Notes under the pieces: generated by a model | Seen by the model: the letters and a program-made list of their open reading frames with translations, nothing else | The model's database searches: none | What the model was told of the DNA's origin: nothing | In this document: one piece after another, positions 1 through 37,962 of the stretch | Layout of the letters: each line of letters opens with the position of its first letter | How positions within the stretch are numbered: position 1 is the stretch's first letter | Position numbers and translations under genes: made by a program | Source: Clostridiales bacterium | GTDB lineage: Bacteria > Bacillota > Clostridia > Lachnospirales > Lachnospiraceae | Assembly (NCBI GenBank): GCA_020860365.1 | Contig: JAJBUL010000177.1 | Span: forward strand, 1-37,962 | Length of the DNA: 37,962 nucleotides | Direction: 5' to 3'

Positions 1-924
1 TTCCACAACCGCTATGGTATCACTCTGGCGGCGGATCTCTACGAGCCGAAGGATATGGAAGCGTCCTCTGGCGGCGAGGAGGCTGGATCTGGACAGCTCC
101 CGGCTATCGCGGTCTGCGGTCCTTTCGGCGCAGTCAAAGAGCAGGCAGCCGGACTGTACGCGCAGACGATGGCAGAACGAGGCTTTCTGACGATTGCCTT
201 TGACCCGTCCTACACCGTCGAGAGCGGCGGACAGCCCCGCTACATGGCGTCCCCTGACATCAACACGGAGGATTTCATGGCAGCGGTGGATTTTCTTTCC
301 GTACAGGATAATGTAGATCCGGAGCGGATCGGTATCATTGGCATCTGCGGCTGGGGCGGTATGGCATTGAATACGGCGGCGCTGGATACCCGCGTCAAGG
401 CTACGGTCGCTTCTACGATGTACGACATGACCCGTGTGAACGCGAATGGCTATTTCGACAGCGAAGATAGTGAGGAAGCCCGCTATGAGAAGCGCAAGGC
501 TCTCTGCGCACAGCGTATTGTCGATTACAAAAACGGCAGCTACGCCCTGGGCGGCGGCGTGGTTGACCCGCTTCCAGAGGACGCGCCATTCTTTGTGAAG
601 GATTATTATGATTACTACAAGACGGAGCGCGGCTATCATCCCCGCAGCCTGAATTCCAACGGCGGGTGGAATGTGACCGGCTGCCAGTCGTTCCTGAACA
701 TGCCGATTTTGCAGTACAGTCAGGAAATCCGCAGCGCCGTCCTCGTCATCCATGGAGAAAAAGCGCATTCCTGCTATTTCAGCAAGGATGCGTTTGCGAA
801 GCTGACTGGCGACAATAAGGAGCTTCTGCTTATTCCGGGAGCTGTTCATACAGACCTTTATGACCAGACGGATATCATCCCGTTTGACAAAATGGAATCT
901 TTTTTCAGAACGTATCTGAAATAA
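1..924 (+). CDS. Alpha/beta hydrolase (dienelactone hydrolase/YcjY-like), 5' truncated by the window edge
   Basis: The frame is open from base 1 (FHNRYGITLAADLYEP...), so the true start lies outside the window; the ATG at 55 is probably internal. The opening segment (RYGITLAADLY) is the usual beta-strand start of YcjY-type hydrolases. The nucleophile elbow reads GICGWGG, with Cys where serine hydrolases have Ser, as in dienelactone-hydrolase-like enzymes. The late segment LVIHGEKAHS and the His in GAVHTDLYD would supply the rest of the triad. There is no signal peptide in the visible part, so it is probably cytoplasmic. The substrate cannot be told. It ends 21 bases before the DUF362 gene and is likely co-transcribed with it. 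Confidence 0.8.
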   Translation, partial: FHNRYGITLAADLYEPKDMEASSGGEEAGSGQLPAIAVCGPFGAVKEQAAGLYAQTMAERGFLTIAFDPSYTVESGGQPRYMASPDINTEDFMAAVDFLSVQDNVDPERIGIIGICGWGGMALNTAALDTRVKATVASTMYDMTRVNANGYFDSEDSEEARYEKRKALCAQRIVDYKNGSYALGGGVVDPLPEDAPFFVKDYYDYYKTERGYHPRSLNSNGGWNVTGCQSFLNMPILQYSQEIRSAVLVIHGEKAHSCYFSKDAFAKLTGDNKELLLIPGAVHTDLYDQTDIIPFDKMESFFRTYLK

Positions 925-945
925 GCAGAAAATGAAAGGAGACGC

Positions 946-1896
946 ATGATGACTGATAAAAAATCAATTGTCTATTTTACCCGCGATCTTTCCGCGGAAG
1001 GCTTACTGCGCATTTATGGGCGCATCGCTTCTGGCATCAGCGGAAAGGCTGGAATCAAGCTGCATACCGGAGAAAAGCATGGACCAAACATTATTCCCCG
1101 CCCCTGGGTGGAGCAACTGATAAAAAGTGAACTTCCGGGAGCTTCGATCGTAGAGACGAACACCTACTATGAAGGAGACCGCTATACGACCGAACAACAC
1201 AGAGAAACCATTCAGACGAATGGCTGGACATTCTGCCCGGTGGATATTATGGATGAGCATGGAACAGTTATGCTGCCTGTAAAAGGCGGAAAATGGTTCA
1301 CGGAGATGTCTGTAGGAAAAGGAATTCTGGATTACGACTCCCTGCTTGTGCTGACACATTTCAAGGGCCATACCAAGGGCGGTTTCGGCGGCTCCAACAA
1401 GAATATCGGGATTGGCTGCGCGGATGGACGGATCGGAAAAGCAATGATTCACACAACGCCGGGTTCTTCGGATATGTGGGATATTGGCAAGGAAGAATTC
1501 ATGGAACGTATGACGGAATCAACCAAGTCTGTGGTAGATCATTTTGGTGAGCATATCGCTTATATCAACGTTTTGCGGAATATGTCGGTTTCCTGTGACT
1601 GCGAGGGAACAGCGGCAATGCCGGTCGTGACGCCAAATATCGGTATCCTGGCTTCGACAGACATTCTGGCGGCTGACCAGGCGTCCATTGATATGGTCTA
1701 CGCTCTGAAAGAAGAGGATCATCACGATCTGGTGGAGCGCATCGAATCACGCCACGGACTGCGTCAGCTGACCTATATGAAAGAGCTGGGTATGGGCAAT
1801 GACCAGTACACTCTGTTAGATATTGACCATATGGACATGGAAATCTCCGTGGAAGATGCCGTGAAGGATGTCAAACCATTTGTAAAAGAAGAATGA
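946..1896 (+). CDS. DUF362 domain-containing protein without a ferredoxin tail
   Basis: 316 residues, preceded by AAAGGAG five bases upstream of the first of two adjacent ATG codons (946 or 949). The DUF362 core is clear: the HFKGHTKGGFGGSNKNIGIG stretch and the Asp/His-containing segments around residues 140-175 are typical. Many DUF362 proteins end in a 2x[4Fe-4S] ferredoxin domain. This one has no CxxCxxC cluster motif and ends at the DUF362 core, so it may rely on a separate electron carrier or bind no cluster. The biochemical role of the family is poorly defined. It follows the hydrolase gene closely in the same direction. Confidence 0.8.
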   Translation: MMTDKKSIVYFTRDLSAEGLLRIYGRIASGISGKAGIKLHTGEKHGPNIIPRPWVEQLIKSELPGASIVETNTYYEGDRYTTEQHRETIQTNGWTFCPVDIMDEHGTVMLPVKGGKWFTEMSVGKGILDYDSLLVLTHFKGHTKGGFGGSNKNIGIGCADGRIGKAMIHTTPGSSDMWDIGKEEFMERMTESTKSVVDHFGEHIAYINVLRNMSVSCDCEGTAAMPVVTPNIGILASTDILAADQASIDMVYALKEEDHHDLVERIESRHGLRQLTYMKELGMGNDQYTLLDIDHMDMEISVEDAVKDVKPFVKEE

Positions 1897-1899
1897 AAT

Positions 1900-2194
1900 C
1901 CAGTATTAATTTTGGCATAGTAAAACTCCCCGTTACTATTCACGGCGAGCCTGACACTTGCTGTCAGGCTGCGCCAGAACACGTTTCGCATGTGTGATTT
2001 CGCCCCCATGCATCGAAGATGCATTTAAAATGGGGCGAAATCGTTACATTCACAGCGCAGCTGTGAATAGTAACTGTTTTCATGCGAAAAAACGGACAAC
2101 CCACAAAATGTTTGCATAATCGGCCAACGAAGGATATACTGTATGAAAAAGTTTGTCTAAAAGTTCTTTGTAGCAGCAAGCCAGTATTAATTTT
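1900..2194. repeat. Nested palindromic element between 14-bp direct repeats
   Basis: CCAGTATTAATTTT occurs exactly at 1900-1913 and 2181-2194. Between the copies, GTTACTATTCAC (1933-1944) is the perfect inverted complement of GTGAATAGTAAC (2063-2074). Inside that outer pair are AGCCTGACA/TGTCAGGCT, GATTTCGCCCC/GGGGCGAAATC enclosing ATGCATC/GATGCAT, and ATTCACAGC/GCTGTGAAT. The arrangement resembles a small non-coding palindromic (MITE-like or REP-like) element. The intergenic space between the DUF362 and NADAR genes holds no gene that I can support. Confidence 0.6.
2112..2140 (+). promoter_or_regulatory. Probable sigma-A promoter for the NADAR gene
   Basis: TTGCAT at 2112-2117 and TATACT at 2135-2140 are separated by 17 bases. 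The element lies about 70 bases before the NADAR start codon and just downstream of the nested palindrome. Confidence 0.5.
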
Positions 2195-2211
2195 AAAGAG
2201 AGGGACAAAAG

Positions 2212-2754
2212 ATGTGTGATGAAAAAAATACAAAGACTCCGGAATGCGAGCCCAGTGTAAACCTGAAAGCAGAGGACTACCGGGATCCATGGCTGGCAGC
2301 GGGAGTAAACAAGGCGATTGGATTCTTCCCCAGGGAATTTTATTGTCTGGATAATTACAGTGCGTTTAAAATTGAATACAAGGGTTGGGTATACGCCACT
2401 GTAGAGGAAGCCTACCAGGCGAGCGCTTTTCTGGAGGTGGCTGACGATGTGGCAGAGCAGATTCGGCAGGCCAGGTCGCCTTATGAAGCGAAGCAGATTT
2501 CTGTGGCGAATAAGGACAGGAAAAGACCGGACTGGGAGACGAAAAAGCTGGAGGTGATGGAAGAACTTTTGCGTGAAAAAGTAAAGCAGCATCCGTATGT
2601 CAGAGAAATGCTGATAAAGACGCAGCAGAACCGGATCGTTGAGGATTCTCCGAAAGACACTTTCTGGGGCTGGGGACCGAACCGCGACGGCGAGAATCAT
2701 ATGGGCAGGCTGTGGATGAAGCTGCGGGAGCAGGTATTAAACGGGGAGCTCTGA
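2212..2754 (+). CDS. NADAR family protein (YbiA-like)
   Basis: 180 residues with a complete NADAR fold. The conserved FYCLDNYSAF region (about residues 44-53), the VEEAYQASAF helix (about 64-73) and the C-terminal DTFWGWGPNRDGENHMGRLW block (about 145-165) are all present. NADAR/YbiA proteins act on ADP-ribose-linked or riboflavin-intermediate N-glycosides. Some members remove ADP-ribose from guanine in DNA and serve as antitoxins to DarT-type toxins. No DarT-like or macrodomain gene lies beside it here, so a housekeeping glycosidase role or an orphan antitoxin role are both open. The AGAGAGGG ribosome binding site is seven bases upstream of the ATG. Confidence 0.85.
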   Translation: MCDEKNTKTPECEPSVNLKAEDYRDPWLAAGVNKAIGFFPREFYCLDNYSAFKIEYKGWVYATVEEAYQASAFLEVADDVAEQIRQARSPYEAKQISVANKDRKRPDWETKKLEVMEELLREKVKQHPYVREMLIKTQQNRIVEDSPKDTFWGWGPNRDGENHMGRLWMKLREQVLNGEL

Positions 2755-2933
2755 TTTTCAGGTTGATAAAGAAGCTCCTGGGCGCCCGATGCGCATTTTT
2801 TCTGTGAGCGGAGAAAGTGAGAACTACTCAATAATAGACAACAAAGAAGAAAAATTATTGTACAAAATAGTTGAATATTGCACTGGAACAAAAATAAAAA
2901 AAACGTTAAAATAATGAAAAAATAAAAAATAGT

Positions 2934-2963
2934 GCAGCCGTTACTGTCGGCTGCCTAATTTTT
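2934..2963 (+). terminator. Rho-independent terminator (or attenuator) before the mrp operon
   Basis: GCAGCCG/CGGCTGC stem with a 7-base loop followed by CTAATTTTT. The bases between the NADAR stop and this hairpin are A-rich, with only weak promoter-like matches, so this may terminate NADAR transcripts or sit inside the mrp leader. Confidence 0.6.
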
Positions 2964-2971
2964 ATGCACAC

Positions 2972-3022
2972 GGGCGGATAAGGAAATATGCAGCTTGCGC
3001 TGCATCCGCCCGGCGCGGCGCC
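2972..3022 (+). promoter_or_regulatory. Structured leader directly before mrpE
   Basis: GGGCGGAT (2972-2979) pairs with ATCCGCCC (3004-3011) and encloses TGCAGC-TTGC-GCTGCA. It is followed at once by GGCGC-G-GCGCC (3012-3022). The AAAGGAGG ribosome binding site of mrpE starts about 10 bases later. I do not recognise a named riboswitch. Confidence 0.4.
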
Positions 3023-3048
3023 CAGATTATAAAGGAGGCTTTTCATAG

Positions 3049-3510
3049 ATGTTTGTGTTGTATTTTCTGTTGTGGATCATTTATTTTGGCTCGATCACTC
3101 TGGAGAGTGTGCTGTTTGGCCTGGGGATTGCTGCTGCGGTTTTTGCTTTTACGTGCGCTTTTCTGGATCACAGCATCAAAAAAGAAATTGCGATTTATAA
3201 GCGCCTGCCGCAGATGGTTCATTATGTGTATGTCCTGATCTGTGAAATTGTAAAAGCGAACCTTGCGGTGATCCATATGATTTTGTCAGAGGAAGAAGAA
3301 CTGAAACCGGTTCTGGTTCATTTTCATTCGGAACTGAAAACGCCGACGGGGCGTGCTTTCCTGGCGAATGCGATTACCTTGACCCCGGGGACAATCACGG
3401 TATCGCTGGAGGATGGGGAGTATGTGGTTCACTGCCTGGATGAGGATCTGGCTGAGGGAATGGATACCTCTGTATGCGCCCAGATGATTGCAGAGATGGA
3501 GAAGAACTGA
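3049..3510 (+). CDS. mrpE: Mrp-type Na+/H+ antiporter subunit E
   Basis: 153 residues with two N-terminal membrane segments followed by the cytoplasmic MnhE domain. The family signature is plain: ICEIVKANLAVIHMIL, then TPTGRAFLANAITLTPGTITV. MrpE is a small accessory subunit of the multisubunit Mrp cation/proton antiporter. AAAGGAGG lies 10 bases upstream of the ATG. It is the first gene of a ten-gene operon in which most genes overlap or lie within about 20 bases of each other; the longest gap is 40 bases, before mrpC. Confidence 0.93.
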   Translation: MFVLYFLLWIIYFGSITLESVLFGLGIAAAVFAFTCAFLDHSIKKEIAIYKRLPQMVHYVYVLICEIVKANLAVIHMILSEEEELKPVLVHFHSELKTPTGRAFLANAITLTPGTITVSLEDGEYVVHCLDEDLAEGMDTSVCAQMIAEMEKN

Positions 3511-3524
3511 GAGGAGAGAAGCTT

Positions 3525-3866
3525 ATGGGAGAAGGTGTACCGGGTCTTGCGTCGGCCTATACGGTTTTGTTTACAGCGGCACTGATTTTTCTGGCAGTTC
3601 TGCTGGTGCTGTGTCTGATCCGCGCCATCATAGGACCGCGGGTGGCGGATCGGCTGGTTGCGGTGAATATGATGGGGACAATTGTGATGGTGATCATTGC
3701 GATTCTGGCGCTGATGCTGCAGGAGGGATATCTGGTGGATATCTGTCTGATCTATGCGATGATCAGTTTTCTTGCGGTGATTGTGCTCACAAAGGTATAT
3801 ATGGGAGTTTACCTGGCGAAAAAAAGTCAGTCAGACGGAAAGAAGGGGGAAAATGGCGATGATTGA
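3525..3866 (+). CDS. mrpF: Mrp-type antiporter subunit F
   Basis: 113 residues with three membrane helices. The MrpF signature IRAIIGPRVADRLVAVNMMG is present at about residues 32-51. I chose the ATG at 3525 because GAGGAGAG lies just upstream; the frame is open further 5', but that part overlaps mrpE and has no family match. The C-terminus is lysine- and glycine-rich. The reading frame overlaps the start of mrpG by 14 bases, which suggests translational coupling. Confidence 0.92.
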   Translation: MGEGVPGLASAYTVLFTAALIFLAVLLVLCLIRAIIGPRVADRLVAVNMMGTIVMVIIAILALMLQEGYLVDICLIYAMISFLAVIVLTKVYMGVYLAKKSQSDGKKGENGDD

Positions 3867-4359
3867 GTGGCTGCAGTTCCTGGTAGGGGCGGTTTTGCTT
3901 TTGCTCGGTCTGGGTATTTTTACGGTGGAAATGATCGGTGTTTTCCGTTTTCATTATGTACTGAACCGGATGCATGCGGCTGCGATGGGAGATACGCTGG
4001 GGATCGGATTCTGCCTGGTCGGACTGATTGTGATGAACGGGTTAAACCTCACTTCACTGAAGCTGTTTTTTGTGGTTGCTTTTCTCTGGTTTTCCTCACC
4101 GACGTCCTCTCATCTGATTGCGCGGCTGGAAGTGACGACGGATACAGAAAAAGAGAAGCACTATCGGGGAGTATCCCTGAGAGAACTGGAAGCAGATTCT
4201 GACGGAAGAAAAATGGCAGACAGGAAAGAGGAAAATGAGAGGGAGCTTTATGTGGCAGAATCTGGGACGAACAGGGAAAATGGAATGACAGAGAAACTTG
4301 CGCAAAGTGACGGCAGTCTGGGCGAGCTGATGCCGGACAATATGGGGCAGGAGGCGTAA
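3853..4359 (+). CDS. mrpG: Mrp-type antiporter subunit G with a charged C-terminal extension
   Basis: 168 residues. Residues 1-95 are the PhaG/MnhG domain with three membrane helices and the usual RMHAAAMGDTLG motif near residue 40-50. Residues 98-168 form a hydrophilic, Glu/Arg/Ser-rich tail absent from typical MrpG proteins of about 100-130 residues. I chose the start at 3853 because GAAGGGGGA precedes it; the ATG at 3859 is an alternative. The gene overlaps mrpF by 14 bases and is followed three bases later by the MbhD-like gene. Confidence 0.9.
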   Translation: MAMIEWLQFLVGAVLLLLGLGIFTVEMIGVFRFHYVLNRMHAAAMGDTLGIGFCLVGLIVMNGLNLTSLKLFFVVAFLWFSSPTSSHLIARLEVTTDTEKEKHYRGVSLRELEADSDGRKMADRKEENERELYVAESGTNRENGMTEKLAQSDGSLGELMPDNMGQEA

Positions 4360-4362
4360 AAG

Positions 4363-4686
4363 ATGCAGATTTTTACATGTATTTTACTGGGATTTCTTCT
4401 TGTCTGTGCGATTTCCGTCAGCCTCTCGAAGAATCTTCTGAATTCCGTCTTAATTTATATGTCTTACAGTCTGGTAATGTCGATTATCTGGATTGTGCTG
4501 GAGTCGCCGGATCTGGCGATCACGGAGGCAGCGGTTGGCGCAGGCGTGACCAGTATTCTGTTCTTTGTGACTCTGAAAAAAATACGTGCGATAATGGATG
4601 AGGATGAGGGGGAAGATGGAACCCAAGATGAGGAGCTTAAGAAGATAAAGGAAGAGGAAGCGAAGGGAGGCGAGGAGAATGAGTAG
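4363..4686 (+). CDS. MbhD-like antiporter subunit (DUF4040)
   Basis: 107 residues. The family motif ESPDLAITEAAVGAGVTSIL is at residues 47-66. This domain is a separate subunit (MbhD) in membrane-bound hydrogenase and related complexes, and part of the C-terminal region of MrpA in classical Mrp systems. Residues 78-107 form a strongly acidic/basic tail (DEDEGED...KKIKEEEAKGGEENE). The stop overlaps the start of the next gene by 8 bases (ATGAGTAG), indicating coupled translation. Confidence 0.88.
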   Translation: MQIFTCILLGFLLVCAISVSLSKNLLNSVLIYMSYSLVMSIIWIVLESPDLAITEAAVGAGVTSILFFVTLKKIRAIMDEDEGEDGTQDEELKKIKEEEAKGGEENE

Positions 4687-5644
4687 AAAATTATCGGAGG
4701 ATGAATATCGAAAGACAAAGTCTTTTCGCCTGAAGCAGTGGCTGGACGGGACAAAGGATCCGTTTCTCGATACGGTGGAGATGAATGCACAGAAGCCGTT
4801 TGAGGAAGAACCGGAAGAGAAAAAGCAGTTCGATCAGGAGAGAAAGACCAGGCTGGCAAAGTGGGTATACAATCCAAAACGAAACCGCGATGTGAATACG
4901 TTTCGTTCTCTTTACCGTGTCTGTGCGGCGCTGTTCTGTGTCTTTCTGCTGATTACGCTGCTGACCGCTGTCTCCTGGTTGCCGACGGAGGGCGAGGAAG
5001 ATCGTCCGGTGAACAATGAAGTCTCCGAGCGTTACATTGAGAGCGGCCTGCAGGAGACCGGCGCGGTGAACATTGTGACGGGCATGATTCTGGACTATCG
5101 TGCATTTGATACGCTGGGTGAGTCGCACGTGCTTTTCGCCGCGACCATGACGGTGCTGATTCTGCTGCGCCTGGATCGGGATAAGGATAAAAAGGAGCAG
5201 CACGCGAATGACCGCGTCTACGAGCCCAAAAATGACGTTATTCTCCAGACGGTTGCGAAGATTCTGGTGCCGCCGATTTTCATCTTCGGCATTTACGTAA
5301 TTCTCTGCGGGCATCTGGGGCCGGGCGGCGGTTTTTCCGGCGGTGCGATCATTGGCGCTGGCCTGATTCTGTATGTGAACGCGTTTGGATTTGCGAAGAC
5401 GGAACGCTTTTTTACGGCGAAAACGTATAAGGTTACGAGCTTTTGCGCGTTGGCCTGCTATTCTCTGTCAAAGTGCTATTCGTTTTACACTGGAGCCAAC
5501 GAGATTGAGAGCGTAATCCCTCTGGGAACGCCCGGGGCGATCTTAAGCAGCGGCCTGATTTTTGTGCTGAATATCTGCGTGGGCATTGTTGTGGCCGGGA
5601 CAATGTATACGTTCTATGTAATGTTCCGAAAAGGTGGCTATTGA
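4679..5644 (+). CDS. Fused MbhE-MnhB antiporter subunit
   Basis: 321 residues. Residues 1-75 are a charged, probably cytoplasmic extension. Residues 78-165 carry the MbhE-type domain (membrane helix at about 79-101, then the GAVNIVTGMILDYRAFDTLG motif). Residues 185-320 are the MnhB/MrpB domain with GHLGPGGGFSGGAIIGAGLI at about 211-230. In classical Mrp, the MbhE-like part belongs to MrpA and MrpB is separate, so this fusion shows the Mbh-like split of MrpA. The start codon overlaps the preceding gene. Confidence 0.88.
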   Translation: MSRKLSEDEYRKTKSFRLKQWLDGTKDPFLDTVEMNAQKPFEEEPEEKKQFDQERKTRLAKWVYNPKRNRDVNTFRSLYRVCAALFCVFLLITLLTAVSWLPTEGEEDRPVNNEVSERYIESGLQETGAVNIVTGMILDYRAFDTLGESHVLFAATMTVLILLRLDRDKDKKEQHANDRVYEPKNDVILQTVAKILVPPIFIFGIYVILCGHLGPGGGFSGGAIIGAGLILYVNAFGFAKTERFFTAKTYKVTSFCALACYSLSKCYSFYTGANEIESVIPLGTPGAILSSGLIFVLNICVGIVVAGTMYTFYVMFRKGGY

Positions 5645-5684
5645 GTCAGACGATGGCAGGTTACTGTTTCAGGAGGTTATAAAG

Positions 5685-6062
5685 ATGAATTTTGCCAATT
5701 TACTTGATAATTATGAAGAGGCGGTTGCGATGATTCTGTTTGTGATCGGGTTCTCGAACCTGCTCTTACAGCCGAACCTGATCAAAAAAATCATTGGCAT
5801 GAACATCATGGACACGGCGATCTATCTGTTCCTTGCACTGAAGGGCTACATAGAAGGACATAAGGCGCCGATTGTTGTGGATGGCGTGCAGAGCACAGAA
5901 GCCTACATTAATCCGATCCCGAGCGGTCTGGTGCTGACGGGCATTGTGGTCTCCGTGTCCGTATCGGCCCTGATGCTGTCTCTGACCATCCGGCTGTATC
6001 GCAGGTATCACACACTGAACCTGGATGAGATCTCCACGCAGATAAAAAAGGAGGATATGTGA
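5685..6062 (+). CDS. mrpC: Mrp-type antiporter subunit C (NuoK-like)
   Basis: 125 residues with three membrane helices, homologous to complex I NuoK. Motifs include FVIGFSNLLLQPNLIKKIIG, the membrane-buried MNIMDTAIYL segment and NPIPSGLVLTGIVVS. I chose the ATG at 5685 because AGGAGG lies eight bases upstream; the open frame before it overlaps the previous gene. The stop TGA shares its last base with the ATG of the next subunit gene. Confidence 0.92.
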   Translation: MNFANLLDNYEEAVAMILFVIGFSNLLLQPNLIKKIIGMNIMDTAIYLFLALKGYIEGHKAPIVVDGVQSTEAYINPIPSGLVLTGIVVSVSVSALMLSLTIRLYRRYHTLNLDEISTQIKKEDM

Positions 6063-7567
6063 TGGAATTCGTTCAGAATTTTCCCTTCCTGACCATTATC
6101 TTGGCGCTGTTTTCCGGACCGCTCTGTTCTGTGTTAAAAAGCAAAGCAGCGAAAAGGGTGAATACGATATCGATCGCGCTGATTCTGGTAATGTCTGTCG
6201 CGGTGCTTCTGTTTACCCTGCAGACTGGAGAGGCTTATGTATATCGGATGGGACATTTCTCCGCTCCCTGGGGCAATGAGATTCGTGTCGGTGTGCTGGA
6301 AGCGTTTATGGCGGTGTTCTTTTGCGTAGTTATGCTGCTGTGCATGCTCGGCGGGCGCCGAGAACTCGCCGAGGAGGTGGAAGAGACGAAGCAGAACCTT
6401 TACTATGTGATGGTTGGTCTGCTGCTTTCCTCTCTGCTTGCTCTGATTTATACAAACGACCTGTTTACCGCTTATGTTTTTGTCGAGATCAACACCATTT
6501 CCGCCTGCGGGCTGATTATGATCCGTCAGAACGGGCGCGCGATTGAAGCAGCGACGCGGTATATGATTATGAGCCTTCTGGGCTCCGGCCTTCTGCTGAT
6601 GGGGATCTGTTATCTGTACGATCTGACCGGACATCTGCTGATGAGCAATATCAAAGAGCAGGTGGCGATTTTGGCGGAGACAGGAGAGTATCATATCCCT
6701 CTTCTGATTTCCATCACACTGATGTCGGTGGGACTCGCGATCAAAAGCGCCCTGTTTCCGTTCCACTCCTGGGTACCGGACGCTTACGGCTATTCAACTC
6801 TGTCGTCCTCAGCGATTCTGTCCTCCCTTGTCTCCAAGGGTTATATTTTCCTGGTGGTCAAGATTTTCTACCGCGTGATTGGGTTCGATGTGATCCGCGA
6901 GAGCAAGGTGATTAATGTATTGTTTGTATTTGGCGTTATGGGAATGATTTTCGGTTCGCTGAGCGCGATCCGGGAAAGCAACATCCGACGGATGATCGCC
7001 TGGTCATCTGTAGCGCAGATCGGTTACATCTATATGGGCTTTGGACTGGGCACGACGGCGGGAATGATTGCCAGCCTGTTTCACATTCTGAGCCACGCGG
7101 CAACAAAATCCATGCTTTTTGTATCTGCCTCCGGCCTCATGGATGTCTCCAATCATGATACAGACTTTTTTGCGCTTACCGGCTCCGGCTATCGCAACAA
7201 AGCCGCGGGAGTCGCCTTTACGGCCGGTTCGCTCTCGATGGTCGGCATCCCACTGTTTTCCGGCTTTATTTCAAAAGTGCTATTTGCCTCGGCGGCTTAT
7301 GACACATCAGGGAAACTGATTCCGGCAATGATTGCGCTGGCCTTGAGTACGCTGCTGAACGCGATTTATTTTATGAAGACCGTCATTCGCATTTACACAC
7401 CGGCGCACCGGGCGAATATAGAAACAGACAGCCGGGTGATTACGGCGAAAGAGCAGCCGCAGAAAACGGCTGTGCTGGCGCTGTTTGTTGTGTTGAACCT
7501 GATACTGGGACTCTTCTCAGAACCGATTGTAAACATGCTCACGCAAGGACTCGAGATGTTCGGATAA
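6062..7567 (+). CDS. mrpD: NuoM/N-type antiporter subunit (MrpD-like), copy 1
   Basis: 501 residues with many membrane helices. The residues that define proton-translocating NuoL/M/N subunits are kept: Glu142 in YVFVEIN and Lys228 in AIKSALFPFHSWVP, matching the membrane-embedded Glu/Lys pair of NuoM. I chose the ATG at 6062 (TGATG overlap with mrpC; AGGAGG about seven bases upstream); GTG 6059 is an alternative. It is the first of four consecutive genes of this superfamily and lies beside mrpC, as mrpD does in classical mrp operons. Confidence 0.88.
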   Translation: MEFVQNFPFLTIILALFSGPLCSVLKSKAAKRVNTISIALILVMSVAVLLFTLQTGEAYVYRMGHFSAPWGNEIRVGVLEAFMAVFFCVVMLLCMLGGRRELAEEVEETKQNLYYVMVGLLLSSLLALIYTNDLFTAYVFVEINTISACGLIMIRQNGRAIEAATRYMIMSLLGSGLLLMGICYLYDLTGHLLMSNIKEQVAILAETGEYHIPLLISITLMSVGLAIKSALFPFHSWVPDAYGYSTLSSSAILSSLVSKGYIFLVVKIFYRVIGFDVIRESKVINVLFVFGVMGMIFGSLSAIRESNIRRMIAWSSVAQIGYIYMGFGLGTTAGMIASLFHILSHAATKSMLFVSASGLMDVSNHDTDFFALTGSGYRNKAAGVAFTAGSLSMVGIPLFSGFISKVLFASAAYDTSGKLIPAMIALALSTLLNAIYFMKTVIRIYTPAHRANIETDSRVITAKEQPQKTAVLALFVVLNLILGLFSEPIVNMLTQGLEMFG

Positions 7568-7586
7568 AAAGGATAAGGAGGAGACT

Positions 7587-9173
7587 ATGGGAATCTGGAT
7601 TTTGATACCGGTTTTTCTGCCGGTTATCGCGGGTGTATTGCTTCTTTTGCCTGTAAAGCAGGAAGAGATCGGAGATGGCAGCAAGGAAAGTCTGACCCGA
7701 TTGCATACAGTGACTGCGGCTGTGCTGATTGCTTCCGCTGTACTCGCGCTTTTGGCGGCGTGGTCGGGAGACAACAGCTACACCTGGTTTGAATTGATGG
7801 AGGGAATCCCAATCTATTTCCAGGTGGACGACATCAGCCGCCTGTTTGTCACAGTGTTCAGCATTGCCTGGGTATTGGTGTGCTTTTACGCTTTTACCTA
7901 CATGGAGCATGAGGGGAAGGAACGGCGGTTTTTTGGATTTTATCTGGTTGTCTATGGGGTACTGGTGGCGCTCTGCTTTTCAGGCAATCTGGTGACAATG
8001 TATCTGTTCTATGAATTGATGACACTGACTTCGATGCCGATGGTGCTGCACAGTGGTACGCGTGAATCGATCATGGCGGCGCTGAAGTACCTGTTTTACT
8101 CCATGTGCGGCGCGTATCTCGGCCTGTTTGCGATTTTCTTCCTATATAAATACTGTGATTCGATTACCTTTACAGCCGGAGGCACCCTGAACCTGGCACT
8201 GGCACAGGGACATACGGGGATTCTTCTGGCGGCGGTGATGGCAGCGCTGATTGGTTTTGGCGCGAAAGCAGGTATGTTCCCGCTGCACGCATGGTTGCCG
8301 GCAGCGCACCCGGTTGCTCCTGCTCCGGCCTCAGCGGTACTCTCTGGTATTATCGCGAAGGCTGGCGTTCTTTCCATCGTCCGTGTTGTATTCTACATCG
8401 TGGGTGCAGATTTTATCCGCGGCACCTGGGTGCAGACCGCCTGGATGACGTTGTCGCTGCTTACTGTGTTTATGGGGTCGATGCTTGCCTTCCGTGAAAA
8501 GGTGGTAAAAAAGCGTCTGGCGTACTCTACAGTCAGCCAGGTGTCCTACATCCTGTTTGGATTGTCCGTCCTTTCTCCTACCGGAATGGAAGGCGCGCTG
8601 CTGCATGTGGTCTTTCACGCATTCATTAAATGCGCACTGTTTCTGACTGCCGGTATTTTTATCTATCGGGCAGGACTTTCGCAGGTGGATCAGCTGGAGG
8701 GAATCGGCAAAAAAATGCCGAAGACGCTCTGGTGATTTACCTTTGCTTCCCTCGCCCTGGTGGTTATCCCGCCTGCAAGCGGCTTTATCAGTAAATGGTA
8801 TCTGGCGCAGGGAGCGCTGGAGGCAAACGTCGGAGTCTTTGGCTGGGCAGGACCAGCAGCGCTGCTGCTGTCTGCGTTGCTGACGGCGGGATATCTGCTG
8901 TCGATTGTAACCAATGGATTTTTCCCGAAGGTAAAATCGAAGGCTCATGTCGCGATCGCTGCGGAGAATACTACTTTGTCGGAAAGCAGTGCTGGTGAGA
9001 CACCGACGGAAATGCCAGGCTGCCAGGAGTCCGATCCTCTCGCAGGTGTCACGGAGGCGCCTCTCGGGATGCTGATTCCGCTGGCCATTTTTGCAGCATT
9101 GTCGATTCTTCTGGGCGTTTTCCCGAATCCGCTGATTCAGTTTGTGAGCAGGATTGCCGCAGCAGTGATGTAG
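7587..9173 (+). pseudogene. NuoM-type antiporter subunit, copy 2, interrupted by in-frame TGA
   Basis: The frame runs 529 codons with a single TGA at codon 383 (8733-8735), in GKKMPKTLW-stop-FTFASLAL. Everything after the TGA stays in frame and matches the family to the natural end (GFISKWYL..., then a charged loop and a last helix). Before it, Glu143 (FYELMT) and Lys227 (GAKAGMFPLHAWLP) are intact. There is no convincing ribosome binding site for restart after the TGA. The equivalent residue is Ile in the next two paralogues. It may be a nonsense mutation, an assembly error, or a recoded UGA; I cannot decide. GGAGGAG precedes the ATG. Confidence 0.75.
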
Positions 9174-9188
9174 AGAGGAGGAGGTTGG

Positions 9189-10772
9189 ATGCGTGCCTTT
9201 TTTCTGGCAGTTCTTGTACTGCTTCCGATTGTGGGCGGGGCATTGATTCCGCTGCTTCCGTTCCGCGACCGAAAACAGATGATGCTTTATACGGAAGGCG
9301 TGGTACTTCTGAATTCCCTGCTGGCGCTGCTGGTGCTTACCAACCGGCCGGCGGGAGCATTTGTCCTGCTCCGCTTCACCAGCAATCTGTCGCTGAGCTT
9401 TTCCCTGGATGGTCTGGGTACCGTTTTCGCAGCCCTGATTTCCATCCTCTGGCCGCTGGCGACGCTTTATGCGTTTGAATACATGAGCCATGAGGAGCAT
9501 GAGAAGTTTTTCCTTATGTTTTACACGATGACCTTTGGCATCACAATGGGAATCACCCTGGCTGAGGATCTGGTGACGATGTACTGTTTTTACGAGATGC
9601 TGACGCTGGTGACGCTTCCGCTTGTCATTCACACACTGACGCGCGAGGCGGTTCTTGCTGGCCGAACCTATCTCTATTATTCACTTGGCGGCGCGGCGTT
9701 TGCCTTTATCGGTGTGATTTTTATCCTGGTATATGGCACCTCAGCGGACTTTGTGGCGGGCGGCGTGCTGGATCTGACCAAAATCGGCAGCCGGACAAAT
9801 CTGCTGCTTCTGGTATATGTGTTGTGTTTTTTCGGCTTCAGTGTGAAAGCGGCGATGTGGCCGTTCTCCGGCTGGCTGCCAAAAGCGGGTGTTGCTCCGA
9901 CGCCGGTCACGGCGCTTCTTCACGCCGTGGCAGTCGTCAAGGCTGGTGCGTTTGCAACCATGCGGATCACCTACTATAGCTTTGGCACCGAATTTCTGCG
10001 CGGTACCTGGGCGCAGACCGCGGTGCTGATACCGATTGTGTTTACAATTGTCTACGGCTGCAGCCGCGCACTCAAAGAGACGCATTTAAAACGACGCCTG
10101 GCCTGGTCGACGGTGAGCAACCTTTCCTACATCCTGTTTGGCACGGCGCTGATGACGCCGCTGGGGCTGGTTGGTGCGCTCTGCCACATGATCTGTCACG
10201 CGGTGATTAAGATCTGCTCGTTCTTTTGTGCGGGTGCAGTGATCTGCCAGAGTGGCAGAGAATACATTCATCAGCTGGATGGGCTGGGAAAAAAGATGCC
10301 GAAGGTATTCGTGATTTTTACCTTTTCGGGTCTGGCATTGATGGGAGTGCCGGGTCTGGCAGGTTTTATCAGCAAATGGAATCTGGTAAAAGCCGCACTT
10401 GACAGTACGCATCCGCTGGCGGTCGTCGGTGTGGCGGCGCTGATGATTTCTGCGCTTCTGACCGCGATCTATATGCTGACGATCAGTGTGCGGGCGTTTG
10501 TGCTCCCACCGAAGGAGACCGGCACGATGGAAGCGTCTTCTCACAGGAGCCTGGCGGCAGAGGGCTCCAGCTCCCTGGAAGACGCTTCGCGAGGAACCGA
10601 GGGGACAAATTCCTCGGTGGAACATAAGATCGTCCCGTATGACGAAGTCAAAGATCCAGGCTGGATGATGCTTTTGCCACTGGCGCTTTTTGTGGTGGCG
10701 ATGGTTGTGATCGGTTTGCATCCGCAGCCGCTGATTGACGCGTTCACGCAGATCGCGTCAGCGATTCAATAG
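9189..10772 (+). CDS. NuoM/N-type antiporter subunit, copy 3
   Basis: 527 residues, polytopic. The key residues Glu136 (YCFYEMLTL) and Lys220 (SVKAAMWPFSGWLPKAG) are present. Between the last two helices (about residues 435-490) is a hydrophilic Ser/Glu-rich insertion, similar in place and character to one in copy 2, which suggests copies 2 and 3 are recent relatives. Start ATG at 9189 with AGGAGG eight to nine bases upstream, 15 bases after copy 2. It belongs to the same operon as mrpE-mrpC and probably forms one of the proton channels of the complex. Confidence 0.87.
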   Translation: MRAFFLAVLVLLPIVGGALIPLLPFRDRKQMMLYTEGVVLLNSLLALLVLTNRPAGAFVLLRFTSNLSLSFSLDGLGTVFAALISILWPLATLYAFEYMSHEEHEKFFLMFYTMTFGITMGITLAEDLVTMYCFYEMLTLVTLPLVIHTLTREAVLAGRTYLYYSLGGAAFAFIGVIFILVYGTSADFVAGGVLDLTKIGSRTNLLLLVYVLCFFGFSVKAAMWPFSGWLPKAGVAPTPVTALLHAVAVVKAGAFATMRITYYSFGTEFLRGTWAQTAVLIPIVFTIVYGCSRALKETHLKRRLAWSTVSNLSYILFGTALMTPLGLVGALCHMICHAVIKICSFFCAGAVICQSGREYIHQLDGLGKKMPKVFVIFTFSGLALMGVPGLAGFISKWNLVKAALDSTHPLAVVGVAALMISALLTAIYMLTISVRAFVLPPKETGTMEASSHRSLAAEGSSSLEDASRGTEGTNSSVEHKIVPYDEVKDPGWMMLLPLALFVVAMVVIGLHPQPLIDAFTQIASAIQ

Positions 10773-10786
10773 GAAGGAGGAGGACG

Positions 10787-13126
10787 ATGGAAGGGAATGG
10801 TATGCTGGCAGTGCTGGTGTTTTTTCCAATGATTGGCGGCCTCCTGGCATGGGTGCTTCGCAAATCCTTAAAAACAGAAAATAAAGCGCACGCGCGCTTT
10901 TTCATGACTGGCAGCGCGCTGGTTGCGGATGTTGTGGCGGTTACGGAATTTTTGCTGATGCTGGCTCTGTTTATCAGCAATGCGCAGGATGCGCAGGAGA
11001 GTGCTGTTTTGTCTCTGACGATCCCTGGCGTCTGCGGATTTGGCCTGCACTTTACGCTGGCCGGCTGCCGGCGGCTCTATCGACTGATTGCTGGGCGGAT
11101 GTGGAAGATGCCCGCACTTTTGTGTCCGCCGTATTTTGGAAACCACGTAGCGGTTAAAATGAGCGGACATTCCGCGAAGAAGCAGGAGCTTTCCGCGAGA
11201 GCGTCCAAGACCGATTCGGTGGAGATTACGGAAGCTGCTCATGAAGAAAAAGAGCCGTCATCTGATCGTTTTTATGTCTTCTTTTTATTGACACTGGGCG
11301 CGACGCTTGGCGTATTTTTCTCCGCAGATCTGTACACAACGTTTATCTTTTTCGAGATGATGTCCTTTACCTCTTATGTCTGGGTGGCGCATGAGGAAAA
11401 CAATGCGGCGCTCCGGGCGGCGGATACGTACCTGGCTGTGGCGGGGCGCGGCGGTCTGGTCATGCTGATGGGGATCTTTGGCGTCTACCATGAGCTGGGG
11501 ACGCTTACGATTTCTGAACTGTCTGCTGCCGCGTGCGCGTATGAAAACAAGCCTGTGCTGTACGCGCTGGGCTGCTGCATGCTGGTTGGTTTTGGGGCAA
11601 AGGCGGGTGCGTTCCCGCTGCATATCTGGTTGCCGAAAGCGCATCCGGTGGCTCCGGCCCCGGCGTCTGCGCTGCTGTCCGGTATCCTGACGAAGACCGG
11701 TATTTACGGCATTCTTGCGATTTCCTGTGGACTGTTTTTGCACGATAAGCAGTGGGGGACGCTGATTCTGATCATTGGCGCGATCACCATGTTCGGCGGC
11801 GCGCTGCTGGCAGTCTTTTCGATTAACCTCAAGCGGACACTTGCCTGCTCGTCCATGTCGCAGATCGGCTTTATCCTGATCGGCGTGGGGATGCAGTGTT
11901 TGCTCGGTGAGGAGAATACGCTGGCAGTGCACGGAACGCTGCTTCACATGATGAATCACTCCATGATTAAACTGGTATTGTTCATGGCGGCCGGTGTGAT
12001 TTACATGAATGTACACGCGCTCGACCTGAACGTCATCCGCGGCTATGGAAGGAAAAAGCCTCTGCTGAAGGTCATTTTCCTGATCGGAGCACTTGCAATC
12101 GGCGGTATCCCGCTCTTTGGCGGATATATCAGTAAAACGCTGCTCCACGAGAGCATTCTGGAGTATGGCGGCGGATTGATTTTCCGTGCGCTGGAGTATC
12201 TTTTCCTGTTCTCCGGCGGTCTGACAGTAGCATATATGACGAAGCTTTTTGTGGCGATTTTTGTGGAGAAAAACGCGGATGATACGCTGCAGAAGGAATA
12301 CGATGAGCAGAAGAACTATATGAACCCGATAAGTACCTTCGCTCTGGCGGGCAGCGCACTTGTCCTTCTGGTGTGGGGGCTCTTCCCGCATGCAATTATG
12401 GACAGAGCCGCCGAGCTTGGGCAAAGCTTTATGGGACTCGAAGAGTTCGGACACGTGGTCAGCTATTTCAGCCTGAAGAACCTTTCCGGGGCGATGATCT
12501 CAATCTGTATCGGGGCGATCGTTTATCTGTTTGTCATTCGGAAACTGCTGATGAAAGAGGAAAAAGTAGCAGTGACCCGGAAACGTGCCAAAGGTGGTAA
12601 GGCAAAGAAAGCATCTGCGGCGCATACTGCAGCAACCAGGGTTTATATCAACGCATGGCCATCCTGGCTGGATCTGGAAAACCTGATCTACCGTCCGCTT
12701 GTGTTGCAGCTGTTGCCGTTTGTGTTCGGAGCCATCTGCCACGTGCTGGATGTGCTGACCGATACGCTGGTGAAGCTTCTGATCCCTGTGGGACATGTCG
12801 CGGCGCGTCTGCTTGACAGCCTGATTGATTTTTCGGTGGTGGGACTGCGCAAGAGTGTCTACAAAGACTCTCCGCTTCCGCATGAGCGTCCGCACGGAAC
12901 GATGCTGACCGATGTGGCGGGGAAAGTGATGAATGCTTTTCAGAAACTGGCAAACCGTACCTGGCGGCGCAAAAACCCCGGTACCGTCGACTACCAGCGG
13001 GAGCTGGCGCTGCGCTATGACGTATGGCGGGAGAGCAATACGCTCATAGCCCGAAGTCTTTCCTATGGATTGCTGCTTGTGATTATAGGTTTTACACTGA
13101 CACTGGTGTATATTCTGTGGTGGTAA
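10787..13126 (+). CDS. NuoL/MrpA-like large antiporter subunit, copy 4
   Basis: 779 residues and the last gene of the operon. The core keeps Glu190 (FIFFEMMSFTSYVW) and Lys272 (GAKAGAFPLHIWLPKAHP). A hydrophilic insertion lies at about residues 95-160, before the helix that starts FYVFFLLTLG. After the core there is a long C-terminal region with a basic linker (about residues 592-622), more helices and a final single membrane helix, as in NuoL-like and HyfB-like proteins with a lateral extension. It lacks the MbhD/MbhE domains of classical MrpA because these are encoded separately upstream. GGAAGGAGGAGG precedes the ATG. Confidence 0.85.
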   Translation: MEGNGMLAVLVFFPMIGGLLAWVLRKSLKTENKAHARFFMTGSALVADVVAVTEFLLMLALFISNAQDAQESAVLSLTIPGVCGFGLHFTLAGCRRLYRLIAGRMWKMPALLCPPYFGNHVAVKMSGHSAKKQELSARASKTDSVEITEAAHEEKEPSSDRFYVFFLLTLGATLGVFFSADLYTTFIFFEMMSFTSYVWVAHEENNAALRAADTYLAVAGRGGLVMLMGIFGVYHELGTLTISELSAAACAYENKPVLYALGCCMLVGFGAKAGAFPLHIWLPKAHPVAPAPASALLSGILTKTGIYGILAISCGLFLHDKQWGTLILIIGAITMFGGALLAVFSINLKRTLACSSMSQIGFILIGVGMQCLLGEENTLAVHGTLLHMMNHSMIKLVLFMAAGVIYMNVHALDLNVIRGYGRKKPLLKVIFLIGALAIGGIPLFGGYISKTLLHESILEYGGGLIFRALEYLFLFSGGLTVAYMTKLFVAIFVEKNADDTLQKEYDEQKNYMNPISTFALAGSALVLLVWGLFPHAIMDRAAELGQSFMGLEEFGHVVSYFSLKNLSGAMISICIGAIVYLFVIRKLLMKEEKVAVTRKRAKGGKAKKASAAHTAATRVYINAWPSWLDLENLIYRPLVLQLLPFVFGAICHVLDVLTDTLVKLLIPVGHVAARLLDSLIDFSVVGLRKSVYKDSPLPHERPHGTMLTDVAGKVMNAFQKLANRTWRRKNPGTVDYQRELALRYDVWRESNTLIARSLSYGLLLVIIGFTLTLVYILWW

Positions 13127-13134
13127 ATTACGAG

Positions 13135-13180
13135 AGGAATGGCATCCCATAAAAACAGGGGATGTCATTCCTGTTTTTTT
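13135..13180 (+). terminator. Terminator of the antiporter operon
   Basis: AGGAATGGCATCCC pairs with GGGATGTCATTCCT (one G-U pair) around a short loop and is followed by GTTTTTTT. It lies nine bases after the last operon gene. Confidence 0.9.
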
Positions 13181-13285
13181 GAGACACTCTTGAAATATAA
13201 GCGGCGAAATTGTATGATAGGGGTACTACGACATGAAATAGAAAGGAAAGAATGCTGTCTGGGGCAGATAAAGAGGATGAGACAG

Positions 13286-14143
13286 ATGATTTTTGACACG
13301 CATGCGCACTACAATGATGAGGCTTTTGATGAGGACAGGGACGAACTGCTCGCGGGCATGGAATCCGCTGGGGTCATTGGTATCGTAAATATGGGTGCTT
13401 CCTGGCGGGATGTGGAGGAAAGCCAGCTTCTTGCAGCGCAGTATCCGTTTGTTTATGCGGCGGCCGGCCTCCATCCGGATTATGCCGGGGAATTGATTAA
13501 GGAAATTCACACATATCAGGACTTGGCGCCGATTGCAGATGGCGTCTCCACATTGAGTAACGCTGTGCATAGCGCCGACTTTGACGAAGAAAAACTCGCC
13601 CGCTTATATGACTTCTGCCGCAGACCGAAAACCGTGGCGGTTGGAGAAATCGGGCTGGATTACTATTGGGACAAGGAAAGTCATGAACTGCAAAAAGCAT
13701 GTTTTGTGCGTCAGCTGCAGATGGCGAAGGAAGTGGATCTGCCGGTCAATATCCACAGCCGGGATGCTGCACAGGATACGTTTGATATCATGAAAGCCCA
13801 TCACGCCGGGACGACAGGCGGTATCATCCACTGCTTTTCTTCGTCCACGCAAATGGCGCTGGAATATGTGAAGCTGGGATATTACATCGGAGTCGGCGGG
13901 GTAGTTACCTTTAAGAATGCGCGTGTAATGAAAGAGGTCGTGGCAGCGGTTCCGCTGGATCACATCGTGGTCGAGACCGACTGTCCTTATCTGGCGCCCG
14001 CGCCGCATCGCGGAAAACGGAATTCATCCCTCTACCTGCCGCTGGTGATGGAAACCATCGCCGGGATAAAGGGAGTGGAAGTGTGCGAAGTGGAAGAAGC
14101 CACATACGCGAACGCACGGCGGGTGTATCGGCTGGACGATTGA
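13286..14143 (+). CDS. TatD family metal-dependent hydrolase (DNase)
   Basis: 285 residues. Metal ligands of the TatD amidohydrolase fold are visible: FDTHAHYND at the N-terminus, GEIGLDYYW (Glu), NIHSRDA (His), IIHCFSSS (His) and VETDCPYLAP (Asp). I chose the ATG at 13286 because AAGAGG is nine bases upstream; the longer open frame runs back into the terminator and has no family match. It is slightly longer than usual (about 255-265) because of a short insertion around residues 68-95, before the conserved Glu strand. TatD proteins are 3'-5' exonuclease/endonuclease-type enzymes. The gene is flanked by terminators on both sides, so it is probably a single transcription unit. Confidence 0.92.
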   Translation: MIFDTHAHYNDEAFDEDRDELLAGMESAGVIGIVNMGASWRDVEESQLLAAQYPFVYAAAGLHPDYAGELIKEIHTYQDLAPIADGVSTLSNAVHSADFDEEKLARLYDFCRRPKTVAVGEIGLDYYWDKESHELQKACFVRQLQMAKEVDLPVNIHSRDAAQDTFDIMKAHHAGTTGGIIHCFSSSTQMALEYVKLGYYIGVGGVVTFKNARVMKEVVAAVPLDHIVVETDCPYLAPAPHRGKRNSSLYLPLVMETIAGIKGVEVCEVEEATYANARRVYRLDD

Positions 14144-14201
14144 TTCTTGCAGCTGCTCTGAACTTTTATTATCATTGCTAATTCAGAATAGCAGGGAGCA
14201 G

Positions 14202-14222
14202 AAAGCATTCTGATGCTTTTTT
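14202..14222 (+). terminator. Terminator after tatD-like gene
   Basis: AAAGCAT-TCTG-ATGCTTT with a run of T at the 3' side (14217-14222). Confidence 0.7.
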
Positions 14223-14253
14223 GAACTGTTTACAATTATTCTACGAAAGGATT

Positions 14254-14283
14254 ATGGAAATGCTCCTCGCGTGCGTTCTGTGA
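14254..14283 (+). CDS. Possible nine-residue leader peptide upstream of rsmA
   Basis: ATG GAA ATG CTC CTC GCG TGC GTT CTG TGA is preceded by GAAAGGA three bases upstream of the ATG (short spacing). It starts about 120 bases before the rsmA start. The reading frame could be chance; it is listed because the ribosome binding site is better than that of rsmA itself. Confidence 0.25.
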   Translation: MEMLLACVL

Positions 14284-14372
14284 CAGATCGTACCAGTCCG
14301 CTGAAGAATGCTGCGAGTAGGGCAGGTGCTGTGGCGGCACTTCTTATGTGCGCCAGGCGTCAGATTATTTAT

Positions 14373-15230
14373 ATGGAAAAGCTTTCAAACCCACAGAAAA
14401 CCATTGAAATTATACAGAAAAATCATTTTAATTTTCAGAAAAAGTTCGGGCAGAATTTTCTGATTGATGCGCACGTGCTGGAGAAGATTATCGCGTCCGC
14501 ACAGATTACAAAGGACGACTTTGTGCTGGAAATTGGTCCGGGAATCGGGACCATGACGCAATATCTGGCAGAGGCGGCGCGTGAGGTGACTGCTGTAGAG
14601 ATCGACCGGAATCTGATTCCGATTCTGGAGGAGACACTTTCCGCATACGATAATGTGAATGTGATCAACGAGGATATTCTGAAAGTAGACATTGCCGCGC
14701 TGGCAAAGGAAAAGAACGGCGGGCGGCCGATCAAGGTCGTTGGAAATCTCCCTTATTATATTACGACGCCGATTGTCATGGGACTTTTAGAGAGTAATGT
14801 TCCGCTGGAGAGCATCACGGTTATGGTACAGAAGGAGGTAGCGCTGCGGATGCAGGCCGATCCGGGGACAAAGGATTATGGTGCGCTCTCGCTGGCAGTG
14901 CAATACTACGCTGAACCATATCTGGCGGCAAATGTACCGCCGAATTGCTTCATTCCGCGCCCGGGCGTCGGCAGTGCGGTGATCGTCCTGACGCGCAGGA
15001 ACGCTCCGGCGGTTTTGGTGCGGGATGAGAAGCTGATGTTCCGCCTGATCCGCGCCTCGTTTAATCAGCGCAGAAAGACGCTGGTCAACGGGTTGAAAAA
15101 CGCTGGCGATCTGGATTATTCCAGAGAGCAGATTCTTGATGCGTTCGAAAAGGTGGGGCTTAGCGAGACCGTGCGGGGAGAGACGCTGACGCTGGTGCAG
15201 TTTGCGGCGCTGGCGGATGCGCTTTTGTAG
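14373..15230 (+). CDS. rsmA: 16S rRNA (adenine1518-N6/adenine1519-N6)-dimethyltransferase
   Basis: 285 residues, the normal length of RsmA/KsgA. The motifs are complete: FGQNFLID near the N-terminus, the SAM-binding EIGPGIGTMTQ loop, the acidic VEIDRNL strand, the catalytic NLPYYITTPI motif, then PRPGVGSAV and FNQRRKTL. It dimethylates two adjacent adenines in helix 45 of 16S rRNA during 30S maturation. I chose the ATG at 14373 from family length; its ribosome binding site is weak, and the frame is open to 14271 (GTG). It is followed 14 bases later by a hydrolase gene with a good ribosome binding site, so the two are probably co-transcribed. Confidence 0.95.
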   Translation: MEKLSNPQKTIEIIQKNHFNFQKKFGQNFLIDAHVLEKIIASAQITKDDFVLEIGPGIGTMTQYLAEAAREVTAVEIDRNLIPILEETLSAYDNVNVINEDILKVDIAALAKEKNGGRPIKVVGNLPYYITTPIVMGLLESNVPLESITVMVQKEVALRMQADPGTKDYGALSLAVQYYAEPYLAANVPPNCFIPRPGVGSAVIVLTRRNAPAVLVRDEKLMFRLIRASFNQRRKTLVNGLKNAGDLDYSREQILDAFEKVGLSETVRGETLTLVQFAALADALL

Positions 15231-15244
15231 AAAGGAGTGCCACT

Positions 15245-16216
15245 ATGCGAACAGAACATTTTTATTTTCTATCCAGTGAGGGCTCAAAACAGATTCATGG
15301 GATGCGCTGGATTCCGGACGGTGAAGTGTGCGGAGTCGTACAGCTTGTCCACGGAATGTCGGAATACATTGCCCGCTACAGCGCGTTTGCGGAATTTCTG
15401 ACGGAACAGGGTTTTGTCGTGACCGGGCATGACCATCTCGGGCACGGGGACTCTGCAGCGTCGGCTTGGCGCGAGGCTTCTTTCAATGGGCTGGCGCAAT
15501 CTGCCGCTTCACCGGAATACGGCTTTTTTGCGGAGAAAAATGGCAACCGTGCCCTGGTGCGCGACATTCACCACGTCTACCGTCTGATGAAAAAGAAATA
15601 TGACAGTGTACCTTATTATATTCTGGGACACAGTATGGGTTCTTTCCTCACACGGCAGTATATCTGCTGCTACGGGAATGGTGTGGATGGAGCGATTCTC
15701 TGCGGAACCGGCTATCATGCGGAACCAGAGATAAAGCTGGCTCTGGCGCTTTGTCAGGTTGGCGGAAAACTTTTTGGCTGGCACTATCACAGCCGTCTGT
15801 TTGAGTGGATGACCTCCGGTATTTATAATAAGCAGTTTGCACCGAACCGGACATCCGCTGATTGGCTTTCACGGAATGAAGCAAACGTGGACGCCTATCT
15901 GGCAGATTCCAGGTGCGGGTTCTCCTTTACTTTTAATGGCTATTATACACTGATGCTGACCCTGTATAAGATCAACCGGATGGAATATCTGCGGCGCATG
16001 CCGCGCGACCTGCCGGTGCTGTTTGTTTCCGGGGCGGAGGATCCGGTCGGCGCGTCCGGCAAGGGCGTGCATCAGGTAGAAGAGCAGTTCCGTGAGATCG
16101 GGATGCGCGACGTTTCCTGCATCCTTTATCCGGGAGATCGGCATGAGCTGCTCAATGAGACAGATAAGGAAAAAGCGTGGAAAGACATTGTGGAGTGGAT
16201 CGGGAAGAGAGGCTGA
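15245..16216 (+). CDS. Lysophospholipase/monoacylglycerol lipase-like alpha/beta hydrolase
   Basis: 323 residues with a Hydrolase_4 (serine aminopeptidase S33) fold. The oxyanion region VQLVHGMSEY, the HDHLGHGDS motif and the nucleophile elbow GHSMGS (Ser130) are clear; Asp in SGAEDPVG and His in GDRHELLNE complete the triad. There is no signal peptide, so it is cytoplasmic or membrane-peripheral. AAAGGAG is seven bases before the ATG. Its likely job is hydrolysis of acylglycerol or lysolipid esters, but the substrate cannot be read from sequence. Confidence 0.88.
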   Translation: MRTEHFYFLSSEGSKQIHGMRWIPDGEVCGVVQLVHGMSEYIARYSAFAEFLTEQGFVVTGHDHLGHGDSAASAWREASFNGLAQSAASPEYGFFAEKNGNRALVRDIHHVYRLMKKKYDSVPYYILGHSMGSFLTRQYICCYGNGVDGAILCGTGYHAEPEIKLALALCQVGGKLFGWHYHSRLFEWMTSGIYNKQFAPNRTSADWLSRNEANVDAYLADSRCGFSFTFNGYYTLMLTLYKINRMEYLRRMPRDLPVLFVSGAEDPVGASGKGVHQVEEQFREIGMRDVSCILYPGDRHELLNETDKEKAWKDIVEWIGKRG

Positions 16217-16327
16217 CGCTTTGTCCGGGGCTGGGCTAAGGAAATGCTCCCCGCATAAGATCGGCGCATGCCGCCTTGCCTGATGAAAGAAACTATGCAT
16301 AGAGCTGGAACTAAGGATGAAAAATTG

Positions 16328-17491
16328 ATGAAAACGGATAGATCAGAAAATACATTAAACAATCAAATGTGTGCTTACATTGATATGCATTGTGATACAC
16401 TGCTGCGCACGGTGAGATATGAGAATGAAACCTTATATGACGGGAAGGGCATGCAGAGTCTGCGGCAGATGCGGGAAGCCGGGCAGATGTGCCAGTTTTT
16501 CGCAGTCTTTTTTCCACCGCAGGAGGAATTGATAAAGGAAGCTTTTTGGGAGAAACCGGATGTGAAAGAAGCTGTTGCGGAAGTGTGCTCCTGTGAGAAG
16601 CCTTGTCCGTCGTTTCGGTCGGAGCGAAAAGTCTGCCACTCGCAGATAGCAACAGTGTCAGATTGGGCTGGTTCTTTAGAAAGCGTTTCGTATGGTACAA
16701 ATATAGAGGAAACGCTTTGGAAAATTCTCACCCAGAATCTGTGTCGGGAAGTGGCAGAGCATTCGGATATCATCGCGATGGCCCGAACTGCCAGCGAGAT
16801 TGAGGAAAATTTCCGTGCCGGAAAGATGTCCGCAGTACTTACCATCGAGGACGGTCGGATGGTCAATGGCAATATGGATCGCCTGATTGCCCTGAGAGAA
16901 GAGGGCGTCTGCGCGATTGCTCTGACATGGAATTTTGCCAACTGCTTCGGCTCTCCGAATTCCAAAGATCCGGCGGTGATGAATACCGGACTGACTTCCT
17001 TTGGAAAAGAAGCGGTGGAGGTCATGAACGACATCGGCATTCTGATTGATGTTTCCCATCTCTCCGACGGTGGCTTTTGGGATGTGGTCAGACTCGCAAG
17101 GAAGCCATTTGTCGCCACGCATTCCAATTGCCGTGCCATCTCGCCGCACCAGAGGAACCTGACTGATGAGATGTTCCGAGCGCGCGCCCAAAGAGGCGGG
17201 GTCAGCGGTCTGAATTTCAGTCCGGATTTTCTGAGCCCGGATCTGACCAACCAGGTGACGCGCGTAGAGATGCTTGCCGATCATGTGATGCATTTCATCA
17301 AAACAGGCGGCGAAGACTGCGTCGGCCTGGGCACGGACTTCGCCGTCCTCGACGGTACCTTTGATATCTGACATCCCACACAGATGCATCTTTTGTTTGA
17401 AGAGCTTTCCAGGCGGGGACTGAGCCAGAGGCAGCTGGATAAGATAAGAAGCGGGAACGTGCTGCGCGTGATGCGGGAAAGTATCGGGTGA
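16328..17491 (+). pseudogene. Membrane dipeptidase-family zinc peptidase (M19) with in-frame TGA near the 3' end
   Basis: Zinc-site motifs are complete: DMHCDT, TIEDGR, DVSHLSD, THSNCRA and GLGTDF. The frame stops at TGA 17369-17371 and, read through, continues to 17491 as HPTQMHLLFEEL...GNVLRVMRES, which matches the normal C-terminal helices of the family. So about 39 residues are cut off, although all metal ligands lie before the stop. A second oddity is an extra stretch of about 30-40 residues (around SFRSERKVCHSQ) that coincides with a repeat also found at 30545. I chose ATG 16328 because AAGGA is 10 bases upstream. The truncated product may or may not be active. Confidence 0.75.
16613..16695 (+). 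repeat. Repeat copy A, inside the dipeptidase reading frame
   Basis: The first 27 bases (from TTTCGGTCGGAGC) match 30545-30571 at 24 of 27 positions. Similarity continues more weakly (CAGAT, TTCG-ATGG) to an almost equal length, 83 versus 81 bases. It is read in frame here. Confidence 0.55.
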
Positions 17492-17518
17492 AAGGTGCGG
17501 AGCAGGGAGATGCTATAG

Positions 17519-18018
17519 ATTAGAAAAACAGGCGATACCGTTTATGTATTTGGCGTAAAGGAGCGGCTTAAGACCGGTAAAAAGTCTCGCTTTCTCACCA
17601 TCAACGGCAAGCCCTATTATGTGAGTGCACAGGGTACGGCTTCGACCGGCTGGTTTGTGGTAAATGGCAAGCTTTACAGGGCCACTTCGGGAGGAAAAAT
17701 TTCGACCAGAACAGTGGATGGCAGAAGCAACGTGCTTATGATATGCTTGTGAAGCGCCGCGGAGACTGTAAAAGCTTTGCCTTTGCCTTTGCTGCCCTGG
17801 CCTGCGAGATTGGATATGACGCCTACGTGATCCGTAGTCGTGTGCCCGGTACACGTGATCAGGCTGCAGATGGTTACACAAAGCACAGCTGGGTGAGAAT
17901 TGATGGCCGCTATTTCGATCCGGAGGGCGACTGGGCCGGATGGAATAAGGGCTGCTACAATTACAGTTCCTATAATGTCTCTCACACGATTCAGCAGATT
18001 ATTCGTTTTATGGATTAG
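17519..18018 (+). pseudogene. Remnant of a cell-surface transglutaminase-domain protein
   Basis: Two segments lie in different frames. From about 17522 one frame gives GKKSRFLTINGKPYYVSAQG...GWFVVNGKLYRA, a beta-rich repeat type seen in secreted clostridial proteins. From about 17690 another frame gives AYDMLVKRRGDCKSFAFAFA...KHSWVRIDGRYFDPEGD, a transglutaminase-like core with Cys (RRGDC) and His/Asp (HSWV, YFDPE). No start codon with a ribosome binding site or signal peptide is left, and the junction requires a frameshift or deletion. I infer a decayed secreted transglutaminase-like protein. Confidence 0.65.
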
Positions 18019-18056
18019 GGAAAACAACGACAGGGGAACAGGAATCCGTTTGAAAT

Positions 18057-18102
18057 AAAAAACATACGCCGTCAGGAAAACTTACCTGATGGCGTATGTT
18101 TT
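18057..18102. terminator. Bidirectional terminator
   Basis: AAAACATACGCCGTCAGG pairs with CCTGATGGCGTATGTTTT around an 8-base loop, with A and T runs on either side. It lies between the plus-strand remnant and the convergent Rpn gene. Confidence 0.85.
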
Positions 18103-18134
18103 GCGCAGTAAAAGATATGGTGTAGATAGTACAG

Positions 18135-18338
18135 TCAGATAAGGAGTTCTTTTTTCAACTGCAGGCAATAAGCTTTGTCTTCTGTAGCTTTTTTTAAATC
18201 GTCCATTCGATTGCTGTCAAGCAGCTTCCGAACCAGAGTGCGCATGTCTTCGTTCTCCTGTGCCCTGCCCTCTTCAATCCCCTTTTCAATCCCTTTTTCA
18301 ATCCCATCATCCACTAACATTTGTCCGAGGCGTGTCAT
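18135..18338 (-). CDS. Possible intragenic C-terminal product of the Rpn gene (RpnS-like, 67 residues)
   Basis: Inside the Rpn gene, in the same frame, AAGGAG (plus-strand 18348-18353) stands nine bases before an ATG at 18338. The product would start MTRLGQMLVDDGIEKG and contain the repeat tract and the C-terminal helix but no nuclease residues. Published work on Rpn systems shows that some of these genes encode such an internal small protein that neutralises the toxic full-length nuclease. A near-copy of exactly this segment exists alone at 25583-25762, which supports it being a functional unit. Expression is inferred, not seen. Confidence 0.45.
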   Translation of the reverse strand: MTRLGQMLVDDGIEKGIEKGIEEGRAQENEDMRTLVRKLLDSNRMDDLKKATEDKAYCLQLKKELLI

Positions 18339-18980
18339 ATAGATCATCTCCTTAACTTCAGAAAGCTCTTCTACATCTAAAAATTTGTCCGCAAAGGCGA
18401 AAAGGATAGCGGTAGCTCTGTTTGCGGACTCTGACTGATAATTCTTGATATAAGAAAGAGCGGTCAGTATTGTTTCCTTTTTTCCAATATTGCCAGACAT
18501 AACGGGTGTCATAGCCAGATTTGCAAAGTCTTCATCATTCAGTATTTCTTTTTGCGCAGTTTTCCGTGCTGCTACTGCAAAAACATCTTCTCTTTTGTAT
18601 TTTGCCATGTGGATCGGGATTACCTTATACGTATATTCTCCGCAATCCAACTCAAAACGTGTCTTTTTGTAACTTCCGGTGTAGAGCACGTAGGTTTTGA
18701 CCATCCGCCCGGTATTGTAGCTCATGGTTGCCTCGTAGGCGTGAAATCTCCGCAGGTCAGATGAACCGCCGCTGGTTGTCTGGAATTCAAAATGTACGTA
18801 AAACCCCTGGGTTGTCAGAAAAGTAAAATCCTGATACTTTTTTTCAACCGTAAGTGATACCAGTTCAGTGGGGCCGGAATCAACATATTCGTAATTGATA
18901 TTCAGAATTTTTAATAGCGTATCGCGAAAATATTCCATGCCCATTTTCATGATAGCATCTTCATGTTGAATATTAGCCAT
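18135..18980 (-). CDS. Rpn family PD-(D/E)XK nuclease/putative transposase
   Basis: 281 residues. The nuclease core is visible: Asp51 (DFTFLT) and Glu65/Gln67 in HFEFQTT, then GGSSDLRRFHAYEA, as in recombination-promoting nucleases of the RpnA-E type. The C-terminus carries three tandem four-residue units, GIEKGIEKGIEEG, a low-complexity tract characteristic of the family. I chose the ATG at 18980 because AAGGA is six bases upstream; the ATG at 19031 lacks a site. A promoter lies at 19077-19105. Rpn proteins are DNA endonucleases linked to recombination and anti-phage defence. An internal start for a C-terminal product is listed separately. Confidence 0.88.
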   Translation of the reverse strand: MANIQHEDAIMKMGMEYFRDTLLKILNINYEYVDSGPTELVSLTVEKKYQDFTFLTTQGFYVHFEFQTTSGGSSDLRRFHAYEATMSYNTGRMVKTYVLYTGSYKKTRFELDCGEYTYKVIPIHMAKYKREDVFAVAARKTAQKEILNDEDFANLAMTPVMSGNIGKKETILTALSYIKNYQSESANRATAILFAFADKFLDVEELSEVKEMIYMTRLGQMLVDDGIEKGIEKGIEEGRAQENEDMRTLVRKLLDSNRMDDLKKATEDKAYCLQLKKELLI

Positions 18981-19076
18981 AACCTGTCCTTGCTTTGAAT
19001 ATTTTCTGGTTGGTATGTAATCTGCTATCATATGTATTTTGGAATAATCGCTTTTGTATTCTGACTTTGCATTTTT

Positions 19077-19105
19077 ATTATACTCGCTGGGGGGAAAGAA
19101 GGCAA
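19077..19105 (-). promoter_or_regulatory. Promoter for the Rpn gene
   Basis: On the minus strand TTGCCT and a perfect TATAAT are separated by 17 bases, ending about 95 bases before the chosen ATG. Confidence 0.6.
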
Positions 19106-19277
19106 TTGTATTTTTGTAGAGGTTTTTCCAATATTCTCAAAACAGGCAGTAGATTACATTTAAAAAGATGATTGACGTTCAATATTTGGTACGATCTACT
19201 TTGGGTAAGCGATTCTCGTAGGATGGCAGGGTATTTTGAAGGGAAGACGAATATTTGATATTTTAATGGAGAATAAT

Positions 19278-19928
19278 ATGGAACCGACATCTTACAATAC
19301 CAGCCTGTTTTTGCAGCAGGCACTGCTTCAAAGCACCAGGCCCTCTGTCTGGTTTGAGGGTCTGGAAGAATCCGGTGCGCTCCGGGAGAGGCTCCCGGAG
19401 GTTTTTGCGCTGGTTGGCGTTTTGCAGGATCCGCGACATCATCCAGAGGGAGATGTGTACATCCATACGATGATGGAGGTGGACTATGCCGCCTGCATAC
19501 GCGGGCAGACGAAACGGCCTTACCCCTTTATGCTTTCCACCCTTTGCCATGATCTGGGCAAGCCGCTTGTGACGGAAACAGGAAAGGATGGGAGAATTCA
19601 CGCCTATGGGCATGAGGAGGCCGGTATTGCTTTGGCACATCAGCTGCTTAACCGGATCAATGCGGAAGCAAATACGGTGGAGTATGTGGAAAATATGGTA
19701 CGTCTTCATATGAAGCCCAATCGGCTGTACAGGGATCAGTCAAAGGTGAAGTCGACCAGCAAAATGTTTGGCGCGTCTGTCTGCCCGGAAGACCTGCTTC
19801 TTCTGGCGGAAGCGGATCACTATGGAAAAAGGAACGCAGATCCATATGTCGAATGCAGGGACTGGCTGCAGGCGCGAATGGATTTATACAGAAAAAATGA
19901 ATTATCACACATTTTGCAACACATTTAA
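19278..19928 (+). CDS. HD-domain protein resembling the HD part of multifunctional CCA protein
   Basis: 216 residues. HD phosphohydrolase motifs are His63 (YIHTMM), His91-Asp92 (LCHDLGKP) and His112 (YGHEEAG). The pattern DPxHHPEGDVYIHTMM...LCHDLGKP...HGHEEAG is close to the C-terminal HD domain of tRNA CCA-adding proteins, which has metal-dependent 2',3'-cyclic phosphodiesterase/phosphatase activity, but there is no nucleotidyltransferase domain here. I chose the ATG at 19278 (GGAG six bases upstream); a weaker start exists at 19266. Substrate unknown; it is probably a stand-alone phosphohydrolase. Confidence 0.8.
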   Translation: MEPTSYNTSLFLQQALLQSTRPSVWFEGLEESGALRERLPEVFALVGVLQDPRHHPEGDVYIHTMMEVDYAACIRGQTKRPYPFMLSTLCHDLGKPLVTETGKDGRIHAYGHEEAGIALAHQLLNRINAEANTVEYVENMVRLHMKPNRLYRDQSKVKSTSKMFGASVCPEDLLLLAEADHYGKRNADPYVECRDWLQARMDLYRKNELSHILQHI

Positions 19929-19959
19929 AAAATAATTGTCACATTTACAAAAATTGAAC

Positions 19960-19988
19960 TTGAAAGCCCTGACGTTCTGTGGTACGAT
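19960..19988 (+). promoter_or_regulatory. Promoter for the double sulfotransferase gene
   Basis: TTGAAA (19960-19965), 17 bases, TACGAT (19983-19988), about 40 bases before the ATG at 20028. Confidence 0.55.
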
Positions 19989-20027
19989 TTGCAAGAGAAT
20001 ACTATGAGCAGAAGGAGGACGACCGAT

Positions 20028-23000
20028 ATGATATGGACGAAGAAAAAGAATTTGCCTGCAATTTTGCTCCGCTTGCTTTTGTTGAGCTGTGCCGTATGTA
20101 CGATGATAGCCTTTGGCAGCAGAAGCCTTGCGGCTGATGAGTCAGACAGCGCGGTCTATGAAGCAGCAGGCTGGCAGATTAGCCTGGAGGATTCTGTACG
20201 CACATCATCTTTGAATACGGTGAGCGTTTCGCTGGGATATTCCAGCGTGGAGATGACAGATCTGGAGCAGAGTGCCGCAGAGGGCTATGAGTATTGTTTG
20301 CTGAAGCTTACCTTTGTCAAGGTAGACAGCACGGAGGTCATTGACTGGGATAATGTTGTCCTGACAGACGGGGATGGAAACCATTACTCGCGTATAGATG
20401 ACAGCTTTATTTCAGACTATGATATGTCGCGCCTGCCGGGAACAGATCTGAATTTTGGCAGTTATGAGGGCTGGATTTGTTTTGAAATTCCAGAGACGGC
20501 GGAGAACCTCACACTGATCTGCTCCTTTGATGAAGAGGATCTGGTCATCCAGGTGGAAGATGTGGATGTCGTGGAGAGCGAAACGGGGAGCAGCGCTGAA
20601 GTGTCCACGGAGGGCAGCAGCGAAGCGACTTCTGAGTCTGCCACAGGCGATGATGGAGAAATGACAACTGAGTCGATGTCAGAGGTGGAATCCGAAATGG
20701 TCTCAGAGGCTGAGACTGAGGCAGGGACGGAATCTGCAATGGAAGCGGAACCTGAGACGGAAACGGAATCCGCGGTCGAGATTTCCTGGACGGAAATTGA
20801 TTACGAGGATTACCTCGAGGAGCAGGCGGCGATTGACGATGCCCTGTACGCGGAGGCGCAGAGCGGGTATTCGTTTGAAGCTCCATTTGTGGTGGTGAAT
20901 CCGTATCAGAATTCGCCGCTGACCGCGATGGTGATTTTTACTACTTCGGAGGAAACCGGGGTGGAAGTCGTGGTCTGTGGAAAAGATGGGAAAAATAATA
21001 TCACGACCACTTTTGAAGCGGAGACAACGCATATCCTGCCGATTTACGGGCTTTACGCGGGGGAGACGACGGAGGTCGTGCTGACGCTGGATGATGGGAC
21101 GAGCTTGACTCTGGAGATCACAACGGAAGCGCTGGATTCTTCCCTCACGGAAGCAGAGGTGACGGTCTGTGAAGAGGCCGCGCTGGATATTCTGGCGGAG
21201 GATGAGCTGACGTTTGCCTTTATCCAGAGTGCTTCTGAGGGAGCGAGCGGTGTGGTGGCCTATGACAACGCGGGCGATATCCGCTGGTATATGGATGAGG
21301 CGTATGTGTCTGCCTTTTCAATGAAGCGCCTCTCGAACGGACGGATGATGGCTTCCACGGCGGAGGTGATCAGCGGCTACTATTATTCGACCGGGCTGGT
21401 GGAGTTTGACCTCTGCGGAAAGTTTTATGCGATCTATCTGATTCCGGGCGGCGAGCACCATGATTTTGTGGAACTTTCAAACGGAAATCTTCTGGTGTGC
21501 TCCTGCACCGAGGATTTTTCATCGGTAGAGGATCGGGTTGTGGAGATCGACAGGGAGACCGGGGAAGTGGTCTATGAACTGAATATTGCGGATCTGATTG
21601 AGCCGGGGGACGGAGGTTCTGTTAACGCCACCGAGGATGACTGGTGCCATAACAATTCGATTGCTTACGATGAGGAGACGGATACAATTCTGCTTTCCTG
21701 CCGCCATCTGGACGCGGTGCTGGCGGTCAATAAGACAGAAAAGGAGCTGGTGTGGATTCTGGGAGATCCGAGCGGATTTACCAGTGTTTCAGAGGATCTG
21801 TTTTTCACGCCGGTCGATGAGGGCGGGGATTTCGAGTGGCAGTATGCCCAGCATAACGCGACTTTCCTGCCGGAAGGCGACATCCTGCTTTTTGATAACG
21901 GTACGCATCGGACAAAGGTGGGAGCAGAGGACGAGGGAACCACGGGAGACGATGTTTACTCGCGGGCAGTCCGTTACCACATTGATACAGAAAACATGAC
22001 GATTGAGCAGGTATGGAGCTATGGGGAAGACCGGGGAGAAGCGTGGTATTCTTCTTATATTTCTGGTGCGGATTACCTGGATGAGGATACTTACTGGATT
22101 ACCTCCGGCAGCAACAGCTACAGCACGGAGCTGGAGACCTATGATCTCACCGTAGCACAGTCCACGCAGGGTGTGCTGTGTACCTACATCGATCTGGTTG
22201 TGGGGGATGAACTACTCTATGAAATGACGATCCCGGCCTCGACCTACCGCAGCATGCGCGCGACTCTTTACACGGAAGAAAACACGTACAGCGTCACAGA
22301 GGAGGCCGTCTGGTACGGCAGCCTTGGCAGCGTCGCGCAGGCAGACGCAGAGGAGCTGACGGTGACGGCAGATGGAGAGACGGCTGCGCTGGCGGATTTC
22401 CTTGCGCTCTGGGAGGACGGCGAGGAAAATATAACGGAATATCTGGCTGCAGTATCTGAGACGACAGGCTTTACACTTTCAGAACTCGTTGAGACGCCAG
22501 ATCGCGTCTGTGTCTCCGGCTCCTGGAAGGAAACAGGGGAGGATGCTTCTCTGGTGCTGATCAATGAGTCGGGCGACATCTGCCGGTTTGCAATCGAAGC
22601 ATCATCTGCACAGACATCGGAAAGTGAGGAATCGTTCAGCCTTTGGATTACGGCTGATTCGGTGGCGGCTGGCCATCGGTATTATATATACCTTTACAAT
22701 GAGGGTGTTCTATACGCAACCGGTACCTACTGGAATGTCTATGTAGATACCAGAGAGTCACTGGACGACAAGGGCGCACAGGAGGCGCTTTATGATGTGG
22801 ACGGGCGCGTCTATACAGTGCTTTCAGCCGATGAGGAAGAAGCCACGGTCATAACAACGACAAATATTGAGACGGAGCTGACCATGCCGGAGCAGACGCA
22901 GGCCATCTCTGACGCGATCGTTGCGGAGGTAGAGGCGAACGGCTATACCTTCGACGATCCTCTGGTGATTCTGAATCCCTATCAGAATACGCCGCTGACC

Positions 23001-24677
23001 GCGGTGGTGGCATTTGTAACAGATGATGCCTGCGAAGTGCGCGTGACCGTAAAGGGGAAAACAGAAGAGCAGGACATTACGGATACAATTGATGCCGCTG
23101 CGCTGCACATTATCCCGGTACTGGGGCTGTATGCCGCGTATGACAATGAGGTCGTATTGGAATTGCTGGATGCGGACGGGAATGTTACGGAGACAAAGAG
23201 TGTGACCATCACCACTGAAGCGCTGCCATCTTCCTTGCAGAGCGAAGTGGAAGTCGATATGTATACGACCGAATCCTCCATGGGACTGATGCTGGTGTCC
23301 GGATTATCCGCGCCATATGCTTATGCGTTTGATGAGACCGGCGAGATTCGCTGGTACTGCACGGTTGAGTGGGAATACTATGGATTGTTCCTGCTGGAAA
23401 ACGGACATTTCCTGATCGAGGCGGAGAATGTCCTTTACCCGAATGCCAGCATGCCAAACTCCTGTGAGTTCTGGGAGATGGACTACCTCGGACGCGTTTA
23501 CAACGTATATTACTTCCCGGAGGGCGTTCATCACGACATTCAGGAGATGATGCCGGACGGCAACTTCCTGATCCTGACGAATTCCAATGACGGCTATGAG
23601 CAGAACATGATTCAGGAGATTGACCGTGAGACCGGTGAGGTCGTTAAATCACTCAATCTGAACGAACTTTTTGCGGGACTCGATTATATTGACCGCGATG
23701 ACTGGTGCCATACCAACACAGTATCCTACGATGAGGAAACCGATACGATTCTGATCAGCTGCCGGAACCTGCATTCGGTCATCCGGATTGACTGGTCGAC
23801 CGACGAAATCCTGTGGATTCTGGCTGACCCGACTGTGTGGGAGGGAACCGGCTATGAGGATAAGGTACTGACTGCCACAGAGGATTTCCAGTGGCAATAC
23901 CAGCAGCATGCGGCCTATGCCCTGGAGGAAGATCTTGACGGCAATCCGGATACGGTGGAAATCATGCTGTTTGACAATCATTATTCCGCATATCGCCAGG
24001 TGTCTACCTATGATTATACACAGGCTTCCTATGTGAAGATTTACTCTGTAAACGCGGAGGATATGACCGTGACGCTGCTGAAAAACTATGAGACAGCTTA
24101 TTCTGTCATTACCTCCAACGCGTTTTATGACAGCGACGCGAATCGGGTATTCTCCGTAAACGCGTATCTGTCCACTTATCTGAATACGACAAACCGCGGG
24201 GAGATTTATGAGATTGATTATGAGAGCGGGGAAATTCTGAATTCATGGAAGATTACCCACCGGTTCTACCGGGGTTATTCTGTGTCCTTCTCCATGAATG
24301 ACTGTGCCGGAGCCTTCGAGCTGTCAGATAACTACATCCGCGGAACACTGCGGACGCCAGTAGAGGTAGAAGCTGCGGATGCGGTGAGGATCACGGATAA
24401 CGAAACGCTCTCAACCGATACAGTCAGCTTTACCCTGCGCGGCGATGTCCTCTATATGGAAGGCAGCGACCACATGTATACACAGATCATTCTGAACGGG
24501 GCAGAGCATACCTATGTCTATGACATCACGGATATCAAATCCCAGTCGAGCGATGTAGACAGCTACCGCTATGAGATTCCGATTTCGCTTGGCGAGCTGG
24601 ATGCGGATATCTACACGATACAGGTGATGTATGACGACGAGCTGTATAATATCGAGGGGAGCTTTACGATTTCGTAG
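20028..24677 (+). CDS. Secreted protein with two tandem arylsulfate sulfotransferase (ASST) modules
   Basis: 1549 residues from ATG 20028 (AAGGAGG nine bases upstream). A signal peptide covers about residues 1-36 (basic KKK, Leu-rich core, end SLAAD). Next is a DUF4352-like beta domain (about 40-175) and a Ser/Thr/Glu-rich linker (about 180-250). ASST module 1 has NPYQN at 290, HH 477-478, DWCH (His541), CRH (Arg559) and QHN (His609). Module 2 repeats these at 982, 1168-1169, 1228, 1246 (CRN) and 1294, an offset of about 690 residues. These match the His/His/Arg/His active site of PAPS-independent ASSTs, which move sulfate from one phenol to another via sulfohistidine. Ordinary ASSTs have one module of about 600 residues. 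Export is likely; no sortase motif seen. Confidence 0.88.
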   Translation: MIWTKKKNLPAILLRLLLLSCAVCTMIAFGSRSLAADESDSAVYEAAGWQISLEDSVRTSSLNTVSVSLGYSSVEMTDLEQSAAEGYEYCLLKLTFVKVDSTEVIDWDNVVLTDGDGNHYSRIDDSFISDYDMSRLPGTDLNFGSYEGWICFEIPETAENLTLICSFDEEDLVIQVEDVDVVESETGSSAEVSTEGSSEATSESATGDDGEMTTESMSEVESEMVSEAETEAGTESAMEAEPETETESAVEISWTEIDYEDYLEEQAAIDDALYAEAQSGYSFEAPFVVVNPYQNSPLTAMVIFTTSEETGVEVVVCGKDGKNNITTTFEAETTHILPIYGLYAGETTEVVLTLDDGTSLTLEITTEALDSSLTEAEVTVCEEAALDILAEDELTFAFIQSASEGASGVVAYDNAGDIRWYMDEAYVSAFSMKRLSNGRMMASTAEVISGYYYSTGLVEFDLCGKFYAIYLIPGGEHHDFVELSNGNLLVCSCTEDFSSVEDRVVEIDRETGEVVYELNIADLIEPGDGGSVNATEDDWCHNNSIAYDEETDTILLSCRHLDAVLAVNKTEKELVWILGDPSGFTSVSEDLFFTPVDEGGDFEWQYAQHNATFLPEGDILLFDNGTHRTKVGAEDEGTTGDDVYSRAVRYHIDTENMTIEQVWSYGEDRGEAWYSSYISGADYLDEDTYWITSGSNSYSTELETYDLTVAQSTQGVLCTYIDLVVGDELLYEMTIPASTYRSMRATLYTEENTYSVTEEAVWYGSLGSVAQADAEELTVTADGETAALADFLALWEDGEENITEYLAAVSETTGFTLSELVETPDRVCVSGSWKETGEDASLVLINESGDICRFAIEASSAQTSESEESFSLWITADSVAAGHRYYIYLYNEGVLYATGTYWNVYVDTRESLDDKGAQEALYDVDGRVYTVLSADEEEATVITTTNIETELTMPEQTQAISDAIVAEVEANGYTFDDPLVILNPYQNTPLTAVVAFVTDDACEVRVTVKGKTEEQDITDTIDAAALHIIPVLGLYAAYDNEVVLELLDADGNVTETKSVTITTEALPSSLQSEVEVDMYTTESSMGLMLVSGLSAPYAYAFDETGEIRWYCTVEWEYYGLFLLENGHFLIEAENVLYPNASMPNSCEFWEMDYLGRVYNVYYFPEGVHHDIQEMMPDGNFLILTNSNDGYEQNMIQEIDRETGEVVKSLNLNELFAGLDYIDRDDWCHTNTVSYDEETDTILISCRNLHSVIRIDWSTDEILWILADPTVWEGTGYEDKVLTATEDFQWQYQQHAAYALEEDLDGNPDTVEIMLFDNHYSAYRQVSTYDYTQASYVKIYSVNAEDMTVTLLKNYETAYSVITSNAFYDSDANRVFSVNAYLSTYLNTTNRGEIYEIDYESGEILNSWKITHRFYRGYSVSFSMNDCAGAFELSDNYIRGTLRTPVEVEAADAVRITDNETLSTDTVSFTLRGDVLYMEGSDHMYTQIILNGAEHTYVYDITDIKSQSSDVDSYRYEIPISLGELDADIYTIQVMYDDELYNIEGSFTIS

Positions 24678-24707
24678 ATAAGAATCAGATTCGAAAACAA
24701 GAAGCAG

Positions 24708-24733
24708 AGGGGGAGCGAAAGCTTCCCTTTTTG
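24708..24733 (+). terminator. Terminator of the sulfotransferase gene
   Basis: GGGGGAGC-GAAA-GCTTCCC stem with a GAAA tetraloop followed by TTTTTG. Confidence 0.85.
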
Positions 24734-24805
24734 TTTGCGTGAATATTATTTCACAAATTTTCCTATGAAAAAAATGTAAATAACAACAAAAAAACGTTGT
24801 AATTT

Positions 24806-25249
24806 TTGAAGCCACTCATCATAGAAGGTGCCAGACAGGTCGGAAAGACCTGGCTTATGAAGGAATTTGGGCGGCAGGAGTATGAAGATGTGGCCTATAT
24901 TAATTTTGACCACAACAGCAAAATGGAGGAGCTGTTTTCCTCGGATCTGAATATTGAGCGCTTGATCATGGGGATGGAAATCTATATTGGGAAGAAGATT
25001 GATCCGCAGAAAACTCTGCTGATTTTTGATGAAGTGCAGGAAGTTCCAAAGGCGCTCACCAGCCTGAAATATTTTTATGAAAACGCGATTGAGGTAAAGG
25101 CAGAAGAGAACTTACGGGCGAAAAGCCTGCGGGCTTACTATGAAAAATATCAGCCAGAGCTGGCCGTGCGGACGTCGATGTCCGACTACCGGAGACAGGA
25201 CTGGCTGCTAAACCTGCCCTTGTACGCAATTGAGGCATTTCCGGGATAG
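24806..25249 (+). pseudogene. AAA/DUF4143 ATPase remnant with internal deletion
   Basis: The frame opens at PLIIEGARQVGKTWLMKEFG (Walker A, GARQVGKT) and has Walker B (LLIFDEVQ). It then passes straight from SLKYFYENA to IEVKAEENLRAKSLRAYYEKY, which is the C-terminal end of DUF4143 proteins. About 250 residues of the ATPase lid and the DUF4143 core are missing, but the join is in frame. The N-terminus is also gone: the first codon is TTG with no ribosome binding site, and the preceding bases are A/T-rich with no match. I infer a dead gene left by internal and 5' deletions. Confidence 0.75.
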
Positions 25250-25252
25250 TAT

Positions 25253-25534
25253 ATAAGGCTTCCGTTTTATGCGGATTTGAGCAAAATGCCGGATGCGGAA
25301 CACCGGGTGATCTGGGGTATGATGGTCGGGGAAGAAGCGAAAACAAAGATTCCAATCTATCAGAATTATACGGACAGGGGATTTGATCTCAGGAAGCATA
25401 TGCTGCAAAGCTATGGTACCGGCTGGCAGTCTGCGAAGTATGCCAGTGTGATGTTTTGCTTCCGTCACCGGAAAAAGGACAGCATCCGTCCGTCACGTAT
25501 TCGGGAGAATGCTATTATTGCGGCGCCTGTGTGA
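25253..25534 (+). pseudogene. Unrecognised open remnant
   Basis: The same frame as the ATPase remnant continues after its stop: LPFYADLSKMPDAEHRVIWG...IPIYQNYTDRGFDLRK. Its composition looks like real protein, but it lacks a start, shows no domain that I recognise and overlaps the ferredoxin-like remnant in another frame. It is probably another gene fragment. Confidence 0.35.
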
Positions 25535-25593
25535 TGGTATGTCCGCGTCCTGGAGCGATTCACCTGATACAAATCCACATAATCAAATGTTGA
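25432..25593 (+). pseudogene. C-terminal fragment of a ferredoxin-type 4Fe-4S protein
   Basis: In frame: CEVCQCDVLLPSPEKG, then HPSVTYSGECYYCGACVMVC followed by PRPGAIHL. The CxxCxxCxxxCP pattern binds one [4Fe-4S] cluster. No start or N-terminal part is present, and the fragment runs into the convergent Rpn-tail gene. Confidence 0.5.
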
Positions 25594-25762
25594 ATTCTTC
25601 TTTTAATTTCAAACAATAAGTCTTATCCTCTGTTGCTTTTTTTAAATCGTCTATCCTGTTGCTATCAAGCAGTTTTCGGATCAAAGAACACATATCTTCA
25701 TTTTCCTGTGCTTTGCCTTTTTCAATACCATCGTCCACTAACATTTGTCCAAGGCGTGTCAT
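25583..25762 (-). CDS. Solitary Rpn C-terminal (RpnS-like) small protein
   Basis: 59 residues from the ATG at 25762 (AAAGGA 10 bases upstream) or 62 from 25771. It matches the last 67 residues of the Rpn protein at 18135-18980 almost throughout: MTRLGQMLVDDGIEKG, then KAQENEDM and KLLDSNRIDDLKKATEDK. The main difference is loss of exactly two IEKG-type units. There is no nuclease domain. The upstream ATG overlaps the plsC stop (ATGA), so it would be translated from plsC mRNA. It may be an orphan antitoxin-like protein or just the tail of a deleted Rpn gene. Confidence 0.6.
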   Translation of the reverse strand: MTRLGQMLVDDGIEKGKAQENEDMCSLIRKLLDSNRIDDLKKATEDKTYCLKLKEEFNI

Positions 25763-25767
25763 ATAGA

Positions 25768-26508
25768 TCATTTCCTTTGCAGCTGCCCCCGCAGCATTTT
25801 TCTAATGACATTCTGCGTATACTTCCCAAGCGCCTTCTGGTCTTCTCTGGAAAGCTGCGCGGGGTAAATCGGCGCACCGTATTCAATCGTTACGTCCCTG
25901 CGGCGCACGTAAGGCTTATGGTCTTCGAAGATCGCGGAGGACCCGCTGATCGCGATCGGGATGATTGGGCAGCCGGATTTGGTCGCGACTTTAAAGGAAC
26001 CTTCATGGAAGGGCAGCATCTCCAATTCATTGCTGCCTTTGCCGCGCGTTCCCTCCGGAAAGATGGTAATGGAGACGCCATTTTTTATGAGATCCACACA
26101 GGAGAGAATCATCTTCAGCCCCGCGCGCAGATCACTGCGGTCAAGGAACTGACAGTGCAGAAACTTCATCCAGCGGGAGAGCAGCGGGATCTTCAGCATT
26201 TCCTTTTTCGCGACATAGCCCGTTGGCCGCGGGCAGCGCGCGTAGGTGAGGATAATATCAAAATAACTGCGGTGGTTACTGATGTACAGGACAGGTGTGT
26301 CCTTTGGCACGTGCTCCTCCCCGATCACAGTAAGCCGGGTTCCGGCCAGCCACGCAATCACCTTCAGCGCCCACTGGACAATCCGCAGGGAGCTGATGTC
26401 CCGCGCGTAAGGCCACCGCTTTCCGATCAGCCATTCCGCCAGAAAAATCGGATTGGATGCGATCCGATCGGAGAGTACGAACGCAATGATGAAAATAAAA
26501 CGAATCAT
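25768..26508 (-). CDS. plsC: 1-acyl-sn-glycerol-3-phosphate acyltransferase
   Basis: 246 residues. The N-terminal membrane segment (MIRFIFIIAFVL) is followed by the acyltransferase motifs: NHRSYFD (HX4D catalytic pair), FPEGTRG (acceptor phosphate binding) and CPIIPIAISG. It acylates lysophosphatidic acid to phosphatidic acid in membrane lipid synthesis. I chose the ATG at 26508 because AAGAGG is 10 bases upstream and the length fits; the frame is open to 26589. Its stop overlaps the start of the small Rpn-tail gene, an unusual neighbour that suggests a recombination junction at the plsC 3' end. Confidence 0.9.
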   Translation of the reverse strand: MIRFIFIIAFVLSDRIASNPIFLAEWLIGKRWPYARDISSLRIVQWALKVIAWLAGTRLTVIGEEHVPKDTPVLYISNHRSYFDIILTYARCPRPTGYVAKKEMLKIPLLSRWMKFLHCQFLDRSDLRAGLKMILSCVDLIKNGVSITIFPEGTRGKGSNELEMLPFHEGSFKVATKSGCPIIPIAISGSSAIFEDHKPYVRRRDVTIEYGAPIYPAQLSREDQKALGKYTQNVIRKMLRGQLQRK

Positions 26509-26611
26509 GAAAAAGTAGCCTCTTTTGTTTTCGCCTGCTGTGCGTGGGGACATCTTTGCATATTGGTACATTCCCTTATGCCCACGCACACGTCATATCA
26601 CGTAATCTAAT

Positions 26612-26640
26612 TGTAACTGTGGAGGTACTGAACAGTTACA
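26612..26640. other. Hairpin between malQ and plsC
   Basis: TGTAACTGT and ACAGTTACA form a perfect 9-bp inverted repeat around 11 bases, directly after the malQ stop. No T-run follows in the direction of transcription, so it is not a standard terminator; it may stabilise the malQ 3' end. Confidence 0.4.
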
Positions 26641-26641
26641 T

Positions 26642-28189
26642 TTAATTCTGGTGTCTTCCGTATAACTTCGTCACTTCCAGCAGCCATTTCGCAAGCCCGT
26701 CATGCAGGTCGCTCTTTTTGAAACGGAACGCCCAGTTCGCCATGGCGATGCCGGGGGTATTCATGCGCGCCTCGCTTCCGAGCTGCAGCACATCCTGGAA
26801 CGGAAAAATTGCGTATTTCGCAATGCTGCCCATGGCAAAGCAGATGAAATCATGGCCGACATTGTTGCCATCCGCGTTTGCCAGGCGGCGGATCCGATCC
26901 TGGATGATGTCCGGCTGTGACTGGTACCAGCCGACGGTCGTGTCGTTGTCATGGGTACCGGTGTAGCAGATGCAGTTCGTCGTCGTGTAATAAAACGGAA
27001 TGTAGGTCGTGTCATTCATGTCGCCAAAGCCAAATTGCAGTACCTTCATACCCGGGAAACCAAGCGAATCCCGCAGATGCTCGACCTCCGGCGTGATGAC
27101 GCCGAGATCCTCTGCCCAGATCGGGAGATCCTCGCCGAGCTCTTTTTCAATCGCACGGAACAGCTTTTCACACGGGCCTTTCACCCACTGGCCATTGATG
27201 GCAGTCTCTTCGCCCGCCGGGACGGCCCAGTACGCCTCAAAGCCGCGGAAATGGTCGATGCGCAGAAAATCGGTCAGCGACAGCTGGCGGCGCACGCGGT
27301 TAATCCACCATTTGTAACCGGTCTCCTCGTGGTAATCCCAGTCATAGAGCGGATTCCCCCACAGCTGGCCGGTCGCGCTGAAATAATCAGGCGGAACGCC
27401 CGCCACCTTGCTCGGGTATCCCTTCGCATCCAGCTGGAACAGTTTTTTATTGCTCCACACATCTGCGCTGTCCGGAGAGACAAAGATCGGGATATCGCCG
27501 ATAATCTGGATTCCCTTCTCATTCGCGTAGGTGCGCAGCGCGTCCCACTGCTCCTGGAACAGAAACTGCAGAAAAGCATAATAGCGAATCTGCTCGGCAA
27601 ACGCGGCGCGCAGCGCCTTTTTTTGCTTCTCAGAGGGATCCCGGAACTCCGGCTCCCACTCCAGCCAGGAGATGCCCTTCTGCGCATCCTTGCATGCCAT
27701 GAAAAGCGTAAAATCGTCCAGCCAGCTCTTCTGCTCCTCACAGAACGCCTCAAAATTCTCAATCATCGTCTTGTCCGGCGTATGTAAAAAGGAAAACCAT
27801 GCTTTTTTCAAAAGGGCGTTTTTAAACGTAATTGCGGAACCGTAATCGATCTTATTCTCGTCCCATGCGGGCATACCCGCTACGTCTTCTTTTGTCAGCA
27901 GGTTCTGCCGGATCAGCAGATCCGGGCTGATCAGAAGCGGCTGTCCGGCAAACGCCGACGGTCCCTGATAAGGGGAATCCCCGTAGCCGGTCGGACCCAG
28001 CGGCAGTACCTGCCACAGATGCTGGCCGGATTTTTCCAGAAAATCAACAAAATCGTAAGCGCCGGGACCGAGATCTCCGATCCCGTACGGGGACGGAAAA
28101 GACGTTGGATGAGCCAGAATGCCGCTTAAGCGGACATGCTTTGGCTTCTCAATCGGTTCCACCGAAAATGGAGCAGTATAAGCAGTCAT
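26642..28189 (-). CDS. malQ: 4-alpha-glucanotransferase (amylomaltase, GH77)
   Basis: 515 residues, normal length. The N-terminal segment HPTSFPSPYGIGDLGPGAYDF and the PLGPTGYGDSPYQ block are typical. The catalytic residues are Asp312 (LRIDHFRGFEAYW, nucleophile), Glu360 (IWAEDLG, acid/base) and Asp414 (GTHDND, stabiliser). It transfers alpha-1,4-glucan segments between maltooligosaccharides in the cytoplasm, in glycogen/maltodextrin metabolism. AGAGGAGA lies seven bases before the ATG. The gene is divergent from the lipoprotein gene at 28400. Confidence 0.96.
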   Translation of the reverse strand: MTAYTAPFSVEPIEKPKHVRLSGILAHPTSFPSPYGIGDLGPGAYDFVDFLEKSGQHLWQVLPLGPTGYGDSPYQGPSAFAGQPLLISPDLLIRQNLLTKEDVAGMPAWDENKIDYGSAITFKNALLKKAWFSFLHTPDKTMIENFEAFCEEQKSWLDDFTLFMACKDAQKGISWLEWEPEFRDPSEKQKKALRAAFAEQIRYYAFLQFLFQEQWDALRTYANEKGIQIIGDIPIFVSPDSADVWSNKKLFQLDAKGYPSKVAGVPPDYFSATGQLWGNPLYDWDYHEETGYKWWINRVRRQLSLTDFLRIDHFRGFEAYWAVPAGEETAINGQWVKGPCEKLFRAIEKELGEDLPIWAEDLGVITPEVEHLRDSLGFPGMKVLQFGFGDMNDTTYIPFYYTTTNCICYTGTHDNDTTVGWYQSQPDIIQDRIRRLANADGNNVGHDFICFAMGSIAKYAIFPFQDVLQLGSEARMNTPGIAMANWAFRFKKSDLHDGLAKWLLEVTKLYGRHQN

Positions 28190-28399
28190 AGTGAAATCTC
28201 CTCTGTAAGTTTTTTAAAGCAGTTTTGAACAACAACAAAATAAAAAGACAGGTGTCCTGCTGTTTGGAACACTATGAAAAAGATTATACTCAAAAACTTC
28301 CCCTATGGCAATGGAAAATTGGCTTTCGTTTTCAGACAAAGGAATAAATCTGTCTGGTCAGCCATAAAAATAATAGAAAGCCTGAGCATCGGAGACAAG

Positions 28400-28858
28400 A
28401 TGAAAGTGCACGATACATACCAATGGAGCAATTCACCGAAAAAACCTCAGATAGCCTTGCGCCTTTGCCGAATGTTTCTGCTCGGCTTCCTGGCCACGCT
28501 ATTCCTGGCTGGCTGCCAAAAGGCGGAGGAAGGAGAGCGGACAGAGACTGATTTTTCTGTAGTGACTGAGAAAGAACTGCCGCAGGAGCTTCTGGAGGTC
28601 ATTGAGGAAAATAAAGAGAACGAGATGCGTCTGACCTGGACGGACGGAGAGGAAATGTACCTGGTCCGGGGCTACGGGAAGCAGTCCACCGGAGGTTATA
28701 GCATCGCGGTGGCAGAATGTGCAGAGAATGAGGAAACGCTGTGGTTTGAGACCAGACTGATCGGTCCGCAGGATACGGAAGGACTTTCCAGGGAAGCCTC
28801 GTATCCGTATCTCGTTGTTAAGATTGCTTTGACAGAGAAGGAGGTGGTGATAGACTGA
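28400..28858 (+). CDS. Lipoprotein with PrcB-type domain
   Basis: 152 residues. The signal segment FLLGFLATLFLAGC gives a lipobox with Cys39, so it is probably a membrane-anchored extracytoplasmic lipoprotein. The mature part, with LVRGYGKQSTGGYSIAVAEC and LIGPQDTEG, resembles the PrcB C-terminal domain, which is known from a spirochaete protease complex; the role in Clostridia is unclear. I chose ATG 28400 (GGAGA four bases upstream); ATG 28472 and a frame open to 28274 are alternatives. It precedes sipL by about 80 bases, so a role in sporulation or the envelope is possible but only inferred. Confidence 0.7.
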   Translation: MKVHDTYQWSNSPKKPQIALRLCRMFLLGFLATLFLAGCQKAEEGERTETDFSVVTEKELPQELLEVIEENKENEMRLTWTDGEEMYLVRGYGKQSTGGYSIAVAECAENEETLWFETRLIGPQDTEGLSREASYPYLVVKIALTEKEVVID

Positions 28859-28939
28859 CGGAGAAAACGTGTTCGGATGATTTAAGGACTAAAATAAATT
28901 ACGTCGTTTACTATCATTATATGGAAAGGAGTCAAAAGC

Positions 28940-30544
28940 ATGGATCTATTGATGAAAAATATTCACATGTGCAATCAGACAAAGCATGCTACGACACAGA
29001 TTACGCTGGATGAAGATCTGAATGTACCGGATGTGCGCCCGGATGTAGATATGATCATTCAGAGTCAGGAGCGTGTAACGCTCGAACATACAAGGGCGGA
29101 GATGGGAAAGCTTTATCTGGACGGATTCATGGAGGTCAGTATTTTATATATGGATGCCACGAAAGAGCGGCGGATTCATCGGCTGGATACAAAGCTCCCG
29201 TTTGATGAAACCTTCGTGATGGAAGGACTCGAGCCAGGGGAAACCGCGCGGGTTCGTCATGAGACGGAGGATCTGAATGTATCACTGATCAATTCCAGAA
29301 AGCTGGCTGTCCGCGCACTGGTAAGCTTCGACGCCTCTGTAGATGAGATTTACGATCTGTCAGCAGCGGTGGAAGTGCGCCAGGAAGAGACCGGCAAAGT
29401 CCTTCTGCAGTTATGTGAGAAAAAACAGCAGCTGGAATATCTGCAGCTGGAAGTGCAGAATAAAGACATCCTGCGACTGAAGGAAGACGTGCAGCTGCCA
29501 TCCAACAAGCCGGATATCCGGGAAATCCTCTGGGATAATGTGCAGTTCCGCGGTTGCCGGATTCGCCTGGCTGCCGATAAGCTCACGGTACAGGGCAATC
29601 TGTTTTTATTTGTTCTTTACCGGGCAGAGGATGAGAAAGAAAGTCTGCAGTGGATCGAGCAGACAATACCAGTCGAGGGAGAACTTGCCTGCGCCGGAGC
29701 TGCCCCAGGACTTGTGCCAGATATCGAGGCAGCTCTTGCCGGAGCCGACCTGAGCACCAAAGAAGACATCGACGGGGAGCTTCGCACCTTCCACCTGGAA
29801 GGCGTGCTGGAACTCAACATTCGCCTGTACGGGACAGACACGGCAGAATTGCTCGCCGACGTCTATTCGCCGGAAAAATACCTGGAACCGGTGACAGAGG
29901 AAGAGACATATGAAACTCTGGTCGTACGAAATGAATCAAAATGCAAGGCGCAGGGAAAAATTCGCATCCAGAGTGCCAAACCGCGCATTCTGCAGATTTG
30001 CCACTGTGGAGGAACCGTCCGCATCGACCAGACGAGGGTGGAGACTGGAGCCGGTATTAAAATTGAGGGTGCGCTCCCGGTCTCGATCCTTTACATTTCC
30101 GCAGACGATACCATACCATTTGCAGTGCTGGAGGGTACCATTCCTTTTACACATGTGGCAGAGGCACAGGGCATCGATGAAGGGTACCGTTACACGCTGA
30201 CTGCAACGCTTGATCAGCTTTCCGCTACTATGGCGGACAGCGAAGAGATCGAAGTCCGCGCAACGATCGGCCTGAATCTGTTTGCAGTACGCTCTGGAAC
30301 TGTACGCTGTATCCATGAGCTTCATGAGAAAGACTACACACCGGAACAGCTGGATACCGTACCAGGCCTGACCGGTTACATCGTCCAGGAAGGCGAAACA
30401 CTCTGGGATATTGGAAAGGCATATCTCCAGACACCGCAGCAGATTGCCGAAATGAATGAACTCTCTTCCGAAAAAGTAAAAAAAGGAGATTGTCTGATTC
30501 TGATGAAAGTGGTAATGCCCCCTCGCAATGAGTCTCCGCTTTAG
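28940..30544 (+). CDS. sipL: SipL-like SPOCS-domain/LysM spore coat morphogenesis protein
   Basis: 534 residues. Repeated DUF3794 (SPOCS) domains: the first near residues 30-140 (VPDVRPDVDMIIQ...), the second about 180-300 (PSNKPDIREILWD...), and a third about 340-450. A C-terminal LysM domain covers residues 479-528 (YIVQEGETLWDIGKAYL). In Clostridioides difficile, SipL anchors the coat protein SpoIVA to the forespore through its LysM domain. AAAGGAG is eight bases before the ATG. Upstream, an ATA box and CATTATAT at about 28892-28921 weakly resemble a sigma-E promoter. A repeat begins one base after the stop codon. Confidence 0.88.
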   Translation: MDLLMKNIHMCNQTKHATTQITLDEDLNVPDVRPDVDMIIQSQERVTLEHTRAEMGKLYLDGFMEVSILYMDATKERRIHRLDTKLPFDETFVMEGLEPGETARVRHETEDLNVSLINSRKLAVRALVSFDASVDEIYDLSAAVEVRQEETGKVLLQLCEKKQQLEYLQLEVQNKDILRLKEDVQLPSNKPDIREILWDNVQFRGCRIRLAADKLTVQGNLFLFVLYRAEDEKESLQWIEQTIPVEGELACAGAAPGLVPDIEAALAGADLSTKEDIDGELRTFHLEGVLELNIRLYGTDTAELLADVYSPEKYLEPVTEEETYETLVVRNESKCKAQGKIRIQSAKPRILQICHCGGTVRIDQTRVETGAGIKIEGALPVSILYISADDTIPFAVLEGTIPFTHVAEAQGIDEGYRYTLTATLDQLSATMADSEEIEVRATIGLNLFAVRSGTVRCIHELHEKDYTPEQLDTVPGLTGYIVQEGETLWDIGKAYLQTPQQIAEMNELSSEKVKKGDCLILMKVVMPPRNESPL

Positions 30545-30625
30545 TTTCGGTCGGAGCAAAACGTCGGCCACGGGTCATCGGCACCGGCGGCAGATCGCCG
30601 GGCCCAATAAAAATGCTTCGCATGG
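30545..30625 (+). repeat. Repeat copy B, in the sipL 3' untranslated region
   Basis: It begins immediately after the sipL stop. The first 27 bases match 16613-16639 at 24 positions. It contains the small hairpins CGGCG/CGCCG and ATGC-TTC-GCAT. Confidence 0.55.
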
Positions 30626-30712
30626 GGCTGATGCTGCCGTAATCCCGGTACACGCAGTAATGTAAAAAGGGAAAGGAAGAGAATTTCTCAGAAAATTTTA
30701 ATAAATATGCTG

Positions 30713-30753
30713 AAAAGAAGGCAGGGAATATTCCAATTCCGGCCTTCTTTTTT
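30713..30753 (+). terminator. Terminator downstream of sipL
   Basis: AAAAGAAGGC pairs with GCCTTCTTTT and is followed by further T. The loop contains a second palindrome, GGAATATTCC. Confidence 0.85.
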
Positions 30754-30754
30754 C

Positions 30755-30895
30755 ATCCAGCAGGAAAGCGCTTCGAACTTCCTGTTGGATGAACCCCCTT
30801 TGGGGGATGCACATGTCGCACCAGAGGGAACGGTCTGCTTACGCAGACGCGCGGTAGCGCGAGAATCATGCAAAGCGGGATCCTATATGATTCTC
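30755..30895. repeat. Cluster of five hairpins in an intergenic region
   Basis: In order: ATCCAGCAGGAA/TTCCTGTTGGAT (30755-30790), CCCCC-TTT-GGGGG (30794-30806), GTCTGC-TTAC-GCAGAC (30833-30848), CGCGC-GGTA-GCGCG (30848-30861) and GAGAATCAT/ATGATTCTC (30861-30895). No plausible protein is encoded. This and the flanking features account for most of the 30545-31232 gap; I saw no further gene in it. Confidence 0.65.
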
Positions 30896-30942
30896 TGAGC
30901 CCAAAAAGAAAATGGAAGAAAGAGGAAAATTCTTTGTTCAGC

Positions 30943-30971
30943 TTGACAGAGAACTCATATTGATGTAGAAT
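30943..30971 (+). promoter_or_regulatory. Near-consensus sigma-A promoter of the exopolysaccharide cluster
   Basis: A perfect TTGACA (30943-30948), 17 bases, then TAGAAT (30966-30971). Transcription would start near 30978, giving a leader of about 255 bases before the first gene. Confidence 0.85.
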
Positions 30972-30976
30972 TTGGG

Positions 30977-31055
30977 CGTGTCAGGAGAGGAGAATTTCCT
31001 TATGTGACACGATTTTTATTCTTAAAAGAAGGAGCAGTCAGTCTCCCTGACTGCT
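30977..31055 (+). promoter_or_regulatory. Leader hairpins, possible attenuator
   Basis: CGTGTC-AGGA...TCCT...GACACG (30977-31011) is followed by ATTTTTATT, which resembles a terminator right at the predicted RNA 5' end. A second hairpin, AGCAGTCAG-TCTCC-CTGACTGCT (31033-31055), follows. Such leaders in polysaccharide operons are often targets of processive antitermination; that role is inferred. Confidence 0.5.
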
Positions 31056-31232
31056 TTGATAGATTTGAAAAAATCCGGATATTCGAAGCATGACGCTCCG
31101 CCGCTGTGAACAATGCCGGATGACATAGACGAAAGGCAAAAATCGCGCGAAAAAGGGCGGCATGGCGAAGCCATACCTGCACATGGGAAGACCCGAACAG
31201 AGGGGAAAGCGGAGGGAGGCACTACTCACCGA

Positions 31233-32666
31233 ATGTACCAAAAGAACCCAAGCAGCATAATCAAGCATATTGATTTTATGATACTTGATCTGGTGTGTTT
31301 CCTGATTTCCTTATGGCTGGCTTACTATATACGTATCGGAGACTGGGAAATCTGGGAATCACAGACCTATAGAAGTACATTAATTATAATCGCATTAGTA
31401 CATATTTGTGTATCAATCTTTGACAGCAGCTATAAAAACATCCTGCGCAGAGGATATCTGAAAGAGTTTATAGCAGTCATCCGGCATGTGGCGCTTGTCG
31501 TGGTGGTAATGTTAGTTCTGATGTTCTTTCAGAAAGCACTGGACGTCCTTTCCAGGATGCTGGTCGCCTATACAGCGATGATATCCCTGCTGTTGATCTG
31601 GAGCGAGCGGACACTGTGGAAAAAATTCATTCATCACCGCCTCGCAAAGAATCCCAGATATCTTCTGCTTGTGACCGATCAGGCCGGTGCAGAGCGTATT
31701 CTGGAGCAGTTCCAGGATCAGATGCTCGATTTTCAGGTAAAAGGTATCGTCCTGGTTGGCGAGAAAGCCAATAAAGTAAAAACGATTCAGGGCGTCCCTG
31801 TGGTGGCCGATACCAATACCCTGACGGACTATCTGTTAAAAACAGTCGTCGACGAGATTTTGTTCAGTGTCCCGAGAGAGAGCAGTTTACCGCCGGATTT
31901 AATCCGGGAGTGCAGTCTGATGGGCATCACACTCCATCTGGAAATCATCTCCTCTGACGAACTGGCTGGTGCAAGGTATGAAGAAGATATCGCGGGTCTG
32001 AGCGTCATGACCAGTTACCTGAAGCTAATCACAGCTGGACAGGCCTTTGTTAAGCGTACAATTGATATCATCGGGAACATCGTCGGGCTGATTATAACAG
32101 GAATTCTCTTTATTTTTGTGGCTCCAGCCATCTATTTTTCCGATCCAGGCCCGATCTTTTTCTGCCAGGAGCGTGTCGGAAAAAACGGCAGGACGTTCAA
32201 GCTCTATAAATTCCGCAGTATGTATCAGGATGCGGAAGAGCGGAAAGCCGGGCTGATGGAAAAAAATGAGATGAAAGGCCTGATGTTTAAAATGGAAAAC
32301 GATCCCAGAATCATTGGGAGCGGTCCGAATGGAACCAGACATGGGATCGGACATTTCATTCGCTCTACCAGTATTGACGAATTTCCACAGTTCTGGAATG
32401 TGTTGAAGGGAGATATGTCCCTGGTAGGCACCAGACCGCCAACGGTCGGAGAAGTAGCCGAGTATAGTATTTACCATCGTGCGCGGCTCGCTATAAAACC
32501 GGGGATCACGGGGCTTTGGCAGGTAAGTGGAAGAAGCGAGATAGAAGATTTTGAAGAGGTAGTACGGTTGGATACTACCTATATCCAGAAATGGAGTATC
32601 AGTCTGGATATAAAAATTTTATTGAAAACAATCTTGGTTATTTTGCAAAGGAAGGGGTCCATGTGA
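31233..32666 (+). CDS. Undecaprenyl-phosphate sugar-1-phosphate transferase (WcaJ/CpsE-like priming enzyme)
   Basis: 477 residues. Four N-terminal membrane helices and a nucleotide-binding-like middle region (about residues 135-265) precede the C-terminal bacterial sugar transferase domain: KRTIDIIGN, DPGPIFFCQERVGKNG, KFRSM, then SIDEFPQFWNVLKGDMSLVG and PGITGLWQVSGRS. It transfers a hexose-1-phosphate onto undecaprenyl phosphate to start repeat-unit synthesis at the inner membrane face. I chose the ATG at 31233; GGAGGGAGG is about 13 bases upstream, and the longer frame to 31113 is mostly charged with no family match. First gene of the polysaccharide cluster. Confidence 0.9.
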   Translation: MYQKNPSSIIKHIDFMILDLVCFLISLWLAYYIRIGDWEIWESQTYRSTLIIIALVHICVSIFDSSYKNILRRGYLKEFIAVIRHVALVVVVMLVLMFFQKALDVLSRMLVAYTAMISLLLIWSERTLWKKFIHHRLAKNPRYLLLVTDQAGAERILEQFQDQMLDFQVKGIVLVGEKANKVKTIQGVPVVADTNTLTDYLLKTVVDEILFSVPRESSLPPDLIRECSLMGITLHLEIISSDELAGARYEEDIAGLSVMTSYLKLITAGQAFVKRTIDIIGNIVGLIITGILFIFVAPAIYFSDPGPIFFCQERVGKNGRTFKLYKFRSMYQDAEERKAGLMEKNEMKGLMFKMENDPRIIGSGPNGTRHGIGHFIRSTSIDEFPQFWNVLKGDMSLVGTRPPTVGEVAEYSIYHRARLAIKPGITGLWQVSGRSEIEDFEEVVRLDTTYIQKWSISLDIKILLKTILVILQRKGSM

Positions 32667-32714
32667 AAGAACCATTCATAGATTGAAAAACTGCTAAGAT
32701 GGAGGACTAATTGA

Positions 32715-33446
32715 ATGAAGGCTGCCTTGATTTTTGCGGGTGGAATCGGTAGCAGGATGCGCAGCAAGGGGCGCCCAAAACAATTTCTGGAGTTGTCTGG
32801 AAAGCCGATTATTATTCATACTATCGAAAATTTTGAAAGACACCCGGAAATTAACTATATTGTAGTGGTATGTGTCGCAGACTGGATTCCTTATTTGGAA
32901 GAGCAACTCTATAATTTCAGAATTACTAAAGTAAAGAAAATTGTTCCTGGTGGAAACAGTGGACAAGAATCGATCTGGAATGGGTTGAATGCATTAAAAA
33001 ATGTATCTGAGAATGAATCCGATATTGTATTAATACATGATGGAGTACGGCCGCTTATAACGCAGGATGATATCACGGCCAATATAAGATGTGTAGAAAA
33101 ATATGGTTCGTGTATTACCTCTTCATCAGCCAGAGAAACAGTTTTTATCTCTGATGAATGTAATGCAATAAAAAGTATAACCGAGCGTAATCAAACCAAA
33201 ATAGCCAAAGCACCACAGAGTTTTTATCTGGCAGATATTGTGAAAGCACATTTATGGGCAAAGGAAGTCAAACAGGCAGCTTATATAGATTCCTGTTCAT
33301 TAATGTACGCTTATGGGAATCAGCTATACTGGTATGAAGGCTCAAGTGATAATATAAAGGTTACTACTCCGGAGGATTTTTATATGCTGCGTTCCATATT
33401 TGAAAGCAGGGAAAATGCACAGATATATGGAATAGAGGGAGAGTAA
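32715..33446 (+). CDS. IspD/TarI-like cytidylyltransferase
   Basis: 243 residues. The nucleotidyltransferase N-terminus AALIFAGGIGSRM is followed by PKQFLELSGKPIIIHTI, GGNSGQESIWNGL and IHDGVRPLI, all typical of IspD/TarI proteins that make CDP-alditols. In a polysaccharide cluster next to LicD it more likely makes a CDP-activated substituent (for example CDP-ribitol) than the isoprenoid precursor. The usual partner reductase TarJ is not next to it, so the substrate is uncertain. GGAGG is nine bases before the ATG. Base composition becomes clearly AT-rich from here on. Confidence 0.82.
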   Translation: MKAALIFAGGIGSRMRSKGRPKQFLELSGKPIIIHTIENFERHPEINYIVVVCVADWIPYLEEQLYNFRITKVKKIVPGGNSGQESIWNGLNALKNVSENESDIVLIHDGVRPLITQDDITANIRCVEKYGSCITSSSARETVFISDECNAIKSITERNQTKIAKAPQSFYLADIVKAHLWAKEVKQAAYIDSCSLMYAYGNQLYWYEGSSDNIKVTTPEDFYMLRSIFESRENAQIYGIEGE

Positions 33447-33448
33447 AA

Positions 33449-34267
33449 ATGGCTAAAGTTGTACTAACGGATGAACAATTACATAAGATACAACAATGTA
33501 CATTAGAAATGCTGCTGGAGGTTGACAGATTATGCAGGAAGCATAATTTAAAATATTCTCTGGCATATGGTACATTAATTGGGGCAATACGCCATAAAGG
33601 ATTTATACCATGGGACGATGATATAGATATATGGATGCCGAGAGAATCCCTGAATAAGTTCAAAGAAATATGTAAGACCGAACTCAATGAGAAATTCTTT
33701 TATCAGTGTAATGAAACAGATCCAAATTACTATCTTCTTTTTGATAAGCTTCGCATGAACGGTACAGTTTTTAAAGAGGATTATTATAGCGAGTATGAGA
33801 TTCACCATGGAGTGTATTTAGATATTTTCCCGATAGATGAGATACCGGATGCAGCGTTAAAAAGAAGGTATCGGCATATTGTGTATCGTTTCTGTAGGTT
33901 GGGAATACAGAGCCGTTATTTAAAAACATCTTCCAGGGCAGGTTCGAAAAAGATTCTTTCATACATACTTGGATTATGTTATTCACCCTTTTCGTTACGT
34001 TTTTTGTATAGAACAGCTGAAAAAGAAGCAGCAAGCAGCTTAAATTGTAAGGGAAGCAAGGCATCAAATATTTTTGATACTGTAAAAGGAAGAATATTTG
34101 AACGAGAAGACTTTGAAGATTACATGGATGTTATGTTCGAAGGCCACAAAGTTATGGCAGTCTCAAACTATCATAAAATGTTGACGGCATTGTATGGGGA
34201 TTACATGAAATTGCCGCCGGAAAATGAGAGGCAGCCACATCATGAATTGGCTGAACTGATAATTTAG
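33449..34267 (+). CDS. LicD family phosphotransferase
   Basis: 272 residues. The LicD signature is present: YSLAYGTLIGAIRHKGFIPW followed by DDDIDIWMPRE (metal-binding Asp residues), then HGVYLDIFPIDEIPD. LicD proteins transfer phosphocholine or another CDP-activated phospho-alditol onto a glycan. It starts two bases after the cytidylyltransferase stop, so the pair probably makes and transfers the same group. GGGAGAG serves as ribosome binding site. Confidence 0.9.
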   Translation: MAKVVLTDEQLHKIQQCTLEMLLEVDRLCRKHNLKYSLAYGTLIGAIRHKGFIPWDDDIDIWMPRESLNKFKEICKTELNEKFFYQCNETDPNYYLLFDKLRMNGTVFKEDYYSEYEIHHGVYLDIFPIDEIPDAALKRRYRHIVYRFCRLGIQSRYLKTSSRAGSKKILSYILGLCYSPFSLRFLYRTAEKEAASSLNCKGSKASNIFDTVKGRIFEREDFEDYMDVMFEGHKVMAVSNYHKMLTALYGDYMKLPPENERQPHHELAELII

Positions 34268-34402
34268 AAAGAATATTGGCATTACTGGATCGCTTTCCCG
34301 TTTGCTGATATTGTGAGCAAAAACCAAGGCATGAGTGAACGACAGGAAAAAAGTATGTAATCGTTCAAAAGCAGACATGCAATACTCAAGGAGACGATAG
34401 GT

Positions 34403-34852
34403 TTGAAGATATGCTTAGTGGGTTCCAGTGGAGGTCATCTGACACATTTATATATGTTAAAGCCTCTATGGAAGGAAAATGATCGCTTTTGGGTAACTTT
34501 TGACAAAGAGGATGCGCGAAGCTTACTGAAAGGCGAAAAGTTGTATCCCTGCTATTACCCGACAAATCGTAATGTGAAAAATCTTATCAGGAATACGAAA
34601 GTCGCCTGGGATGTATTACATAAAGAAAAACCGGATCTGATTATTTCTTCAGGTGCAGCTGTTGCGGTTCCGTTTTTTTATATTGGAAAAATGATGGGGG
34701 CAAAGCTGATATACATAGAGGTATATGATAGAGTGGATCACTCAACAATGAGTGGAAAATTAATATATCCAATCTCAGATAAATTTATAGTCCAATGGGA
34801 AGAAATGAAAAAAATATATCCAAAAGCTGTAAATTTGGGGAGCATTTTTTAA
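34403..34852 (+). CDS. PssD-like glycosyltransferase subunit (Alg14 family), TTG start
   Basis: 149 residues. The N-terminus KICLVGSSGGHLTHL and the segment PDLIISSGAAVAVPFFYIGK are Alg14/PssD hallmarks. This subunit anchors and activates the catalytic PssE partner, together adding the second sugar to the lipid-linked primer. The start is TTG 34403 with AAGGAG nine bases upstream; there is no ATG that keeps the glycine-rich N-terminus. The gap before it (34268-34402) holds nothing else that I recognise. Confidence 0.88.
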   Translation: MKICLVGSSGGHLTHLYMLKPLWKENDRFWVTFDKEDARSLLKGEKLYPCYYPTNRNVKNLIRNTKVAWDVLHKEKPDLIISSGAAVAVPFFYIGKMMGAKLIYIEVYDRVDHSTMSGKLIYPISDKFIVQWEEMKKIYPKAVNLGSIF

Positions 34853-34863
34853 GAGGATAGAGA

Positions 34864-35376
34864 ATGATATTTGTAACAGTAGGAACACACGAACAGCAGT
34901 TTAACAGGCTGGTTAAATGTGTTGATGAACTAAAGAAGGACGGAATCATTCCGGAAGAGGTTTATATTCAGACCGGATTTTCGACGTATGTACCAGAAGC
35001 ATGTGAATGGAGCAACTGGTGCCAGTATCAACAGATGATAGAAAATGTAAATAAAGCCCGGATCGTGATTACTCACGGAGGACCATCAAGCTTTATTATG
35101 CCGCTGCAGGTTGGAAAAATTCCAATTGTAGTTCCGCGTAGAAAAGAGTATGAAGAACACGTCAATGATCACCAGTTGAATTTTTGCAGAACAGTGGCAG
35201 AGCGACAGGGAAATATTATTGTTGTTGAAGATATAAAGGAATTGGGCGATGTTATAAATAATTATGACAGGCTCATAGAAACCAGAAATAAAGAGATGAA
35301 GAGCAATAATGAAGAATTCAACGAAAAATTGGTCTGTCTGGTCAATGATATGTTTCATGATAACGAGCAGAATTAG
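34864..35376 (+). CDS. PssE-like glycosyltransferase subunit (Alg13/GT28 C-terminal family)
   Basis: 170 residues. MIFVTVGTHEQQFNRLV at the N-terminus and ITHGGPSSFIMPLQVGKIPI followed by VVPRRKEYEEHVNDHQ are the Alg13/PssE donor-binding motifs. It works as a heterodimer with the preceding Alg14-type protein, 11 bases upstream. GAGGATAGAGA precedes the ATG. Confidence 0.9.
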   Translation: MIFVTVGTHEQQFNRLVKCVDELKKDGIIPEEVYIQTGFSTYVPEACEWSNWCQYQQMIENVNKARIVITHGGPSSFIMPLQVGKIPIVVPRRKEYEEHVNDHQLNFCRTVAERQGNIIVVEDIKELGDVINNYDRLIETRNKEMKSNNEEFNEKLVCLVNDMFHDNEQN

Positions 35377-35430
35377 CGAGTGATTACAATAACAGAAAGT
35401 ACATCACACTTCCACAATAGAGGTCGATAA

Positions 35431-36531
35431 ATGGTGGATGAAAGAATATCAATAGGTATGTGTGCGAACAGCCTGGATATGAATGGAATAAGCACAGTGA
35501 TTATAAACTATTGCCAGCATATGGACTTGCAGAAATTCAAAATAACTCTGTTAGTTGGTTCTCCGGTTGCCGAAAAGTATCATGCGATATGTGAACACCT
35601 TGTGATAGATATTGTTGAGTTGCCTTCAAGAAAACAATCCGGCATGAGTTATTATAGGGCATTAAATAGAAGCCTGAAGCAGATAAAACCTGACATATTT
35701 CATATTCATGCGAACAGTGCAACTGTGACGCCAGAACTGTTTCTTGCGTGGAAGAGCGGGATTAAAGTTCGTATTGCGCATAGCCATAATACTACCTGTA
35801 CGAATAAGAAATTACATAAAATGCTTTATCCTTTTTTCAGTATGCTTTATACGGATGCCTTTGCCTGTGGTATACAGGCTGGAAAATGGCTTTTTAAAGA
35901 GAAAAAATTTTCAGTGGTTACAAATGGATTTCATACAGAAAAATTTCGTTATGATGAAGAAAAAAGAAGAAAGCTTCGAAAGAAACTTTTGTGCGAGAAC
36001 AGGTTTATTATTGGGCATGTAGGGCGTTTTAACAATCAGAAGAATCAACCATTTTTACTGGATATTTTCAGAAAGGTAGCCGAAAAGAATGACAATGCTG
36101 TTCTTCTGCTGGTAGGTATTGGCCCGGATTTTGAAAAGACGAAGGTACTTGTGGATAGGCATCCCTACAAGGAACGGATTATTTTATATGGAGAAACCGA
36201 TGATCCGGTAAGCATGTATATGGCAATGGATGTTTTTTGCCTTCCATCGAAACACGAGGGATTGCCTGTAGTTTTGCTTGAAGCGCAAATTGCGGGACTT
36301 CCATGCGTAGTTTCCGATAAAGTCACTCAAGAAGTTGACTTTGGAGATATTTGCTGGCTGTCATTAGAAAGCTGTCCGGAAAAATGGGCTGATTGTATTT
36401 TAAACACCGCAGACATTGACAGAATTTCTTATTATCAGACACATATAGACAAAATAAAGCAATATAACATAGAAGAAAATGCGAAGCAGCTAGAGCAGCT
36501 GTATAAAAAATGTGAAATGGAGCGGAAATAG
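35431..36531 (+). CDS. GT4 family glycosyltransferase
   Basis: 366 residues with a GT-B fold. The N-terminal DMNGISTVIINY acceptor region, the mid-protein IIGHVGRFNNQKN strand and the C-terminal KHEGLPVVLLEAQIAGLP motif (EX7E type) identify the family. It would add a sugar to the growing lipid-linked repeat unit on the cytoplasmic face. AGAGGT is seven bases before the ATG. The donor and linkage cannot be read from sequence. Confidence 0.9.
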   Translation: MVDERISIGMCANSLDMNGISTVIINYCQHMDLQKFKITLLVGSPVAEKYHAICEHLVIDIVELPSRKQSGMSYYRALNRSLKQIKPDIFHIHANSATVTPELFLAWKSGIKVRIAHSHNTTCTNKKLHKMLYPFFSMLYTDAFACGIQAGKWLFKEKKFSVVTNGFHTEKFRYDEEKRRKLRKKLLCENRFIIGHVGRFNNQKNQPFLLDIFRKVAEKNDNAVLLLVGIGPDFEKTKVLVDRHPYKERIILYGETDDPVSMYMAMDVFCLPSKHEGLPVVLLEAQIAGLPCVVSDKVTQEVDFGDICWLSLESCPEKWADCILNTADIDRISYYQTHIDKIKQYNIEENAKQLEQLYKKCEMERK

Positions 36532-36654
36532 AGCTTTTTTATATAAAATTTTTCATTCGTCTGAGTATAAGTGTGTTGTATTAACTCCTTTAGGGAAACT
36601 GAACAGAATGAATCCTTTGATTATTATGAACATGTCAGATATAAGAGGCAGAAT

Positions 36655-37572
36655 ATGAAAAAAGTATGTGTGCTAATCTCAACATATAATGGTGAAAAAT
36701 ACATTGAAGAACAACTAGAAAGTATAAATCGAAATTGCAGTGAGAATGTATTTATCCAGGTATATATTAGAGACGATGGCTCTACTGATAAAACGGTTGA
36801 ACTTGTAACAAAAATGTCAAGCACTACTGAAATAGATATAAAAATTTGTTCGGAAGAAAACATAGGAGTTCAAAAAAGCTACTTGAAATTATTGAAAAAT
36901 GCTCCAGAAGCAGATTTTTATTTTTTGTGTGATCAGGATGATATGTGGTGCGATAATAAAGTCAATGAGTTTTTGAAAATTTCCAGTAGCTGCTTAAAGC
37001 CGGAATTAATTCTCTCGGGCTTTTATTTGACGGACAAAGACCTTAATATAACTAAGGAAAGCGAATTGAACAATTTTGATAATGATCTGGCAAAAATTAT
37101 GTTCGCAAATTCTACTCCTGGTTGTGTGATTGGCTTTAATAAAGAACTTTTAGAATTACTTAGGATTTCAATTCCAAGAGATGTTCCAATGCATGATTTG
37201 TATATATTATCAGTTGCTCATATATGTGGAAATATAATTGCGATACCAAAGAGAATGGTTTATTATCGTCAGCATGGAGACAATACGGAGGGCGTGCAAT
37301 CTAAAAAAATAAATATCCGGCGAATAATTCAAAAACAAAAAAGAATGTTTTCTGGTAAAAAAACTTCACAGATGTCGATGCTTGCCTTTCATCTATTGGA
37401 GCAATATAAAGAATATCTCACACCTGAGGATGAAAGGTTTCTAGATGTTGTAAGTTCATATCCTTATGACGTTAGAAGCAAAGTTAAATTGTTGACAACT
37501 CCTAAAATTTATAGGAAGAATATCCGATCGGATTTGTTAAAAATAGAAACAATAGTATTTAATAAAATCTAA
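36655..37572 (+). CDS. GT2 family glycosyltransferase
   Basis: 305 residues with a GT-A fold. KVCVLISTYNGEKYIEEQLE at the N-terminus, YIRDDGSTDKT, the metal-binding DQDD in FLCDQDDMWCDNK, and a C-terminal HGDNT segment match rhamnosyltransferase-like GT2 enzymes of O-antigen/capsule clusters. I chose the ATG at 36655 (AAGAGG six bases upstream); the frame is open to 36571 but that part has no family match. Confidence 0.9.
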   Translation: MKKVCVLISTYNGEKYIEEQLESINRNCSENVFIQVYIRDDGSTDKTVELVTKMSSTTEIDIKICSEENIGVQKSYLKLLKNAPEADFYFLCDQDDMWCDNKVNEFLKISSSCLKPELILSGFYLTDKDLNITKESELNNFDNDLAKIMFANSTPGCVIGFNKELLELLRISIPRDVPMHDLYILSVAHICGNIIAIPKRMVYYRQHGDNTEGVQSKKINIRRIIQKQKRMFSGKKTSQMSMLAFHLLEQYKEYLTPEDERFLDVVSSYPYDVRSKVKLLTTPKIYRKNIRSDLLKIETIVFNKI

Positions 37573-37689
37573 TGAGATTTATAATTACGAAATATAATTA
37601 ATGAACATCGGTGCTGCACTGTCTGGATTTTATACTCAAGATTTCTTGCGCTTTATTTGCGAATCTTCTACCATGGGAGCACAATTTAC

Positions 37690-37962
37690 ATGATAATCTC
37701 TGTTAAAAGTCATCCTAAGTTAAAGGACATTTTATGTTATCTCGCTTGCTATCCGTGGGTTATCTCCTGGATATTAACTTCGACTTATTTTAAAGATATT
37801 CTTCATCCTTACGGCATAATTCGAATATGGAATATTGTTGGTGCTGTTTTAATTGCTTTAAGAGTTCTATTAATAAAAAGAATTAATCAGCGTAGAACTA
37901 TAATAGCTATAATGGTAATATTAACGGGTGCTATTGTTTCTTACAATAACGATAACGCATCA
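37690..37962 (+). CDS. Membrane protein, 3' truncated by the window edge; possible Wzy-type polymerase
   Basis: 91 codons to the window end from ATG 37690 (GGGAG about 10 bases upstream). Hydrophobic segments include ILCYLACYPWVISWILTS and IWNIVGAVLIALRVLL, then a third after a basic loop (KRINQRR). In this position of a polysaccharide cluster an O-antigen ligase/polymerase is the usual gene, but too little is visible to be sure. The gap 37573-37689 is AT-rich with nothing recognisable. Confidence 0.5.
   Translation, partial: MIISVKSHPKLKDILCYLACYPWVISWILTSTYFKDILHPYGIIRIWNIVGAVLIALRVLLIKRINQRRTIIAIMVILTGAIVSYNNDNAS

Follow-up and report, generated by a model that had tools for sequence, protein, structure and literature searches.

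A conserved internal ribosome binding site in a clostridial Rpn-like nuclease gene points to an intragenic antitoxin

Introduction

Can a single reading frame of a clostridial bacterium supply both a nuclease and the small protein that holds it in check? The question is raised by a gene in contig JAJBUL010000177.1 of a Clostridiales bacterium (Lachnospiraceae; assembly GCA_020860365.1), from which a stretch of 37,962 nucleotides, called the window below, was analysed as a whole. A precedent exists in E. coli: according to Zhong et al. (2023; PMC10327210), the small protein RpnS arises by internal initiation, binds to RpnL and prevents the cleavage of DNA, and a C. difficile rpn gene is reported there to express RpnS in E. 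coli. The same paper describes RpnS also as a separate gene, attributes the specificity of RpnC to the number of its repeats, and places the beginning of the repeats of known RpnS proteins 8–20 residues after the internal methionine.

The nuclease gene and its internal start

The full-length Rpn-like nuclease gene (RpnL), recognized from its open reading frame, its TIGR01784 score and an AlphaFold model, occupies positions 18135..19031 on the minus strand; its length is 298 codons if the first ATG is the start and 281 if the second is, at 18980. Within it, the putative Shine–Dalgarno (SD) sequence AAGGAG (18353..18348, minus strand) is separated by nine bases from an in-frame ATG (18338..18336). 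This ATG opens an internal reading frame for a 67-residue RpnS-like product, a putative antitoxin (18338..18135 including the stop codon, minus strand). Both the placement of the motif and the 67-residue C-terminal product had been claimed in a first-pass annotation, and both were confirmed at these coordinates. The product begins with MTRLGQMLVDD, continues with three 12-base units (18270..18305, minus strand) coding for GIEK GIEK GIEE, which start 11 residues past the internal methionine, and ends with two further predicted helices. The earlier description, according to which it would hold only the GIEK tract and the C-terminal helix, was a little too narrow in its “only”. Among six close relatives the number of GIEK repeats ranges from 1 to 5.

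The motif by itself is unremarkable. AAGGAG followed by ATG after 5 to 10 bases occurs 10 times in the window, the internal site included, where shuffled sequences lead one to expect 2.45, and part of these matches are the starts of open reading frames (e.g., 15245 and 28940). With 2.45 expected by chance per window, the motif alone was set aside as evidence; the internal site stands above chance because it is conserved across homologues, as described below. A search for an internal promoter found 3 promoter-like sites in 1.5 kb against 3.6 expected, none of them above chance.

Beside the nuclease gene lies a long open reading frame with two arylsulfotransferase stretches (PF05935; 19989-24677). 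A membrane dipeptidase frame (PF01244; 16268-17371) has 367 codons as against 426 in its counterpart in the genome G019, and is followed by a weak transglutaminase-like fragment (17743-18018); these two may be shortened genes.

Conservation of the internal ribosome binding site

Homologues were collected from three sources, the genome under study being counted in each: 47 genomes of the genus (34 with a match), 299 genomes of the family (16 matching at 1e-20), and 397 genomes of the family searched with the C-terminal part as the query (31 matching at 1e-6). When open reading frames of at least 180 residues were kept, 83 hits were reduced to 65 unique sequences and to 43 clusters at 80 percent identity; alignment A1 consists of the window sequence and 31 of the 43 cluster representatives. 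As a null model, codons were redrawn synonymously from each gene's own usage in 300 draws.

A methionine codon is present at the junction of the nuclease and C-terminal parts in 63 of the 65 unique frames and in all 43 cluster representatives, the two frames that lack it being broken, and this methionine is among the 12 invariant columns of the 32 aligned sequences. The exact SD 5-mer is found at 38 of 43 junctions, compared with 13 of 248 other in-frame methionine codons of the same nuclease domains. Synonymous redraws at the junction still yield the 5-mer in 53 percent of cases.

The first-pass annotation had staked its reading on the site being kept more strictly than the codons demand, and this was borne out by the predicted strength of pairing with the anti-SD. 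The predicted energy is -9.0 or stronger in 43 of 43 clusters, and its mean of -11.9 contrasts with -7.0 in the redraws, none of the 300 being as strong (z -10.5, a value that is strong and inexact, the cluster representatives being related by descent and the z thus overstating their independence). The signal is a sum over clusters: 42 of 43 genes exceed the median of their own redraws, most of them individually without significance. The most telling feature is that the site is kept over different residues and in changing codon registers, namely as AAG GAG (KE), AAA GGA GGG (KGG), ACG GAG GAG (TEE), GTA AGG AGG (VRR) and ATG GAG (ME).

Fresh homologues agree. An order-level search (23 of 392 genomes at 1e-12, from the same and other families), together with viral contigs, gave 31 hits and 29 unique sequences; one that resembled the old set was excluded and others were merged, leaving 26 clusters. 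The aligned codon is ATG in 21 of these and GTG in two, and in one an ATG lies one residue off. In the 21 ATG clusters the mean energy is -11.2 as against -5.3 in the redraws (z -8.6, 0 of 300), a calculation that leaves aside the two GTG rows, the off-by-one row and the broken or odd frames L158 and the second L147 frame. The SD 5-mer is present in 20 of the 21, and some sites of the fresh set are weak (-5.9, -6.3). Taken with the changing registers, these comparisons suggest that the ribosome binding site itself is under selection, beyond protein coding.

Similar arrangements were seen in related genes. Sixteen Rpn frames of other classes were hand-picked as matching mainly in the C-terminal part, and all start codons of their second halves were scanned; in this hand-picked set, to which no null model was applied, 15 have, at a distance of 68 to 113 codons from the end, an internal start whose SD reaches -9.0 or better, and one of these has an additional candidate start nearer the end. 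Three viral contigs of IMG/VR (L181, L182 and L184) carry relatives of the nuclease gene with the same internal AAGGAGG and ATG. Two short C-terminal Rpn frames, L175 (G039) and L176 (G037), have the SD region GGGAGGTGA and an in-frame stop just before the internal ATG.

Identity and predicted structure of the nuclease part

The NCBIfam model TIGR01784 (Rpn/T_den_put_tspse) matches the window protein with 23.2 bits, below its curated cut-off of 52.1, a comparison made for the window protein only; at an E-value of 0.01 or better, the model matches 16 of the 32 members of the clade (best 1.4e-8). In the window gene neither the Pfam nuclease models nor PF04754 (Transposase_31) gave a match; elsewhere in the same genome PF04754 has three matches, each above its cut-off. 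Nothing was found in a profile comparison with E. coli RpnA. When the PDB was searched by sequence, the window protein matched no entry at E 1; E. coli RpnA finds 7TH0. Within the aligned clade, D51 and E65 are invariant and an ExQ is present in the majority of the sequences; D and ExQ form the catalytic signature of the PD-(D/E)XK superfamily.

Structure prediction adds to this picture. In the AlphaFold model of the full-length protein (pLDDT 85), residues 10-125 weakly match EndoMS-type and other PD-(D/E)XK enzymes, with weak Foldseek E-values (best 0.06), and the highest-ranked rows of the VIA-align comparison are occupied mainly by helical proteins whose match lies in the middle part. Family matches to FliH and Yae1 were dismissed and put down to the repeat tract. 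Taken together, sequence and model suggest that the window protein is a divergent Rpn-like nuclease, belonging to a clade whose window member scores under the cut-off of the Rpn model.

The model also places a break between a helix at 203-214 and one at 217-255, i.e., at Met215, the internal methionine, where the nuclease part gives way to the long repeat helix. Predicted alone, the 67-residue product (pLDDT 86) forms helices at 3-41, 45-53 and 55-64, the first of them long. Foldseek returned no chain for it, and its likeness to 7TH0 is one of secondary structure and of the published description.

A stand-alone gene without the nuclease part

A search of the same genome revealed a stand-alone RpnS-like gene without the nuclease part at 25583..25771 (minus strand). 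It directly adjoins, on the downstream side, a gene at 25768..26589 (minus strand), presumed to be acyltransferase-like from the appearance of its sequence; the TGA that ends this gene and the first ATG of the stand-alone gene overlap (ATGA). The latter has 62 codons from the ATG at 25771 and 59 from the ATG at 25762, the equivalent of the internal start. It is 83 percent identical to residues 225-296 of the full-length protein, has one GIEK unit where the resident full-length gene has three, and has a weaker SD (-6.1).

Relatives indicate how such a gene can arise. In G014, the acyltransferase gene is followed by an rpn gene that has its nuclease part as well as its C-terminal part, in two frames. 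G018 (L066) lacks most of the nuclease part, with the break near residue 204, and the window and G020 (L065) have in common a deletion whose junction falls exactly at the SD, so that the nuclease-less genes behind the acyltransferase-like gene in the window, G020 and G018 go back to no fewer than two separate deletions. The position of the breakpoint at the SD can be explained by five bases, AAAGG, that the end of the acyltransferase gene and the SD have in common.

When the window copy is compared with that of G020 over the 59 codons that they share, 9 changes are synonymous and none is nonsynonymous (P 2.7e-7, simple binomial), and their similarity stops soon after the stop codon; the 9:0 ratio therefore argues that selection maintains the stand-alone small protein in the absence of the nuclease. 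Provided that the shared junction goes back to a single inherited deletion, this protein would have been selected without an attached nuclease ever since, and on the same premise the gene would start at the conserved ATG or at the ATG nine bases before it. The C-terminal type is present in 5 of 47 genus genomes (E 1e-10), and at the same threshold no full-length gene of this type was found in G020 and G018, whose assemblies are about 90 and 97 percent complete.

Short C-terminal frames were also surveyed in hand-picked stretches, which yielded 19 under 200 codons, three of them at stretch edges. In this hand-picked set without a null model, 12 of the 16 away from the edges have a start SD of -9 or stronger, and the window copy is among the four that do not. 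In L169 (G040), a 95-codon stand-alone RpnS-like frame is situated between two longer tandem Rpn frames. As to viruses, the search with A1 found 5 relatives among viral contigs and the search with A2 none among them; named phage records contained no relatives at E 1e-3. On these results, carriage of a solitary RpnS of this type by phages is not claimed.

By analogy with the repeat-number rule of E. coli, the stand-alone protein would not be expected to restrain the resident nuclease. With one repeat unit against three, the same rule therefore makes it a possible guard, and it may act against other Rpn alleles.

A possible frameshift site in two relatives

In G014 (L067, about 955-975) and L035 (about 3272-3285), two overlapping frames with a -1 relation encode the nuclease; in both of these distant relatives they meet at the same place, GGA AAA AAG, containing the heptamer A_AAA_AAG. 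Heptamers of this type are known from programmed frameshifting. The parts of the G014 nuclease before and after the frame change have dN/dS values of 0.086 and 0.085 relative to the window gene, values by which both parts seem constrained, as expected of a working gene or of a recent break. The fold downstream of the heptamer is better than that of shuffled sequences in G014 (z -2.0) and not in L035 (z 0.26). At the corresponding place the window gene lacks the heptamer. The site is thus a candidate for either programmed frameshifting or shared decay. Frame breaks in other relatives (L020/L084, L022 and L079) are located elsewhere and look like ordinary decay.

A proposed mechanism and its alternatives

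The reading that we consider well supported and very probable is that one frame encodes two proteins, the nuclease RpnL and a 67-residue RpnS that restrains it until triggered. RpnL would be a PD-(D/E)XK-type nuclease of 281 residues. RpnS, a predicted helical protein, would be translated from its own ribosome binding site, which is conserved at the nucleotide level and lies at the boundary of the C-terminal domain. Its long GIEK-repeat helix would pair with the same helix in RpnL and, if the E. coli and C. difficile work is a guide, would hold the nuclease in check until it was released for defence by some trigger, for example infection by a phage. The first-pass annotation had read the gene as a clostridial Rpn gene with a candidate intragenic antitoxin, and this reading gains support from the conservation of the site, the stand-alone genes, one pair of which is under clear purifying selection, the placement of the repeats and the predicted helix break.

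The same motif could in principle be a by-product of coding for Lys-Glu before the helix break, with the internal start unused. Lys-Glu is indeed frequent at the junction, and about half of the redraws recreate the 5-mer; yet the SD is retained when the residues change, the z-scores are -10.5 and -8.6, the ATG is exchanged in two clusters for GTG, likewise a start codon, and a stand-alone gene beginning at the internal site is kept by selection, which makes this explanation highly improbable. Another possibility is that the stand-alone copy is no more than a remnant, in decay, of an rpn gene that was deleted, and is uninformative about the internal start. The AAAGG match can account for the junction and the SD of the window copy is weakened, but relative to the G020 copy, which has the same junction, all 9 differences are synonymous, and the similarity ends shortly past the stop codon; both points speak against decay, and we regard it as unlikely.

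If the internal start is used, the small protein might still be a structural partner that helps the nuclease to assemble, not an inhibitor. Conservation alone fits a helper and an inhibitor equally, and genes within genes can be complementary, as with Cas11d, a small product from an internal start within Cas10d (PMC10327210). Against this, stand-alone copies exist in G020 and G018, where no matching full-length gene was found (E 1e-10; assembly completeness about 90 and 97 percent), a helper with no nuclease to assist has no obvious use, and the E. coli relatives described in that paper are inhibitors; a helper role is accordingly given little credence, and restraint of RpnL by RpnS remains the preferred reading.

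With restraint as the working model, the internal-start antitoxin now reaches clostridial nucleases of a clade in which the member from the window falls below the standard Rpn cut-off, and quantitative evidence is provided for selection on the ribosome binding site itself. The toxin-less copies, made by natural deletion, show the small protein as a unit of its own, and the role of solitary RpnS proteins becomes directly testable. Together with the candidate frameshift of G014 and L035, they are the newer leads. More tentatively, and with the odds against it, both may hold together, i.e., solitary RpnS proteins, their genes coupled to the stop codon of a neighbour, may form a separate layer of immunity against foreign Rpn nucleases of other repeat length, and in the two relatives the full-length nuclease may in addition depend on a programmed -1 frameshift at A_AAA_AAG. 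If this joint reading were true, toxin and antitoxin would reside in one gene under different translational controls.

Comparison with known systems

Compared with RpnL/RpnS of E. coli and C. difficile, as presented in PMC10327210, the window gene is alike in that a ribosome binding site and start codon lie inside it where the nuclease part meets the C-terminal part (known for the window from its sequence and conservation), in its four-residue repeats soon after the internal methionine (11 residues), in the predicted three-helix small protein with a long first helix, and in the additional occurrence of RpnS as a separate gene. It differs in that its nuclease part belongs to a divergent clade that falls short of the cut-offs of the Rpn model, and in that the window's stand-alone copy, situated behind an acyltransferase-like gene, carries a smaller number of repeats than the resident full-length gene. 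The E. coli rpnA gene reads AAG GAG AGT TTA ATG at K240-M244, a site whose mutation abolished RpnAS (PMC10327210); the gap between AAGGAG and ATG is six bases there and nine in the window gene.

A C-terminal antitoxin as a separate gene is also represented by E. coli ypaA (rpnES), which, according to that paper, lies downstream of its rpn gene, unlike the copies of G020 and G018, in whose assemblies no full-length gene of the same C-terminal type was found at E 1e-10. Cas10d/Cas11d resembles the window gene in its internal start, whereas the products of the Cas pair are described there as complementary and not opposing. The arrangement is of the published RpnL/RpnS kind, and the type of system is already known.
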